A DNA stretch of 64,000 nt, taken from NCBI GenBank assembly GCA_000720535.1, contig JOAZ01000005.1, forward strand, positions 124,001 through 188,000, in the 5' to 3' direction. The stretch is from Streptomyces halstedii (lineage in GTDB: Bacteria > Actinomycetota > Actinomycetes > Streptomycetales > Streptomycetaceae). Positions 1-64,000 of the stretch are shown here, piece by piece (positions within the stretch are counted from its first letter, which is position 1; every line of letters starts with the position of its first letter). Both the position numbers and the translations under genes were made by a program. The notes under the pieces are model-generated. The model was not told where the DNA came from and ran no database searches. It saw only the letters and a program-made list of their open reading frames with translations.

Positions 1-1
1 C

Positions 2-511
2 CCCGTGATCCCGTTCGCGGACGCCCGGTTCTACCAGGACACCGAGGTCACGGTCGCTCCCGGCGCCACCGTCGTCCTGGGCGACACCGTGACCGCCGGA
101 CGGCTCGCCCGGGGCGAGCGCCACGACTACCGGGTGCTCGCGACCGACCTGCGCGTCACCCGGCCCGACGGCACGCTCCTGGCCGTCGACACCCTGCGGC
201 TGGGCGCGGACACGGGGATGCCCGGCGACAGCGTGACCGGCCCGGCGGTCTTCGCCGGGCACGACCACGTGTGCTCACTCTTCGCCGTCAGCGACCGTGC
301 CCCGGCCACCGAGATCGCCGACACCCTGCACGAGGCGGTGGCCGGCCACGGCGTCACGTACGGGGTGAGCGTGCTGCCCCGGGAGTGCGGCGCCTGGCTG
401 CGTCTCCTGGACGACAGCCCCGTCCGGGTCGCCGCCGCGCACACCGCCGCCTGGAACTCCGTACACCGGCTCCTCACCGGATGCCCGGCGCCCGCCGTGC
501 GCAAGCCGTGA
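2..511 (+). CDS. ureD: Urease accessory protein UreD, 3' part (cut by window edge)
   Basis: The reading frame is already open at the first base, and the 168 visible residues match the C-terminal half of UreD, which is normally about 250-280 residues. The family-like segments are PFADARFYQDTEV, the DTVTAGRLARGE stretch near residues 26-37 and the following RLG strand. UreD (UreH) binds the urease apoprotein and, with UreF and UreG, delivers nickel to the active site in the cytoplasm. The GTG at position 5 is probably internal, so no start should be set there. The gene ends 49 bases before an ammonium channel on the same strand, which suits a urea/ammonium nitrogen role. The family call is good; the true start lies outside the window. 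Confidence 0.8.
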   Translation, partial: PVIPFADARFYQDTEVTVAPGATVVLGDTVTAGRLARGERHDYRVLATDLRVTRPDGTLLAVDTLRLGADTGMPGDSVTGPAVFAGHDHVCSLFAVSDRAPATEIADTLHEAVAGHGVTYGVSVLPRECGAWLRLLDDSPVRVAAAHTAAWNSVHRLLTGCPAPAVRKP

Positions 512-560
512 CGCCCCCGTCCCCCCGTCCCGTCGAGCCCCCCAGCGAGGTATCCCGCCG

Positions 561-1916
561 ATGAACACCGCCCCCGCGCCGATGCCCCCCGCGTACGACT
601 CCGGCGACACGGCCTGGCTGCTCGCCGCCACCGCCATGGTGCTGCTGATGACGCCGGGACTGGCGTTCTTCTACGGCGGCATGGTGCGGACCAAGCACGT
701 CCTGATGATGATCAAGATGAGCTTCGCCGCGCTCGCCTTCGGGACGCTGGTGTGGTGGGCGATCGGCTACACGCTGGCGTTCGGCCCGGATGTGGGCGGC
801 GCGGGGGTCATCGGCAACCTCGACCACGCGTTCATGCACGACATCGGACTCACCACGCTGACCGGCCACATCCCCACCTACGTCTACAGCACGTTCCAGA
901 TGGGGTTCGCGATCATCACCGTCGCCCTGATCAGCGGCTCGATCGCCGACCGGGCCACGATGAGGGGCTGGCTGGTCTTCGTCGTCCTGTGGCTGCTGAT
1001 CGTCTACGTCCCCCTCGCCCACTGGGTCTTCGACCAGGACGGCTGGATCGTCAAGCACCTCGGCGCGCTCGACTTCGCGGGCGGTCTGCCGGTGGAGCTG
1101 AACTCCGGGGTCGCCGGCCTGGCCGTGGCGCTCGTGCTGCGCGCCCCGCGCGACTTCACCCGCCGGGAGGAGCGGCCGAACAACATCCCGCTCGTCGTGG
1201 TCGGCGCGGCACTCCTCTGGTTCGGCTGGTTCGGCTTCAACTCCGGCTCCGCGCTGACCGACCAGGGGACGGCGGCCGCCGCGTTCATCAACACGCAACT
1301 GGGCGCCGCGGGCGCCATGGTGACCTGGCCCCTGGTGGAGAAGTGGCGCACCGGCAGCGTCACCACCGTGGGTGTCGTCTCGTCCGCCGTCGCGGGCATG
1401 GTGGCCATCACCCCCGCCTGTGGCGAGATCGACACGCTCGGCGCGGTCGTCACCGGGCTGGTCGTCGGCGCGGTCAGCGCCTTCGCGATCACCCTCAAGT
1501 ACCGCTTCGGCGTGGACGACACCCTCGACGTGGTCGGGGTGCACGGCGTCGGCGGATTCATCGGGCTGGTCATGGTCGGCCTCTTCGCCACCGCGCGGAT
1601 CAGCGGACAGAAGGGCCTCTTCGAGGGCGGCGGCTGGGCCCTGCTGGGCAAACAGTTCGTGGCGATCGTCTCCGTGATCGCGTTCTCCTTCATCCTGACC
1701 TGGCTCATCGCGAAGGCCGTCGACCTGACCGTCGGATTCCGCGCGCGGGGGGAGTACGACCACGTCCCCGGGCAGGAAGAGGAGCGCGCCTACGACTTCC
1801 GGACCGCGGCACGGCTCGACGACCTCGTGTCCGGCAAGGGCGCGGCCTCCGCGAGCGACGAGGAACTCGTCCGGCAGATCACCAGGCTGCTGCGGCAGCG
1901 GGAGGGCTCCCGCTGA
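561..1916 (+). CDS. amt: Ammonium transporter of the Amt family, twin-His variant
   Basis: This 451-residue protein has about 11 membrane segments and is an Amt/MEP ammonium channel of the plasma membrane. Seen directly: the N-terminal pore motif around FFYGGMVR, the repeated glycine-rich helices, and the late conserved segment DDTLDVVGVHGVGG, whose His328 is the second of the two pore histidines. The first is normally in a GG-x-VVHINAG context. Here the same place reads GGLPVELNSG, so Glu179 replaces histidine, a change known from yeast Mep1/Mep3-type channels. The ATG follows a GAGG about 11 bases upstream. No glnK or glnD follows, so this is not the usual amtB-glnK-glnD operon; the neighbour upstream is ureD. 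Confidence 0.95.
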   Translation: MNTAPAPMPPAYDSGDTAWLLAATAMVLLMTPGLAFFYGGMVRTKHVLMMIKMSFAALAFGTLVWWAIGYTLAFGPDVGGAGVIGNLDHAFMHDIGLTTLTGHIPTYVYSTFQMGFAIITVALISGSIADRATMRGWLVFVVLWLLIVYVPLAHWVFDQDGWIVKHLGALDFAGGLPVELNSGVAGLAVALVLRAPRDFTRREERPNNIPLVVVGAALLWFGWFGFNSGSALTDQGTAAAAFINTQLGAAGAMVTWPLVEKWRTGSVTTVGVVSSAVAGMVAITPACGEIDTLGAVVTGLVVGAVSAFAITLKYRFGVDDTLDVVGVHGVGGFIGLVMVGLFATARISGQKGLFEGGGWALLGKQFVAIVSVIAFSFILTWLIAKAVDLTVGFRARGEYDHVPGQEEERAYDFRTAARLDDLVSGKGAASASDEELVRQITRLLRQREGSR

Positions 1917-2024
1917 CGCGTGGGACCGGGCCGGGAAGGGGGAGGGGCCGCCCCCGCCCGGCGGGCGGTCCGGGTGCGAGGCGTCGGCGGACGTGCGGTG
2001 CGCACCCCGGGTGATGATGGAGGC

Positions 2025-2666
2025 GTGCGCTTCGAACCGATCACCTGGGAACGCCTGGCCGACGCCCTGGCCGACCGCGCCGACGCCCTGGAACCGGCGG
2101 ACGGCGGAACCCGGCTCAGGATCGGCGTGGACGGGGCCACGGCAGCCCGCCCCGACGCACCGGCCGAGCGGCTCGCCGAGGTGCTGCGGGCCCGTGGCCG
2201 GCCCGTGCTCACCGTGTCCGCCTGGGGCTTCCTCCGCCCGGCGAGTCTGCGCTTCGAGTACGGCAAGGAGGACCCCGACGCGTACGCCGACGGCTGGTTC
2301 GACACCGGCGCGCTGTGGCGCGAGGTGTTCCGGCCGCTGGAGCCGGGCGGCAGCGGGCGGGTGCTGCCCGACCTCTGGGACCCCGCCACCGACCGGGCCA
2401 CCCGCAGTCCCTACCGGCCGCTGCCCGACGGCGGAGTGCTGATCCTGCACGGCCCGCTGCTGCTCGGGCGGTGGTTCCCGTTCGACCTCGGGGTCCATCT
2501 GAGCCTGTCGCCGGGGGCGTTGCGCCGCCGTACCGAAGAGGGCGAACGGTGGACGCTGCCGGCCTACGCGCGGTACGAGGAGGAGGTGGCGCCCGCCGAA
2601 CGCGCGGACGTGACGGTACGGGCCGACGACCCGCGCCATCCCGCGTGGACCGGGACCGGGGCGTGA
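2025..2666 (+). CDS. Uridine-kinase-like P-loop-fold protein with a degenerate Walker A
   Basis: The predicted 213-residue cytoplasmic protein resembles the uridine kinase / phosphoribulokinase-like proteins common in actinobacteria. It has an N-terminal IGVDG strand, a central region with YGKEDPDAYADGWFD (lid/acceptor region), a GVLILHGPLLLG strand and a C-terminal arginine-rich helix. In active members the first loop reads GxDGxGKT; here it reads GVDGATAARPD, with no lysine or threonine, so ATP binding is doubtful. I chose GTG 2025 because an AGG lies just upstream and homology begins there; the frame is open from 1920 but that part looks non-coding. A nucleotide-salvage role is inference only. 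Confidence 0.7.
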   Translation: MRFEPITWERLADALADRADALEPADGGTRLRIGVDGATAARPDAPAERLAEVLRARGRPVLTVSAWGFLRPASLRFEYGKEDPDAYADGWFDTGALWREVFRPLEPGGSGRVLPDLWDPATDRATRSPYRPLPDGGVLILHGPLLLGRWFPFDLGVHLSLSPGALRRRTEEGERWTLPAYARYEEEVAPAERADVTVRADDPRHPAWTGTGA

Positions 2667-2685
2667 GCACCGGCGGGGCTGTCCG

Positions 2686-2739
2686 CGTGGACGGGTCCTG
2701 GCCGGGCCGGTAGTCGTGGACGGGTCCTGGCCGGGCCGG
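2686..2739. repeat. 25-bp perfect direct repeat, two copies
   Basis: The same 25 bases (starting CGTGGACGGG and ending GGGCCGG) occur at 2686-2710 and 2715-2739, a period of 29 bases, just after the kinase-like gene. Nothing is encoded here. It looks like a local duplication in intergenic DNA. Confidence 0.85.
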
Positions 2740-2783
2740 CCGCGCACGGAGGTCCGGGCGCGGGACGGCGGTCGGCAGGCGGC

Positions 2784-2815
2784 GGTCAGAAGGGCAGAAG
2801 GTCAGAAGGTCAGAA
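2784..2815. repeat. Octamer tandem repeat GGTCAGAA, four units
   Basis: Four adjacent 8-base units read GGTCAGAA, GGGCAGAA, GGTCAGAA, GGTCAGAA. The last unit runs into the stop codon of the ogt gene on the other strand (stop at 2812-2810). A replication-slippage product is the simplest reading. Confidence 0.85.
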
Positions 2816-3367
2816 GAGGGGCTGCGGGAGTATCCCTTCGAGCGCCAGCAACCGCCGCTTCGTCTCCAGCCCGCCTCCGAAGCCTCCGAGGCCCCCACCA
2901 CTCTCCACCACCCGGTGGCACGGCACCACCACCGGCAGCGGGTTGGACCCCATGGCCGCGCCGACCGCCTGTGCGGCCCCGGGCTGCCCCACCCGGTCGG
3001 CCAGGTCGCCGTAGCCGACGACCGTGCCGTACGGAACGCCCGACGCGAGCTCGCTCAGCACCTCGCGGTTGAACCCGGCGGTCAGTGACCAGTCGAGGTC
3101 CAGCGTGAACTCCCGCAGCCCGCCCGCGAAGTACGCGTCGAGCTGACGCACCGGCTCCGCGAGCCGCGCCGAGTCCGGTGCCCGTACGGGCTCGGTGCCC
3201 AGCCGCGTCCGGAGCCGGGCCAGCGCGCCGTCCCGGACCGCGGGACGGGCGTGGAAGACCACGGTCACCAGGCCCGCCCCGGTCGCCGCGAGCAGGAGCG
3301 GTCCGATGTCGCTGCCCACGACGGTCCACTCCACGCTCCGCCCGGCGGTCCGCTCGTCGTTCTCCAT
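2810..3367 (-). CDS. ogt: Methylated-DNA--protein-cysteine methyltransferase (Ogt/Ada-C type)
   Basis: A 185-residue suicide alkyltransferase that moves the alkyl group from O6-alkylguanine in DNA to its own cysteine. The active-site motif VVPCHRVV is present with the acceptor Cys at about residue 150, preceded by the helix-turn-helix segment VPYGTVVGYGDLA and the arginine-finger-like GAAMGSNPLP. The N-terminal half is the usual poorly conserved ribonuclease-like domain. The C-terminus ends LEGILPQPLF, normal for the family. It lies 58 bases after the glycerophosphodiesterase gene on the same strand. No ada regulator or alkA is adjacent. Confidence 0.92.
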   Translation of the reverse strand: MENDERTAGRSVEWTVVGSDIGPLLLAATGAGLVTVVFHARPAVRDGALARLRTRLGTEPVRAPDSARLAEPVRQLDAYFAGGLREFTLDLDWSLTAGFNREVLSELASGVPYGTVVGYGDLADRVGQPGAAQAVGAAMGSNPLPVVVPCHRVVESGGGLGGFGGGLETKRRLLALEGILPQPLF

Positions 3368-3425
3368 GCGACCACCGTACGGCCCGGCACTGACAGCGAC
3401 AGGAGCACCGGCGCGGCCGGCTTCC

Positions 3426-4298
3426 TCAGCGGGTGGCGTCCCGGACGACGTCGGGGTTGTTGGAGATGATGCCGTCCACCCCGAAGCCGGCGACCTCGGC
3501 CGCCTTCGCAGCGTCGTTGACCGTCCAGGTGTTCACCCGGAGGCGTTTGCCGTGGGCGCCCTTCACCCGTCGCACCGCGGCCACGTAGTCGGCGTCGATC
3601 GTCGTCCAGGCCGGATTGATCTGGTCCGTGAACGCCGCGTACGACGGCAGATCGGCCACCGCGGGGGTGCCCAGGAAGCCCGTGACGACGTCCGGACGCC
3701 GCTCGTGGACAACCTTCACACTCTCTGCACCGAAGCTCTGGACGACCAGCCGGTGCGCGACGTGCTCGCGGTCCAGCCATCCCTCGCGGCTCAGCACCCG
3801 CAGGATCTCCTTCTCGATGCCGGGGTAGATCTCCGGGCTCTTGATCTCCAGGAGGAGCTTCTGGTGGTTGCGCTCGACACGGTCCAGATACTGCTTCAGG
3901 GTCGGCACCCGGGCACCGGCGTACCGCGCGCCGAACCAGCCGCCCGCGTCCAGCCGGGCGATCTCCGCCGCGGTGAAGTCCCTGACCGCCCAGGGCGCGC
4001 GGCCCGGGAAGACCTGCTCGGCGTCGGTGGTCCTGGCCAGGGTGGTGTCGTGCAGGACGACGAGCACACCGTCCCTGGTGAGCTGCACGTCGTTCTCCAC
4101 CCAGGCGATCCCCCGGGCGTCGGCCGCGTCCACGGCGGCGAGGGTGTTCTCCGGGGCGTACGCGGACGCGCCCCGGTGGGCGTGGATCACCGGACTGTGG
4201 TGCGCGACCGCCGTCGGCGCCTGGGCCGCGGGCAGCAGGACACAGCCGCCGAGCAGGACGGCGACGGCGCCGGAGGTGGTTGCGGAGCGTACGGGCAC
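3426..4298 (-). CDS. Glycerophosphodiester phosphodiesterase, exported (probable lipoprotein)
   Basis: The GDPD family hydrolyses glycerophosphodiesters to glycerol-3-phosphate and an alcohol. The catalytic signature is complete: HRG at residues 41-43, ENT about 50-52, and the metal ligands in VENDVQLTRDG (Glu68, Asp70) followed by LHD. The N-terminus is a signal peptide with a hydrophobic core ending LLGGC, a plausible lipobox, so the enzyme probably works outside the membrane. I chose GTG 4298 because AGGAG sits five bases upstream; the frame is open to 4478, but a start there would put charged, non-homologous sequence before the signal peptide. The length of 290 residues is typical. It is divergent from the MHYT gene. 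Confidence 0.9.
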   Translation of the reverse strand: MPVRSATTSGAVAVLLGGCVLLPAAQAPTAVAHHSPVIHAHRGASAYAPENTLAAVDAADARGIAWVENDVQLTRDGVLVVLHDTTLARTTDAEQVFPGRAPWAVRDFTAAEIARLDAGGWFGARYAGARVPTLKQYLDRVERNHQKLLLEIKSPEIYPGIEKEILRVLSREGWLDREHVAHRLVVQSFGAESVKVVHERRPDVVTGFLGTPAVADLPSYAAFTDQINPAWTTIDADYVAAVRRVKGAHGKRLRVNTWTVNDAAKAAEVAGFGVDGIISNNPDVVRDATR

Positions 4299-4513
4299 GG
4301 CTACTCCTCGCATCGGTTTCGCGGTCCCGCCGAGAGTCGCACGCGCCCCCCAACGGAGGGCGGGCCGCTGATGGCCGTCATGTGAACGGAATGTCGGGTA
4401 CCGGCTCGGCGGGCGGTGCGCGGACGGATAAAATGCCGTTCTTACGTTTGCTTGCCGGGCCTCGCCCTTTAGGGTCACCCCCGAACCCGGGCCTCCGCGA
4501 AGGGCGTACCAGC

Positions 4514-5392
4514 ATGCAGGGCACAGTCGACGGTTTCAGCTACGGCCTCGTGACACCCGTCGTGGCGTTCCTGATGGCCTGCCTCGGCGCGGCACTCGGT
4601 CTGAGCTGCACCGTGCGGTCCCTGCGCGCGCGGGGACCCGCCCGTGCGGGCTGGCTCTCCCTAGGCGCCACCTCGCTGGGCTCCGGCATCTGGACGATGC
4701 ACTTCGTCGCCATGCTCGGCTTCACCGTCCAGGAGACCCCCGTCGGCTATGACCGGGTGCTCACCTTCGCCGGACTCGGCGTGGCGGTCGTGATGGCCGG
4801 TCTCGGCATCTTCGTCGTCGGCTACCGGGGCGCGACACGGATGGCCCTGGTCACGGGCGGCACCCTCACCGGTCTCGGGATGGCGTCCACGCACTACCTG
4901 GGCATGGCCGGGGTCCTCTTCGAAGGGCAGTTCGCCTACGACACGCTCACCGTCGCGCTCTCCGTCGTCATCGCCGTCGTCGCGGCGACCGCGGCGCTGT
5001 GGGCGGCCGTCTCCGTCCGCGGCTTCCTGGCCGGTCTCGGGGCGAGCCTGGTCATGAGCGCCGCGGTCAGCGGGATGCACTACACCGGGATGGCCGCGCT
5101 CCACGTGCACGTGGAGCGTGCCGCCGTCGCGGCGACCGGTGAGACCCCGTCCTCCCTGCTGCTGCCCATGCTCGTCGGACCGTGCTGCTTCCTGCTGCTC
5201 GCCGGTGTCGTGGTGGTCATCGACCCGCTGGTGGTCACGGGCGGGCGCCACCCGGACGCGCCGGGGGACCGCGGCGGGGGCGGCGGTCCCCGGGGCACCG
5301 GCCGGCCGGTCTCCCCGGTCCCCGTCCAGGGGCCGCGCGGGCCCTACGAGACCGCCTCCCACGGGGGGTACCGGTCGCCGCGGAACCACTGA
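4514..5392 (+). CDS. MHYT-domain integral membrane sensor protein
   Basis: A 292-residue protein with about seven membrane helices carrying the three MHYT repeats that define the family: MHFVAML near residue 62, THYLGMA near 126 and MHYTGMA near 188. MHYT domains are proposed to bind copper and sense O2, CO or NO through the conserved His/Met residues near the outer membrane face; that is family knowledge, not shown here. No GGDEF, EAL, kinase or other output domain follows. The protein ends in a Gly/Pro-rich cytoplasmic tail, so it is a stand-alone sensor unit. ATG 4514 is the start that gives the canonical N-terminal helix. Confidence 0.88.
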
Positions 5393-5432
5393 TCCGACGC
5401 CGTTGTCAGTGGGGGGTCGTACCGTGGTGACC

Positions 5433-7577
5433 ATGCGGCCTGTCTCTCAGATCGAACGTTCGGTGGCGCCCTTCGAGGTCGTCAGTCCCTACCAGCCCAG
5501 CGGTGACCAGCCCGCGGCCATCGCCGAGCTGGAGCGGCGCGTCCGCGCCGGGGAGAAGGACGTCGTCCTGCTCGGCGCGACCGGCACCGGGAAGTCGGCG
5601 ACGACCGCCTGGATGATCGAGAAGCTCCAGCGCCCCACCCTGGTGATGGCGCCGAACAAGACGCTCGCCGCCCAGCTGGCCAACGAGTTCCGCGAGCTCC
5701 TCCCGAACAACGCCGTCGAGTACTTCGTCTCGTACTACGACTACTACCAGCCCGAGGCGTACGTCCCGCAGTCGGACACCTACATCGAGAAGGATTCCTC
5801 GATCAACGAGGAGGTCGAGCGGCTGCGCCACTCCGCGACGAACTCCCTGCTCACCCGGCGTGACGTGGTGGTCGTCGCGTCCGTCTCCTGCATCTACGGC
5901 CTCGGTACCCCGCAGGAGTACGTGGACCGCATGGTCCAGCTCAAGGTCGGCGACGAGATCGACCGCGACCAGCTGCTGCGCCGCTTCGTCGAGATCCAGT
6001 ACACGCGCAACGACCTGGCGTTCACCCGCGGCACCTTCCGGGTGCGCGGGGACACCATCGAGATCTTCCCGGTCTACGAGGAGCTCGCGGTCCGCATCGA
6101 GATGTTCGGTGACGAGATCGAGGCCCTTTCCACCCTCCACCCGCTCACCGGCGAGGTCATCAGCGAGGACCCCGCGCTCCACGTCTTCCCCGCCAGCCAC
6201 TACATCGCGGGCCCCGAGCGCATGGAGAAGGCGATCGGCGGCATCGAGCGGGAGCTGGAGCAGCGCCTCGCCGAGCTGGAGAAGCAGGGCAAGATGCTGG
6301 AGGCCCAGCGGCTGCGGATGCGCACGACGTACGACATCGAGATGCTCCGGCAGATCGGCACCTGCTCCGGCGTCGAGAACTACTCGATGCACTTCGACGA
6401 CCGCTCCCCGGGCACCGCGCCCAACACCCTCCTGGACTACTTCCCCGAGGACTTCCTCCTCGTCCTGGACGAGTCGCACGTCACCGTGCCCCAGATCGGC
6501 GCGATGTACGAGGGTGACGCCTCCCGTAAGCGGACCCTGGTCGACCACGGCTTCCGGCTGCCCTCCGCCCTGGACAACCGCCCGCTGAAGTGGGAGGAGT
6601 TCCTGAAGCGGATCGACCAGACGGTCTACCTCTCCGCCACCCCCGGCAAGTACGAGATGTCCCGGGGCGACGGATTCGTGGAGCAGATCATCCGCCCCAC
6701 CGGGCTCGTCGACCCCGAGGTCGTCGTCAAGCCCACCGAAGGCCAGATCGACGACCTGGTGCACGAGATCCGCGAGCGCACCGAGAAGGACGAACGCGTC
6801 CTGGTCACCACCCTCACCAAGAAGATGGCCGAGGACCTCACCGACTACTTCCTGGAGCTGGGCATCCAGGTCCGCTACCTCCACAGCGACGTCGACACCC
6901 TGCGCCGCATCGAGCTGCTGCGCGAACTGCGCTCCGGCGAGTACGACGTCCTGGTCGGCATCAACCTGCTGCGTGAGGGCCTCGACCTGCCCGAGGTGTC
7001 CCTGGTCGCGATCCTCGACGCGGACAAGCAGGGCTTCCTGCGGTCCGGCACCTCGCTGATCCAGACCATCGGCCGCGCGGCGCGCAACGTCTCGGGCCAG
7101 GTCCACATGTACGCGGACCAGATCACCCCGGCGATGGCCCAGGCCATCGACGAGACCAACCGGCGCCGCGAGAAGCAGATCGCGTACAACACCGAACGCG
7201 GGGTCGATCCCCAGCCGCTCCGCAAGAAGATCAACGACATCGTCGCGTCCATCGCCCGTGAGGAGGTCGACACCGAACAGCTGCTCGGCACCTGCTACCG
7301 CCAGGCCAAGGGCGCCAAGACGCCCGTCCCCACGCTCGGCGGGAAGGTCACCGCCGACGCCGCCGACGCGCCCGGTGGCAAGGGCAAGGGCAAGGGGAAG
7401 AAGGCGGTGGCCACCGACCGGCCGGCCGCCGAGCTCGCGGGGATCATCGAGGAGATGACCGACCGGATGCGCGCCGCCGCCGCCGATCTCCAGTTCGAGG
7501 TGGCCGCGCGGCTGCGTGACGAGGTGGGTGAGCTGAAGAAGGAGCTGCGGCAGATGAGGGAGGCGGGGCTGGCCTGA
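5433..7577 (+). CDS. uvrB: Excinuclease ABC subunit B
   Basis: UvrB, 714 residues, is the damage-verifying helicase-like subunit of nucleotide excision repair, loaded by UvrA and partnered by UvrC. Visible landmarks: Walker A GATGTGKS (Lys54), the beta-hairpin region [19 protein letters not shown] Walker B (VLDESHV), helicase motif VI (QTIGRAARN) and a C-terminal UVR motif ([19 protein letters not shown]) that contacts UvrC. A Gly/Lys-rich insert near residues 645-655 precedes the UVR motif, as in other streptomycetes. ATG 5433 is preceded in frame by two GTG codons (5424, 5427) that could also serve. uvrA and uvrC lie 6 and 10 kb downstream on the same strand but in separate units. Confidence 0.97.
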
Positions 7578-7582
7578 CCGCT

Positions 7583-7737
7583 GGGGCCCGCGGTGTGCGG
7601 GTGTCCCGGTGGGGCCCGCGGTGTCCGGGTGGGGCCGGGTGTCCCGGTGGGGCCCGCGATGTCCGGCCCGCGATGTCCGGGTAGGGCCGCGGTGTCCGGG
7701 TGGGGCCGCGGTGTCCCGGTCGGGCCCGCAGTGTTGC
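7583..7737. repeat. Degenerate ~19-bp tandem repeat array between uvrB and terD
   Basis: About eight imperfect copies of a unit close to GGGGCCCGCGGTGTCCGGGT, 15-28 bases each, fill the gap after uvrB. Units vary by GGT/GAT and CCGGGT/CCCGGT changes. Reading frames through it encode only low-complexity Gly/Pro/Arg peptides, so I regard it as non-coding. Just after it, TAGGGT at 7789-7794 is a good -10 candidate for terD. Confidence 0.85.
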
Positions 7738-7845
7738 AGGACCGACACAAAAACGGCCTATCCCTGCTGTTCGCCTCCACGGACTGCGTAGGGTGCGGGG
7801 AAACCGCGCACCGACGGGTGCGGGGCAGCGGAGAGGGGACAGCGC

Positions 7846-8424
7846 GTGACGGTCAACATGACCAAGGGCCAGGCCATCAGCCTGCAGAAGAGCGACGGGG
7901 GGACCCTGACCGCGGTACGGATGGGGCTCGGATGGCAGGCGGCCCCGCGCCGCGGTCTGTTCGGATCGCGCACGCGGGAGATCGACCTGGACGCCTCGGC
8001 GGTGCTGTTCGCCGACAAGCAGCCCGTGGACGTCGTGTTCTTCCGCCACCTGACCAGCGACGACGGCTCGGTCAAGCACACCGGTGACAACCTGGTCGGC
8101 GGTGCCGGCTCCGGCGGCGACGACGAGGCGATCCTGGTCGACCTCCAGCGGGTGCCGGTCCACATCGACCAGATCGTCTTCACGGTGAACTCCTTCACCG
8201 GCCAGACGTTCCAGGAGGTGCAGAACGCCTTCTGCCGCATCGTCGACGAGACCAACGGCCAGGAGCTGGCCCGCTACACGCTGGACGGCGGCGGCCAGTA
8301 CACGGCCCAGATCATGGCCAAGGTCCACCGCGTGGGCAACGGCTGGCAGATGACCGCCCTGGGCAACCCGGCCAACGGCCGGACCTTCCAGGACCTGATG
8401 CCGTCGATCCTGCCGCACCTGTAG
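7846..8424 (+). CDS. terD: TerD-family stress protein (tellurium resistance / calcium-binding)
   Basis: A 192-residue single-domain TerD protein. The family core is clear: MGLGWQ, the calcium-ligand segment EIDLDASAVLF, SDDGSVKHTGDNLVGG, and the strand IVFTVNSFTGQTFQEV. TerD proteins bind calcium and are linked to tellurite, phage and oxidative stress tolerance and, in Streptomyces, to differentiation; the exact activity is unknown. GTG 7846 follows GAGAGGGGAC; a nearby in-frame ATG at 7858 is the alternative. It resembles the C-terminal half of the double-TerD protein at 62321-63547 more than the N-terminal half. It is followed by the TerD-ATPase fusion and terC. Confidence 0.93.
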   Translation: MTVNMTKGQAISLQKSDGGTLTAVRMGLGWQAAPRRGLFGSRTREIDLDASAVLFADKQPVDVVFFRHLTSDDGSVKHTGDNLVGGAGSGGDDEAILVDLQRVPVHIDQIVFTVNSFTGQTFQEVQNAFCRIVDETNGQELARYTLDGGGQYTAQIMAKVHRVGNGWQMTALGNPANGRTFQDLMPSILPHL

Positions 8425-8480
8425 GCGCGCGCCCGTAGGCACGACCGGACGGGGCACCGCCCCGGCCACCACCGGCACGA

Positions 8481-8514
8481 GCAGCTCCCGGAGGCACCCG
8501 CCGCCGGGAGCTGC
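8481..8514 (+). terminator. Hairpin after terD
   Basis: GCAGCTCCCGG (8481-8491) pairs perfectly with CCGGGAGCTGC (8504-8514) around a 12-base loop. No U-tract follows, as is usual in Streptomyces. It may only partly separate terD from the next gene. Confidence 0.6.
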
Positions 8515-8556
8515 GCCCATGGCAGGGCACCACGCGAACGTCGAGGGGACAGGGCG

Positions 8557-10548
8557 ATGACGGCCGAGCTGGTCCGGGGGCAGAACCACACCTTGCCCCA
8601 GACCCGTCTGGAGATCAGGGTGTCGGCGGGCTGCCCGGTGGTGGCCGGGGCCACCCTCGGCGACGAGCACGGCACGGTCCGGGGCACCGAGTGGGTCGCC
8701 CATCCGGGCTCGCCACGGCTGCCCGGCCTGGAGGTCTCGCGGCAGGCCGCCGCCGATCACCGGCTCGCCGTGGACCTCGACGCCCTGCCCGGCGCGGTCC
8801 ACCGGGTCACCGTGCTCCTGGCACTGCCCACCGGGGCCGGCCACCCCGCCAGGTTCGGTGCGGTCGCCGCGCCGTTCGTCGCGGTCACCGGTCTCGACGG
8901 TACGGAGATCGCCACCTTCACGCTCATCGGCCTGGACACCGAGTCGGCCGTGGCCGCCCTGGAGCTCTACCGCCGCCAGGGCGCCTGGAAGGTCCGCGCG
9001 GTCGGCCAGGGGTACGCCGCCGGGCTCGCCGGAATGCTCGCCGATCAGGGCCTCGACCGGGCGGCGGAGCTGGCCGCGTCGATCCAGGACGCCGTCGCCT
9101 CGGGGCTCGCCCGCTCCGTCGCGCCCCCGCCGCCCCGCGCCCCGGAGGGCGAGCGCGTCCGCCACCCCTCGGGCCCCGCACCGGCCCCCACCGACCCGGC
9201 CCCGCCGAGGCCCGGGTCCGAGCCGCTGGGCGGCCCCACCACGGGTCCGGCCCCCGGTGCCACCACGGGCACGGCCCCGGGCGCGGCGGCGGCCGGCAAC
9301 GCCGCTCCGGGCACCGCGGGCGGGGGGCCGATCGACTACGCGCACCCCCGCCGACAGACCTCCGCCCCGCCCCCGCCGCCTCCCACGGCCCCGGCCGCCG
9401 CCCCGGGACAGCCCGCGCCGCCCGTGGCCGGTGACGCCACCGGCTGGTCCATGGACGAACGCCTGTACAACCAGATCTGGGGCATGTTCGAGGATCTGGC
9501 GCGCGCCGTCGCCGCGTACCGCAGCGCCGTCGACTTCGCCGAGTCCCGGATGGAGCAGGAGCTCGACCGGGCCCTGTCCGACCCGCGTCACCGCATGGGC
9601 GGCGCGGGCGACCTGGCACGCGAGCGGGCCAGGGACAAGTGCCAGGACCTCACCGCGCGGGCGCGCGAGGTCCTGGACCGCGACCTGTCCCAGCTCGCCG
9701 CCGAGTCGGCCGTGGTCGAGCCCGCGCTCCCGGCCCCCTACGCCGGCTGGGGCAACCCCGTCTGGCACGGCTACCGCGTGCCGATGGAGCTCCCCATGGC
9801 CCTGCGCCTGGGTGACCTGCACCTCCCCGAGCGGACGGACCTGCGCATCCCGCTGCTGGTCCGGCTGCCCCTGGAGCGCGGCGTCTGGATCGACAGCGGG
9901 CGCACGGCCTCCGAGGCCGCCGCGGCGACGGGCGGGGACCGGCTGCGCCGCCTGGCCATGGACACCGCCGTCACCCTGGCCGCGCGGCTGCTGGCCGTCT
10001 ACCCGGCGAACGAGTTCTCCGTGCACGTCATCGACCCCGCGGGCGCCGCCGCGGGCGCCCTCGCCCCGCTGACCGACGCCGGTGTCCTGGCGGCGCCGCC
10101 CGCCTCCGGCGCCGGGGGTGTGAGCGCGGTCCTCGCCCATCTCACCCGGCGCGTCGACCTGGTGCAGATGGCTGTGCGGGCGGGCGCCGCCGACTCGCTG
10201 CCGCCGGACCTGGACACGGGCGAACACCTGCTGATCGTCAACGACTTCCCCCACGGCTTCGACGACCGGGCGGTCACCCAGCTGCGCTACCTCGCCGACG
10301 AGGGCCCCGCGGTGGGCGTGCACCTGCTGATGGTGGCCGACCGCGAGGACGCGCGCGACTACGGTCCCGTCCTCGACCCGCTGTGGCGGTCCCTGCTGCG
10401 CGTCACCCCGGTCGCCGACGACCACCTCGTCGACCCGTGGGTGGGCCACGCCTGGACGTACGAGCCGTGCCGGGTGCCGGAGGGCAGCCGTGTCCTGGAG
10501 CAGGTGCTCGCTCTGGTGGCCGCCGCTCGCCGGGCGGACCCTCGCTGA
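8557..10548 (+). CDS. TerD-domain protein fused to a degenerate FtsK/HerA-like ATPase domain
   Basis: A 663-residue cytoplasmic protein. Residues 1-175 are a TerD-like domain (strand VAALELYRRQGAWKVRAVGQGYA is its clearest part) without the DLDAS calcium segment. Residues 190-300 are a Pro/Ala/Gly-rich linker. From about 305 a helical region (MDERLYNQIWGMFEDLARAV onward) leads to an alpha/beta domain whose order of strands resembles FtsK/SpoIIIE/HerA ATPases: RIPLLVRLPL, then a helix, VHVIDPAG, and a Walker-B-like strand LLIVNDFPHGFDD followed by GVHLLMVAD. There is no GxxxxGKS/T, so nucleotide hydrolysis is unlikely. ATG 8557 follows GAGGGGAC. The FtsK-like assignment is inference from pattern; the TerD part is firmer. 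Confidence 0.8.
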   Translation: MTAELVRGQNHTLPQTRLEIRVSAGCPVVAGATLGDEHGTVRGTEWVAHPGSPRLPGLEVSRQAAADHRLAVDLDALPGAVHRVTVLLALPTGAGHPARFGAVAAPFVAVTGLDGTEIATFTLIGLDTESAVAALELYRRQGAWKVRAVGQGYAAGLAGMLADQGLDRAAELAASIQDAVASGLARSVAPPPPRAPEGERVRHPSGPAPAPTDPAPPRPGSEPLGGPTTGPAPGATTGTAPGAAAAGNAAPGTAGGGPIDYAHPRRQTSAPPPPPPTAPAAAPGQPAPPVAGDATGWSMDERLYNQIWGMFEDLARAVAAYRSAVDFAESRMEQELDRALSDPRHRMGGAGDLARERARDKCQDLTARAREVLDRDLSQLAAESAVVEPALPAPYAGWGNPVWHGYRVPMELPMALRLGDLHLPERTDLRIPLLVRLPLERGVWIDSGRTASEAAAATGGDRLRRLAMDTAVTLAARLLAVYPANEFSVHVIDPAGAAAGALAPLTDAGVLAAPPASGAGGVSAVLAHLTRRVDLVQMAVRAGAADSLPPDLDTGEHLLIVNDFPHGFDDRAVTQLRYLADEGPAVGVHLLMVADREDARDYGPVLDPLWRSLLRVTPVADDHLVDPWVGHAWTYEPCRVPEGSRVLEQVLALVAAARRADPR

Positions 10549-10574
10549 ACGGTCCACCTGGCCGAAGCAACCTT

Positions 10575-10595
10575 CTGACCAGCCATTTTGGTCAG
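10575..10595 (+). terminator. Short intrinsic-type terminator
   Basis: CTGACCA (10575-10581) and TGGTCAG (10589-10595) form a 7-bp stem with a 7-base loop, followed by TCTTT. It ends the TerD-ATPase gene and separates it from the terC riboswitch. The same inverted repeat could instead be a protein-binding site. Confidence 0.55.
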
Positions 10596-10647
10596 TCTTT
10601 GCCCGGCTCTTTACCTTCTCTTGGTGTTTCCTGTACTGTTCTTCAGG

Positions 10648-10799
10648 CGGAGGGGAGTACTCCCGATCGCGGCGTTCCCGTCAATACGGACTGTGACCGG
10701 TCCCGGGGCGCCGGCCCGGCGCGCGGCCCGCGCCCCCGGGTGGAGGAGACCTCCGGCAGCGACGACGCTGATCTATAGCCCGTAGCGAACTGCCGGAGG
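10648..10799 (+). promoter_or_regulatory. yybP-ykoY (Mn2+) riboswitch with SD-sequestering expression platform
   Basis: The leader carries the two conserved aptamer segments of the manganese riboswitch: GGGGAGTA at 10652-10659 and GAGACCTCC at 10746-10754. They sit in two arms closed by CGGAGG (10648-10653) pairing with CCTCCG (10750-10755). The 3' aptamer strand CCTCCGGCAG (10750-10759) is also perfectly complementary over ten bases to CTGCCGGAGG (10790-10799), which contains the terC ribosome-binding site GGAGG. The two pairings are mutually exclusive, so metal binding would free the SD and switch translation on. A possible promoter is TTTACC (10610-10615) with TACTGT (10634-10639), 18 bases apart. 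The class is known to control terC/alx/mntP-type genes. Confidence 0.85.
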
Positions 10800-10803
10800 C
10801 GCA

Positions 10804-11811
10804 GTGGACGTTTCATGGACCCTCTGGGTGCTGACCATTCTCGGTCTGGTCGCCCTCATCTCCGTCGACTTCTTCATCGGGCGCAAACCCCATGACGTGT
10901 CGACCAAGGAAGCCGGTATCTGGACGGTCGTCTGGATCGCGCTGGCCGTGCTCTTCGGACTCGGACTCCTGGTCTTCGGAGGAAGCCGGCCGTCCGGCGA
11001 GTTCTTCGCCGGCTTCATCACCGAGAAGTCGCTCAGTGTCGACAACCTCTTCGTCTTCGTCCTGATCATGGCGAAGTTCTCGGTGCCCTCCCACCTCCAG
11101 CAGCGGGTTCTGCTGGTCGGCGTGCTGATCGCCCTGGTGCTGCGGGCGGGTTTCATCGCGGCCGGCGCGGCGGTCATCGCCAACTTCTCGTGGGTCTTCT
11201 ACCTCTTCGGCGCGTTCCTGATCTACACCGCCTGGAAGCTGATCCAGGAGGCGCGGGCCGACGAGGAGGACGAGGAGTTCGAGGAGAACCGCCTCCTCAA
11301 GACGATCGAGCGCCGCTTCGGTGTCGCCGACCGGTACCACGGCACCAAGCTCTTCATCCGCGCCAACGGCAAGCGCGTCCTGACCCCGCTCATGGTGGTC
11401 ATGCTCGCCATCGGCACCACCGATGTGCTCTTCGCGCTCGACTCCATCCCGGCGATCTTCGGACTGACCCAGGACCCGTACATCGTCTTCACCGCCAACG
11501 CCTTCGCCCTGATGGGTCTGCGGCAGCTGTACTTCCTGATCGGCGGTCTGCTGAAGAAGCTGGTGCACCTCAGCTACGGGCTCTCGGTGATCCTCGGATT
11601 CATCGGCGTCAAGCTGGTGCTGCACGCGCTGCACGAGTCCGGGGTGCACGTCCCCGAGATCTCCATCCCGTTCTCCCTCTCCGTCATCTGCGGCGTCCTG
11701 GTGGTCACCACGATCACCAGCCTGATCGCCAACAAGAAGCGGGAGGCGGCCGACGCCGAGGCCCTGGAGGCGGCCGGCGAGAAGCACGAGAACGCCGGCG
11801 CCGAGAAGTAG
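10804..11811 (+). CDS. terC: TerC-family integral membrane protein, probable Mn2+ exporter
   Basis: A 335-residue TerC/Alx protein with 8-9 membrane helices. Family marks are the acidic membrane segments VSWTLWVLTILGLVALISVD at the start, SLSVDNLFVFVLIM, and GTTDVLFALDSIPAIFGLTQD, where the intramembrane aspartates are thought to bind metal. A charged loop (residues about 145-170, EDEEFEENR) lies on the cytoplasmic side and the tail is Glu/Lys/Ala-rich. Recent family knowledge assigns TerC/Alx to manganese efflux, including metallation of exported proteins. GTG 10804 has GGAGG five bases upstream, and that SD is part of the riboswitch switch. It completes the Ter locus with the two TerD genes upstream. 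Confidence 0.95.
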   Translation: MDVSWTLWVLTILGLVALISVDFFIGRKPHDVSTKEAGIWTVVWIALAVLFGLGLLVFGGSRPSGEFFAGFITEKSLSVDNLFVFVLIMAKFSVPSHLQQRVLLVGVLIALVLRAGFIAAGAAVIANFSWVFYLFGAFLIYTAWKLIQEARADEEDEEFEENRLLKTIERRFGVADRYHGTKLFIRANGKRVLTPLMVVMLAIGTTDVLFALDSIPAIFGLTQDPYIVFTANAFALMGLRQLYFLIGGLLKKLVHLSYGLSVILGFIGVKLVLHALHESGVHVPEISIPFSLSVICGVLVVTTITSLIANKKREAADAEALEAAGEKHENAGAEK

Positions 11812-11844
11812 CGGGCGGCCGCCGCGAGGCGGTGCGGACACGGC

Positions 11845-11879
11845 ACGGCGGCCGGGGCCCCAGGGCACCCGGCCGCCGT
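11845..11879. terminator. Bidirectional terminator between terC and the convergent hydrolase
   Basis: ACGGCGGCCGGG (11845-11856) pairs perfectly with CCCGGCCGCCGT (11868-11879) around an 11-base loop. It lies between two converging genes and can serve both. Confidence 0.75.
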
Positions 11880-11886
11880 ACGCCGT

Positions 11887-12543
11887 TCACCAGCCCCGTG
11901 CGCGCCACTCCGCGAGGTGGGGGCGCTCGGCGCCCAGCGTGGTGTCGTGGCCGTGGCCGGGGTAGACCCAGGTCTCGTCCGGCAGAGGGGCGAAGAGCTT
12001 GGTCTCCACGTCGTGGAGCAGGCTCGCGAAGGCCGCCGGGTCCTGCCGGGTGTTGCCCACGCCACCCGGGAAGAGGCAGTCGCCGGTGAAGAGGTGCGGG
12101 GCGCCGTGCGGGTCGTCGTAGACCAGGGCGATGGAGCCGGGGGTGTGCCCGGTCAGATGGCGGGCGGTCAGCGCGATCTCGCCCACCCGGACCGTGTCGC
12201 CGTCGTCCACGAGGACGTCCGTCGGGACCGGGATGCCCTCGGCGTCGTACCGCCCGGCGAGGGTGCGCGCCCCGGTGGCCGCCACCACCTCGTCCAGCGC
12301 CTGCCAGTGGTCGCCGTGCCGGTGCGTGGTGACCACGGAGGCGATGCCGTCCGCACCGATCAGCCGCAGCAGCGTCCCGGCCTCGGCGGCCGCGTCGATC
12401 AGCAACTGCTCGCCGGTGGCACGGCAGCGCAGCAGATAGGCGTTGTTGTTCATCTGCCCGACGGCGACCTTGGAGATCATGAGATCTGTCAGCTCGTGCA
12501 CATCCGCGGGTCCGCCGACCCTGACCGCTCCGCTGTACGTCAT
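11887..12543 (-). CDS. Metallo-beta-lactamase-fold hydrolase (glyoxalase II-like)
   Basis: A 218-residue MBL-fold hydrolase. The metal site is complete: THRHGDHW (HxHxDH), GHTPGS with the next His, FTGDCLFPGG with the bridging Asp, and YPGHG with the last His. The spacing fits glyoxalase-II/persulfide-dioxygenase-like enzymes acting on thioesters; with a mycothiol-type protein beside it, a mycothiol conjugate is a reasonable guess but unproven. ATG 12543 is preceded by TAGGGT (12556-12551) with seven bases between and no SD, so the mRNA is probably leaderless. The GTG at 12552 would lie in the -10 box. Its promoter overlaps the 3' end of the next upstream gene. Confidence 0.9.
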   Translation of the reverse strand: MTYSGAVRVGGPADVHELTDLMISKVAVGQMNNNAYLLRCRATGEQLLIDAAAEAGTLLRLIGADGIASVVTTHRHGDHWQALDEVVAATGARTLAGRYDAEGIPVPTDVLVDDGDTVRVGEIALTARHLTGHTPGSIALVYDDPHGAPHLFTGDCLFPGGVGNTRQDPAAFASLLHDVETKLFAPLPDETWVYPGHGHDTTLGAERPHLAEWRARGW

Positions 12544-12553
12544 ACGCCGCACC

Positions 12554-13243
12554 CTATAGCGGCGGAAGCGTGGGAAGGAGGCCGCCTTCCACGGTGAGCC
12601 CCGAGCCGTCGCGGCGTCCGCAGAGCCACCCGAGGATCTCGGTGGCCGTGCCCCGTACGACGACCGGATCGCCTTCGGCGCCCCCGCCCGTGGTCCAGAT
12701 CCGGCCGTCCCCGGACACGGCGGTCGTGGCGGCCACCCCGGGGTGGCCGGCGAAGCGCTCGGCCAGGAAGTCGTTCTCCCGGGAGACGAACTCCTCCGGC
12801 AGGTCCTCCAGCTCGTAGCCGGTTCCCAGGTCCACGTGGTGCAGCTCGACCTCGGCGAGGCGCCGGAAGGGGAGCCGCCGTGCCTGATCCGTCACACCGT
12901 TGCGCAGGGTGACCGCACGGGACCAGTCCGCGGGCGCTTCGGCCGCGGCCAGGAAGCCGGCGGAGCTTTCGCGCAGGTCGGCGACCTGCGCGTCCAGCGG
13001 CCGGGGGGCGTCCCTCTCGATGTCCGCGTCCCGGGTTTCGCTGCTCGCGTACATCGGGTGCCCACGGAGAACATTTGCGAGCGCGTCGGCGTTACGTGAC
13101 AGGTGGGCGAGTACATGGCCACGGCTCCAGCCCGGCAGGCGCGACGGTCCGCCGAGCGTGGCGTCGTCCCATGTGCCCGTGGCTCCGAGCAGCCGATCGG
13201 TCGCTTCACGTACAGCTTCCAGGTCGTGCGCATGATCGATCAT
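12554..13243 (-). CDS. Maleylpyruvate-isomerase-family (DinB-fold) mycothiol-dependent enzyme
   Basis: A 229-residue protein of the mycothiol-dependent maleylpyruvate isomerase / DinB_2 superfamily. The N-terminal four-helix domain carries the metal histidine in GHVLAHLSRNADAL and the later pair in EVELHHVDLGTGY; the C-terminal part is the small MDMPI domain with GTATEILGWLCGR. These enzymes use mycothiol, the actinobacterial glutathione substitute, for transfers or isomerisation; the substrate here is unknown. ATG 13243 lies six bases after TACGCT (13255-13250) without an SD, again suggesting a leaderless message. It is divergent from uvrA and directly upstream of the hydrolase gene. Confidence 0.85.
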   Translation of the reverse strand: MIDHAHDLEAVREATDRLLGATGTWDDATLGGPSRLPGWSRGHVLAHLSRNADALANVLRGHPMYASSETRDADIERDAPRPLDAQVADLRESSAGFLAAAEAPADWSRAVTLRNGVTDQARRLPFRRLAEVELHHVDLGTGYELEDLPEEFVSRENDFLAERFAGHPGVAATTAVSGDGRIWTTGGGAEGDPVVVRGTATEILGWLCGRRDGSGLTVEGGLLPTLPPL

Positions 13244-13418
13244 GGCCCGAGCGTAGCCCCCGACACTCGATCGGGTGAAGGTGTCTGCGGTCGGCCGTAA
13301 ATCGAATGCGCGTGCTATACGCTCGAAGTCGAAAGCTTCCTACACCGCTGTGGCGCCGCCCATAACCTGGGGCAGGGGCTCAGTTCCCCGTTTCTCTCGA
13401 AGAAAGGTGCGGACCGGC

Positions 13419-16436
<3,018 letters not shown>

Positions 16437-16453
16437 ACCGCCCGCCCAGGCAC

Positions 16454-16492
16454 GCCGGAGGCGGCCCCCTCACCCGGGGGGCCGCCTCCGGC
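16454..16492 (+). terminator. uvrA terminator hairpin
   Basis: A perfect 16-bp stem, GCCGGAGGCGGCCCCC (16454-16469) with its complement at 16477-16492, has a 7-base loop and starts 18 bases after the uvrA stop. No U-tract. Confidence 0.8.
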
Positions 16493-16837
16493 CGCTCCCG
16501 GCCGAGCCCCGCCGTCAGGCTTGCCCTGTGTGGCGGGGGCGCCTGCTGGTAGGGCTGCCCTGTGCCGCGAGGAGGCCCGCTGTCAGCCCGCCCCCGGCAG
16601 ACGCCGTCAGGCCCGCCTCATGCTGTCCGGCCGTCTCCCGCGGTCCCCGCTGTCCGTCTCCCGCGGTCCCCGCCCCCCTCCGGGCGGGGCCGGGCGGGGC
16701 CGGTGGGAGGGGTGGCGGTTCCCGCCGGTATCGTCAGGTCTGTCGCCGACGCCTCCGGGTGCGGCTGTGCCCGGTCCCCGTGGCACCGGCGCTCCCGACG
16801 CCGTCCCGGCCTCCGTCCCGCCGACCAGTGGAGAGCC
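16493..16837. other. Non-coding stretch between uvrA and the Rieske gene
   Basis: I see no convincing gene in this 345-base stretch. It holds an imperfect direct duplication, with the shared 17-mer GTCTCCCGCGGTCCCCG at 16633-16649 and 16656-16672, and must contain the promoter of the Rieske gene, which I cannot place. Confidence 0.6.
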
Positions 16838-17266
16838 ATGTCCGGCCTGCCCGCCGCCCGCCGTACCGTACTGAAGGGCGCCGCTCTCGCCGGTGCCGCC
16901 GGGCTGGGAGCGGCCGCCTGCTCGACCGACTCCAAGCTCGGCCACGCCAAGAACCCGACGCCCACCGCGCCCGTGGAGCTCGGGTCCCCGGACGAGGTGC
17001 CGGTCGGCGGGGCGAAGCTCTACCGGGAGCAGCGGGTCGTCGTGAGCTGCCCGTCGAAGGGCCAGTACAAGGCCTTCAGCGCGCAGTGCACCCACGCGGG
17101 CTGCGTCCTGGACAAGGTCGAGGGCAACGAGGGCAACTGCCCGTGCCACGGGAGCCGGTTCGACATGACGACGGGCGAGGCCCTGCGCGGCCCGGCGACC
17201 GTACCGCTGCCCGCCGTCCCGGTGAAGGTCGAGGGCGGCAGGCTCGTGGCGGGCCCCGACGCCTGA
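16838..17266 (+). CDS. Rieske [2Fe-2S] protein, Tat-exported lipoprotein
   Basis: A 142-residue exported Rieske protein. The N-terminus has a twin-arginine signal (RRTVLKG) with an Ala/Gly core ending GAAAC, which fits a Tat lipoprotein attached at about Cys25. The cluster ligands are complete: CTHAGC and CPCHGSRFD, with the cluster folded before export through Tat. It lacks a membrane anchor of the QcrA type and is too small to be the bc1 subunit, so it is a stand-alone electron carrier of unknown partner. GGAGAG lies very close upstream of ATG 16838. It stands alone 72 bases before uvrC. Confidence 0.88.
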   Translation: MSGLPAARRTVLKGAALAGAAGLGAAACSTDSKLGHAKNPTPTAPVELGSPDEVPVGGAKLYREQRVVVSCPSKGQYKAFSAQCTHAGCVLDKVEGNEGNCPCHGSRFDMTTGEALRGPATVPLPAVPVKVEGGRLVAGPDA

Positions 17267-17325
17267 CCCGGTCGTACCGGGCCGTTCCCTCCCTCACGGA
17301 ATGCCGCTGTGTCACTGCCCGCAAG

Positions 17326-17331
17326 TAGGGT
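17326..17331 (+). promoter_or_regulatory. -10 box of uvrC (leaderless start)
   Basis: TAGGGT ends seven bases before the uvrC ATG and there is no SD between them. A transcript beginning at or next to the start codon is expected. No good -35 hexamer is visible. Confidence 0.55.
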
Positions 17332-17338
17332 GTAAGAC

Positions 17339-19444
17339 ATGGCAGACCCCTCCAGCTACCGCCCCAAGCCGGGACAGATCCCCGACTCCCCGGGGGTCTA
17401 CAAGTTCCGTGACGAGTACCGCCGGGTGATCTACGTCGGGAAGGCGAAGAACCTGCGCCAGCGCCTGGCCAACTACTTCCAGGACCTGGCCGGCCTGCAC
17501 CCGCGTACCCGCACGATGGTCACCACGGCGGCGTCCGTCGAGTGGACCGTCGTCTCCACCGAGGTCGAGGCGCTGCAACTGGAGTACTCCTGGATCAAGG
17601 AGTACGACCCCCGGTTCAACGTCAAGTACCGCGACGACAAGAGCTACCCCTACCTCGCGGTCACGCTGAACGAGGAGTTCCCGCGCGTCCAGGTCATGCG
17701 CGGCGCCAAGAGGAAGGGCGTGCGCTACTTCGGCCCGTACGGCCATGCCTGGGCCATCCGCGAGACGGTCGACCTGATGCTGCGGGTCTTCCCCGTGCGT
17801 ACGTGCTCCGCCGGGGTCTTCAAGAACGCGGCCCGCAGCGGCCGCCCCTGCCTCCTGGGGTACATCGGCAAGTGCTCGGCCCCCTGCGTCGGCCGGGTCA
17901 CCCCCCAGGAGCACCGCGACCTGGCCGAGGACTTCTGCGACTTCATGGCCGGCCGCACGGGCACGTACATCCGCCGCCTGGAGAAGGACATGACCCGGGC
18001 GGCCGAGGACATGGAGTACGAGCGGGCGGCGCGTCTGCGCGACGACGCGGAAGCGCTCAGGCGCGCCATGGAGAAGAGCGCGGTCGTCCTCGCGGACGCC
18101 ACCGACGCCGACCTGATCGCCGTGGCGGAGGACGAGCTGGAGGCCGCCGTCCAGATCTTCCACGTCCGGGGCGGCCGGGTGCGCGGCCAGCGAGGCTGGG
18201 TCACCGACAAGGTGGAGGCCGTCGACACGGCGGGCCTCGTCGAGCACGCGCTCCAGCAGCTCTACGGCGAGGAGACCGGTGACTCCGTGCCCAAGGAGGT
18301 CCTCGTCCCGGCGCTTCCCGACGTCCCCGAAGCCGTCTCCCAGTGGCTCGCGGACCGCCGCGGCTCCCATGTGAGCCTGCGTATCCCGCAGCGGGGCGAC
18401 AAGAAGGACCTGATGGGCACGGTCCAGCGCAACGCCCAGCAGGCGCTGGCGCTGCACAAGACCAAGCGCGCCTCCGACCTCACGACCCGCTCCCGCGCGC
18501 TGGAGGAGATCGCCGAGGCCCTCGGGCTGGGCTCCGCGCCGCTGCGCGTCGAGTGCTTCGACATCTCGCACCTCCAGGGCGACGACGTCGTGGCGTCCAT
18601 GGTGGTCTTCGAGGACGGCCTCGCACGCAAGAGCGAGTACCGCCGCTTCCAGATCAAGGGCTTCGAGGGCCAGGACGACGTGCGGTCGATGCACGAGGTC
18701 ATCGGGCGCCGCTTCAAGCGCTACCTCCAGGAGAAGGAGCGGACGGGGGAGTGGGAGGAGATCCGGTCCCCGGGGGTCACGGGCCCCGTACCGGCCCCGG
18801 ACACCGCACCGGCGGCCGAGCCGTCCCACTCCCGCGACGGCTCCCCCCAGGACGAGCCCCGTGAGGACGGGCCGCGTGAGGACGGGCCGCGTGAGGACGA
18901 GTCCCGTGAGGACGACGGCCGGCCCAAGCGCTTCGCCTACCCGCCGCAGCTCGTCGTCGTCGACGGCGGGCAGCCCCAGGTGGCCGCCGCCGAACGCGCC
19001 CTGGACGAGCTGGGCATCGACGACATCGCCGTGTGCGGCCTCGCCAAGCGCCTGGAGGAGGTCTGGCTGCCGGACGAGGACGACCCCGTCGTCCTGCCCC
19101 GCTCCAGCGAGGGCCTGTACCTCCTCCAGCGGATCCGCGACGAGGCCCACCGGTTCGCCATCACCTACCAGCGCGCCAAGCGGGCCAAGCGCGTCCGCAG
19201 CAGCCCCCTGGACGACATCGCCGGGCTGGGCGAGACCCGCAAGCAAGCGCTGATCAAGCACTTCGGCTCCGTCCGGAAGCTGCGACAGGCGACGATCGAC
19301 GAGATCTGCGAGGTCCCCGGGATAGGCCGCCGGACGGCGGAATCCGTGGCCGTCGCCCTCGCCGGGGCCGCACCACCCGCACCGGCCGTCAACACGGCCA
19401 CAGGAGAGATCATCGATGAGGACGACGGGGGCAGTACGTCATGA
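17339..19444 (+). CDS. uvrC: Excinuclease ABC subunit C
   Basis: UvrC, 701 residues, makes the dual incision in nucleotide excision repair. Domains in order: GIY-YIG nuclease ([22 protein letters not shown], residues about 18-100), the cysteine-rich region with CSAPCVGR, the UVR motif ([20 protein letters not shown], about 222), the RNase H-like second nuclease ([21 protein letters not shown], and VVDGGQPQV) and the C-terminal HhH2 ([26 protein letters not shown]). Between the two halves of the second nuclease is an acidic low-complexity insert including four PREDG-like repeats. The stop overlaps the rapZ start by four bases (ATGA), so the genes are translationally coupled. Confidence 0.97.
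18857..18916 (+). repeat. 15-bp in-frame tandem repeat inside uvrC
   Basis: Four 15-base units encode [15 protein letters not shown] and SREDD in an acidic insert of UvrC. The units keep the reading frame, so gain or loss of a unit would only change insert length. Confidence 0.9.
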
Positions 19445-20430
19445 CCGAGCACACGCACGACCATGCTGACGAACAGACGCGCGACCGCAGCGACCGCACC
19501 GACCGAACAGACGGAGCCGCACACGTGAGTACGGGAAGCGCCCAGGAGAAGGGCGAGAGCGCCGCGCCGGCCATCCCGGAGCTGGTGATCATCTCGGGTA
19601 TGTCGGGCGCGGGACGCAGTACGGCGGCCAAGTGCCTGGAGGACCTCGGCTGGTTCGTCGTGGACAACCTGCCGCCCGCCCTGATCCCCACCATGGTCGA
19701 GCTCGGCGCCCGCTCCCAGGGCAACGTGGCCCGGATCGCCGTCGTCGTCGACGTACGGGGCCGCCGGTTCTTCGACAACCTCCGGGAGTCCCTGGCGGAC
19801 CTGGAGGCCAAGCACGTCACCCGGCGGATCGTCTTCCTGGAGTCCTCCGACGACGCCCTCGTACGCCGTTTCGAATCGGTCCGCCGCCCGCACCCCCTCC
19901 AGGGCGACGGCCGCATCGTCGACGGCATCGCCGCCGAGCGCGACCTGCTGCGCGAGCTGCGCGGCGACGCCGACCTGGTCATCGACACCTCCAGCCTCAA
20001 CGTGCACGAGCTGCGGGCCAAGATGGACGCCCAGTTCGCCGGCGACGAGGAGCCCGAGCTGCGGGCCACGGTGATGTCGTTCGGCTTCAAGTACGGCCTC
20101 CCCGTCGACGCCGACCTCGTCGTGGACTGCCGCTTCTTGCCCAACCCGCACTGGGTCCCCGAGCTGCGCCCCTTCACCGGACTCAACGAGGAGGTGTCCG
20201 ACTACGTCTTCGACCAGCCGGGCGCCAAGGAGTTCCTCAACCAGTACACCGAGCTCCTCCAGCTGATCGCCGCGGGCTACCGGCGCGAGGGCAAGCGCTA
20301 TGTGACGATCGCCGTGGGCTGCACGGGCGGCAAGCACCGCTCCGTGGCCATGTCGGAGAAGCTGTCCGCACGGCTGGCCGCGGAAGGCATCGAGACCGTC
20401 CTCGTCCACCGGGACATGGGGCGCGAGTGA
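19441..20430 (+). CDS. rapZ: RapZ-family nucleotide-binding protein
   Basis: A 329-residue RapZ/YvcJ protein. The P-loop reads GMSGAGRST, with Arg where many homologues have Lys; the Walker-B-like strand [13 protein letters not shown], and the C-terminal [23 protein letters not shown] and [10 protein letters not shown] motifs are typical. In E. coli RapZ is an RNase E adaptor controlling GlcN6P synthase; in actinobacteria the role is not settled. The N-terminal about 35 residues are low-complexity (His/Asp/Arg/Thr), so an internal start at GTG 19525 is possible, but the ATGA overlap with uvrC supports 19441. It overlaps yvcK by four bases. The order uvrC-rapZ-yvcK-whiA is conserved in Gram-positive bacteria. 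Confidence 0.95.
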
Positions 20431-21461
20431 CCAGACGTCCGCTGCGGCGGCACCGGCTGAGCAGGGCCACGGCCGCCCTCTCCGGCCGCAAACGCGGCGC
20501 ACAGCCCAAGGTCGTCGCCCTGGGCGGGGGCATGGGCCTGTCGGCCTCGCTCACGGCGCTGCGCCGGATCACCGGCGACCTCACCGCCGTGGTCACGGTG
20601 GCCGACGACGGCGGCTCGTCGGGACGGCTCCGCGAGGAGCTCGGCGTGCTGCCCCCCGGCGACCTGCGCAAAGCGCTGGCCGCGCTCTGCGGGGACGACG
20701 AGTGGGGCCGGACCTGGTCCCAGGTGATCCAGCACCGCTTCGAGTCCAAGGGCGATCTGCACGAGCACGCGGTGGGCAACCTGCTCATCGTCGCCCTCTG
20801 GGAGCAGCTGGGCGACCACGTCCAGGCCCTCGACCTGGTGGGCAAGCTGCTCGGCGCCCACGGCAGGGTCCTGCCCATGTCCGCCGTACCCCTGGAGCTC
20901 CAGGCACTGGTACGCGGCCACCATCCCGACCGCCCCGACGACATAGTCACCGTGCGGGGGCAGGCGACGGTGGCGCTCACCCCCGGCGAGGTGCAGTCCG
21001 TCCACGTCGTCCCGGCCGACCCGCCGGCCGTGCCCGAAGCGGTCGCGGCGGTCCTGGACGCCGACTGGGTCGTGCTCGGCCCCGGGTCCTGGTTCTCCTC
21101 GGTGATCCCGCACCTCCTGGTCCCCGAACTCCTGGACGCCCTGGTCTCCACGAAGGCCCGCAAGGTCCTCTCGCTGAACCTCGCGCCGCAACCCGGTGAA
21201 ACCGAAGGCTTCTCACCGCAGCGTCATTTGGAGGTTTTGGGACGACACGCCCCTAAACTCGCCATGGACGTGGTGCTGGCCGACGAGGCCGCCGTGCCCG
21301 ACCGCGAGTCCCTCGCCGATGCCGCCAAGCGGCTCGGAGCAGCGGTCGAGCTGGCCCCTGTGGCCTCACCCGACGGCGTTCCGATTCACGATCCGGAGCT
21401 GTTGGCCGCCGCGTACGACCGTATTTTTCGGATGCATGGAAGGATCGGCCCATGGCGATGA
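20427..21461 (+). CDS. yvcK: YvcK/CofD-like protein (gluconeogenesis factor)
   Basis: A 344-residue CofD-fold protein. The N-terminal nucleotide-sugar site [19 protein letters not shown] and [16 protein letters not shown], and the later GNLLIVAL and [14 protein letters not shown] segments, are diagnostic. YvcK binds UDP-GlcNAc in Bacillus and mycobacteria and links carbon flux to cell-wall growth; the biochemical activity is not known. GTG 20427 shares GTGA with the rapZ stop. The frame is open far upstream through rapZ, but the conserved domain begins about 30 residues after this GTG. Its stop lies inside the whiA start region (10-base overlap), so the whole chain is coupled. Confidence 0.95.
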
Positions 21462-22441
21462 CGCCAGCGGTGAAGGACGAAGTCTCTCGGCTTCCCGTGA
21501 CCCGGACCTGCTGCAGAAAAGCAGAGGTCTCGGCGATTCTTCGGTTCGCGGGCGGGCTGCACCTGGTGAGCGGCCGGATTGTGATCGAGGCGGAGCTGGA
21601 CACCGCGATGGCGGCCCGTCGGCTCAAGCGGGACGTCCTGGAGATCTTCGGGCACAGCTCGGAGCTGATCGTGATGGCCCCCAGCGGACTGCGCCGCGGT
21701 TCCCGCTACGTCGTACGCGTGGTGGCCGGCGGCGATCAGCTGGCCCGCCAGACCGGCCTGGTGGACGGCCGCGGCCGCCCCATCCGGGGGCTGCCGCCGC
21801 AGGTGGTCTCGGGGGCCACCTGCGACGCCGAGGCCGCCTGGCGCGGGGCCTTCCTGGCCCACGGCTCGCTCACCGAGCCCGGCCGCTCCTCCTCCCTGGA
21901 GGTGACCTGCCCCGGGCCGGAGGCGGCCCTGGCGCTGGTCGGTGCCGCCCGGCGGCTCTCCATCGCGGCCAAGGCCCGCGAGGTGCGCGGGGTGGACCGT
22001 GTCGTCGTCCGTGACGGTGACGCGATCGGCGCGCTGCTGACGCGGCTGGGCGCCCACGAGTCGGTGCTCGCCTGGGAGGAGCGCCGGATGCGACGCGAGG
22101 TCCGGGCCACGGCCAACCGCCTCGCCAACTTCGACGACGCCAACCTCCGCCGTTCCGCACGGGCCGCGGTGGCGGCGGGGGCACGGGTGGGGCGCGCCCT
22201 GGAGATCCTGGGCGAGGAGGTCCCCGAGCACCTGGCCGCCGCCGGGCGGCTGCGCATGGAGCACAAGCAGGCGTCCCTGGAGGAGCTCGGCGCGCTCGCC
22301 GACCCGCCGCTGACCAAGGACGCGGTCGCGGGCCGGATCAGGCGCCTGCTGGCGATGGCCGACAAGCGGGCCCAGGACCTCGGTATCCCGGGCACGGAGT
22401 CGACCCTCAGCGAGGAGATGGCCGACGGCCTGGTCGGCTGA
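21452..22441 (+). CDS. whiA: Sporulation transcription regulator WhiA
   Basis: WhiA, 329 residues, is a DNA-binding regulator that acts with WhiB to stop aerial-hypha growth and start sporulation septation in Streptomyces. Seen: the N-terminal degenerate LAGLIDADG homing-endonuclease-like domain (residues about 20-220, beginning [18 protein letters not shown] and including [12 protein letters not shown]) and the C-terminal helix-turn-helix ([22 protein letters not shown]). The ATG overlaps yvcK by ten bases. This gene is the clearest marker that the organism is a sporulating actinomycete. whiA is the last gene of the unit; two strong hairpins follow. Confidence 0.97.
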
Positions 22442-22488
22442 GAGCGAGCCGTGGTGACGCCCCGGGGCCCCTCCGGCATCTCGCCGGG

Positions 22489-22516
22489 GCGGGCCCGGGG
22501 GCCTTCCCGGGCCCGC
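22489..22516 (+). terminator. First hairpin after whiA
   Basis: GCGGGCCCGGG (22489-22499) pairs perfectly with CCCGGGCCCGC (22506-22516) around GGCCTT. It starts 48 bases after the whiA stop. Confidence 0.7.
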
Positions 22517-22777
22517 GGCCGGGTCCCGCCGCCCGCCCCGCCCGAATCCACGCGTCAGGCCGTAATCCGTCCGGACCCGGACCCGGACCGGAACTCCGGC
22601 AAGCCGGAAAGACGTCCGGGCGCGGCCGGAATGCGGCGGCCGGGAGCGGTGAATGACCGGAGCCCACACTTCGCCCCGAAGACCCCCTCAGGCCGATTTC
22701 GAAATCGGCGCGCGGGCTCATTCCGTATCGGCTGAGTGACGCCGCGCCCAATCGAGCGGGCGGCGATCCGCAGTTCG

Positions 22778-22811
22778 CCGTCACCGGCACCCGAAAGTGT
22801 GCCGGTGACGG
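22778..22811 (+). terminator. Strong hairpin, 13-bp stem followed by TATTT
   Basis: CCGTCACCGGCAC (22778-22790) pairs perfectly with GTGCCGGTGACGG (22799-22811), loop of eight bases, followed by TATTTCC. It lies 337 bases after whiA, far from any annotated gene end, so it may terminate a short non-coding transcript. Confidence 0.6.
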
Positions 22812-23171
22812 TATTTCCATCGATTGAGTGCCGCTCCGCACAATTGAGCGGAAGGGTGTCGCCGGGTCACCGCCGGTGTGTGTCAGGCATGTTCACCGGG
22901 GGCGTTTTCCGGCCGAGGTGTGTTCGCAGATTTCCGGAACTGATCACGCGTCAGTTACTTCAGGTGATCGGAGGATCGGAGTGCGGGTGTGACCTGCCGT
23001 TCCGCGGCAAGGGGCCCGGCTCCGGGGGGTGTTGACGCTCGGTGACCACGCGGTGTTCGATGGCCGTCTCCTGGGGTAGGCGGGACCGGAGTATCCGTGC
23101 CTCTACCCGGGAGTACGGATATCCCCCTTCGCACCGGCCCGCTCGATGTCACCCAAAAGCCTTCGGAGAGG

Positions 23172-23177
23172 TAGGGT
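23172..23177 (+). promoter_or_regulatory. Candidate -10 box for the gap operon
   Basis: TAGGGT fits the Streptomyces sigma-HrdB -10 pattern and lies 74 bases before the gap start. The -35 side (TCACCC at 23149-23154, 17-base spacer) is weak. A leader of about 65 bases would follow. Confidence 0.4.
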
Positions 23178-23208
23178 CGGAGGCGGTCGGGGACATCCCT
23201 ATAAAACT

Positions 23209-23229
23209 CGCCGGTATCTCATACCGGCG
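23209..23229 (+). promoter_or_regulatory. Stem-loop in the gap 5' leader
   Basis: CGCCGGTAT (23209-23217) and ATACCGGCG (23221-23229) form a perfect 9-bp stem with a 3-base loop. It ends eight bases before the gap SD (GAGGAG, 23238-23243). It may protect the mRNA 5' end or bind a regulator. Confidence 0.6.
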
Positions 23230-23236
23230 TACCTGA

Positions 23237-24262
<1,026 letters not shown>

Positions 24263-24296
24263 TCCTAGGATCGGCAGGCATCTCGATGTGAGCAAC

Positions 24297-24332
24297 GGGC
24301 TCGGGCGGCGCGATGAGGCGCCGCCCGAGCCC
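24297..24332 (+). terminator. Intercistronic hairpin between gap and pgk
   Basis: A perfect 15-bp stem, GGGCTCGGGCGGCGC (24297-24311) with its complement at 24318-24332, has a 6-base loop GATGAG. It lies 35 bases after gap and 40 before pgk. It could end most transcripts after gap or stabilise the gap message. A 12-bp palindrome, GATCCTAGGATC (24261-24272), straddles the gap stop. Confidence 0.7.
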
Positions 24333-24371
24333 CTTGCATGCTTCCGTCCTTCCAAGGAGTTACCGCAACAG

Positions 24372-25583
24372 ATGAAGACGATCGACGAACTTCTCGCCGA
24401 AGGGGTCGCGGGCAAGCGGGTATTCGTCCGTGCCGACCTCAACGTGCCGCTGGACGGCACCACGATCACCGACGACGGCCGCATCCGCGCCGTCGTGCCG
24501 ACGGTCGCCCGGCTCGCCGAAGCCGGCGCACGGGTCGTCGTCGCCTCGCACCTCGGCCGCCCCAAGGGCGCCCCGGACCCGGCCTTCTCGCTCGCCCCCG
24601 CCGCCGCCCGTCTCGGTGAACTGCTCGGCGCCGACGTCGCGTTCGCGACCGACACCGTCGGAGACTCGGCCCGCGCCACCGTGGCCGCCCTCACCGACGG
24701 CCAGGTCGCCGTCGTCGAGAACCTCCGCTTCAACGCCGGTGAGACCTCCAAGGACGACGCCGAACGCGGGGCCTTCGCCGACCAGCTCGCCCAGCTCGCG
24801 GACGTCTACGTCGGGGACGGCTTCGGCGCCGTCCACCGCAAGCACGCCTCGGTGTACGACCTCCCGGCCCGCCTGCCGCACGCGGCCGGCTATCTGATCG
24901 CCACCGAGGTCGGCGTCCTGAAGAAGCTGACCGAGGACGTCTCCCGCCCCTACGCCGTGGTCCTCGGCGGCGCCAAGGTGTCCGACAAGCTCGGGGTCAT
25001 CGACCACCTGCTGGAGAAGGCCGACCGGATCCTGATCGGCGGCGGCATGGCGTACACCTTCCTCAAGGCCCAGGGCCACGAGGTCGGCATCTCGCTGCTC
25101 CAGGAGGACCAGGTCCCCGCCGTCCAGGGATACCTCAAGCGGGCCGAGGAGCTCGGTGTGGAGTTCGTCCTCCCCGTCGACGTCCTGGTCGCCGGAGAGT
25201 TCCCGGACCTGAAGACCAAGGCCCCGGCCCACCCCGCCACGGTCGCCGCCGACGCCATCCCGGCCGACCAGGAGGGCCTGGACATCGGCCCCGAGACCTG
25301 CGCCCTGTACGCGTCGAAGCTCGCCGACGCGGCCACCGTCTTCTGGAACGGCCCGATGGGCGTCTTCGAGCACCCCGACTACGCCGGGGGCACCAGGGCC
25401 GTCGCCCAGGCCCTCGCCGGATCCGAGGCCTTCAGCGTGGTCGGCGGCGGGGACTCCGCGGCCGCCGTCCGCATCCTGGGCTTCGACGAGAACGCGTTCG
25501 GACACATCTCGACCGGTGGCGGCGCCAGCCTCGAATACCTCGAAGGCAAGACGCTTCCCGGCCTCGCCGCACTGGAGGACTGA
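24372..25583 (+). CDS. pgk: Phosphoglycerate kinase
   Basis: A 403-residue Pgk, transferring phosphate from 1,3-bisphosphoglycerate to ADP. Seen: RADLNVPLD (substrate Arg/Asp), [38 protein letters not shown], and the C-terminal GGGDSAAAV and [14 protein letters not shown] loops. The length is normal. ATG 24372 follows AAGGAG with about ten bases spacing; the frame is open to 24288 but the upstream part runs over the hairpin. It is followed six bases later by tpiA, so the two are co-translated. Confidence 0.97.
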
Positions 25584-25589
25584 CCTTTC

Positions 25590-26366
25590 ATGACCACCCG
25601 CACCCCGCTGATGGCGGGCAACTGGAAGATGAACCTCAACCACCTTGAGGCCATCGCCCATGTACAGAAGCTCGCCTTCGCCCTGGCCGACAAGGACTAC
25701 GAGGCCGTCGAGGTCGCCGTCCTGCCGCCCTTCACCGACCTGCGCACCGTGCAGACCCTGGTCGACGGCGACAAGCTGAAGATCAAGTACGGCGCCCAGG
25801 ACGTCTCGGCCCACGACTCCGGCGCGTACACCGGTGAGATCTCCGGCCCGATGCTCGCCAAGCTGAAGTGCACCTACGTGGCCGTGGGGCACAGCGAGCG
25901 CCGCCAGTACCACGGCGAGACCGACGAGATCTGCAACGCCAAGGTCAAGGCGGCCTACCGGCACGGTCTGACCCCGATCCTCTGCGTCGGTGAGGGACTG
26001 GACGTCCGTAAGGCCGGTGACCAGGTCGCCCACACCCTCGCGCAGCTCGACGGCGGCCTCAAGGACATCCCGGCCGAGCAGGCCGAGTCCGTCGTGATCG
26101 CCTACGAGCCGGTCTGGGCCATCGGTACCGGCGAGGTCGCCACCCCCGAGGACGCCCAGGAGGTGTGCGGCGCGATCCGCGGCCGGCTCGCGGAGTTGTA
26201 CTCCCAGGAGCTCGCGGACGCCGTCCGCATCCAGTACGGCGGCTCGGTGAAGTCCGGCAACGTGGCCGCCATCATGGCGCAGCCCGATGTGGACGGCGCG
26301 CTGATCGGGGGCGCCGCACTGGACGCCGACGAGTTCGTCAAGATCGTCCGCTTCCGCGACCAGTGA
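25590..26366 (+). CDS. tpiA: Triosephosphate isomerase
   Basis: A 258-residue TIM-barrel enzyme interconverting glyceraldehyde-3-phosphate and dihydroxyacetone phosphate. The catalytic residues are visible in AGNWKMNLN (Lys), [12 protein letters not shown] (His) and [11 protein letters not shown] (Glu, followed by the flexible loop), with the phosphate-binding YGGSVKSGN and GGAALD near the end. Six bases separate it from pgk. A strong hairpin follows before secG. Confidence 0.97.
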
Positions 26367-26397
26367 GTATGCCCTGACGCCGATCCGTCGTACCCTT

Positions 26398-26431
26398 GCG
26401 GGGGCCAGGGGGTCATCCCCCCGGCCCCCGC
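26398..26431 (+). terminator. Terminator hairpin after tpiA
   Basis: GCGGGGGCC-A-GGGGG pairs with CCCCC-C-GGCCCCCGC across a TCAT loop, with one A/C mismatch. It probably ends the pgk-tpiA message or reduces read-through into secG. Confidence 0.75.
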
Positions 26432-26477
26432 TGTTCGTAGTCGCAGTCCCGAGAATTCCGGAAAGTAGGAGCCAGCC

Positions 26478-26711
26478 GTGATTTTGGCGTTCGAGATCGC
26501 CCTGATCGTCTTCAGCCTGCTGCTGATGCTGCTGGTGCTGATGCACAAGGGCAAGGGCGGCGGCCTCTCCGACATGTTCGGTGGCGGAATGCAGTCCTCC
26601 GTGGGTGGCTCCTCCGTCGCCGAGCGGAACCTCGACCGCATCACCGTCGTGATCGGCCTGCTCTGGTTCGCGTGCATCGTCGTCCTCGGTCTGCTCATCA
26701 AGCTGGACTGA
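26478..26711 (+). CDS. secG: Preprotein translocase subunit SecG
   Basis: A 77-residue SecG with two membrane helices (residues about 2-21 and 53-74) joined by the conserved loop HKGKGGGLSDMFGGG. It stabilises SecYE during Sec export. GTG 26478 follows AGTAGGAGC. The position after tpiA is conserved across many bacteria. Size and sequence are typical. Confidence 0.95.
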   Translation: MILAFEIALIVFSLLLMLLVLMHKGKGGGLSDMFGGGMQSSVGGSSVAERNLDRITVVIGLLWFACIVVLGLLIKLD

Positions 26712-26820
26712 CCGGGCGTCCACGATTCCCGGTAACGGTGTAACTCCTTTCACTGGACGCGCGTTGGGCCTTACGTAGACTGGGGCAACCTCGAGCACCA
26801 TCACGCAGGGAGTTACGACC

Positions 26821-27156
26821 GTGGCAAGTGGCAACGCGATCCGGGGAAGCCGGGTCGGAGCCGGGCCGATGGGGGAGGCCGAGCGGGGCGAGTCAGCGCC
26901 CCGCCTCCGCATCTCCTTCTGGTGCTCGAACGGGCACGAGACCCAGCCCAGCTTCGCCCATGACGCGCAGGTGCCGGAGACCTGGGACTGCCCGCGCTGC
27001 GGTTTCCCGGCCGGACAGGACCAGGACAACCCCCCGGACCCCCCGCGGACCGAGCCGTACAAGACGCACCTGGCGTACGTGCGCGAGCGGCGCAGCGACG
27101 CGGACGGCGAGGCGATCCTCGCCGAGGCCCTCGCCAAACTGCGCGGCGAGATCTAG
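26821..27156 (+). CDS. RbpA-family RNA polymerase-binding protein (paralogue, RbpB-like)
   Basis: A 111-residue RbpA-family protein. RbpA binds RNA polymerase and group 1/2 sigma factors and stabilises the open complex in actinobacteria. The family zinc site is present in WCSNGHE (Cys, His) and CPRCGF (two Cys), followed by a basic linker and the C-terminal sigma-interacting helices ([23 protein letters not shown]). It differs from the main RbpA in a Gly-rich N-terminus and a Pro-rich spacer ([11 protein letters not shown]) and is shorter at the C-terminus. It lies apart from the usual rbpA context, so I read it as the Streptomyces paralogue. GTG 26821 follows GGGAG; TAGACT at 26776-26781 is a possible -10. 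Confidence 0.85.
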
Positions 27157-27169
27157 CTCCTCCTCTTCA

Positions 27170-27200
27170 CCGGCCGGTCACCCCTCGGGTGGCCGGCCGG
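27170..27200 (+). terminator. Terminator hairpin after the RbpA-family gene
   Basis: CCGGCCGGTCACCC (27170-27183) pairs with GGGTGGCCGGCCGG (27187-27200), one G-T wobble, with a 3-base loop. It starts 14 bases after the stop. Confidence 0.75.
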
Positions 27201-27313
27201 AAGCGGTACGGCCCACCGGCCCCGTGATCGCCCCGCCGCACCCCCCTGATCAATTAGGTTGGAGGGGCAGCGGGGCATGTTGCAGGTACGAGAAGAAGTG
27301 GGCGAATTCCCGG

Positions 27314-28966
27314 ATGAACGCACAAGGCCGAACCAAGCTCAACCAGACGCCCGAGTGGGCCGCTCTCGCCGAGCACCGCGAGGCGTTCGGGCGGACACAC
27401 CTGCGGCAGTTGTTCGCGGACGCGCCGGAGCGCGGCAGCGCGTACACCCTGCGGGTCGGCGACCTCCACGTCGACTACTCCAAGCACCTGGTCACCGACG
27501 AGACCCTGCGCCTGCTGCGCGGCCTCGCCGCCGCCACCGGCGTCGCCGGCCTGCGGGACGCCATGTTCCGCGGCGAGAAGATCAACACCACTGAGGACCG
27601 CGCCGTACTGCACACCGCGCTCCGCGCCCCCCGGGACGCCGTGATCGAGGTGGACGGCGAGAACGTGGTACCGGCCGTGCACGCCGTCCTCGACAAGATG
27701 GCCGCCTTCTCCGAGCGCGTCCGGGCGGGCGAGTGGACCGGCCACACCGGCCGGCCGGTCAAGAACGTCGTGAACATCGGCATCGGCGGCTCCGACCTCG
27801 GCCCCGCCATGGCCTACGAGGTGCTGCGCTCCTTCACCGACCGCTCGCTGACCGTCCGCTTCGTCTCCAACGTCGACGGCGCCGACCTGCACGAGGCCGT
27901 GCGCGACCTGGACCCGGCCGAGACGCTGTTCGTCGTCGCGTCCAAGACCTTCACGACGATCGAGACCATCACCAACGCCACCTCCGCCCGCGACTGGCTC
28001 CTCACCGAGCTGAAGGCCGGTCAGGAAGCTGTCGCCCGGCACTTCGTGGCCCTGTCGACCAACGCGGAGAAGGTCGCGGACTTCGGCATCGACACGGCCA
28101 ACATGTTCGAGTTCTGGGACTGGGTCGGCGGACGCTACTCCTACGACTCGGCGATCGGCCTCTCGCTGATGATCGCCATCGGCCCGGAGCGGTTCCGGGA
28201 GATGCTGGACGGCTTCCACCTCGTGGACGAGCACTTCCGTACCGCCCCCGCCGAGGAGAACGTCCCGCTGCTGCTCGGCCTCCTGGGCATCTGGTACGGC
28301 CAGTTCTTCGACGCCCAGTCGCACGCGGTGCTGCCCTACAGCCACTACCTGTCCAAGTTCACCGCGTACCTCCAGCAGCTGGACATGGAGTCCAACGGCA
28401 AGTCCGTGGACCGTGACGGCGCGCCGGTCGAGTGGCAGACCGGCCCGGTCGTCTGGGGCACCCCCGGCACCAACGGCCAGCACGCCTACTACCAGTTGAT
28501 CCACCAGGGCACCAAGATCGTCCCGGCCGACTTCATCGGCTTCGCGTCCCCGGTCCACGACCTGCTGCCCGGCCTCATCGCCCAGCACGACCTGCTGATG
28601 GCCAACTTCTTCGCGCAGACCCAGGCGCTCGCCTTCGGCAAGACCCCCGACGAGGTACGGGCGGAGGGCGTGCCCGAGGAGCTGGTGCCCCACAAGACGT
28701 TCCGGGGCAACCACCCGACGACCACGATCCTCGCTGACCGGCTCACCCCGTCCGTGCTCGGCCAGCTCATCGCGCTGTACGAGCACAAGGTCTTCGTCCA
28801 GGGCGCCGTCTGGAACATCGACTCCTTCGACCAGTGGGGCGTCGAACTCGGCAAGGTCCTCGCCAAGAAGATCGAGCCGGTCCTGACGGAGGGCACCGGC
28901 GGGGAGAACCTGGACAGCTCCACCGCCCACCTCGTGGAGACCTATCGCGGCCTGCGCGGACGCTGA
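27314..28966 (+). CDS. pgi: Glucose-6-phosphate isomerase
   Basis: A 550-residue Pgi interconverting glucose-6-phosphate and fructose-6-phosphate. The signature segments are present: [26 protein letters not shown] (phosphate site), [14 protein letters not shown], the catalytic Glu region [18 protein letters not shown] and the C-terminal [13 protein letters not shown] with the active-site Lys. ATG 27314 is the best start by homology although the SD is weak (GAGAAG, 18 bases upstream). TAGGTT (27255-27260) may be the -10. It feeds glycolysis (gap-pgk-tpiA upstream) and the pentose-phosphate operon just downstream. Confidence 0.97.
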
Positions 28967-28969
28967 CCG

Positions 28970-29473
28970 ATGGAAACGGGGGAGGGGACGGTACGGCTGC
29001 GGCCGCCGCGCAACGCACCGGCCCGGCGGGCCGTCGGCTGGTGGCGGGCCCGGTGCCTGCTCGTGGCGGCGGCCCCGGTGGCGGTCCTGGCCGTCCTGGG
29101 CGCGCTCGTCACGCCCGCCAGGGCCTGGCTGCTGACGCCCGCCGCGGTGCTGGCCGCGCTCGGGCTGCTGACCGCCGTCCTCCTCCCCCTCTGGTGGTTC
29201 CGCGCCCACCGCTGGGAGGTCACCGAGGACGCGGTCCACGTACGGACCGGGATCTTCCAGCGGGAATGGCGGATCGCGCCGATGTCCCGCATCCAGACCG
29301 TGGACACCGTGCGCGGGCCGCTGGAACAGCTCTTCGGGCTGGCGACGGTCACCGTCACCACCGCCTCCGCCAAAGGCGCCGTGCGGATCGAGGGCCTGGA
29401 CCACGAGACGGCCGCCGGCCTCGTGGAACGGCTCACCCGGATCACCCAGGCCACGCCCGGGGACGCCACATGA
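28970..29473 (+). CDS. PH-domain (bacterial PH, YdbS-like) membrane protein
   Basis: A 167-residue protein with two membrane helices (about residues 28-50 and 55-78) followed by a bPH2/DUF304 domain with the typical ending TVDTVRGPLEQLFGLATVTVTT. YdbS-like proteins usually work with a larger YdbT-like partner, and that partner follows with a four-base overlap (ATGA). Their function is not known; in Bacillus YdbS/YdbT protect against certain membrane-active antibiotics. It starts three bases after pgi, so the three genes are co-transcribed. Confidence 0.85.
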   Translation: METGEGTVRLRPPRNAPARRAVGWWRARCLLVAAAPVAVLAVLGALVTPARAWLLTPAAVLAALGLLTAVLLPLWWFRAHRWEVTEDAVHVRTGIFQREWRIAPMSRIQTVDTVRGPLEQLFGLATVTVTTASAKGAVRIEGLDHETAAGLVERLTRITQATPGDAT

Positions 29474-31038
29474 GCACCGCCGCGGACCGGGCCGGGCCTC
29501 CGTGGCGGCGGATCCACCGGCGTACGGTCCTGGTCACCGCGCTCGTCACGACGGGCGTCGCGGTGGGCGCCGCCGTGCCGGTGGTGGCCGGACTGGCCGG
29601 GCGCCTCGGGTACGCGGCGGCCGTCGGCTGGGCCCTGGCCGGAGCCGCCGTCCTGGTCGGCTGCGCCACCGCCGGTGACTATGTGCGCCTGCGCCGCACC
29701 CGCTACCGCGTCGGTGCCGAACACGTCGAGCTGCGCACGGGGCTCCTGCTGGTCAAACGGCGCTCGCTGGCCCGCGAGCGGATCCGCAGCGTCGACCTCA
29801 CCGCCCACCCGCTGCTGCGGGTGCTCGGACTGGTCACGGTCCGGATCGGCACCGGGGAGCAGACCGGCGGCGAGTCCACGCTGGAACTCGACCCCGTCGA
29901 CCGGGCCGAGGGGGAGCGGCTGCGCCGCGAACTCCTGGACCGCCTCACCGCCACGGCCCCCGGCACACACCGCGAGGGCGACCTGGCCACGCTCGACCTC
30001 CGCTGGATCCGCTACGCACCGGTCTCCTTCCTCGCCCCCGCGCTCGGCGGCGCGGCGGTCGGCGGTGTGCTGCAGGTCAGCGAGTGGGCCGGGGCGCAGG
30101 GCCAGGTGATCGGCTGGGTCGCGGACCGGTTCCGGGACACCCCGCCGCTCTGGACGGTCCTCGTCCTGGTGGCGGCGGCCCTGGTCGCCGGGGTCGTGGG
30201 GGCGCTCGGGCTGTGGGCCGAGATGTGGTGGAACTACCGCCTCGAACGCGAACCCGGCGGCACCCTGCGGGTCCGGCGCGGACTCCTGACCTCGCGCTCG
30301 CTGTCCGTGGAGGAACGGCGGCTGCGGGGGGTGGACCTGGTCGAGCCCCTCGGCGTACGGCTGGCCGGCGCCGCCCGGGTGGACGCCGTCACCACGGGCC
30401 TGGCCAAGGACGAGGAGGGCCAGGGCGCCGACCACAACACCCTGCTGCCCGCCGCACCCCGCGCCTTCGCCGACGCGATCGCCGCCGAGGTGCTGCGGGA
30501 GCCCCTCGCGCCGACCGGCGCCCCGCTCACCGCGCACCCCCCGGCCGCCCGTGGCCGGCGGCTCCGCCGCGCGCTCGCCGCGGCCCTGGCCCCCGCGCTG
30601 CTCCTGGCGCTCCTCGGTGCCCGGCTCACGCCCGTCCTGCTGTGGACGGCGCTCGGCTGGACGGTCGTGGCCGTCCCGGTCGCCGTGGCGCTGGCGCTGG
30701 ACGCGTACCGGTCGCTGGGACACACGCTCAGCGGCGGATACCTGGTGACCCGCTCCGGGACGCTGCGGCGCTCGACGGCCGCCCTCCAGCGGGCGGGCGT
30801 GATCGGCTGGACGGTGCGGCAGTCCTGGTTCCAGCGCCGGGCGGGCCTCGTCACCGTCACCGCCACCACGGCCGCCGGGGCGGGCGCCTACTCGGTCCGG
30901 GACGCCGACGCGAGCGAGGGGCTGCTCTTCGCCGCCGAGGCCGTACCGGGGCTGCTGGAGCCGTTCCTGGAGCGGGGCCCGGCACCCGGTGTCGGCTCAC
31001 ACCGTGACCGGACCGGTGCCGGTACGCCGACGGTGTGA
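29470..31038 (+). CDS. Large PH-domain membrane protein (YdbT-like)
   Basis: A 522-residue protein with three bPH2 domains and about six membrane helices in pairs before each domain. The repeated pattern RYRVGAEHVELRTGLLLVKRR...RIRSVDL, YRLEREPGGTLRVRRGLLT...RRLRGVDLVEP, and GYLVTRSGTLRRSTAALQRAGV shows the three domains near residues 75-160, 255-330 and 420-500. It pairs with the smaller PH protein just upstream. Role unknown; a membrane-stress function is inferred from YdbT of Bacillus. The gene converges on pgl, with a strong bidirectional hairpin between them. Confidence 0.85.
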   Translation: MSTAADRAGPPWRRIHRRTVLVTALVTTGVAVGAAVPVVAGLAGRLGYAAAVGWALAGAAVLVGCATAGDYVRLRRTRYRVGAEHVELRTGLLLVKRRSLARERIRSVDLTAHPLLRVLGLVTVRIGTGEQTGGESTLELDPVDRAEGERLRRELLDRLTATAPGTHREGDLATLDLRWIRYAPVSFLAPALGGAAVGGVLQVSEWAGAQGQVIGWVADRFRDTPPLWTVLVLVAAALVAGVVGALGLWAEMWWNYRLEREPGGTLRVRRGLLTSRSLSVEERRLRGVDLVEPLGVRLAGAARVDAVTTGLAKDEEGQGADHNTLLPAAPRAFADAIAAEVLREPLAPTGAPLTAHPPAARGRRLRRALAAALAPALLLALLGARLTPVLLWTALGWTVVAVPVAVALALDAYRSLGHTLSGGYLVTRSGTLRRSTAALQRAGVIGWTVRQSWFQRRAGLVTVTATTAAGAGAYSVRDADASEGLLFAAEAVPGLLEPFLERGPAPGVGSHRDRTGAGTPTV

Positions 31039-31108
31039 CCCCGGCCTCCTGGCCCGCGTCGGCGCACCGACCCGTCAGGGGGCGCCCGGTCCGGCGTACG
31101 GCAACGCG

Positions 31109-31150
31109 ACGGGGCCCGGCCCGCTCCTCGAAGAGCGGACCGGGCCCCGT
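31109..31150. terminator. Bidirectional terminator between the PH gene and pgl
   Basis: The arms at 31109-31126 (ACGGGGCCCGG-C-CCGCTC) and 31133-31150 (GAGCGG-A-CCGGGCCCCGT) pair over 17 positions with one mismatch and a 6-base loop. It sits between converging genes. Confidence 0.85.
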
Positions 31151-31159
31151 CCGTGGTGC

Positions 31160-31936
31160 CTACGCCGACGCCGGCGGATACAGCGCCCGCGGCAGCCGGG
31201 AGGCCGCCGCGGCGTCCAGCAGCCAGAGCGTGCGGTCGCGGCCGTACGCCCCCGCCGCCGGGGCCTGGATCTCCCCGGCACCGGACAGGGCGGTCTCGGC
31301 TGCCTCCGCCTTGTCCTCGCCCGCGGCGAGCAGCCACACCTCGCGCGCCGTCCGGATGGCCGGCAGCGTGAGCGAGACGCGGGTGGGCGGCGGCTTCGGG
31401 GCGTCGCGCACCCCGACGACGGTCCGCTCGGTCTCCCGTACCGCCGGCAGCTCCGGGAAGAGCGAGGCGACATGGGTGTCCGGGCCGACGCCCAGCATCA
31501 GGACGTCGAACGAGGGCACCGCACCGTCCCCGCCGGCCGCCGCCGCCAGCTCGGCGGCGTACCCCGCGGCGGCCGCGTCCACGTCGTCCCCGTACACACC
31601 GTCCGAGGCGGGCATGGCGTGGATCCTGGACGGATCCGGGGCCACCGCGTCCAGCAGGGCCGCGCGGGCCTGCGTGACGTTGCGCTCCGGGTCGCCCTCG
31701 GGCAGGAACCGCTCGTCACCCCACCACAGGTCGAGCCGCGACCAGTCGACCGCGTCCCGGGCCGGTGAGGCGGCGAGCGCGGCCAGCAGGCCGTTGCCGT
31801 TGCGCCCGCCCGTCAGGACCACCGAGGCGGAACCGCGCGCGGACTGGGCGTCCACGATCTTCGTGATCAGCCGGGCCGCGGCGGCCTGGGCCATCAGCTC
31901 CTTGTCGCGGTGCACGACGAGCTGCGGAACGCTCAC
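31160..31936 (-). CDS. pgl: 6-phosphogluconolactonase
   Basis: A 258-residue Pgl (DevB/SOL family) hydrolysing 6-phosphogluconolactone, the second step of the oxidative pentose-phosphate branch. Seen: LTGGRNGNGLLAAL near the N-terminus, WWGDERFLPEGDPERN with the conserved Asp/Glu/Arg, and MLGVGPDTHVASLFP, the sugar-phosphate loop containing the catalytic His. GTG 31936 shares GTGA with the opcA stop, so it is translationally coupled. It is the last gene of tkt-tal-zwf-opcA-pgl. Confidence 0.95.
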   Translation of the reverse strand: MSVPQLVVHRDKELMAQAAAARLITKIVDAQSARGSASVVLTGGRNGNGLLAALAASPARDAVDWSRLDLWWGDERFLPEGDPERNVTQARAALLDAVAPDPSRIHAMPASDGVYGDDVDAAAAGYAAELAAAAGGDGAVPSFDVLMLGVGPDTHVASLFPELPAVRETERTVVGVRDAPKPPPTRVSLTLPAIRTAREVWLLAAGEDKAEAAETALSGAGEIQAPAAGAYGRDRTLWLLDAAAASRLPRALYPPASA

Positions 31937-32964
31937 TTCGACGCCGCCTTCTTGGCCGCGGCCTTCTTCGCGGCCGGGGCGGCGGCGCCCGCCGGTGCCT
32001 TGCTCTTCTGCCCGGAGCCCACGGCCGAGGCCTCCGTGGGGCCGCCGAGGCGTTCCACCCCGAACTTGACCGTGGAGGCGTAGACGTTGTCCGGGTCCAG
32101 CCGGCGCAGCTCCTCCGCGAGCAGCTCCGCCGTCTCCCGCCGCTTCAGCGCCACCGAGCGGTCGGGCTGGCCCACCATGCAGAGCGTGGCCAGCGAACCG
32201 TTGGCCCGGTCCAGGACGATGGCACCGTCCTTGGTCTCCATCCGGACCGCCGTCAGACCGGGCCCGCCGGACAGGGTGCGCTCCACCGGCACCCCCAGAC
32301 GGTCCGCGAGCCACATGGCCAGCAGCTCGCAGCTCGGGTTGTCGGACTCGCCCTCGACCGTGGCCGAGACGACCTCGGCGGGCTGCTGGTCGAGCGCGGC
32401 CGCCAGCATCGAGCGCCACGGCGTGATGCGGGTCCACGCCAGGTCGGTGTCGCCCGGCCGGTACGTCGCCGCGCGCACCGCCAGCTCGTCGAGCGGGTGC
32501 TCGGCCGAGTAGGTGTCGGTGATACGGCGCTGCGCGAGCGCGCCCAGCGGGTCCTTCGCGGGGTCCGCGGGGGCGTCCTCCGGCCACCACACCACCACCG
32601 GGGCGTCCGGCAGCAGCAGTGGCAGGACGACCGACTGGGCGTGGTTGGCCAGCTCGCCGTGCAGGCGGAGCACGATCGTCTCGCCCGAGCCCGCGTCGGA
32701 ACCGACCCGGATCTCGGCGTCGAGACGCGCGTCGCGCCGGGCACGCGGCGAACGGCTGACCCGCTTGATCACCGCGATGATCCGCGAGGGGTGCTCGCGC
32801 GAGGAGTCGCTCGCCGCCTTGAGCGCGTCGTAGGCGTTCTCCTCGTCGGTCACGATGACGAGGGTGAGCACCATGCCGACGGCCGGCGAGCCGATGGAGC
32901 GGCGCGCCGAGACCATCGCCTGGTTGATCTTGCTGGACGTGGTTTCCGTGAGATCGATCTTCAT
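31933..32964 (-). CDS. opcA: Glucose-6-phosphate dehydrogenase assembly protein OpcA
   Basis: OpcA, 343 residues, is the partner needed for assembly and redox control of glucose-6-phosphate dehydrogenase in cyanobacteria and actinobacteria. The N-terminal MKIDLTETTSSKINQ, the middle PVVVWWPEDAPADPAKDPLGALAQRRITD and the segment WTRITPWRSMLAAALD are characteristic. The last 35 residues are an Ala/Lys/Pro-rich tail (ending AKKAASK), like the UvrA tail in this window. ATG 32964 overlaps the zwf stop by four bases, and the pgl start overlaps the opcA stop, which fits a stoichiometric complex with Zwf. Confidence 0.95.
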   Translation of the reverse strand: MKIDLTETTSSKINQAMVSARRSIGSPAVGMVLTLVIVTDEENAYDALKAASDSSREHPSRIIAVIKRVSRSPRARRDARLDAEIRVGSDAGSGETIVLRLHGELANHAQSVVLPLLLPDAPVVVWWPEDAPADPAKDPLGALAQRRITDTYSAEHPLDELAVRAATYRPGDTDLAWTRITPWRSMLAAALDQQPAEVVSATVEGESDNPSCELLAMWLADRLGVPVERTLSGGPGLTAVRMETKDGAIVLDRANGSLATLCMVGQPDRSVALKRRETAELLAEELRRLDPDNVYASTVKFGVERLGGPTEASAVGSGQKSKAPAGAAAPAAKKAAAKKAASK

Positions 32965-34493
32965 GGCCGGCGCCAGCTCCGTCCGTCGCGTGCGAGCATC
33001 TCGTCGGCCTCGGCCGGTCCCCAGGTGCCCGCCGGGTACTGGGCGGGCTTGCCGTGCCTGTCCCAGTACTCCTCGATCGGGTCGAGGATGTTCCAGGAGA
33101 GCTCCACCTCCTGGTGGCGCGGGAACAGGTTGGCGTCGCCGAGCAGCACATCGAGGATGAGCCGCTCGTACGCCTCGGGGCTGGACTCCGTGAAGGACTC
33201 GCCGTACGCGAAGTCCATCGTCACGTCCCGCACCTCCATGGAGGTGCCGGGAACCTTGGAGCCGAACCGGACCGTGACGCCCTCGTCCGGCTGCACCCGG
33301 ATGACCAGGGCGTTGCCGCCCAGCTCCTCCGTGGCGCCGGACTCGAAGGGCAGATAGGGGGCGCGCTTGAAGACGACCGCGATCTCCGTGACCCGGCGGC
33401 CGAGCCGCTTGCCGGTCCGCAGGTAGAACGGCACGTCCGCCCAGCGGCGGTTGTTGATCGTCAGCTTGATCGCGGCGAAGGTGTCGGTCTTCGACTTGGG
33501 GTCGATCCCGTCTTCCTCCAGATAGCCGGGCACCTCCTGGCCGCCCTGCCACGCGTGCGTGTACTGGCCGCGGACCGTGTGCTTGCCCAGGTCGTCGGGC
33601 AGCTCCACCGCGGTGAGCACCTTCAGCTTCTCCGCGACCAGGGCCTTCGGGTGGAAGGAGCCGGGCTCCTCCATCGCCGTCAGCGCCAGCAGCTGGAGCA
33701 GGTGGTTCTGGATGACGTCACGCGCGGCGCCGATGCCGTCGTAGTAGCCGGCGCGGCCGCCGATGCCGATGTCCTCGGCCATCGTGATCTGGACGTGGTC
33801 GACGTACGACCTGTTCCAGATCGGCTCCCACATCGTGTTGGCGAAGCGCAGCGCCAGGATGTTCTGGACCGTCTCCTTGCCGAGGTAGTGGTCGATGCGG
33901 AAGACCTCGTTCGGCGGGAACACGTCGTGCACGAGGTGGTTGAGCTCCTGCGCGCTGTGCAGGTCGTGGCCGAACGGCTTCTCGATGACGGCCCGCCGCC
34001 AGGCGCCGTCCTTCTGGTCGGCCAGCCCGTGCTTCTTGAGCTGCTGGACGACCTTGGGGAAGAACTTCGGCGGTACCGACAGGTAGAAGGCGAAGTTGCC
34101 GCCCGTGCCCTGCGCCTTGTCGAGCTCCTCGATCGTGGCCCTGAGGGTCTCGAACGCCACGTCGTCGTCGAAGTTGCCCGGCACGAACCGCATGCCCTGG
34201 CTCAACTGCTGCCAGACCTCCTCGCGGAAGGGTGTGCGGGCGTGCTCCTTGACCGCGTCGTGGACGACCTGCGCGAAGTCCTCGTCCTCCCAGTCGCGGC
34301 GCGCGAAGCCGATGAGCGAGAAGCCCGGTGGCAGCAGGCCGCGATTGGCCAGGTCGTAGACGGCGGGCATCAGCTTTTTACGGGACAAATCGCCCGTGAC
34401 GCCGAAAATCACCAGACCCGACGGCCCCGCGATACGCGGGAGCCGTCGGTCCTGGGCGTCACGGAGCGGGTTGGCTCCGGGAACACCAGACAA
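32961..34493 (-). CDS. zwf: Glucose-6-phosphate 1-dehydrogenase
   Basis: A 510-residue G6PDH making NADPH and 6-phosphogluconolactone. Landmarks: FGVTGDLSRKKLMPA (dinucleotide fold, residues about 29-43), EKPFGHD, and the catalytic RIDHYLGKETVQN with the active-site Lys/His. No ATG precedes the conserved region; the start is TTG 34493 with GAAGGG about nine bases upstream inside the end of tal, and the MSGVPGANPLRD N-terminus agrees with streptomycete Zwf. It lies five bases after tal and overlaps opcA. Confidence 0.97.
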   Translation of the reverse strand: MSGVPGANPLRDAQDRRLPRIAGPSGLVIFGVTGDLSRKKLMPAVYDLANRGLLPPGFSLIGFARRDWEDEDFAQVVHDAVKEHARTPFREEVWQQLSQGMRFVPGNFDDDVAFETLRATIEELDKAQGTGGNFAFYLSVPPKFFPKVVQQLKKHGLADQKDGAWRRAVIEKPFGHDLHSAQELNHLVHDVFPPNEVFRIDHYLGKETVQNILALRFANTMWEPIWNRSYVDHVQITMAEDIGIGGRAGYYDGIGAARDVIQNHLLQLLALTAMEEPGSFHPKALVAEKLKVLTAVELPDDLGKHTVRGQYTHAWQGGQEVPGYLEEDGIDPKSKTDTFAAIKLTINNRRWADVPFYLRTGKRLGRRVTEIAVVFKRAPYLPFESGATEELGGNALVIRVQPDEGVTVRFGSKVPGTSMEVRDVTMDFAYGESFTESSPEAYERLILDVLLGDANLFPRHQEVELSWNILDPIEEYWDRHGKPAQYPAGTWGPAEADEMLARDGRSWRRP

Positions 34494-34498
34494 GGTGG

Positions 34499-35617
34499 TC
34501 AGCCCTTCGAGGGAGCGAGGCGCTTGAGCTCGGCCTCGGTCGACGTGAGCAGGTCGTTCCAGGACGTCGCGAACTTCTCGACGCCCTCGTCCTCCAGCAC
34601 CTGGACGACGTCGTCGTAGTCGACGCCGAGCTTCTTGATCGCGGCGAGGTCGGCACGCGCCTGGTCGTAGCGCCCGGCCACCGTGTTGCCGCTGATGTCA
34701 CCGTGGTCGGCCACGGCCTCCAGCGTCGCCTCCGGCATGGTGTTCACCGTGTTCGGGGCGACCAGGTCGTCCACGTACAGGGTGTCCTTGAGGGACGGGT
34801 CCTTCACACCGGTGGAGGCCCACAGCGGACGCTGCTTGTTGGCGTGCGCCTTGTCGAGGGCGGCCCAGCGCTCACCGGCGAAGACCTCCTCGTACGCCTC
34901 GTAGGCCAGGCGGGCGTTGGCCAGGGCGGACTTGCCCTTGGCGGCCTTCGCCTCGTCGCCGCCGACGGCGTCCAGCCGCTTGTCGATCTCGGTGTCCACC
35001 CGGGACACGAAGAACGAGGCCACCGAGTGGATCTTGGAGAGGTCCAGGCCCGTGGCCTTCGCCTTCTCCAGGCCCGCCAGGTAGGCGTCCATGACCTCGC
35101 GGTAGCGCTCCAGCGAGAAGATCAGGGTCACGTTGACGCTGATGCCCCGGCCGATGGTCTCGGTGATGGCCGGCAGGCCGGCCTTCGTCGCCGGGATCTT
35201 GATGAGCGTGTTCGGCCGGTCGACCAGCCACGCCAGCTGCTTCGCCTCGGCCACCGTGGCCGTGGTGTTGTGCGCCAGGCGCGGGTCCACCTCGATGGAC
35301 ACCCGGCCGTCCTGGCCGCCGGTGGCGTCGAAGACGGGGCGCAGGATGTCGGCCGCGTCACGGACGTCGGCCGTCGTGATCATGCGGACCGCTTCCTCGA
35401 CGGTCACCTCGCGCGCGGAGAGGTCGGCGAGCTGCTGCTCGTAACCGTCGCCCGCGGAGATCGCCTTCTGGAAGATCGACGGGTTGGTCGTGACACCCAC
35501 GACGTGGCTCTGGTCGATCAGCTCCGCGAGGTTGCCGGAGGTGATCCGCTTGCGTGAGAGGTCGTCCAGCCAGATCGCCACGCCCTCGTCGGAGAGGCGC
35601 TTGAGTGCGTCTGTCAT
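34499..35617 (-). CDS. tal: Transaldolase
   Basis: A 372-residue class I transaldolase of the longer actinobacterial type, moving dihydroxyacetone units in the non-oxidative pentose-phosphate pathway. The Schiff-base lysine is in [10 protein letters not shown] (about residue 137), with the catalytic Asp in [13 protein letters not shown] and [13 protein letters not shown] near the N-terminus. ATG 35617 has AGGAGA nine bases upstream; the frame remains open to 35752 but that part is intergenic. It lies 34 bases after tkt and five before zwf. Confidence 0.96.
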
Positions 35618-35651
35618 GAGAATTGCATCTCCTACTAGTCGTATATCGGCG

Positions 35652-37739
35652 TCAGCGCTGCGCGGCCGCGAGAGATTCCCGGGCCGCGGCGGCCACGTGC
35701 CCGGCGGTGAAGCCGAACTCGCGGAAGAGGACCTTGGCGTCGGCCGAGGCACCGAAGTGCTCCAGCGAGACGATCCGGCCCGCGTCCCCCACGTACCGGT
35801 ACCACGTCAGACCGATCCCGGCCTCCACGGCGACCCGTGCCCGCACCGACGGCGGCAGCACGCTGTCCTTGTACGCCTGGTCCTGCTCCTCGAACCACTC
35901 GACACACGGCATCGAGACCACACGGGTGGGTACACCGGCCGCCTGGAGCTCGTCCCGCGCCTCGACGGCGAGGTGGACCTCGGAGCCCGTGCCGATCAGC
36001 ACGACCTCGGGCGTGCCGCCCTCGGCCTCGAAGAGCACGTACCCGCCCTTGGCGGCGTCGTCGTTCGACGCGTAGGTCGGGACGCCCTGGCGGGTCAGCG
36101 CCAGACCGTGCGGGGCGCCCTCGCCGAACACCTTGGTGTACCGGCGCAGGATCTCGCGCCAGGCGATCGCCGTCTCGTTGGCGTCGGCCGGGCGCACCAC
36201 GTTCAGGCCCGGGATCGCGCGCAGCGAGGCGATGTGCTCGACCGGCTGGTGCGTCGGGCCGTCCTCGCCGAGGCCGATCGAGTCGTGCGTCCAGACGTAC
36301 GTCACCGGCAGGTGCATCAGCGCGGAGAGCCGCACGGCGTTGCGCATGTAGTCGGAGAACACCAGGAAGGTGCCGCCGTAGATCCGGGTGTTGCCGTGCA
36401 GGGCGATGCCGTTCATGGCCGCGGCCATGGCGTGCTCGCGGATGCCGAAGTGGATCGTGCGGCCGTACGGGTCCGCCTCGGGCAGCGGGTTGCCGACCGG
36501 GAGGAAGGACGACGTCTTGTCGATGGTGGTGTTGTTGGAGCCCGCGAGGTCCGCGGAGCCGCCCCACAGCTCGGGGATGACCGCGCCGAGCGCCTGGAGC
36601 ACCTTGCCGGAGGCCGCGCGCGTGGCGACGCCCTGGCCCTCCTCGAAGACCGGGAGCTTCTCCTCCCAGCCGGCCGGCAGTTCGCCCGCGGCGATCCGGT
36701 CGAAGTCCGCGGCGCGCTCCGGGTTGCCGGTGCGCCAGGCGGCGAAGGACTTCTCCCACTCGGCCCTGGCCTCGCGGCCGCGGTCGAGCGCCTGACGGGT
36801 GTGCCCGATGACCTCGTCGGAGACCTCGAAGGTCTTCTCCGGGTCGAAGCCGAGCACCCGCTTGGTCGCCGCGATCTCCTCGTCGCCGAGGGCCGAGCCG
36901 TGCGAGGCCTCGGTGTTCTGCGCGTTCGGGGCGGGCCAGGCGATGATCGAGCGGGCCGCGATGAAGGAGGGGCGCTCCGTCTCGGCCCTGGCCGCCAGGA
37001 GGGCCCCGTACAGGGCCTCGGGGTCGAGGTCGCCGCTGGGCAGCTGGTCCACCCGCTGGACGTGCCAGCCGTAGGACTCGTACCGCTTCAGGGTGTCCTC
37101 GGAGACCGCGGTCTCCGTGTCGCCCTCGATCGAGATGTGGTTGTCGTCCCACAGCAGCACGAGGTTGCCGAGCTTCTGGTGGCCGGCCAGCGAGGACGCC
37201 TCGGCGGAGATGCCCTCCTGGAGGCAGCCGTCACCGGCGACGACCCAGATCGTGTGGTCGAACGGGGAGGTGCCGGGGGCCGCCTCCGGGTCGAACAGGC
37301 CGCGCTCGTAACGGGCGGCCATCGCCATGCCCACGGCGTTGGCGACACCCTGGCCCAGCGGCCCGGTCGTCGTCTCGACGCCGGTGGTGTGGCCGTACTC
37401 CGGGTGGCCCGGTGTCTTGGAACCCCAGGTGCGGAAGGCCTTGAGGTCGTCCAGCTCCAGGCCGTACCCGGCCAGGTAGAGCTGGATGTACAGCGTCAGG
37501 CTGGAGTGGCCCGCGGAGAGTACGAACCGGTCGCGGCCGGTCCAGTCCGCGTCCGCCGGGTCATGGCGCATCACCTTCTGGAAGAGGGTGTAGGCGGCAG
37601 GAGCCAGGCTCATCGCCGTACCCGGGTGGCCGTTTCCGACTTTCTGTACGGCGTCCGCGGCGAGGACGCGGACGGTGTCCACGGCCCGCTGGTCCAATTC
37701 GGTCCACTGGAGGTCTGTGGTGGTCGGCTTGGTGCTCAC
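35652..37739 (-). CDS. tkt: Transketolase
   Basis: A 695-residue thiamine-diphosphate transketolase. Seen: [13 protein letters not shown] near the N-terminus, the thiamine-diphosphate motif beginning [10 protein letters not shown] and reaching LWDDNHIS about 30 residues later, the [16 protein letters not shown] loop, and the C-terminal [23 protein letters not shown] with the catalytic Glu/His. GTG 37739 is the only sensible start. The gene heads the minus-strand operon tkt-tal-zwf-opcA-pgl and is divergent from ctaB. A possible -10 on the minus strand is TAGGCT (37809-37804). Confidence 0.97.
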
Positions 37740-38031
37740 CCTGAGTCAGGGCTCCTCTCCACTGTCGTAAACCGGTGACTGGTTACCGCACCGGGCAAAG
37801 CCGAGCCTACCCCCGACTCAACGCCCTACTTCTGCCCTTTCCACACTGCGGGCGACCTGCGGACTTCGCCTCCCGTATGAGCACCGCCGTTCACTTCTGC
37901 GCCACCCCAACACGACCCCACCCCCGCGAAGAGCGGCGTATGCGCAACGTCTACAGTGGTCTGGTTCGCGCAAGTCTTTACCGGGTCCTCATGGCCCGGA
38001 GCTTGCTGGGATTTCTCTGTCAGGGGTGTGC
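37740..38031. other. Divergent intergenic region between tkt and ctaB
   Basis: No established gene here. It must hold both promoters: minus-strand TAGGCT (37809-37804) is a candidate for tkt, and TACAGT (37952-37957) for ctaB. A small frame beginning ATG 37940 (31 codons) or ATG 37991 (14 codons) ends with TGA at 38033-38035, overlapping the ctaB GTG as GTGA. It could be a coupled leader peptide, but I cannot show that it is translated. Confidence 0.5.
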
Positions 38032-38979
38032 GTGACGGCCGTCGAGTCCCGACCCGCAGGGGTCGCCTTGACTCCGAGCCCAGGGGGCCAACGCCCGTTC
38101 GGGGCCCGCATCAAGGCATTCGTGGCGCTTACCAAGCCGCGCATCATCGAGCTGTTGCTGATCACCACCGTTCCGGTGATGTTCCTCGCCGCTCAGGGCG
38201 TGCCCGATCTGTGGCTCGTACTCGTGACCACCGTCGGCGGATATCTCTCCGCGGGCGGGGCCAATGCGCTCAACATGTATATCGACCGGGACATCGACGC
38301 GCTGATGGACCGTACGTCGCAGCGGCCGCTCGTCACGGGGATCGTCTCCCCGCGCGAGTGCCTGGCGTTCGGAATCGCCCTCGGGGTGATTTCCACGGTC
38401 TGGTTCGGACTGCTCGTCAACTGGCTCTCGGCCGCCCTCGCGCTCGGCGCACTCCTGTTCTACGTCGTCGTCTACACGATGCTGCTGAAGCGCCGGACCT
38501 CGCAGAACATCGTCTGGGGCGGAATCGCCGGCTGCATGCCCGTGCTCATCGGGTGGTCGGCCGTGACGAATTCGGTGTCCTGGGCCGCGGTCATTCTTTT
38601 CGCGGTCATCTTCTTCTGGACGCCGCCGCACTACTGGCCGCTGTCGATGAAGGTGAAGGACGACTACGCCCGGGTCGGCGTCCCGATGCTGCCCGTCATC
38701 GCCTCGAACCGGGTGGTGGCCCGCCAGATCGTCGCCTACAGCTGGGTGATGGTGGTCGTCTCGCTGCTGCTGACCCCGCTGGGCTACACCGGCTGGTTCT
38801 ACACGGTGGTGGCCGTGCTGACCGGCGGCTTCTGGCTCTGGGAGGCGCACGGCCTCCAGAACCGCGCGAAGGCCGGGGTGACCGGCGGGAAGCTCAAGGA
38901 GATGCGGCTGTTCCACTGGTCCATCACCTACGTCTCGCTGCTCTTCGTCGCCGTCGCGGTGGACCCCTTCCTGAGGTAG
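38032..38979 (+). CDS. ctaB: Protoheme IX farnesyltransferase (heme O synthase)
   Basis: A 315-residue integral membrane UbiA-family prenyltransferase that adds farnesyl to heme B, giving heme O for cytochrome aa3 oxidase. The two Asp-rich sites are [14 protein letters not shown] and [10 protein letters not shown], with [18 protein letters not shown] as the first of about nine helices. I prefer GTG 38032 because AGGGG lies five bases upstream and an upstream frame stops there in GTGA; GTG 38026 would add two residues. The heme A synthase gene ctaA lies 1.6 kb away on the other strand. Confidence 0.96.
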
Positions 38980-39002
38980 CCGCGCGCGTCCGCTCCGCCG
39001 AC

Positions 39003-39040
39003 CGGGCGGGGGCCGTGGCCCAGGCCACGTCCCCCGCCCG
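39003..39040 (+). terminator. ctaB terminator hairpin
   Basis: CGGGCGGGGG (39003-39012) pairs with CCCCCGCCCG (39031-39040), and an inner GTGG/CCAC stem extends it. It starts 24 bases after the ctaB stop. Confidence 0.7.
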
Positions 39041-39076
39041 TCGTCATGCGGGCTACCCGCCGGTAGCATCTCGACC

Positions 39077-39433
39077 ATGGCAGAGACGGCTCAGACCCAG
39101 CAGACGGACGACGGCAGGCGGGCGGCCCGCGCGGAGCGCAAGGCCGGCAAGCTCGCCCGGGAGATCGGCGCCTTCGCCAAGGCGCACGGCGGTGCCGAGG
39201 GGCAGCTCGCCTACCTCGGCCAGGCGGGCACCCGCATCGTCCTGGTCGGCGCGGACGGTGGCTGGGGAGACCTGGTGGCCCCCTCGTACGCCGTCGCCGA
39301 GAGCGCCACGCGGAAGGCGGGCATCACCCTGCACGACGCGTTCGACGGCGACTTCGCGGCGAAGGTCCGCACCGGCCCGTACGAGTGGTCGCGGATGGCC
39401 GGGATCCAGGTCGGCGGACCGTCGAACGGCTGA
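39077..39433 (+). CDS. Conserved small hypothetical protein
   Basis: A 118-residue protein I do not recognise by function. It begins with a charged helix rich in Arg, Ala and Gln (residues 10-45) and continues with a short alpha/beta part (TRIVLVGADGGWGDLV, YAVAESATRKAGI, GPYEWSRMAGIQVGG). No membrane segment or signal peptide is seen. TAGCAT (39064-39069) ends seven bases before the ATG with no SD, so the message is probably leaderless. It sits between the heme O and heme A synthase genes, a place that seems usual in the genus; any link to oxidase assembly is speculation. Confidence 0.75.
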   Translation: MAETAQTQQTDDGRRAARAERKAGKLAREIGAFAKAHGGAEGQLAYLGQAGTRIVLVGADGGWGDLVAPSYAVAESATRKAGITLHDAFDGDFAAKVRTGPYEWSRMAGIQVGGPSNG

Positions 39434-39493
39434 GCCGGGTCCGGCCCCTCCCGGGGTCGCCGCGGACGGGGGCCCCGCAGACGGGGACCCCGT

Positions 39494-39538
39494 ACACGCG
39501 GTTCCCGCACGCGCGGTTCCCGCACGCGCGGTTCCCGC
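39494..39538. repeat. 15-bp tandem repeat, three units
   Basis: Three adjacent units of ACGCGCGGTTCCCGC (the first with one change) precede the terminator between the small hypothetical gene and ctaA. Non-coding. Confidence 0.85.
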
Positions 39539-39544
39539 ACGCGT

Positions 39545-39597
39545 GGGAAGAGCCTCCGCCATCCGCCCTCAGGGGCGTGGTGACGGAGGCTCTTCCC
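39545..39597. terminator. Bidirectional terminator before ctaA end
   Basis: GGGAAGAGCCTCCG (39545-39558) pairs perfectly with CGGAGGCTCTTCCC (39584-39597) over 14 bp; the 25-base loop has its own GCCC/GGGC mini-stem. It lies between converging genes. Confidence 0.8.
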
Positions 39598-39617
39598 GCG
39601 TGTGGCGCGCGGGGGAC

Positions 39618-40631
39618 TCAGACCGCGGGCGCGTGCTCCGGCCGCGGCTCGGCCGGGGCGGGCACCCCGGCGGTGCCGGCCGGGCGTTCCCGCTGGGCCA
39701 GCAGCACCCGTACGACCGCGATCCACACCAGGCACGAGCCCAGCATGTGCAGGCCCACCAGGATCTCCGGGGTGTCCAGGAAGTACTGGACGTAGCCGAT
39801 GACCCCCTGGGCCATCAGGACCAGGAAGAGCTCACCGGCGCGGCGCCTCGGCACGGCCGGGGCGTCCACGGCCTTCAGCACGAACCAGAGCGCCACGGAC
39901 AGGGCCACCACGATCCAGGCCAGGTCCGCGTGCAGCTGGCTGATCAGCTTCCAGTCGAGCGGGATGCGGTGCACGTCGCTGGAGTCGCCCGCGTGCCGGC
40001 CGGAGCCGGTCACGACCGTACCGACCGCGACGAGCAGGCCCGCGGCCACCACGAGCAGCCAGGTCAGCTGCGAGACCGCCTTGCCGACCAGGGGCTTGGG
40101 GGCGGCGTCGCCCTCGCCGAGCCGGTGGTACATCAGCACGGCCAGGGTGATCAGCGCCGTGGACAGCAGGAAGTGCGCCGCCACGGTGTACGGGTTCAGG
40201 CCCACCAGGACGACGATGCCGCCGAGGACCGCGTTGCCCATGACGACCCAGAACTGGGCCCAGCCGATCCGGGTCACGCCGCGCCGCCAGGGCTTGGCCG
40301 CGCGGGCCGCGACGATCGCCCAGCCGACCGCCGCGCACAGCACGTACGTCAGCATCCGGTTGCCGAACTCGATGACACCGTGCAGACCCATCGCACTGGT
40401 CGTCGTCAGGCTCTCGTCGGTGCACTTGGGCCAGGTGGGGCAGCCGAGACCGGAACCGGTCAGGCGCACCGCGCCGCCGGTCACGACGATGGCCACGGCC
40501 ATCACGACCGCGGACAGGACGGCACGGCGGACGGTCCGGGGGGACGGGGTCCACCGGTCGGCGACGAAGAGCAGCGGGTTCCGCGCGGCTTGAGCGACTT
40601 CGGCTCGGGTCAGCTTGGGCACGGGGACCAT
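39618..40631 (-). CDS. ctaA: Heme A synthase (CtaA, type with COX15 fold)
   Basis: A 337-residue membrane protein with eight helices that oxidises the C8 methyl of heme O to make heme A. The heme-ligand histidines are visible in GLHGVIEFGNRML, AAHFLLSTALI, ISQLHADLAWIV and VGLHMLGSCLVW; GLGCPTWPKC holds the extracytoplasmic cysteine pair. ATG 40631 is the first Met before the conserved part (PKLTRAEVA); there is no clear SD. It lies 78 bases after an ABC transporter operon on the same strand. It works with ctaB, 1.6 kb away. Confidence 0.95.
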   Translation of the reverse strand: MVPVPKLTRAEVAQAARNPLLFVADRWTPSPRTVRRAVLSAVVMAVAIVVTGGAVRLTGSGLGCPTWPKCTDESLTTTSAMGLHGVIEFGNRMLTYVLCAAVGWAIVAARAAKPWRRGVTRIGWAQFWVVMGNAVLGGIVVLVGLNPYTVAAHFLLSTALITLAVLMYHRLGEGDAAPKPLVGKAVSQLTWLLVVAAGLLVAVGTVVTGSGRHAGDSSDVHRIPLDWKLISQLHADLAWIVVALSVALWFVLKAVDAPAVPRRRAGELFLVLMAQGVIGYVQYFLDTPEILVGLHMLGSCLVWIAVVRVLLAQRERPAGTAGVPAPAEPRPEHAPAV

Positions 40632-40709
40632 GGTAAGCGGCAGCTTGTGCAAGCTTTCACGAGGGGGACGAGTCGTCCCGAAGCGCCTGCCGGGCACCCG
40701 GGTCCGGGC

Positions 40710-41473
40710 TCACTCCCAGCGGAAGAACCTGGCCGCCGCGCCCAGGCCCGCGGCCGCCCACCCGGCCAGGATCCCCAGGTCGCCCCAGGGTGTCGAGGCA
40801 CCGTGCTGGAGCACGTCCCGCAGCCCGTCGGAGAGCGCGGCGATCGGCAGCAGGCCCAGCACCGACTGCGCCGCGTCCGGGAACTTCTCCAGCGGCACGA
40901 TCACCCCGCCGCCGACCAGCAGCAGCAGGAAGACGAGGTTGGCCGCCGCCAGCGTGGCCTCCGCCTTGAGGGTCCCCGCCATCAGCAGCCCGAGCCCGGA
41001 GAAGGCCGCCGTACCCAGCACCAGGAGCAGCAGCACGGCGAACGGGTTCCCCTGGGGCGACCAGCCGAGCGCGAAGGCGATCACCGTGAGCAGGACGATC
41101 TGGAGGACCTCGGTGACCAGGACGGCGAAGGTCTTCGCCGTCATCAGCGCCCAGCGCGGCAGCGGCGACGCGCCCAGCCGCTTCAGCACCCCGTACCGGC
41201 GTTCGAAGCCGGTCGCGATGGCCTGGCCGGTGAAGGCGGTGGACATCACGGCGAGGGCGAGGACGCCCGGTGCCAGGAAGTCCACCGGTTCGCCCGCGCC
41301 CGTGTCCACGACGTCCACCGCGCTGAACAGCACGAGCAGCAGGGCCGGGATGACCACCGTCAGCAGCAGCTGCTCGCCGTTGCGCAGCAGCATCCGCGTC
41401 TCCAGCGCGGTCTGCGCGGCGATCATCCGGGGCAGCGGGGCGGCGCCGGGGCGCGGGGTGTACGTACCGGCGC

Positions 41474-41477
<4 letters not shown>
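40710..41477 (-). CDS. ABC-2 type transporter permease
   Basis: A 255-residue ABC-2 permease with six membrane helices, the first after a long cytoplasmic N-terminal helix (MIAAQTALETRMLLRNGEQ). Conserved ABC-2 features are the ERRYGVLKRLGASPLPRWALM coupling helix and GGGVIVPLEKFPDAA. The start ATG overlaps the ATPase stop by four bases. The frame is open on to 41744 but that part is the reverse reading of the ATPase gene. The substrate is unknown; the position beside ctaA is conserved in streptomycetes and suggests a link to oxidase maturation or drug export, without proof. Confidence 0.9.
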
Positions 41478-42400
<923 letters not shown>

Positions 42401-42518
42401 GGCGCGCAAGTCTAGGCGGGGGAGGGCTCCGGCCCGTGCGGAGGGTTGGCCGGGGCCGTGGCCGTCCGCGCGCCCGCCACCTGCGAAGGTGTGGGGGGAC
42501 GGAAGTTTCCGCAGGTCA

Positions 42519-42536
42519 ACTTAGGTTCGCCTAAGT
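42519..42536. promoter_or_regulatory. Perfect inverted repeat, iron-box-like
   Basis: ACTTAGGTTCGCCTAAGT has 7-bp arms and a TTCG centre. Its core, TTAGGTTCGCCTAA, matches 13 of the first 14 positions of the degenerate DtxR/IdeR/DmdR1 iron box, but the last five positions do not fit. It lies between the ABC exporter and sufR and could regulate either side. Confidence 0.45.
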
Positions 42537-42551
42537 GATGAACGGCACCGC

Positions 42552-42608
42552 GCCGCGTCCGGACGCGGCTTGTCACTCCCGCAGGAATTACGCAACAATG
42601 GCGTTGTG
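42552..42608 (+). promoter_or_regulatory. sufR promoter with leaderless start and candidate SufR operator
   Basis: TTGTCA (42570-42575) and AACAAT (42594-42599), 18 bases apart, form a good promoter whose start would fall at about the GTG at 42606, so the message is probably leaderless. CAAC-N6-GTTG (42593-42606) covers the -10 and the start codon; I recall this as the operator form reported for Streptomyces SufR, which would give autorepression. Directly upstream of the -35 is a perfect 18-bp palindrome, GCCGCGTCCGGACGCGGC (42552-42569). Confidence 0.6.
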
Positions 42609-43355
42609 AAATACACGGGCGAGGCTCCGCAGGAGGAACTCGCGACCGGTGAGCGCTCCACGCGCAACCGCGTCGCGCGGTCCATCCTGGACCACGGCCC
42701 GTCCACCGTCACGGCGCTGGCCAAGCGCGTCGGCCTCACCCAGGCGGCCGTGCGCCGCCATCTGGACGCCCTCGTCACCGACGGCGTCGTCGAGGCCCGT
42801 GAGCAGCGCGTGTACGGGGCGCGGACCCGGGGCCGTCCGGCCAAGGTGTTCGCCCTGACGGACTGCGGACGCGACGCCTTCGACCAGTCCTACGACAAGC
42901 TCGCCGCCGACGCGCTGCGCTGGATCGCCGAATCCGGCGGGGACGAGGCGCTCGTCGCCTTCGCCCGCGCCCGTATGGCGGCCCAGGCGGAGGCGTACCG
43001 CCCCGCGGTCGAGGCGGCCGCCCCCGAGGACCGGACCCGGGCGCTCGCCAAGGCCCTGTCCGCCGACGGGTACGCTGCCACGGCGCGCAGCGCGCCGGCC
43101 CCGCAGCAGGGCGAGCAGCTGTGCCAGCACCACTGCCCGGTCGCGCACGTCGCCGAGCAGTTCCCGCAGCTGTGTGAGGCGGAGACGGAGTTCTTCTCCA
43201 GCCTGCTCGGGACCCATGTGCAGCGTCTGGCCACCCTCGCCCACGGCGACGGCGTGTGCACGACGTTCGTCCCGCGAGGCGGCCCCACGGCGGCACAGTC
43301 CGCACAGAACACCCATTCAGCATCCGCAAGCACGGCCGGGAGGAACCCCGCATGA
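42606..43355 (+). CDS. sufR: Fe-S-sensing transcription repressor SufR
   Basis: A 249-residue regulator heading the suf operon. A winged helix-turn-helix lies at residues 18-75 ([24 protein letters not shown] is its recognition region). The C-terminal sensor holds the cluster cysteines in [19 protein letters not shown], the arrangement of SufR-type [4Fe-4S] regulators. Holo-SufR represses the operon; loss of the cluster relieves it. GTG 42606 is favoured over upstream starts because a promoter predicts transcription beginning there. The stop overlaps the sufB ATG by four bases. Confidence 0.92.
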
Positions 43356-44773
43356 CGCTCCCCACGGAGACTGCCCACCCTGAGCTCGAAGGCCTGGGCA
43401 CGTACGAATTCGGCTGGGCCGACTCCGACGCGGCAGGCGCGGCGGCCAAGCGCGGCCTGTCCGAGGCTGTCGTCCGCGACATCTCGGAGAAGAAGAACGA
43501 GCCGGAGTGGATGCTGAAGCTCCGCCTCAAGGGCCTGAAGCTCTTCGGCAAGAAGCCCATGCCCAACTGGGGCTCGGACCTGTCGGGCATCGACTTCGAC
43601 AACATCAAGTACTTCGTGCGGTCCACGGAGAAGCAGGCGGAGTCCTGGGAGGACCTGCCCGAGGACATCAAGAACACCTACGACAGGCTCGGCATCCCGG
43701 AGGCGGAGAAGCAGCGCCTGGTCGCCGGTGTCGCCGCGCAGTACGAGTCGGAGGTCGTCTACCACCAGATCCGCGAGGACCTGGAGGAGCAGGGCGTCAT
43801 CTTCCTCGACACCGACACCGCGCTGAAGGAGCACCCGGAGCTCTTCAAGGAGTACTTCGGCACCGTCATCCCCGTCGGTGACAACAAGTTCGCCTCGCTG
43901 AACTCGGCCGTCTGGTCCGGCGGTTCCTTCATCTACGTCCCCAAGGGTGTCCACGTGGACATCCCGCTCCAGGCCTACTTCCGCATCAACACGGAGAACA
44001 TGGGCCAGTTCGAGCGGACGCTGATCATCGTCGACGAGGACGCCTACGTCCACTACGTCGAGGGCTGCACCGCGCCGATCTACTCCTCGGACTCGCTGCA
44101 CTCCGCGGTCGTCGAGATCATCGTGAAGAAGGGCGGCCGCTGCCGCTACACGACCATCCAGAACTGGTCGAACAACGTCTACAACCTGGTCACCAAGCGC
44201 GCCGTGGCCTACGAGGGCGCGACCATGGAGTGGGTCGACGGCAACATCGGCTCCAAGGTCACCATGAAGTACCCGGCCGTCTACCTGATGGGCGAGCACG
44301 CCAAGGGCGAGACCCTGTCCATCGCCTTCGCGGGCGAGGGCCAGCACCAGGACGCCGGCGCGAAGATGGTCCACATGGCCCCGAACACCTCCTCCAACAT
44401 CGTCTCCAAGTCGGTGGCGCGAGGCGGCGGCCGCACCTCCTACCGCGGCCTGATCGAGATCGGCGAGGGCGCCCCCGGTGCCAAGTCCAACGTGCTGTGC
44501 GACGCGCTGCTCGTGGACACCATCTCCCGCTCCGACACCTACCCGTACGTCGACGTCCGCGAGGACGACGTGTCGATGGGCCACGAGGCCACGGTCTCCA
44601 AGGTGTCCGAGGACCAGCTCTTCTACCTCATGAGCCGCGGACTCACCGAGTTCGAGGCCATGGCGATGATCGTGCGCGGATTCGTCGAGCCGATCGCCAA
44701 GGAGCTGCCCATGGAGTACGCACTGGAGCTCAACCGGCTGATCGAGCTGCAGATGGAAGGCTCGGTCGGCTGA
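43352..44773 (+). CDS. sufB: Fe-S cluster scaffold protein SufB
   Basis: SufB, 473 residues, is the main scaffold subunit of the SufBCD complex. It has the long beta-helix core of the family; segments such as [50 protein letters not shown] and [26 protein letters not shown] are typical, with the conserved C-terminal Cys/His region and Glu residues used in cluster building. ATG 43352 follows GGGAGGAA and overlaps sufR. The protein lacks an intein, unlike mycobacterial SufB. It works with SufC and SufD encoded just downstream. Confidence 0.97.
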
Positions 44774-44833
44774 CACGCCCGACGAACGCGCCCCGAAGAG
44801 TTCTTGACTGAGAAAGCGAGCACCACGACAGCC

Positions 44834-46051
44834 ATGGCTGAGGCCCAGAACGCCCCCACTCTCGGCTCCGCCCGAGTGGGGGGAACCCCGCCGGCCGGGT
44901 CGACCACCGCCGGTTCCATCGCGGTGGCCGCCGAGTCGACCGTCGCCACGCGCATGAGCGCCCCCCCGTCCTACGACGTCGCGGACTTCCCGGTCCCGCA
45001 CGGCCGCGAGGAGGAGTGGCGCTTCACCCCGCTGGAACGGCTGCGCGGGCTCCACGACGGCACCGCCGTCGCCACCGGTGACGGCGTCAAGGTCGTCGTC
45101 GAGGCGCCCGAGGGGGTCACGGTCGAGACCGTCGGCCGCGACGACGCGCGTCTGCGCAAGGGGGGCACCCCGGTGGACCGGGTCGCCGCCCAGGCGTACG
45201 CGTCCTTCGAGCGGGCCTCGGTCGTCACCGTCGCCAAGGAGGCCGTCCTCACCGAACCGGTCCGGATCGGCGTGCACGGCGAGGGCGGTACCGCCTACGG
45301 CCACCAGCTCGTCGAGCTGGGCGCCTTCGCCGAGGCCGTCGTCGTCATCGACCACACCGGTGACGCGGTGCTCGCCGCCAACATCGACTTCGTCCTCGGC
45401 GACGGGGCGAAGCTGACCGTGGTCTCCGTCCAGGACTGGGACGAGAAGGCCGTCCACGTCGGCCAGCACAACGCGCTGGTCGGCCGGGACGCCTCCTTCA
45501 AGTCCGTCGTCGTCACCTTCGGCGGCGACCTGGTCCGCCTCCACCCCCGGGTCGCCTACGCGGGCCCCGGCGGCGAGGCCGAGCTCTTCGGGCTGTACTT
45601 CACCGACAAGGGCCAGCACCAGGAGCACCGCCTCCTGGTCGACCACAACACCCCGCACTGCAAGTCCAACGTGGCCTACAAGGGCGCGTTGCAGGGTGAC
45701 GGCGCCCACGCCGTATGGATCGGTGACGTCCTCATCCAGGCCGCCGCCGAGGGCACCGACACCTACGAGATGAACCGCAACCTCGTCCTCACCGACGGCG
45801 CCCGGGTCGACTCCGTACCCAACCTGGAGATCGAGACCGGTGAGATCGTCGGCGCCGGCCACGCCTCGGCGACCGGCCGCTTCGAGGACGAGCAGCTGTT
45901 CTACCTCCAGTCCCGCGGTATCCCCGAGGAGGAGGCCCGCCGGCTCGTCGTGCGCGGCTTCTTCGCCGAGCTGGTCCAGCAGATCGGCCTGCCCGACGTC
46001 GAGGCCCGGCTCCTCGACAAGATCGAGGACGAGCTGAAGGCGTCGGTCTGA
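44834..46051 (+). CDS. sufD: Fe-S cluster assembly protein SufD
   Basis: SufD, 405 residues, is the partner of SufB in the SufBC2D scaffold. The C-terminal half (NTPHCKSNVAYKGALQGDGAHAVWIG, VPNLEIETGEIVGAGHASATGRFEDEQLFYLQSRGI) is clear. ATG 44834 begins the usual MAEAQN start; TTG 44804 would add ten residues. Residues about 7-18 (APTLGSARVGGT) are foreign-looking and come from a palindromic repeat in the DNA; the usual N-terminal sequence (STTAG...IAVAAESTVATRMSAP) resumes after it. It ends one base before the Rieske gene. Confidence 0.95.
   Translation: MAEAQNAPTLGSARVGGTPPAGSTTAGSIAVAAESTVATRMSAPPSYDVADFPVPHGREEEWRFTPLERLRGLHDGTAVATGDGVKVVVEAPEGVTVETVGRDDARLRKGGTPVDRVAAQAYASFERASVVTVAKEAVLTEPVRIGVHGEGGTAYGHQLVELGAFAEAVVVIDHTGDAVLAANIDFVLGDGAKLTVVSVQDWDEKAVHVGQHNALVGRDASFKSVVVTFGGDLVRLHPRVAYAGPGGEAELFGLYFTDKGQHQEHRLLVDHNTPHCKSNVAYKGALQGDGAHAVWIGDVLIQAAAEGTDTYEMNRNLVLTDGARVDSVPNLEIETGEIVGAGHASATGRFEDEQLFYLQSRGIPEEEARRLVVRGFFAELVQQIGLPDVEARLLDKIEDELKASV
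44853..44882. repeat. Palindromic repeat element inside the sufD 5' coding region
   Basis: CCCCCACTC (44853-44861) and GAGTGGGGG (44874-44882) form a perfect 9-bp stem around TCGGCTCCGCCC. The sequence resembles a family of short palindromes I recall from many Streptomyces genomes (consensus near CCCCCACTCTCGGCT...GAGTGGGGG). The reading frame passes through it. Confidence 0.7.
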
Positions 46052-46052
46052 G

Positions 46053-46370
46053 ATGGCCTTCGTCCGCGCCTGTGCGCTGAGCGAGCTGGAGGAGGACACC
46101 CCCAAGCGGGTGGAACTCGACGGCACGCCGGTCTCCGTCGTCCGCACCGAGGGCGAGGTGTTCGCGATCAACGACATCTGCTCGCACGCGAACGTCTCGC
46201 TGTCGGAGGGCGAGGTGGAGGGCTGCTCGATCGAGTGCTGGCTGCACGGATCGAGCTTCGACCTCCGCACCGGCAAGCCGTCCGGCCTTCCCGCGACGCG
46301 CCCCGTCCCCGTATACCCCGTAAAGATCGAAGGGGACGATGTGCTCGTCTCCGTCACCCAGGAGTCCTGA
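46053..46370 (+). CDS. Rieske-type [2Fe-2S] ferredoxin of the suf operon
   Basis: A 105-residue cytoplasmic Rieske ferredoxin. The ligands are CSHANVSLSEG and CWLHGSSFD. It resembles the ferredoxin subunits of non-heme-iron dioxygenases, but its place between sufD and sufC, which is constant in actinobacteria, points to electron supply for Fe-S assembly; this is inference. It starts one base after sufD and ends seven bases before sufC, so it is co-translated. Confidence 0.92.
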   Translation: MAFVRACALSELEEDTPKRVELDGTPVSVVRTEGEVFAINDICSHANVSLSEGEVEGCSIECWLHGSSFDLRTGKPSGLPATRPVPVYPVKIEGDDVLVSVTQES

Positions 46371-46377
46371 GTCACCC

Positions 46378-47136
46378 ATGGCAACGCTTGAAATCCGCGA
46401 CCTGCACGTCTCCGTCGAGGCCGACAACGCCACGAAGGAGATCCTCAAGGGCGTCGACCTGACTGTGAAGCAGGGCGAGACCCACGCCATCATGGGCCCG
46501 AACGGGTCCGGCAAGTCCACCCTCGCCTACTCGATCGCCGGTCACCCCAAGTACACGATCACCAGTGGCACGGTGACCCTGGACGGCGAGGACATCCTGG
46601 AGATGTCCGTCGACGAGCGGGCCCGCGCCGGTCTGTTCCTCGCCATGCAGTACCCGATCGAGATCCCCGGCGTCTCGGTCTCCAACTTCCTGCGCACGTC
46701 CGCCACCGCCGTCCGCGGCGAGGCGCCCAAGCTGCGTACGTGGGTCAAGGAGGTCAAGGAGGCGATGGCGGGGCTCCAGATGGACCCGGCCTTCGCCGAG
46801 CGCAACGTCAACGAGGGCTTCTCCGGCGGTGAGAAGAAGCGCCACGAGATCCTTCAGCTGGAGCTCCTCAAGCCGAAGGTCGCCATCCTCGACGAGACCG
46901 ACTCCGGCCTGGACGTCGACGCCCTGCGCGTCGTCTCCGAGGGCGTCAACCGGGTCCGCGAGTCCGGCGAGGTCGGCACCCTGCTGATCACCCACTACAC
47001 GCGGATCCTCCGCTACATCAAGCCCGACTTCGTGCACGTCTTCGCCAACGGCCGGATCGCCGAGTCCGGCGGCGCCGAACTCGCCGACAAGCTGGAGAAC
47101 GAGGGCTACGAGGCCTACGTGAAGGCGGTCGCGTGA
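46378..47136 (+). CDS. sufC: Fe-S assembly ATPase SufC
   Basis: SufC, 252 residues, is the ABC-type ATPase that drives SufBD. Walker A GPNGSGKST (about residue 40), Q-loop FLAMQYPIEIPGV, signature GFSGGEKKRHEI, Walker B VAILDETDSGLD, and ITHYTRILRYIKPDFVHV with the switch histidine are all standard. ATG 46378 is chosen by homology; the frame is open to 46339. The stop overlaps the sufS GTG by four bases. Confidence 0.97.
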   Translation: MATLEIRDLHVSVEADNATKEILKGVDLTVKQGETHAIMGPNGSGKSTLAYSIAGHPKYTITSGTVTLDGEDILEMSVDERARAGLFLAMQYPIEIPGVSVSNFLRTSATAVRGEAPKLRTWVKEVKEAMAGLQMDPAFAERNVNEGFSGGEKKRHEILQLELLKPKVAILDETDSGLDVDALRVVSEGVNRVRESGEVGTLLITHYTRILRYIKPDFVHVFANGRIAESGGAELADKLENEGYEAYVKAVA

Positions 47137-48401
47137 CTGACGCCCGACAGGGGCTCACCGGCCTCCTCGACACCGAGGCGATCCGCAAGGACTTCCCGAT
47201 CCTGGACCGCACGGTCCACGACGGCAAGAAGATCGTGTACCTGGACAGCGCGGCGACCTCGCAGAAGCCGCGCCAGGTCCTCGACGCGGTCAACCAGTAC
47301 TACGAGCGCCACAACGCCAACGTCCACCGCGGTGTGTACACGATCGCGGAGGAGGCCACCGCGCTGTACGAGGGGGCCCGTGACAAGGTCGCGGCCTTCA
47401 TCAACGCGCCCAGCCGCAACGAGGTGATCTTCACCAAGAACGCCTCGGAGTCGCTGAACCTCGTGGCCAACATGCTCGGCTGGGCCGACGAGCCCTACCG
47501 GGTGGACAGCGACACCGAGATCGTCACCACCGAGATGGAGCACCACTCCAACATCGTGCCGTGGCAGCTGCTCTCGCAGCGCACGGGCGCGAAGCTGAAG
47601 TGGTTCGGCATCACGGACGACGGCCGGCTCGACCTGTCCGACCTGGACGAGATCATCAACGAGAAGACGAAGATCGTCACGCTCACGCTGGTCTCGAACA
47701 TCATGGGCACGATCAACCCGGTGGAGAAGATCATCCGGCGTGCCCAGCAGGTCGGCGCGCTGGTCTGCGTGGACGCCTCGCAGGCCGCCCCGCACATGGT
47801 GCTGGACGTGCAGGCGCTCCAGGCCGACTTCGTGGCCTTCACCGGGCACAAGATGGTCGGCCCGACCGGCATCGGCGTCCTGTGGGGCCGGCAGGAACTC
47901 CTGGAGGACCTGCCGCCGTTCCTCGGCGGCGGGGAGATGATCGAGACCGTGTCGATGCACTCCTCGACGTACGCTCCCGCTCCGCACAAGTTCGAGGCCG
48001 GTACGCCCCCGATCGCCCAGGCCGTCGGCCTCGGCGCGGCCGTGGACTACCTCTCGGCCATCGGCATGGAGAACATCCACCGCCATGAGCAGGCGATCAC
48101 CGCGTACGCGGTGAAGCGCCTGCTGGAGGTGCCGGACCTGCGCATCATCGGTCCGGCGACGGCCGAGGACCGCGGCGCGACGATCTCCTTCACGCTCGGT
48201 GACATCCACCCCCACGACGTGGGGCAGGTGCTCGACGAGCTGGGCATCGCCGTGCGGGTCGGCCACCACTGCGCGCGGCCGGTCTGCCTGCGGTACGGAA
48301 TTCCTGCGACGACGCGAGCGTCGTTCTATCTGTACTCCACGCCCGCCGAGGTCGACGCCCTGGTGGACGGCCTGGAGCACGTGCGGAACTTTTTCGGATA
48401 A
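47133..48401 (+). CDS. sufS: Cysteine desulfurase SufS
   Basis: A 422-residue PLP-dependent group II cysteine desulfurase that supplies sulfur as persulfide. PLP lysine in FTGHKMVGPTGIG, the substrate region YLDSAATSQKP, NVHRGVYTIAEEAT and EMEHHSNIVPWQ, and the catalytic Cys in RVGHHCARP are all intact. It transfers sulfur to SufU, encoded 26 bases downstream. The GTG start shares GTGA with the sufC stop. Confidence 0.97.
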   Translation: MTDARQGLTGLLDTEAIRKDFPILDRTVHDGKKIVYLDSAATSQKPRQVLDAVNQYYERHNANVHRGVYTIAEEATALYEGARDKVAAFINAPSRNEVIFTKNASESLNLVANMLGWADEPYRVDSDTEIVTTEMEHHSNIVPWQLLSQRTGAKLKWFGITDDGRLDLSDLDEIINEKTKIVTLTLVSNIMGTINPVEKIIRRAQQVGALVCVDASQAAPHMVLDVQALQADFVAFTGHKMVGPTGIGVLWGRQELLEDLPPFLGGGEMIETVSMHSSTYAPAPHKFEAGTPPIAQAVGLGAAVDYLSAIGMENIHRHEQAITAYAVKRLLEVPDLRIIGPATAEDRGATISFTLGDIHPHDVGQVLDELGIAVRVGHHCARPVCLRYGIPATTRASFYLYSTPAEVDALVDGLEHVRNFFG

Positions 48402-48427
48402 CTGGCGATGCGGCTGAGGGTTGACTG

Positions 48428-48883
48428 GTGAAGCTTGACTCCATGTACCAGGAAGTGATCCTGGACCACTACAAGCACCCCCACGGGCGTGGCCTGCGGG
48501 ACGGCGACGCCGAGGTGCACCACGTCAACCCGACGTGCGGCGACGAGATCACGCTCCGCGTGAAGTACGACGGCGAGACCATCGCCGACGTCAGCTACGA
48601 CGGGCAGGGCTGCTCCATCAGCCAGGCCAGCGCGTCCGTGCTCAACGAACTGTTGGTCGGCAAGGAGCTGGACCAGGCGCGCCGGATCCAGGAGGCCTTC
48701 CTGGAACTGATGCAGTCCAAGGGTCAGCTGGAGCCGGACGACACGATGGAGGACCTGCTGGAGGACGCGGTCGCGTTCGCCGGTGTCTCCAAGTACCCGG
48801 CACGGGTCAAGTGCGCGCTGCTGAGCTGGATGGCGTGGAAGGACGCGACGGCGCAGGCGCTGTCCGAAGGGAAGACGGCATGA
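48428..48883 (+). CDS. sufU: SufU, zinc-dependent sulfur-transfer protein
   Basis: A 151-residue IscU-fold protein. The three zinc-binding cysteines are in NPTCGDEI, GQGCSISQASAS and VKCALLSW, with the acidic Gram-positive insertion LVGKELDQARRIQEAF between them. In Gram-positive bacteria SufU takes persulfide from SufS and hands it to SufB rather than acting as scaffold. GTG 48428 starts the conserved MKLDSMYQEVILDHYKHP. Its stop overlaps the sufT ATG by four bases. Confidence 0.95.
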   Translation: MKLDSMYQEVILDHYKHPHGRGLRDGDAEVHHVNPTCGDEITLRVKYDGETIADVSYDGQGCSISQASASVLNELLVGKELDQARRIQEAFLELMQSKGQLEPDDTMEDLLEDAVAFAGVSKYPARVKCALLSWMAWKDATAQALSEGKTA

Positions 48884-49227
48884 GCGAGAACGGTACGCCG
48901 GAAGCAATGACCACCAAGCCGGCCTCCGAGGAGGAGGTCCGCGAGGCGCTGTACGACGTGGTGGACCCCGAGCTGGGCATCGACGTCGTCAACCTGGGCC
49001 TGATCTACGGCATCCACGTCGACGACGCGAACATCGCCACCCTCGACATGACCCTGACGTCCGCGGCCTGTCCGCTGACCGACGTCATCGAGGACCAGGC
49101 GAAGTCGGCGACCGACGGGATCGTCAACGAGCTGCGGATCAACTGGGTCTGGATGCCGCCGTGGGGCCCGGACAAGATCACCGACGACGGCCGCGAGCAG
49201 CTTCGCGCGCTGGGCTTCAACGTCTGA
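48880..49227 (+). CDS. sufT: SufT (DUF59 / MIP18-family) Fe-S maturation protein
   Basis: A 115-residue DUF59 protein: EALYDVVDPELGIDVVNLGLIYGI, then TLTSAACPLTDVIEDQ with the conserved Cys, and a C-terminal NWVWMPPWGPDKITDDGREQLRALGF. SufT-type proteins assist late Fe-S maturation or repair. ATG 48880 overlaps sufU. It is the last gene of the suf operon. I see no strong terminator in the 84 bases before the next gene. Confidence 0.92.
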   Translation: MSENGTPEAMTTKPASEEEVREALYDVVDPELGIDVVNLGLIYGIHVDDANIATLDMTLTSAACPLTDVIEDQAKSATDGIVNELRINWVWMPPWGPDKITDDGREQLRALGFNV

Positions 49228-49311
49228 TCCGCGTCCGGTCCGCGGATCCGGTTTCGGCCACATCCGTTGCGTGACCACCGACGGCCATGCCCGCCAGGCA
49301 CACTGGTGGGC

Positions 49312-49677
49312 ATGGCCGTCCGCTTTTACCACCTCGCCGTCGATGCCCACGACCTGCCCCTGCTGGCCCGCTTCTGGTGCGCGGTGCTGGACTGGAAGGT
49401 GCTGTTCGAGGACGAGGAGGAGATCGTCATCGGTGCCGACGCCTCCGCCATGCCCGGGATGTGCTTCCTCCCCGTGCCCGAGCGGAAGACGGTCAAGAAC
49501 CGGCTGCACATCGACCTGGCGCCGGACGACCGGGACGCCGAGGTCGAGCGCATCATCGGGCTCGGTGCGCGCCGGGTGGACGTCGGGCAGGACCCGGGCG
49601 TCACCTGGGTGGTGCTGGCGGACCCCGAGGGCAACGAGTTCTGCGTGCTCAGCCCGAAGAACTCGCTGGTGGACTGA
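49312..49677 (+). CDS. VOC-superfamily (glyoxalase/bleomycin-resistance-like) protein
   Basis: A 121-residue VOC protein of one beta-alpha-beta3 pair. It begins YHLAVDAHDLPLLARFWCAVLDW and ends WVVLADPEGNEFCVL, the usual VOC pattern; LHIDLAPDDRDAEVERI is the second half start. Substrate unknown; such small proteins are often glyoxalase-like enzymes or drug binders. ATG 49312 begins the domain. An upstream frame to 49267 is possible but not homologous. Confidence 0.82.
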   Translation: MAVRFYHLAVDAHDLPLLARFWCAVLDWKVLFEDEEEIVIGADASAMPGMCFLPVPERKTVKNRLHIDLAPDDRDAEVERIIGLGARRVDVGQDPGVTWVVLADPEGNEFCVLSPKNSLVD

Positions 49678-49679
49678 TC

Positions 49680-49710
49680 CGGCGGACCGAGCCGGTGGTC
49701 CGGTCCGCCG
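49680..49710. terminator. Bidirectional terminator
   Basis: CGGCGGACCG (49680-49689) pairs perfectly with CGGTCCGCCG (49701-49710). It lies between the VOC gene and a converging membrane-protein gene. Confidence 0.7.
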
Positions 49711-49720
49711 CCGGGCACGG

Positions 49721-50908
49721 CTACCGGTGCGCGCCTCCGTAGGGGCCGTACGGCGGGGGAGGCCCGTCGCCCCACCGGGGGTTCCCGTACGGCGGGGCCG
49801 CCTCGGGGTAGGGCGTACCGGCCGCCTCGGCGAGGACCGGGCCCAGGTTCTCCGCGCGCATCCGCCGGTCCACGTAGAGCAGGGCGGTGACCAGCTGGGG
49901 GAACGTGGTCGAAACGATCTGGCTCACCAGCTGGCCGAGCGTCATCGCGACGACGTAGCCGCCCGCCATGGCCAGGACGGCGGCGGGGCTTGGGTCGCTG
50001 TCCAGTGAGGCGCCGCCGATCACGCCGGGGAATATGCCGAGGATCATGAACGGCAGCTGGACGACGTACCCCGCCACTCCGGCCATCGCGTAGACGAGCA
50101 GTGTGATGCCGAAGATCCGCCACCAGTCGCCGCGCACCAGCTGCGAGGAGCGGCGCAGGGCGGTCACGGGCCCGCCGCGTTCGAAGACCACGACGGCCGG
50201 TGCCAGCGAGAACTTGATCCAGAGCCAGACCGCCAGCGGTGCCGTGGCCAGGGCCCCCAGGACGCCGATCGCGGCGACCGTGCCGCTCCCGGCTCCGCCG
50301 TCATAGCTGATGGCGAGGACGACGGCCCCGAGGAAGGCGACCATGAGCAGCACCACGGGGACCAGCATGACGAGCGCCGTGAGGAACAGCGCGCCCATGA
50401 CCGGGAGGAGCGCGCCCCAGGCCCGTCGCCACACCGCGCCGAAGGATATGGCCCTGCCCAGCACGGCCTCCTGCGCCACCGCGGGGACCGCGGCGTACAT
50501 CAGGCCCGAGACGACCAGCATCATGACGCCCCCGAGCAGGGCGAGAGTGCTCCCGGCGGCGATCAGGGCGGTGATGTCGCCCGTCGCGGGCTCCTCGTCG
50601 TAGCTGAGCGCGATCAGCCGCTCCAGGCTGTCCCCCACCGAGGAGTAGGCGACGGCGACCGCCAGGGCCATGACCGCCGCCGCGCCCCCGTACAGGGCAC
50701 CGGCCAGCCCGAACACCTGCTTGGCGTACCTGCCCATCGTCGAGAACGCCCCGCCGAGCAGGTCGCCCAGCCTCAGCGGGGCGAGCGGTATCACCCCCGG
50801 TCTCGGCGGGGGCACCCAGCCGCCCCATCCCGGCGGCCCCCCGTACGGACCTCCGCCGTACGGCCCGCCCCCGTACGCACCGCCGCCCCACCCCGCGTCC
50901 TGCGCCAC
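49721..50908 (-). CDS. Polytopic membrane protein with Gly/Pro/Tyr-rich ends
   Basis: A 395-residue protein with about six membrane helices, resembling the DUF975/GPDPase-membrane-domain-like proteins of actinobacteria. The N-terminus is a low-complexity Gly/Tyr/Pro tract (repeats of GGGPYGGGPYGG), then the amphipathic RPGVIPLAPLRLGDLLGGAFSTMGRY seen in the family. A motif FERGGPVTALRRSSQLVRGDWWRIFGI precedes the last helix pair. The C-terminus is Pro/Tyr/Gly-rich as well. Function unknown. The gene is divergent from the smr-tetR pair, and the shared 111-base gap contains TetR-type operators, so it may also be regulated by that repressor. Confidence 0.75.
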   Translation of the reverse strand: MAQDAGWGGGAYGGGPYGGGPYGGPPGWGGWVPPPRPGVIPLAPLRLGDLLGGAFSTMGRYAKQVFGLAGALYGGAAAVMALAVAVAYSSVGDSLERLIALSYDEEPATGDITALIAAGSTLALLGGVMMLVVSGLMYAAVPAVAQEAVLGRAISFGAVWRRAWGALLPVMGALFLTALVMLVPVVLLMVAFLGAVVLAISYDGGAGSGTVAAIGVLGALATAPLAVWLWIKFSLAPAVVVFERGGPVTALRRSSQLVRGDWWRIFGITLLVYAMAGVAGYVVQLPFMILGIFPGVIGGASLDSDPSPAAVLAMAGGYVVAMTLGQLVSQIVSTTFPQLVTALLYVDRRMRAENLGPVLAEAAGTPYPEAAPPYGNPRWGDGPPPPYGPYGGAHR

Positions 50909-50980
50909 TGCTTCTCCGTCGCTTGGTTCGTGTGTTCGTCATCCGGTACGACCGGTCGGGACACCGTAGCGTCCCGGACT

Positions 50981-51020
50981 TGTGTACGGCCGTACACAGC
51001 GATGTGTACGCTCGTACCCA
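50981..51020. promoter_or_regulatory. Twin TetR-type operators before smr-tetR
   Basis: TGTGTACGGCCGTACACA (50981-50998) is a perfect 18-bp palindrome. A second copy, TGTGTACGCTCGTACCCA (51003-51020), matches it at 15 of 18 positions. The centres are 22 bases apart, about two helical turns, and the second copy runs into the smr ATG. The sites lie in the divergent region, so they could control the membrane-protein gene as well. Confidence 0.8.
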
Positions 51021-51340
51021 TGGGATACGGACTGCTGGCCGCGGCGATCGCGGCGGAGGTGACCGCGACGACGGCCATGAAGTACAGCGAGGGCTTCTCC
51101 CGGCTGTGGCCCTCCCTCGTCACGGTCGTGGGCTACGTCCTGGCGTTCGCGCTGCTGGCCCAGACCCTCAAGACCCTGTCCATCGGCACGGCCTACGCGA
51201 TCTGGGCCGGAGTGGGCACCGCGGCCGTCGCCCTCATCGGGATCCTGTGGATGGGCGAGGCGGCCGGCCCCGCCAAACTGCTCGGCGTCGCGCTGATCAT
51301 CGCGGGCGTGGTGGTGCTCAACCTCGGCGGAGCGCACTGA
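51020..51340 (+). CDS. Small multidrug resistance (SMR) efflux protein
   Basis: A 106-residue SMR protein with four helices. The conserved membrane Glu is in AAAIAAEVTATTAMKYSEGF (about residue 13), with the later signature IGTAYAIWAGVGTAAVALIG. It forms a dual-topology or hetero-dimer proton/drug antiporter for quaternary ammonium compounds or guanidinium; the type cannot be told here. ATG 51020 starts directly at homology and lies within the second operator. The tetR gene overlaps by one base (TGATG), so the pair is one unit. Confidence 0.92.
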   Translation: MGYGLLAAAIAAEVTATTAMKYSEGFSRLWPSLVTVVGYVLAFALLAQTLKTLSIGTAYAIWAGVGTAAVALIGILWMGEAAGPAKLLGVALIIAGVVVLNLGGAH

Positions 51341-51891
51341 TGGCCCGCCGGTACGACCCCGGACGGCGCGACCGCATCGTCAGGGCCGCCCTCCGTGTCG
51401 TCGCGGAGCGGGGCATCGGCGGGCTCAGCCACCGCACGGTCGCCGCCGAGGCCGATGTGCCGCTGGGCTCCACGACGTACCACTTCGCCTCGCTCGACGA
51501 ACTGCTCGTCGCCGCCCTGCGCCGCAGCAACGAGAACTTCGCCCGCGCCCTGCGGGAGAGCGGGCGCCTGGCCGATCCCGGCACGGACCTGGCCGACGAG
51601 CTGACCCGGCTGCTGGGGGAGTGGTTCACGGGCGAACGCCGGGCGATCGAGCTGGAGTACGAGCTGTACCTCGCCGCGCTGCGCCGCCCCGCCCTGCGCC
51701 CCGTCGCGGCGGAGTGGACCGACGGGGTGGGCGAGTTGCTCGCCCGTCGCACCGACCCCGCGACCGCGCGGGCGCTCGTCGCCCTCCTGGACGGCATCAG
51801 CCTCCAGGTCCTGCTCACCGGGGGCGAGTTCGACGCCGCCCACACCCGGGAGATGCTGGCGAGGATCGTGCGCGGGTCCGGTGCCCGGTGA
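51340..51891 (+). CDS. TetR-family transcription repressor
   Basis: A 183-residue TetR regulator. The DNA-binding domain at residues 8-52 contains ALRVVAERGIGGLSHRTVAAEADVPLGSTTYHFASLDELL; the C-terminal part is the ligand-binding helical bundle with WFTGERRAIELEYELYLAALRRPALRPV. It is translated from ATG 51340 overlapping the smr stop. The twin palindromes upstream of smr are its likely autoregulatory operators. The ligand is probably a drug carried by the SMR pump. Confidence 0.9.
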   Translation: MARRYDPGRRDRIVRAALRVVAERGIGGLSHRTVAAEADVPLGSTTYHFASLDELLVAALRRSNENFARALRESGRLADPGTDLADELTRLLGEWFTGERRAIELEYELYLAALRRPALRPVAAEWTDGVGELLARRTDPATARALVALLDGISLQVLLTGGEFDAAHTREMLARIVRGSGAR

Positions 51892-52043
51892 CGGCCGGGG
51901 GCGGTGCCGGCGGGGGCGGGCGGGCGCGGCCCGGGGGCCCGGCGGCGGCCCGGGACGGGGAGCCGGGGCGGCACCGGTCCGGACAGCCGCGCGGCACCGG
52001 TTCGGACGGCGGGACCGGTTCGCCTGAGCGGGCCCCGGACGGT

Positions 52044-52049
52044 TAGGTT
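52044..52049 (+). promoter_or_regulatory. -10 box of dapD (leaderless start)
   Basis: TAGGTT ends six bases before the dapD ATG, and no SD lies between. Upstream (51970-52030) are three near copies of GGCACCGGTTCGGAC, which may be a factor-binding array or slippage. Confidence 0.55.
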
Positions 52050-52055
52050 GCGTGC

Positions 52056-53054
52056 ATGACCGACACGACTTCCCAGGGCTCCGCCCGCACCACCGGCGCC
52101 GTCGCCGCCGGCCTCGCCACCATCGCCGGTGACGGCACCGTCCTCGACACCTGGTTCCCCGCCCCCGAGCTGACCGCCGAACCCGGCCCGGCCGGGACGC
52201 AGCGGCTGTCCCCCGAGGAGGCGGTGAACCGGCTCGGGGCGGGCGCGGCGAAGGCCCTCGGGGTGGACGCGCGCCGGGGCGTCGAGATCGTCGCCGTGTC
52301 CACGGTCATCTCCTCGCTGGACGACAAGCCGCTCGACGCGCACGACACCTACCTGCGGCTGCACCTGCTCTCGCACCGGCTGGTCCAGCCGCACGGCCAG
52401 AACCTCGACGGGATCTTCGGCTTCCTCGCCAACGTCGCCTGGACCTCGCTGGGTCCCGTCGCGGTCGACGACCTGGAGAAGGTCCGGCTCAACGCCCGCG
52501 CCGAGGGCCTGCACCTCCAGGTCACCTCGGTGGACAAGTTCCCCCGGATGACGGACTACGTGGCCCCCAAGGGCGTACGCATCGCGGACGCCGACCGGGT
52601 CAGGCTCGGCGCGCACCTGGCGGCCGGGACCACCGTGATGCACGAGGGCTTCGTGAACTTCAACGCGGGCACCCTCGGCACCTCCATGGTCGAGGGCCGG
52701 ATCTCGGCGGGTGTCGTCGTCGGCGACGGCTCCGACATCGGCGGCGGCGCCTCCACCATGGGCACGCTTTCCGGCGGCGGCAAGGAGCGCATCGTCATCG
52801 GGCAGCGCTGCCTGATCGGCGCCGAGGCCGGGATCGGGATCGCGCTCGGCGACGAGTGCGTCGTGGAGGCGGGGCTGTACGTCACCGCCGGCACCCGTGT
52901 CAGCATGCCGGACGGACAGGTCGTCAAGGCCCGGGAGCTCTCCGGCGCCTCGAACATCCTCTTCCGCCGCAACTCGGTGACCGGCGCGGTCGAGGCCCGC
53001 CCCAACAACGCGGTCTGGGACGGGCTCAACGACATCCTGCACAGCCACAACTAG
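52056..53054 (+). CDS. dapD: Tetrahydrodipicolinate N-succinyltransferase
   Basis: A 332-residue actinobacterial DapD acting in the succinylase branch of lysine/diaminopimelate synthesis. The left-handed beta-helix is seen from about residue 165 ([35 protein letters not shown]), with [29 protein letters not shown] as the substrate loop. The N-terminal domain is the actinobacterial type (residues about 1-160). The stop (TAG, 53052-53054) overlaps the convergent dapA stop on the other strand. Confidence 0.96.
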
Positions 53055-53944
53055 CCGGTAGCGGCCAGGAGTTCCTCGTACACCCGGCGCAGCCCGCCGA
53101 CCGTCGCACGGTCGGCGGGCAGCAGCGGTTCGCGGACCGGGCCGATGTCCAGCAGCGCCTTCACCGTGACGGTGCCGGGCAGACCGGCGCCCATCACCGC
53201 CTCCACCAGAGGGTTCGTCAGCCCGTTCAGCCGGGCCGCCTCCACGGTGTCACCGGCGTCGAACGCGTCGAGCGCCGCGCGCATCGCACGGGGCGCCACG
53301 TTGGCGACCGTGCTCACATAGCCCGCGCCGCCCAGGGCGTACAGCGGGAGGTTCAGCTCCTCGCACCCCGAGTAGTAGGCCAGCCGGGTCCGCGCCATCA
53401 CCTTCGTCGCCGCGGACAGGTCGTAGGAACAGTCCTTGACCGCCACGACGCGCGGATGCTCAGCCAGCCGCAGCAGCGTGTCCGGCTCGATCCGTGTACC
53501 GGTGCGGCCGGGGATGTCGTACAGCATGAGCGGGACTCCGGTGGCCTCCGCGACCCGCAGGACATGGGCCTCGACCGCCGCCTGCGGGGGGCGGCTGTAG
53601 TACGGGGTCACCACCAGCAGGCCGTCCGCGCCCGCCGCCTCGGCGTCCTGGGCGAGGCGGACCGTGTGCCGGGTGTCGGCGCTGCCCACCCCGGCGACGA
53701 GCGGGACACCCGCACCGACCGCCTCACGGACCGCCCGCAGCAGCGCGGTCTTCTCCGCGTCGGTGGTGGTGGGCGACTCGCCCGTGGTGCCGCTCAGCAC
53801 CAGCCCGTCGCAGCCGTCCGCGACCAGCCGGCGGGCGTGCCCCTGAGCGGCCTCCAGGTCCAGGTCACCGGCGGGGGTGAACGGTGTGATCATGGCGCAG
53901 AGCGCGCGGCCGAAGGGCCCGGGGGTCCGGGCTGTCGCTGTCAT
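53051..53944 (-). CDS. dapA: 4-hydroxy-tetrahydrodipicolinate synthase
   Basis: A 297-residue class I aldolase-fold DapA, condensing pyruvate with aspartate semialdehyde. The Schiff-base lysine is in [10 protein letters not shown], with the catalytic tyrosine in VTPYYSRPP and [11 protein letters not shown] at the pyruvate-binding end. ATG 53944 precedes [18 protein letters not shown]; the frame is open to 53980 but homology begins here. Its stop shares CTAG with the dapD stop. This may be one of several DapA paralogues of the genome. Confidence 0.92.
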
Positions 53945-54140
53945 GTCCGCAGTCTCGGCGGCAGGACCGCGCGGGTCCACTTAGATCTGCTTGGGGTGAC
54001 GGGCAAGAGACGCTGAACAGTGGGCCGGGCGGGCGGTACCGCGTCTGGCATGATCGAACAGGCGAGCGGCTGTACGGGGTGACGGCCGCGCGTGGACAGG
54101 GGTCCGGCGGCTGTTCGTTCCAGGGGCGGGGTACACGGCG

Positions 54141-54803
54141 ATGCGGGTACGGAACACGATCACGGCGGTCCTGTGCGCGACCGGCGCGCTCACACTCACG
54201 GGCTGCGCCGGGTTCCTCGTCCCGGCGGGGGAGGGCGAGCCCGGTCCCCCGGAGAGCCCCGCGCGGGCGTCCGGGCCGCCGGGCGTCGTCCGGGCCGAGA
54301 CCCTGCCCCCCACCCTGCCCGCCGCGCCGGACACCACGTCCGCGCCCGCGCCGGGCGGCCCGGCCACCACCGCGCCCGCCGGCGACTGCCCCGCCTCCGG
54401 GGTGAGCGTCGGGATGGGACCCGTGGAGACGGCGATGTTCCACCGGGCCGTCGTCCTCACCCTCACCAACTGCGGCACCGCGCCTTACCGGGTGGACGGC
54501 TACCCCGCCGTCCGGGCCCTCGGTGAGGACGGCAGGCGGATCCCCGTCCCGGTGAACCCCGGCGGGTCGATGTTCGGCCAGGACCAGGGGCCGGAGCAGA
54601 TCGAGCTGAAGCCCGGCGGGACGGTCCGGTCGATCCTCGCCTGGGTGTCCACCCAGGAGGGCGGCGACCTCATCGAGGGGGACGCGCTGGAGATCGCCGC
54701 CGCCCCCGACGCGGGCGCGCGGGTGTTCCCGCTGGAGGGCCACGACCTGCGCCTGATGGACGAGTTGAACACCACCGCGTGGCGTACCGCGCTTCCGGAG
54801 TGA
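54141..54803 (+). CDS. DUF4232-type secreted lipoprotein
   Basis: A 220-residue exported protein. The signal peptide has an LTLTGC lipobox (Cys about 22) followed by a long Pro/Ala/Gly/Thr linker (residues 30-80) and then a small beta domain of the DUF4232 type (CPASGVSVGMGPVETAMFHRAVVLTLTNCGTAPYRVDGYP, with two conserved cysteines). Function unknown. ATG 54141 lies at the end of a G-rich GGGGTACACGGCG. It is separated from dapA, which is divergent, by about 200 bases, and from the B12 riboswitch downstream by about 150 bases. Confidence 0.85.
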   Translation: MRVRNTITAVLCATGALTLTGCAGFLVPAGEGEPGPPESPARASGPPGVVRAETLPPTLPAAPDTTSAPAPGGPATTAPAGDCPASGVSVGMGPVETAMFHRAVVLTLTNCGTAPYRVDGYPAVRALGEDGRRIPVPVNPGGSMFGQDQGPEQIELKPGGTVRSILAWVSTQEGGDLIEGDALEIAAAPDAGARVFPLEGHDLRLMDELNTTAWRTALPE

Positions 54804-54954
54804 CGAGCGCGACCGGCGCGACCGGCGGAGGACCTGACGGCCTCGACGGGCGCGACCGGCTGACCACCTGATCCGGTGCCCCGGCGGGACGACCCGCCGC
54901 TGACGAGGGCGTACACGAGCCCCGGCCACCCGGCGGGAGAGGAAGATCACGCCG
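54804..54954. other. Stretch before the B12 riboswitch
   Basis: About 150 bases between the lipoprotein gene and the riboswitch. I see no gene here; it must contain the cbtB promoter, which I cannot place exactly. Confidence 0.5.
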
Positions 54955-55105
54955 TACGGCACGGTCTTGGCCATGCACCCGTCACGCGGTACCGTCATCC
55001 CGATATGACGACGGCGAGACGGAAGCCGGTGGGAATCCGGTACGGTCGCGCCACTGTGTACGAGGCCCTTGGGGTGCCTCGTGAGTCAGACCCGTGGCCG
55101 TCGTC
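54955..55105 (+). promoter_or_regulatory. Cobalamin (B12) riboswitch
   Basis: The conserved aptamer core is present: the GGAAGCCGGTGGGAATCCGG block (55021-55040), then CGGTCGCGCCACTGT (55043-55057), and the B12-box region GTGAGTCAGACC (55081-55092), closed by CACGG (about 54956) with CCGTG (55092-55096). The leader runs to the cbtB SD AGGAGG (55141-55146), where CTCC (55134-55137) pairs with GGAG (55142-55145) in a small SD-sequestering hairpin. B12 would switch off translation. Exact ends are approximate. Confidence 0.9.
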
Positions 55106-55153
55106 CTTGTGCACCACCGATACGGGACGCGAACTCCCTCAGGAGGCCTTGCC

Positions 55154-55375
55154 ATGGCGCAGCATGTCGCTCAGCCGACCGCCACCGATCCATTCGTTCC
55201 CGCCGCGCTGCCGCTGAAGGCGATAGCACCCTGGGCGGTCTTCTTCGGCATCCTGATGCTGATCCTTCTGTACTTCGTCGGCGCCGAGCAGGGCGCCACC
55301 TCCGTGTTCAGCGGCACGGGTGTCCACGAGTGGGTGCACGACGCCCGCCACCTGCTCGGCTTCCCCTGCCACTGA
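55154..55375 (+). CDS. cbtB: CbtB, small subunit of a putative cobalt transporter
   Basis: A 73-residue protein with one membrane helix (residues about 25-45) and a His/Cys-rich C-terminus HEWVHDARHLLGFPCH, the mark of CbtB. CbtB/CbtA proteins are B12-regulated and predicted to import cobalt; this is comparative-genomics knowledge. ATG 55154 has AGGAGG seven bases upstream, the SD held in the riboswitch hairpin. It is followed 20 bases later by cbtA. Confidence 0.92.
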   Translation: MAQHVAQPTATDPFVPAALPLKAIAPWAVFFGILMLILLYFVGAEQGATSVFSGTGVHEWVHDARHLLGFPCH

Positions 55376-55395
55376 CGCGAGGGACGCCGCACATC

Positions 55396-56190
55396 ATGAA
55401 CTCCGCAACGGTAAGAAACCTCCTCGTACGCGGCATGCTCGCCGGCCTGGCCGCCGGGGTGCTCGCCCTGGTCGTCGCCTACTTCCTCGGGGAACCGAAC
55501 GTCGACAGCGCCATCGGCCTGGAGGAAGCCCACACGCACACGCACACGCACGGAGACGCGGGCGCGGACGCCGGTGGCGGGCACGACGAGGAGGAAGTCG
55601 TCTCGCGCTCCCTCCAGTCCACGGCCGGACTCGCCACCGGCATCCTGGTCTACGGGGTGGCCTTCGGCGGCATCGCCGCACTCGCCTTCTGCTTCGCGCT
55701 CGGCCGCATCGGGCGCTTCGGCCCCCGGGCTACCGCCCTGCTGCTGTCCGGCTGCGCCCTGCTGGCCGTGTACGTCGTGCCGTACCTGAAGTACCCCGTC
55801 AACCCGCCGGCGGTCGGTGACCCCGACACCATCGGCAAGCGCACCACGCTGTACTTCCTGATGATGGTGCTCAGCGTGCTCCTCGCGATCGCCGCCACCC
55901 TCCTAGGCAAGCGGCTCGCCCCCACGCTCGGCACCTGGTACGCGACCGTCGCCGCCGTGGCCGCCTTCGCCGTCGCGGTCGGACTCGCCTACGCGTTCCT
56001 GCCGGTGATCAACGAGGTGCCGGACGACTTCCCGGCCACCCTGCTGTGGCGGTTCCGGCTCTCCGCACTGGCCATTCAGACCGTGCTGTGGGGCGGACTC
56101 GGCCTGTTCCTCGGCGAACTGGCCGAACGGCTGCTCAACCCGAAGGCCGTCCCGTCCGAGCCCGGAGGCGCGGTACCGGCCGCGCGCTGA
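55396..56190 (+). CDS. cbtA: CbtA, main subunit of a putative cobalt transporter
   Basis: A 264-residue membrane protein with five or six helices. After helix 1 it has a periplasmic-side His-rich loop (HTHTHTHGDAGADAGGGH, residues about 45-62), a likely metal-collecting site, and further on the family segment TIGKRTTLYFLMMVLS. It is the partner of CbtB and shares the B12-controlled transcript. ATG 55396 is the only sensible start. A hairpin with a T-rich tail follows. Confidence 0.9.
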   Translation: MNSATVRNLLVRGMLAGLAAGVLALVVAYFLGEPNVDSAIGLEEAHTHTHTHGDAGADAGGGHDEEEVVSRSLQSTAGLATGILVYGVAFGGIAALAFCFALGRIGRFGPRATALLLSGCALLAVYVVPYLKYPVNPPAVGDPDTIGKRTTLYFLMMVLSVLLAIAATLLGKRLAPTLGTWYATVAAVAAFAVAVGLAYAFLPVINEVPDDFPATLLWRFRLSALAIQTVLWGGLGLFLGELAERLLNPKAVPSEPGGAVPAAR

Positions 56191-56222
56191 GTCCTTCGGG
56201 ACGACGCGTACGTCCGGACGAG

Positions 56223-56251
56223 AGGCCCCCGCGGAACCATCCGAGGGGCCT
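56223..56251 (+). terminator. cbtBA terminator
   Basis: AGGCCCC (56223-56229) pairs with GGGGCCT (56245-56251), followed by TTCGTCTCT. It is one of the few hairpins in the window with a pyrimidine tail. Confidence 0.75.
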
Positions 56252-56288
56252 TTCGTCTCTCCCGGCACGAAGAGACCGGCCACCGGCG

Positions 56289-56870
56289 TCAGTCAGCCGT
56301 CGGCGCCACGAGCGGGCGCCCCAGCCGCAGGTTCCAGCGCCCGGCCCGTCCGCTGAGCTCCGTCGCGGTCAGCGGCGGCACGTCCAGGCGCCAGAAGACC
56401 GTCTCGGGCAGCCCCAGCGCGTGCAGGACCGCTGCCCGTACGACCTCCGGTTCGACCACGGCGAGCGTGCGGCCGTCGCTCCGCGCCACGGTGTCCAGCC
56501 AGGCGCCGACCCGTACGCACAGGTCCCGTACCGTCTCCCCGCCATGGGGCGCGGAGGCCGGATCGGTGAGCCAGCGGGCCACCGCCTCCGGTTCGGCGGC
56601 GGTGACCTCGTCGAGGGTCCGCCCGCGCCAGCGGCCCACGTCCAGCGCGGCCGGCGCGGGGAACTCCCCGGCTCGGAGCCCGAGTTCGGCGGCCGTCCCG
56701 CGGCACCGCGCGCCGGGCGACACGGCGACGCGGGCGGCCCGGGGCAGGGTTGCGGCCGCCGCACGGGCCTGAGCCGCGCCGGCTTCGTCGATCGGGCCGT
56801 CGGCGTCGAAGCGCGCCTGCCGCAGTGCCACGCTCGGGGCGGGCGAGACGAGAACGAGACGGCTGGTCAC
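56289..56870 (-). CDS. Histidine-phosphatase-fold protein without the RHG motif
   Basis: A 193-residue protein of the phosphoglycerate-mutase/histidine-phosphatase fold, seen in ARVAVSPGARCRGTAAELG (equivalent of the usual SxLxRxxxTA), LDVGRWRGRTLDEVTAAEPEAVARWLTDP and PHGGETVRDLCVRV. The N-terminal RHG that carries the phosphohistidine is replaced by LVSPAPS, and the second catalytic His (usually SHGG) by VEPEV. It is therefore probably not an active phosphatase. Beside cbtBA it may relate to the cobalamin-pathway CobC/alpha-ribazole phosphatase family, but no activity can be predicted. GTG 56870 follows AGGAGG at 12 bases. Confidence 0.75.
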   Translation of the reverse strand: MTSRLVLVSPAPSVALRQARFDADGPIDEAGAAQARAAAATLPRAARVAVSPGARCRGTAAELGLRAGEFPAPAALDVGRWRGRTLDEVTAAEPEAVARWLTDPASAPHGGETVRDLCVRVGAWLDTVARSDGRTLAVVEPEVVRAAVLHALGLPETVFWRLDVPPLTATELSGRAGRWNLRLGRPLVAPTAD

Positions 56871-57300
56871 GGGGGGTCGCGCCTCCTGCGGCTGCGGTTC
56901 CCGGGGGTACGGGAGACGTCGGACACGGCCCCGCCGCCCGGCGGCGTACCGGCGAAAATAGCATCCGCCGGCAGCGCGGCCGACCCGGGGCGGACCCGTC
57001 CGCGACGCGCTGCTCCGCGTCGTCCCGGGCCGCTCCCAGGTGTGCGCGACGCCGCCCCGCGCCCGGCGGGCCCAGGAGCGGCCGGCCCCCGGGAACCGGC
57101 GGCGAACACCCGGTCAGGAGCGGTCTTCGGTGCCCGGACGGCCCGGAGGGCCCCGGTCCGGCAAGAACCGGGCGGCTCGGGACGAAATGCGTCTACGCTG
57201 GTGCGGCGGCGGCCCGACCGGACTCCGTGAGCGACGGGCCCTCCCCGCCGCCGTGGGCCGCCCCGCTCACCCCTGAGTACCGCCCCGAGGAGAACCCCTG
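56871..57300. other. 430-bp divergent intergenic region
   Basis: No gene supported. It separates the phosphatase-like gene (minus) from a hypothetical gene (plus). Minus-strand TATTTT (56960-56955) preceded by TGC is a fair -10 for the phosphatase-like gene. The plus-strand promoter is not clear. Composition is ordinary for the genome. Confidence 0.5.
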
Positions 57301-58773
57301 ATGTCCGCAGAGCGCCCCTCCCTGCCGCCTGTGCGGCTGCACACCGAGGCCGAGTTGGCACGGGACGCGCTGGCCGCTCCGCTGCTCGCCCGCGCCGCCC
57401 GCCTCGCCCGCTGGGCGGGACCCGCCACCCGGGTCGGCGCCGGCGGCGAGCTCGCCGAGTCGCAGCTCCCCGCGGCCGCCGAACACCTCGGTCTCGCCGG
57501 GGACGAGGACGGCGCCGCGTACGCCAGTGAGGCCTGGCGCCTCGCGGTCGACACCGGGCTGGTCGACGTCCAGGACCCGCAGGACGACGACGGCCTCGGC
57601 GACGGTGACGACGCCGGGGGCACCGTCACCGCGGGCGAGAACCTGGCCCTGCTGACCGGGGGTTCCCCGCAGGACGTCCTGGGGATCTGGCTCGACGGTC
57701 TCGACGCCGTACACGCCGACGCCACCGCGCCGGCCTTCGACGACTTCGCCGATCTCGTCAACGAGGACGGCAGCGTGGACTTCGACGCCCTGGACTGGGA
57801 CCCGGAGGCCGAGGCGGAGTTCCTGGACGGGGTGCTCGGCAACCTCTACCTGCTGACGGTCTCCGAGGCCGGCCCCCAGGAGGGTCCCGTGCCGCTGCCC
57901 GCGCTGGCCGCGTCCGTCGTCGTGCCGGAGGACATGGACGAGCCCACCGACGACGTCCTGGAGGAGGTGTCCGAGGCGATGATGCGGCTGGACGACCAGT
58001 TCCGGGTCCTCGAACCCATCGGGATCGTCGAATACCGGCCGGTGGACGAGACGTTGCTGACCGGTGACGAGGAGCCCGGCTCCGACGCCGACGACGAGGA
58101 CGTCACCCGCTACGGCATGGTGCGGCTGACCCCGCTCGGCCTCTACGGCATCCGGGAGCGGATGCTGGAGGCCGGAGTCGACGCCCCCGCGGTCGGCGAC
58201 CTCGCCGACAAGGGCGCCGACGTACTCCTCGACGGCATCGCCTACTACCCGGAGGACGCGGCCCGTTCCGAGGTCGTGCTGTGGCTCGGGCAGCGGGGCG
58301 CGGACGGAGCGGCGTCGGCCGCCGCCGACCTGCTGAGCGCCGCGCGCGGGGCGGACCGGGGCGCGCCGCTGCGGCGGCTGCACTGCCAGCAGGCGCTCGC
58401 CTCGGTGGGCCCCGAGGCGGAGCCCGCGGTGCGCGCCGTGCTGGACGACCCCGAACTCGGCGGGCTGGCCCGGGTCTGGCTCGCGGAACGCGGCGCGGCC
58501 GACGTACCGGCGCCCCCGGAGTCGATGATCTTCTGGCTCGCGGTCGACACCATCGCGGCCCAGTTGGACGCCGACGGGGAGATCGACGAGCTCCAGGAAC
58601 TGGTCGAGGGGCTCAGCGGCCAGCACACCGGCTTCTTCGACGAGGCCTGGCGGGTGGACCACCCGGCGACGGCCGAGGTGCTGGAGGCGATGGGCCGCCT
58701 GCACCGCGACCGCAAGACGGCGAAGGACGCCCGCAAGGCCGCCTTCAAGGCGCGGTCGCAGCAGAAGACCTGA
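57301..58773 (+). CDS. Conserved hypothetical acidic protein
   Basis: A 490-residue soluble, strongly acidic protein I do not recognise by function. It begins with RPSLPPVRLHTEAELARDALAAPLL and continues with an all-alpha N-terminal part, a very Asp/Glu-rich middle (residues about 95-110 and 250-270), and an alpha-helical repeat-like C-terminus (AVLDDPELGGLARVWLAERG, HPATAEVLEAMGRLHRD). The tail is Lys/Ala/Arg-rich. Homologous hypothetical proteins appear in other streptomycetes. ATG 57301 follows GAGGAG. No link to neighbours is apparent. Confidence 0.75.
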   Translation: MSAERPSLPPVRLHTEAELARDALAAPLLARAARLARWAGPATRVGAGGELAESQLPAAAEHLGLAGDEDGAAYASEAWRLAVDTGLVDVQDPQDDDGLGDGDDAGGTVTAGENLALLTGGSPQDVLGIWLDGLDAVHADATAPAFDDFADLVNEDGSVDFDALDWDPEAEAEFLDGVLGNLYLLTVSEAGPQEGPVPLPALAASVVVPEDMDEPTDDVLEEVSEAMMRLDDQFRVLEPIGIVEYRPVDETLLTGDEEPGSDADDEDVTRYGMVRLTPLGLYGIRERMLEAGVDAPAVGDLADKGADVLLDGIAYYPEDAARSEVVLWLGQRGADGAASAAADLLSAARGADRGAPLRRLHCQQALASVGPEAEPAVRAVLDDPELGGLARVWLAERGAADVPAPPESMIFWLAVDTIAAQLDADGEIDELQELVEGLSGQHTGFFDEAWRVDHPATAEVLEAMGRLHRDRKTAKDARKAAFKARSQQKT

Positions 58774-58845
58774 GCAGGGGCCGGCACCGGGCGGACACGG
58801 ACAGGCGGAACGGAGGCCGGACGGGGCAGGGCACACGGGTCAGGG

Positions 58846-58909
58846 CTCACGGGCGGGGCTCACGGGCGGGGCTCACGGGCGGGGCTCACGGGCCAGGGTC
58901 CGTGAGCCC
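58846..58909. repeat. 13-bp tandem repeat merging with a terminator hairpin
   Basis: Four units of CTCACGGGCGGGG start at 58846, 58859, 58872 and 58885 (the last partial). The last, as GGGCTCACGG (58882-58891), pairs perfectly with CCGTGAGCCC (58900-58909). The earlier units could pair with the same 3' arm, giving several alternative hairpins. Confidence 0.8.
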
Positions 58910-58965
58910 AGTTCGCCTGTACGCCGTTCTCCCCCGCCCCGCCCCGGCCCGCCCCGTCCGGCCGG

Positions 58966-59391
58966 CTACAGCGGGAGGGTGACCCAGACGCTCTTGCCCT
59001 GCCCGTCGGCGTCCGGGCGGACGACGGCGGTGCCGCGCAGGGAGAGGGTGAGTTCCACGACCGTGGCGAGCCCGCCGCCCGCGTCCAGGGTCTCCACCGT
59101 GTGCAGCGCGGGGAGGTAGGGGTGCCGGTCGTGGACGGCGAAGGCGAAGGTGTCCGGCCCGGCCGCGTAGACCACGGTCACCGATTCGGACAGCTCGGCC
59201 GCGTGGCGGACGCTGTTGGTGACCAGCTCGGACAGGATCAGCAAGGCCGGGTCGACGCTCGGGTGGTGCCGGGGGATGCCCCATTCCAGGAGGACCGTCT
59301 CGGTCGTTCGGCGGGCCAGGCGTACGGCCGACCCCATGGTGGGGAGCGTCAGGACGTGCCGGAGCGGCAGGGCTCCCAGCTGGGCCGTCAT
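58966..59391 (-). CDS. ATP-binding protein of the RsbW/SpoIIAB-like anti-sigma type
   Basis: A 141-residue GHKL/HATPase_c domain protein. The N-box is LSELVTNSVRHA, followed by AVHDRHPYLP and the G-box GGGLATVVEL. Streptomycetes have dozens of such stand-alone ATPases, often anti-sigma factors or kinases of STAS-domain proteins. Interestingly, the next gene on the same strand is a SulP transporter that ends in a STAS domain; a functional link is only a guess. ATG 59391 is the start by homology. Confidence 0.85.
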   Translation of the reverse strand: MTAQLGALPLRHVLTLPTMGSAVRLARRTTETVLLEWGIPRHHPSVDPALLILSELVTNSVRHAAELSESVTVVYAAGPDTFAFAVHDRHPYLPALHTVETLDAGGGLATVVELTLSLRGTAVVRPDADGQGKSVWVTLPL

Positions 59392-59479
59392 CGGGTTCGC
59401 CGGACGCGCTCACGGCGGTCGCCGGGGCGGGCCCAGGCGGTGGGAGGCTCCGGGGCCCTCGGGCGCGCGGGGGAGATGA

Positions 59480-61228
59480 TCATCGAGTGGCCTTCCGGGA
59501 GGGTGACGGGGGACGCAGGACGCCCGCGTGTTCGAGATAACGGCGGGCCCCGGCGATCGCTTCGGGGGTGGTGGCGTATTCCCTGTTCTCGGCGTTCTCG
59601 GCGTTCTCGGCGTTCTCGGCGTTCTCGGCCCACAGCAGGCCGAGCGCGCCGGTGGAGTCCAGGACCCGGCGCTGACCGGGGCGGATCCCGGAGGCCAGCA
59701 CGGCGATACCGCGCCGGTTCAGCTTCTCGATCACGTCCTTGAGCACCAGGGCGCCCGTGGCGTCCATGGTCGTCACCCGCGACATGCGCAGGATCACGAC
59801 CCGGACGTCGGCGACCTCGGACAGCTCCAGCAGGAAGCGGTGCGCGGCGGCGAAGAAGAGGGGGCCGTCGATGCGGTAGGCGACGATGTGCTCGGCGAGC
59901 AGGGCGTGTTCCTCGTCACTGTGCTCACCCGGCAGGTCGGGGCGCAGGTCCACCTGGTCGAAGGTGGTCTGCCGGGCCACCGCGCGCAGGGCGAGCGCCC
60001 CGGCGACGACCAGGCCGATGACGACCGCGTACACCAGGTCGAGCGCGAGCGTGGCGACGGCGGTCAGGACCAGGACGACGGCGTCCGCGCCGGTGGACCT
60101 GGCCATGGCGCGTACGGCCCCGAACTCGATCATCCGTACGGCGGTGGCGATCAGGACGCCCGCCAGCGCGGCCAGCGGAATCCTGGAGACCAGCGGGGAC
60201 GCCGCGAACACGATGGCCGCGAGGATCGCGGCGTGGACCAGCGCGGCGAGCCGGGAGGAGGCGCCGGTACGGACGTTGACCGCCGTACGGGCGATCGCCC
60301 CGGTCGCCGGAACACCGCCGAACAAGGGGGCGGCGATGTTGGCGAGGCCCTGCCCGAACAGCTCCCGGTCCGGGTCGTGCTTCTGCCCCACCGTCATGCC
60401 GTCGGCGACCTGCGCGGACAGCAGTGACTCCAGGGCCGCCAGCGCCGCCACCGCGACGGCGGGGGCGAGCAGCGAACCCAGCGCGGACAGGTCGACGAAG
60501 CCGAGCGAGGGGGCGGGCAGCCCCGCGGGAAGGTCCCCGATCGGGGTGGCGCCCAGGTGGCAGAGTCCGGCGACCAGGGTGGCCGCGATCACGGCGAGGA
60601 TCGAGAAGGGCACGGTCGGCCGCCACCTGGCCCCCGCCAGCATCACCACCGCCACCGATCCGGCCAGCGTCACCGCGGTCCAGTCCGGTGCCCGCGCGAA
60701 CGCCTCCACCGCGCGCCAGGCCACCACCAGGACCTTGTCGCCCTCGGGCTTGGCCACCCCCAGCGCGTCGGGCACCTGCTGGAGCCCGATCACCAGGGCG
60801 ATGCCGAGGGTGAAGCCCTCCACCACCGAGGCGGGGATGTACGACATGTACCGGCCCGCCCGCGCCAGGGCCAGGCCGAGCAGGATCACCCCGGCCATCA
60901 GCCCGACCATGAGGACCCCGCCGGCGCCGTGGCGGGCCACGATCGGCACCAGGACCACCGTCATCGCGCCGGTGGGGCCGGACACCTGGAGGTTCGATCC
61001 GCCGAAGACGGCCGCGAGCGCCCCCGCGACGACGGCGGTGGCCAGCCCCGCCTCGGCGCCCAGCCCGGAGGAGACGCCGAAGCCGAGGGCGAGCGGCAGG
61101 GCGACGATCGCCACGGTGATCCCGGCCAGCAGATCCCGCTTGGGATCGCGGCGCGTCATCGCCAGATCGGCGCGCGTCGGCAGCAGGGAACGCGCCCGTG
61201 CGGCGGCCCCGGCCAGCAGATGGCTCAC
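59480..61228 (-). CDS. SulP-family anion transporter with STAS domain
   Basis: A 582-residue SLC26/SulP transporter. The membrane part has about 12-14 helices with typical segments RDLLAGITVAIVALPLALGFGV, GPTGAMTVVLVPIV, and NIAAPLFGGVPATGAIARTAVNVRTG; the C-terminal STAS domain runs from about residue 440 (VAYRIDGPLFFAAAHRF, VTTMDATGALVLKDVIEKL). Substrate may be sulfate, bicarbonate or another anion. Near the end a run of five Ala-Glu-Asn repeats interrupts the STAS domain. The GTG start overlaps the arsR stop (GTGA), so it is in one operon with arsR. Confidence 0.93.
   Translation of the reverse strand: MSHLLAGAAARARSLLPTRADLAMTRRDPKRDLLAGITVAIVALPLALGFGVSSGLGAEAGLATAVVAGALAAVFGGSNLQVSGPTGAMTVVLVPIVARHGAGGVLMVGLMAGVILLGLALARAGRYMSYIPASVVEGFTLGIALVIGLQQVPDALGVAKPEGDKVLVVAWRAVEAFARAPDWTAVTLAGSVAVVMLAGARWRPTVPFSILAVIAATLVAGLCHLGATPIGDLPAGLPAPSLGFVDLSALGSLLAPAVAVAALAALESLLSAQVADGMTVGQKHDPDRELFGQGLANIAAPLFGGVPATGAIARTAVNVRTGASSRLAALVHAAILAAIVFAASPLVSRIPLAALAGVLIATAVRMIEFGAVRAMARSTGADAVVLVLTAVATLALDLVYAVVIGLVVAGALALRAVARQTTFDQVDLRPDLPGEHSDEEHALLAEHIVAYRIDGPLFFAAAHRFLLELSEVADVRVVILRMSRVTTMDATGALVLKDVIEKLNRRGIAVLASGIRPGQRRVLDSTGALGLLWAENAENAENAENAENREYATTPEAIAGARRYLEHAGVLRPPSPSRKATR
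59585..59629 (-). repeat. 9-bp in-frame tandem repeat in the SulP gene
   Basis: Five exact copies of GTTCTCGGC (read on the plus strand) encode Ala-Glu-Asn repeats in the STAS region of the SulP protein. Exact copies suggest recent slippage and a possibly variable length. Confidence 0.95.
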
Positions 61229-61566
61229 GATCCGGAAACCTCGGATTCCCGCAGCTCGGCCAGCAGCTCGTTGCGCCCGGCCAGCATCTCGGTCAGGATC
61301 CGCCGGGCCGCGCGCATCAGCTCGGCCACGTCCCCGCCGGCCAGCTCGTACACGACCGTCGATCCCTCACGGACGGAGGTCACGATCCCCGAGCGGCGCA
61401 GCACCGCCAGTTGCTGGGACAGCGCGGCGGGCTCGATCTCGATCTCCGCCAGCAGGTCCCGCACGGGCATCGGCCCGTCCTGGAGCAGCTCCAGGACCCG
61501 GATGCGCACGGGGTGGCCGAGCATCCGGAAGAACTCCGCCTTCGCCTGGTACAGCGGAACGGCCAC
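61225..61566 (-). CDS. ArsR-family winged-helix repressor
   Basis: A 113-residue ArsR/SmtB regulator. The wHTH is clear: FFRMLGHPVRIRVLELLQDGPMPVRDLLAEIEIEPAALSQQLAVLRRSGIVTSVREGSTVVYEL. It lacks the classic metal-binding cysteines of ArsR or CadC (no ELCVCDL), so its ligand is unknown. GTG 61566 has GAGGAGGAG eight bases upstream. It probably controls itself and the SulP gene from an operator at about 61642-61657. Confidence 0.9.
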   Translation of the reverse strand: MAVPLYQAKAEFFRMLGHPVRIRVLELLQDGPMPVRDLLAEIEIEPAALSQQLAVLRRSGIVTSVREGSTVVYELAGGDVAELMRAARRILTEMLAGRNELLAELRESEVSGS

Positions 61567-61641
61567 GCGGTCTCCTCCTCGACAGGGTCGGGACCGCGGT
61601 CCCGGGCGGGGGTACGGCCTGGCCCCCAGGATGTAGGAAGT

Positions 61642-61657
61642 TGCATAATTTTGCAAT
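61642..61657. promoter_or_regulatory. Candidate ArsR operator
   Basis: TTGCATAATTTTGCAA: TTGCA (61642-61646) and TGCAA (61653-61657) form an inverted repeat in an unusually AT-rich patch 76-91 bases upstream of the arsR GTG. It probably overlaps the arsR promoter. The rest of 61567-61919 holds no gene I can support. Confidence 0.55.
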
Positions 61658-61919
61658 TCATCAAACCAGCATCCCGTGATCACCTGGCCGGATCTTGTCG
61701 TCGGCCGGGGCGGGTGGCCAGGGTGCCGCCCCTTGGAGCGGGGAACCGCCACACCTTCGGGGGGACTTGCCGGCGTGGTGGCACGGACCGCGATCCGCGC
61801 CGAGGACGGGCGGGGCCGAGGGCGTCCGTGGACCGGGCCGGTGACGAATGCGGCACGACTGCCGCCCCGGAAGGGACGGGCATGGCGTCGGGCGCCCCCA
61901 GGGCGCATACTTGAGGGTA

Positions 61920-62150
61920 ATGAAACAGTCAGCCGGATCCCGGCGTCACCTGCCTTCCAGTCCCTTCAACCGCCCGGCCCAGGCGGCCCCACCGGTCGAG
62001 TGCTTCGATGTGGGCGACCGGGTGTCGCACGACCAGTTCGGACTCGGCCGAGTCCTTGCCGTCGAGGGCGACAACGACGCAGTGCTCATCGACTTCTCGG
62101 GGCGCCAGGGGAGGATTCTGAGCCCGTACTCCAAGCTGACCAAGCTCTGA
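61920..62150 (+). CDS. Small CarD/UvrD-Tudor-like protein
   Basis: A 76-residue protein. Residues 33-76 form a Tudor/CarD-like beta domain: GDRVSHDQFGLGRV, VEGDNDAVLIDF, SGRQGRILSPYSKLTKL. It resembles the C-terminal Tudor domain of PcrA/UvrD helicases (GDxVxHxxFGxGxV), which binds RNA polymerase, and the CarD RNA polymerase-interacting domain. The first about 30 residues are a basic, unstructured tail. ATG 61920 follows GAGGG. The role is unknown; binding to RNA polymerase is an inference. Confidence 0.78.
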   Translation: MKQSAGSRRHLPSSPFNRPAQAAPPVECFDVGDRVSHDQFGLGRVLAVEGDNDAVLIDFSGRQGRILSPYSKLTKL

Positions 62151-62254
62151 GGCGCCGTCCCGCCGAGGCCGTGTCCGTATGAACGGTCCCGCACTACGCC
62201 CCCCAGGGGCGCGGCCCGTGCCATGGGTCGGGTGGGACGCCGCGCACACGACCT

Positions 62255-62282
62255 CGGCCCCCGGAAGATGTTCCGGGGGCCG
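62255..62282. terminator. Bidirectional terminator
   Basis: CGGCCCCCGGAA (62255-62266) pairs perfectly with TTCCGGGGGCCG (62271-62282) across GATG. It lies between the Tudor-like gene and the converging double-TerD gene. Confidence 0.85.
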
Positions 62283-62320
62283 CCAGTCGTGCTTCGGGCG
62301 GCCGGGGTGCCGACAGGCCG

Positions 62321-63547
62321 CTACAGGGACTTCGCGGCGGGCTTCACCATGCCGCGGACGGTCCGTGACTTCACGAACTCGCCCATGGCGGTCATCTCCC
62401 ACTCGCCGGAGAACTGCTTGATCAGCTTGGCCATCATCACCCCGGTCTGCGGCTCCGCACCCGTCAGGTCGAAGCGGACCAGCTCCTCGCCGGTGGTCGC
62501 GTCGAGCAGCCGGCAGTAGGCCTTGGCGACCTCGGTGAACTTCTGCCCGGTGAACGAGTTGACCGTGAAGACCAGGCCCGTCGCCTCGGGCGGGATCCGG
62601 CCCAGGTCGACGACGATCACCTCGTCGTCGCCCGCGCCCTCACCGGTGAGGTTGTCGCCGGAGTGCTTGATCGCGCCGTTCAGGATGGAGAGCTTGCCGA
62701 AGTAGCAGCTGTCCAGGTGGCCGCGGTCGGGGCCGTAGGCGATCACCGACGCGTCCAGGTCGATGTCCTTGCCGCGGAACGCGGGCTCCCAGCCCAGGCC
62801 CATCTTCACCTGGGAGAGCAGCGGACGGCCGCCCTTGACCAGCGACACGGTCTGGTTCTTCTGGAGGCTGACCCTGCCCTTGTCGAGGTTGACGCGGCCG
62901 GAGGCGGCGGGGGCGGCCGCCGGGGGAGCGGGCGGGGCCGGGGGGACGGGCGGGGCGATCCGCGGGTCCAGGGGCGCGGCGGTCGGCGGGGCGGGCGGCG
63001 CGGGCGGCACCGGGGCCTGGGCGGCCGGTGCGGCGGCGGGCGCCGGCTCCTCGACCGAGACACCGAAGTCCGTGGCGATGCCCGCCAGTCCGTTCGCGTA
63101 TCCCTGGCCGACGGCGCGGGCCTTCCAGGCGCCGTTGCGCCGGTAGATCTCGATGACCAGCAGTGCCGTCTCACTGCCCAGCTGGGGCGGGGTGAACGTG
63201 GCGAGCGCCCTGCCGTCGTCCGCGTCGCGCACGGTGGCGGTGGGCTCGATGCCCTGGAAGGTCTGGCCGGCGGCGTCGGGGCTCGCGGTGACGACGACCT
63301 TCTCGATACCGGCCGGGACGGCGGCGGTGTCCACCACGATCGCGTCCGGCGCGGAGCCGCCGCCCGAGCGGTAGGTCACGCCGGGGCCCGAGGGCTGGTT
63401 GTAGAAGATGAAGTCGTCGTCGGAGCGCACCTTGCCGTCGGTGGTGAGCAGCAGGCCCGATACGTCGAGCCGCACCGGGGCGGCGACGTCCACCGCCACG
63501 CGGGCGGCGGAGAGAGGGATGTTCGAGCCGGGGGTCATTGCGGTCAT
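62321..63547 (-). CDS. Double TerD-domain stress protein with Pro/Ala linker
   Basis: A 408-residue protein of two TerD domains. The N-terminal domain (about 1-175) has the FIFYNQPSGPGVTYRSGG and VIEIYRRNGAWKARAVGQGYANGL segments; a linker of Pro/Ala repeats (PPAPPAPP) spans about 178-222; the C-terminal domain (225-400) is a full calcium-binding TerD (KMGLGWEP, DIDLDASVIAYG, GAIKHSGDNLTGEG, FTVNSFTGQKFTEV). The N-domain resembles the TerD part of the ATPase fusion at 8557 and the C-domain resembles TerD at 7846. ATG 63547 or 63538 may start it; neither has a good SD. Confidence 0.9.
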   Translation of the reverse strand: MTAMTPGSNIPLSAARVAVDVAAPVRLDVSGLLLTTDGKVRSDDDFIFYNQPSGPGVTYRSGGGSAPDAIVVDTAAVPAGIEKVVVTASPDAAGQTFQGIEPTATVRDADDGRALATFTPPQLGSETALLVIEIYRRNGAWKARAVGQGYANGLAGIATDFGVSVEEPAPAAAPAAQAPVPPAPPAPPTAAPLDPRIAPPVPPAPPAPPAAAPAASGRVNLDKGRVSLQKNQTVSLVKGGRPLLSQVKMGLGWEPAFRGKDIDLDASVIAYGPDRGHLDSCYFGKLSILNGAIKHSGDNLTGEGAGDDEVIVVDLGRIPPEATGLVFTVNSFTGQKFTEVAKAYCRLLDATTGEELVRFDLTGAEPQTGVMMAKLIKQFSGEWEMTAMGEFVKSRTVRGMVKPAAKSL

Positions 63548-63657
63548 GTCCGGGGTAACGAACGACCCGGCTTTGCCGTTCCCTTACCTTTCGGGCATGA
63601 CCCGTACGGCCGCACGCCCCTCACCGGCGGGCCGCGGGGCCGGCCGGGACGCGCCCG

Positions 63658-63891
63658 TCAGGCCCGGCCCCGGGACCGGTTGCGCGGGTGGTCGCGGGCG
63701 GTGCGCTCGTTGCCGTGCTTGTACGCGCCCGTCCAGCGCGCCATCACCAGCTGGGCGTCGCCCGAGCCGGCCTCGGCCAGGAACTTCTCCGCCCGCCCGC
63801 CGCGCAGGGTGGTCGCGGGGCGGCCGTGGTGGGCGATCGTGACGCTCGCGTCGCCGTGCCGCTCGTAGGTGAATCCGGAAGGTTTCGGCAT
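63658..63891 (-). CDS. Conserved small hypothetical protein
   Basis: A 77-residue basic protein: PSGFTYERHGDASVTIAHHGRPATTLRGGRAEKFLAE is a small beta/alpha unit, then a charged tail (GAYKHGNERTARDHPRNRSRGRA). I have seen such proteins annotated as hypothetical in streptomycetes; no function is known. ATG 63891 is preferred; ATG 63900 would add three residues. It lies upstream of the double-TerD gene on the same strand, 110 bases apart. The window's last 100 bases hold no supported feature. Confidence 0.65.
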   Translation of the reverse strand: MPKPSGFTYERHGDASVTIAHHGRPATTLRGGRAEKFLAEAGSGDAQLVMARWTGAYKHGNERTARDHPRNRSRGRA

Positions 63892-64000
63892 GGCGCACAT
63901 GGTGCCCGCCGACCGCCCGGCGCGTCGCCTGAATTACGCCGGACGCCGGGGGCGTTCGCGGGCGCGGCAGGTCCGGTCAGTGCGGCCAGACCGGCGGGTT

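Follow-up and report, generated by a model that had tools for sequence, protein, structure and literature searches.

What controls terC in the Ter locus of Streptomyces halstedii? The gene lies in the window, by which we mean the whole stretch of 64,000 nucleotides that was analysed (contig JOAZ01000005.1, positions 124,001 to 188,000). It is preceded by a leader (10648-10799) that contains parts known from yybP-ykoY aptamers: P1.1, L1, P1.2, P3.1, L3, P3.2, P4 and GAGACC. We conclude that this leader is very probably a Mn2+-sensing yybP-ykoY riboswitch of the alx type, which would act on translation. The computed basis consists of homology to published Mn2+ riboswitches, conserved metal-site bases, covariation of both pairings and the gene context; Mn2+ as the ligand and the direction of the switch are what we infer. 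The strings quoted in a sequence-only reading of this DNA, which had proposed such a switch, are all present where that reading had placed them, including CGGAGG (10648-10653), GTG (10804), GGGGAGTA (10652-10659) and GAGACCTCC (10746-10754). The features of the locus are the following.

10610-10615 (TTTACC) and 10634-10639 (TACTGT), plus strand: candidate promoter with an 18-base spacer, placed from conservation only
10648-10653, plus strand: 5′ strand of P1.1, CGGAGG, a copy of the Shine-Dalgarno sequence
10654-10659, plus strand: L1, GGAGUA
10660-10663, plus strand: 5′ strand of P1.2, CUCC, pairs with 10742-10745
10670-10680, plus strand: 5′ strand of P3.1, pairs with 10704-10713
10681-10687, plus strand: L3 bulge, UCAAUAC, seven bases between P3.1 and P3.2, opposite strand continuous
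10688-10703, plus strand: P3.2 hairpin, with GC/AU and CG/UA exchanges
10715-10740, plus strand: P4 hairpin, variable in length, with CG/UA exchanges
10742-10749, plus strand: 3′ strand of P1.2, GGAG, followed by the 3′ side of L1, GAGA
10750-10759, plus strand: switch strand CCUCCGGCAG (CCTCCGGCAG); it closes P1.1 with its first six bases and pairs over its full length with 10790-10799
10790-10799, plus strand: masked strand CUGCCGGAGG (CTGCCGGAGG), with the Shine-Dalgarno GGAGG at 10795-10799
10804-11811, plus strand: terC, 335 amino acids, GTG start, TerC/Alx family (PF03741, 4.3e-52)

The terC product scores above the curated cut-off of the NCBI family TIGR03718, R_switched_Alx (382.5 bits versus 246.4); we take "R_switched" in this name to mean riboswitched. 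A TTTACC-like element with a TANNNT element at a spacing of 17-18 was found in 106 of 107 Streptomyces leaders, a conservation count made with no chance control, and 94 of the 107 have the promoter-like pair 8 bases 5′ of P1.1. A consensus scan of 10500-12000 detected no sigma-70-like site. Transcription probably starts near 10646, directly before the aptamer, and with the promoter as placed here the aptamer would be the extreme 5′ end of the terC mRNA. The block CTTTACC...CTTGG...GTAC (10608-10639) is kept in many Streptomyces leaders and by eye exceeds what a promoter needs; it is possibly a regulator site. Downstream on the plus strand terC stands alone, the following genes (11887-13243) are located on the opposite strand, and the TerD genes (7846-8424 and 8557-10548) are found upstream of the putative promoter. 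The earlier proposal that manganese controls the whole Ter locus is not supported, since the leader precedes terC only. Elsewhere in the window a cobalamin riboswitch (RF00174) was identified at 54970-55116 on the plus strand (33.4 bits, cut-off 31.5), which is the sole Rfam match over the cut-off.

Of 150 Streptomyces genomes, 143 contain at least part of a 201-base leader stretch; the matches are in some cases short and weak. For the comparison, 130 Streptomyces loci were compiled. Besides the window they comprise 80 TerC matches, the 29 best leader matches and 20 loci picked for their divergence (labelled window, L002-L081 and L083-L131; some genomes are represented twice). The full leader pattern is present in 123 of them, which correspond to 107 distinct sequences (alignment A1). 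The seven loci in which it is incomplete (L051, L062, L066, L075, L118, L121 and L122) were left out of the structure counts. Four of these (L051, L062, L118 and L121) have lost the aptamer core and kept the downstream Shine-Dalgarno mask, with one mismatch in L062; in L051 the loss could be an assembly error. L066 and L122 have lost the leader and kept the promoter-like block, and L075 shows neither, as judged by eye. The second, wide set (A4) comprises 84 matches, including E. coli alx, aligned with R1, a covariance model made from 55 Streptomyces terC aptamers only.

The bases expected at the metal site are nearly or wholly invariant. L1 is the same in 106 of the 107 Streptomyces leaders and in 84/84 of the wide set, including E. 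coli alx. Its 3′ side, GAGA, is found in 107/107 Streptomyces leaders; in the wide set all 84 have AGA, and 78 also have the first G. Across the Streptomyces leaders L3 forms a bulge of seven bases, mostly UCA(A/G)UAC. According to excerpts of the published structural work, L3 is UCA41AU43UC in Lactococcus lactis and ACA48U49ACU52 in Xanthomonas oryzae, with N7 of the adenine binding Mn2+ (PMC6754395), and the L. lactis metal site is made up of G9, U39, C40, A41, U44 and C45 (PMC9190785, in part). Aligned by motif, A10683 corresponds to this metal-binding adenine, A41 of L. lactis and A48 of X. oryzae. In our motif alignment the metal-site places of L3 carry U, C, A, A and C in the window, a difference at U44 only. 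The adenine is present in 106 of the 107 Streptomyces leaders and in 84/84 of the wide set. The one exception, L120, has G at this place (L3 UCGAUAC) and also a changed L1 (GGAGCA), as if its sensor were decaying. A P2 arm is absent, with only 6 bases (10664-10669) between P1.2 and P3.1, so that the junction has three arms, a point against the assignment; P2 was not counted as class-defining, since alx leaves no space for it either.

The helices P1.1, P1.2, P3.1, P3.2 and P4 are backed by covariation, P1.1 and P1.2 in the wide set only. Standard pairs make up 95.9% of the cells of these five helices in the 107 leaders of A1, and changes on both sides were found in 8 pairs, exceeding all 500 shuffles. 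In A4 both sides changed in 21 of 27 pairs, with 431 such cells versus 135.9 ± 9.4 after shuffling, numbers that are biased upward by fitting A4 to the structure of the model and can be inflated by relatedness as well. The structure outscores every slid version of itself in A4. P1.1 is formed in 100% of the cells in A1 and covaries outside Streptomyces (pair 2, for example, is GC in 53 and CG in 20 members of A4); 21 of 82 members of the wide set lack its outermost pair, which counts against the assignment. The P1.2 pairs exchange in the wide set as well (UA 40/CG 35, UA 50/CG 32 and CG 67/UA 15), and within the 107 Streptomyces leaders its outer pair gave no support for covariation (Fisher p 0.35), with UA in 14, CG in 10, C.A in 82 and G.A in 1, that is, 83 of 107 non-standard. 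P3.1 has changes on both sides in 2/10 pairs in Streptomyces and in 8/10 in the wide set. RNAalifold on A2 favoured a local GGA/UCC hairpin over P1.2, which is clear only in the covariation of the wide set. The whole leader folded as a single sequence was no more stable than its shuffles (z −0.11); the fold energy of a single sequence thus proves nothing here, and the evidence is comparative.

For confirmation of the class, a search with the Rfam model RF00080 had been suggested by the sequence-only reading. This search (Rfam 15) failed, with no match at the cut-off in the window and none at E 10 in 10560-10830. The same model does not match the E. coli alx leader even at E 10 either, which makes the test uninformative, and the E. 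coli mntP leader reached 41.6 bits, below the cut-off of 45. At E ≤ 1 none of 40 related loci (20 terC loci outside Streptomyces, 15 Streptomyces terC loci and 5 other model matches) was detected, and a scan of 296 genomes of the class Actinomycetes yielded seven matches, none above the cut-off. The printed alignments leave P1.1 and the 3′ GAGACC strand uncovered and expect an L3 of the AACAUAC type, which explains the miss at terC. In view of the results for alx and mntP, membership in the class was not decided by an RF00080 score of 45 bits or more.

R1 in turn recovered, with 37-59 bits, all 8 actinobacterial loci at which RF00080 had given matches under its cut-off. Within E. coli K-12 sequence (8 kb) it found the alx leader with 40.2 bits (E 7.1e-7); the mntP leader obtained only 10 bits (E 0.81), which counts against the assignment. 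R1 matches were present in 136 of 150 Streptomyces genomes; in the class as a whole, 235 of the 394 genomes searched had one, covering 81 of 137 genera. Setting this against the 7 matches of RF00080 in 296 genomes is a rough comparison of different samples. The genome search with R1 also loses true sites: L001 was not reported there, yet it scores 59.1 bits when scored directly. The assignment of the leader to the yybP-ykoY class is thus supported by L1 and GAGA, the L3 adenine, covariation and the R1 homology to the Mn2+-responsive alx.

The gene context of the matches was analysed in 80 R1 loci, hand-picked for spread over families and genera and therefore non-random (one, L208, is from Streptomyces). 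They had been found by the RNA alone, and tblastn with the TerC protein of the window located a TerC gene downstream in 74 of the 80. The loci without one are L172, L201, L209, L211, L225 and L227. In five of these (L172, L209, L211, L225 and L227) the aptamer precedes non-TerC proteins of approximately 270-306 residues, which resemble one another on visual inspection. Scans of two of the five, L209 and L211, against Pfam and NCBIfam returned nothing over the cut-off; the five might represent a new Mn2+-regulated protein family. L201 has an aptamer with the three-strand switch, and the gene that follows encodes a PGPGW transmembrane protein (PF09656) in place of TerC. One genome contains two matches 1.3 kb apart (L188 and L238) with a TerC homologue after each, which look like tandem terC copies, each with its own switch.

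The central claim for the terC leader was that strand 10750-10759 takes part in two mutually exclusive pairings, one with the aptamer and one with the Shine-Dalgarno region, and this is borne out. The ten-base pairing of 10750-10759 with 10790-10799 is perfect, and the comparison of leaders places it beyond chance. Within Streptomyces the first eight pairs of the mask are formed in all leaders that have letters there, the last two in 60/102 and 63/102. Both sides have changed in two cells only, since CCUCC and GGAGG are fixed. Outside Streptomyces, 57 of 79 loci offer the switch strand a helix of at least 7 pairs within the 102 bases that follow it, compared to a mean of 31.3 and never more than 43 loci when the switch strands were permuted among the loci (1000 permutations). 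A Shine-Dalgarno-like motif is part of 54 of the 57 masks (not of L179, L181 and L218), which we discount as evidence because the partner of CCUC is GAGG-rich and the motif near-automatic; the 57 include a non-TerC locus, L227. The remaining 22 of the 79 loci have no 7-pair mask, so that this expression platform is not universal and some lineages use another.

These data also bear on the explanation that a plain Shine-Dalgarno hairpin, acting as a thermosensor or as constitutive damping, merely stands beside an unrelated conserved leader and that the likeness is due to chance or to the shared CCUCC/GGAGG. A CCUCC strand can indeed pair with any GGAGG, as the permutations illustrate, in which an average of 31 of the 79 loci reached 7 pairs, and four Streptomyces loci keep the mask without the aptamer core. 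Against this explanation, the mask follows P1.1 in the lineages in which P1.1 has another sequence. The aptamer, switch and mask strands are ACAAGG, CCUUGUG and CACAAGG in L201, CGAAGG, CCUUCGGCAGC and GCUGCCGAAGG in L204, and ACGAGG, CCUCGAACA and UGUUCGAGG in L197. Among the variant switch strands (not CCUCCG) 22 of 36 reach 7 pairs, with a mean of 7.31 versus 5.99 ± 0.21 after permutation. The switch strand thus tracks the Shine-Dalgarno strand across lineages, which means that aptamer, switch and Shine-Dalgarno strands change together, and we regard the plain hairpin as extremely unlikely.

The riboswitch proposed for terC would work as follows. Transcription would begin immediately 5′ of P1.1. 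At low Mn2+ strand 10750-10759 would pair with 10790-10799 and hide the terC Shine-Dalgarno (OFF). At high Mn2+ an ion between L1 and L3 would dock the two legs and stabilise P1.1; for the yybP-ykoY class, stabilisation of P1.1 by Mn2+ at L1-L3 is reported in PMC6754395 and PMC11087558. The stabilised P1.1 would then hold 10750-10755, leaving the Shine-Dalgarno free, and terC would be translated (ON). TerC would in turn clear Mn2+ from the cytosol or deliver it to exported enzymes. Parts of PMC10550928 describe Mn2+ efflux activity for TerC proteins and, in Bacillus subtilis, help in the loading of exported enzymes.

Nearest-neighbour energies were calculated for both states. In the window OFF is favoured by 8.1 kcal/mol, which counts against the switch; without ligand the mask has a pairing probability of about 0.8 (0.6 for its outermost pair) and P1.1 of zero. 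A sample of 36 leaders, taken from A1 at every third of its 107 rows, gave the advantage to OFF throughout, with a median of 9.3 kcal/mol (range 5.1-15.0), and a mask predicted to be paired without ligand in 35 of the 36. These differences are biased toward OFF, as the calculation of ON imposed the entire aptamer with its loops kept open and that of OFF imposed the mask only, and the energy model contains neither tertiary docking nor kinetics. The modelled energies fit a switch that is OFF by default, in which ligand, docking and co-transcriptional folding would have to pay the gap.

The same aptamer might act on transcription instead, by antitermination or Rho, with the pairing of the Shine-Dalgarno being secondary. 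Blocked translation could expose the RNA to Rho, which we count in favour of this explanation. The class also employs terminators elsewhere, as stated in excerpts of PMC6754395 and PMC11087558. Against it, a scan of 10500-12000 found no terminator-like site, and the mask covers the Shine-Dalgarno just 5′ of the start codon, with a switch strand that tracks it across lineages. We therefore consider action on transcription quite improbable. The translational ON design put forward for terC is supported by the position of the mask on the Shine-Dalgarno and by the scan for terminators, and the ON direction is the presumed one.

A further explanation keeps the RNA fold and replaces the signal: the leader would sense pH, or a divalent metal other than Mn2+, and Mn2+ would act as a mere co-factor. 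The alx and mntP leaders of E. coli respond to Mn2+ and also to alkaline pH, according to parts of PMC9603457. In Streptomyces the P1.2 pair that adjoins L1 (10660/10745) is C.A in 82 of 107 leaders, compared to 3 of 84 in the wide set, and a protonated C.A pair beside L1 could add pH dependence. The window itself has C-G at this pair, the metal-site bases are nearly or wholly invariant, and TerC proteins are linked to Mn2+ (PMC10550928). Another signal than Mn2+ is in our view unlikely.

Taken beyond terC, the data suggest, as a tentative picture that may well not hold in full, that actinobacteria contain a large and old branch of alx-type Mn2+ riboswitches, three-armed, mainly linked to terC and mostly unseen by Rfam, with a first strand that is a near-copy of the Shine-Dalgarno in most sampled lineages, so that one strand chooses between aptamer and ribosome site. 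If this is true, cytosolic Mn2+ would be coupled to the TerC-dependent loading of exported metalloenzymes in Streptomyces, which secrete many enzymes. The yybP-ykoY class and its link to TerC/Alx genes were already known. New, within the literature searched, are an actinobacterial branch that largely escapes the public RNA model now in use, and a switch that can be read from the sequence, with three strands changing together across lineages. Mn2+ control of TerC in Streptomyces becomes directly testable, and a model of the R1 type matched 235 of 394 sampled genomes.

No description of the Streptomyces terC leader was found in the open-licence PMC literature. PMC8164766 states that RNA-seq work on Corynebacterium and on Streptomyces has detected Mn2+ riboswitches, so that the Streptomyces leader may have been sighted before. 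A related actinobacterial case is cg2157 (terC) of Corynebacterium glutamicum, for which sections of PMC3890552 report a yybP-ykoY leader annotated with Rfam and seen by RNA-seq; it had 49 bits in the then-current Rfam. A second predicted Mn2+ riboswitch is located in the same S. halstedii genome (L001, contig 32, 1498-1596), upstream of a GDT1 gene (PF01169). Like the terC leader it is matched by R1, and it obtains 27.7 bits with RF00080, below the cut-off; it differs in the GDT1 antiporter gene downstream and in another L3.

The crystallized aptamers of L. lactis and X. oryzae share P1.1, L1, P1.2, L3, P3.2 and the invariant adenine with the terC leader (excerpts of PMC6754395 and PMC9190785), and L3 of terC has the same length and sequence type as the L. 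lactis UCAAUUC. They have a four-way junction and are reported with terminators, in contrast to the terC leader with no P2 and no terminator found. The mntP leader of E. coli belongs to the same class and has GGGGAGUA and GAGACC in common with terC; it is said to switch on translation initiation (PMC9603457, in part). It differs by its AACAUAC-type L3 and in its scores with the two models. A further counterpart is E. coli alx, which likewise has a TerC/Alx gene downstream, the same L1, an L3 of the same type (UCAUUAC), a match to R1 and only about 4 bases between P1.2 and P3.1, where P2 has no space. The two differ in the switch: by eye, CCUUGCC of alx can form a local hairpin with the adjoining GGCGAGG, whereas in Streptomyces the Shine-Dalgarno region itself is the direct partner of the switch strand.
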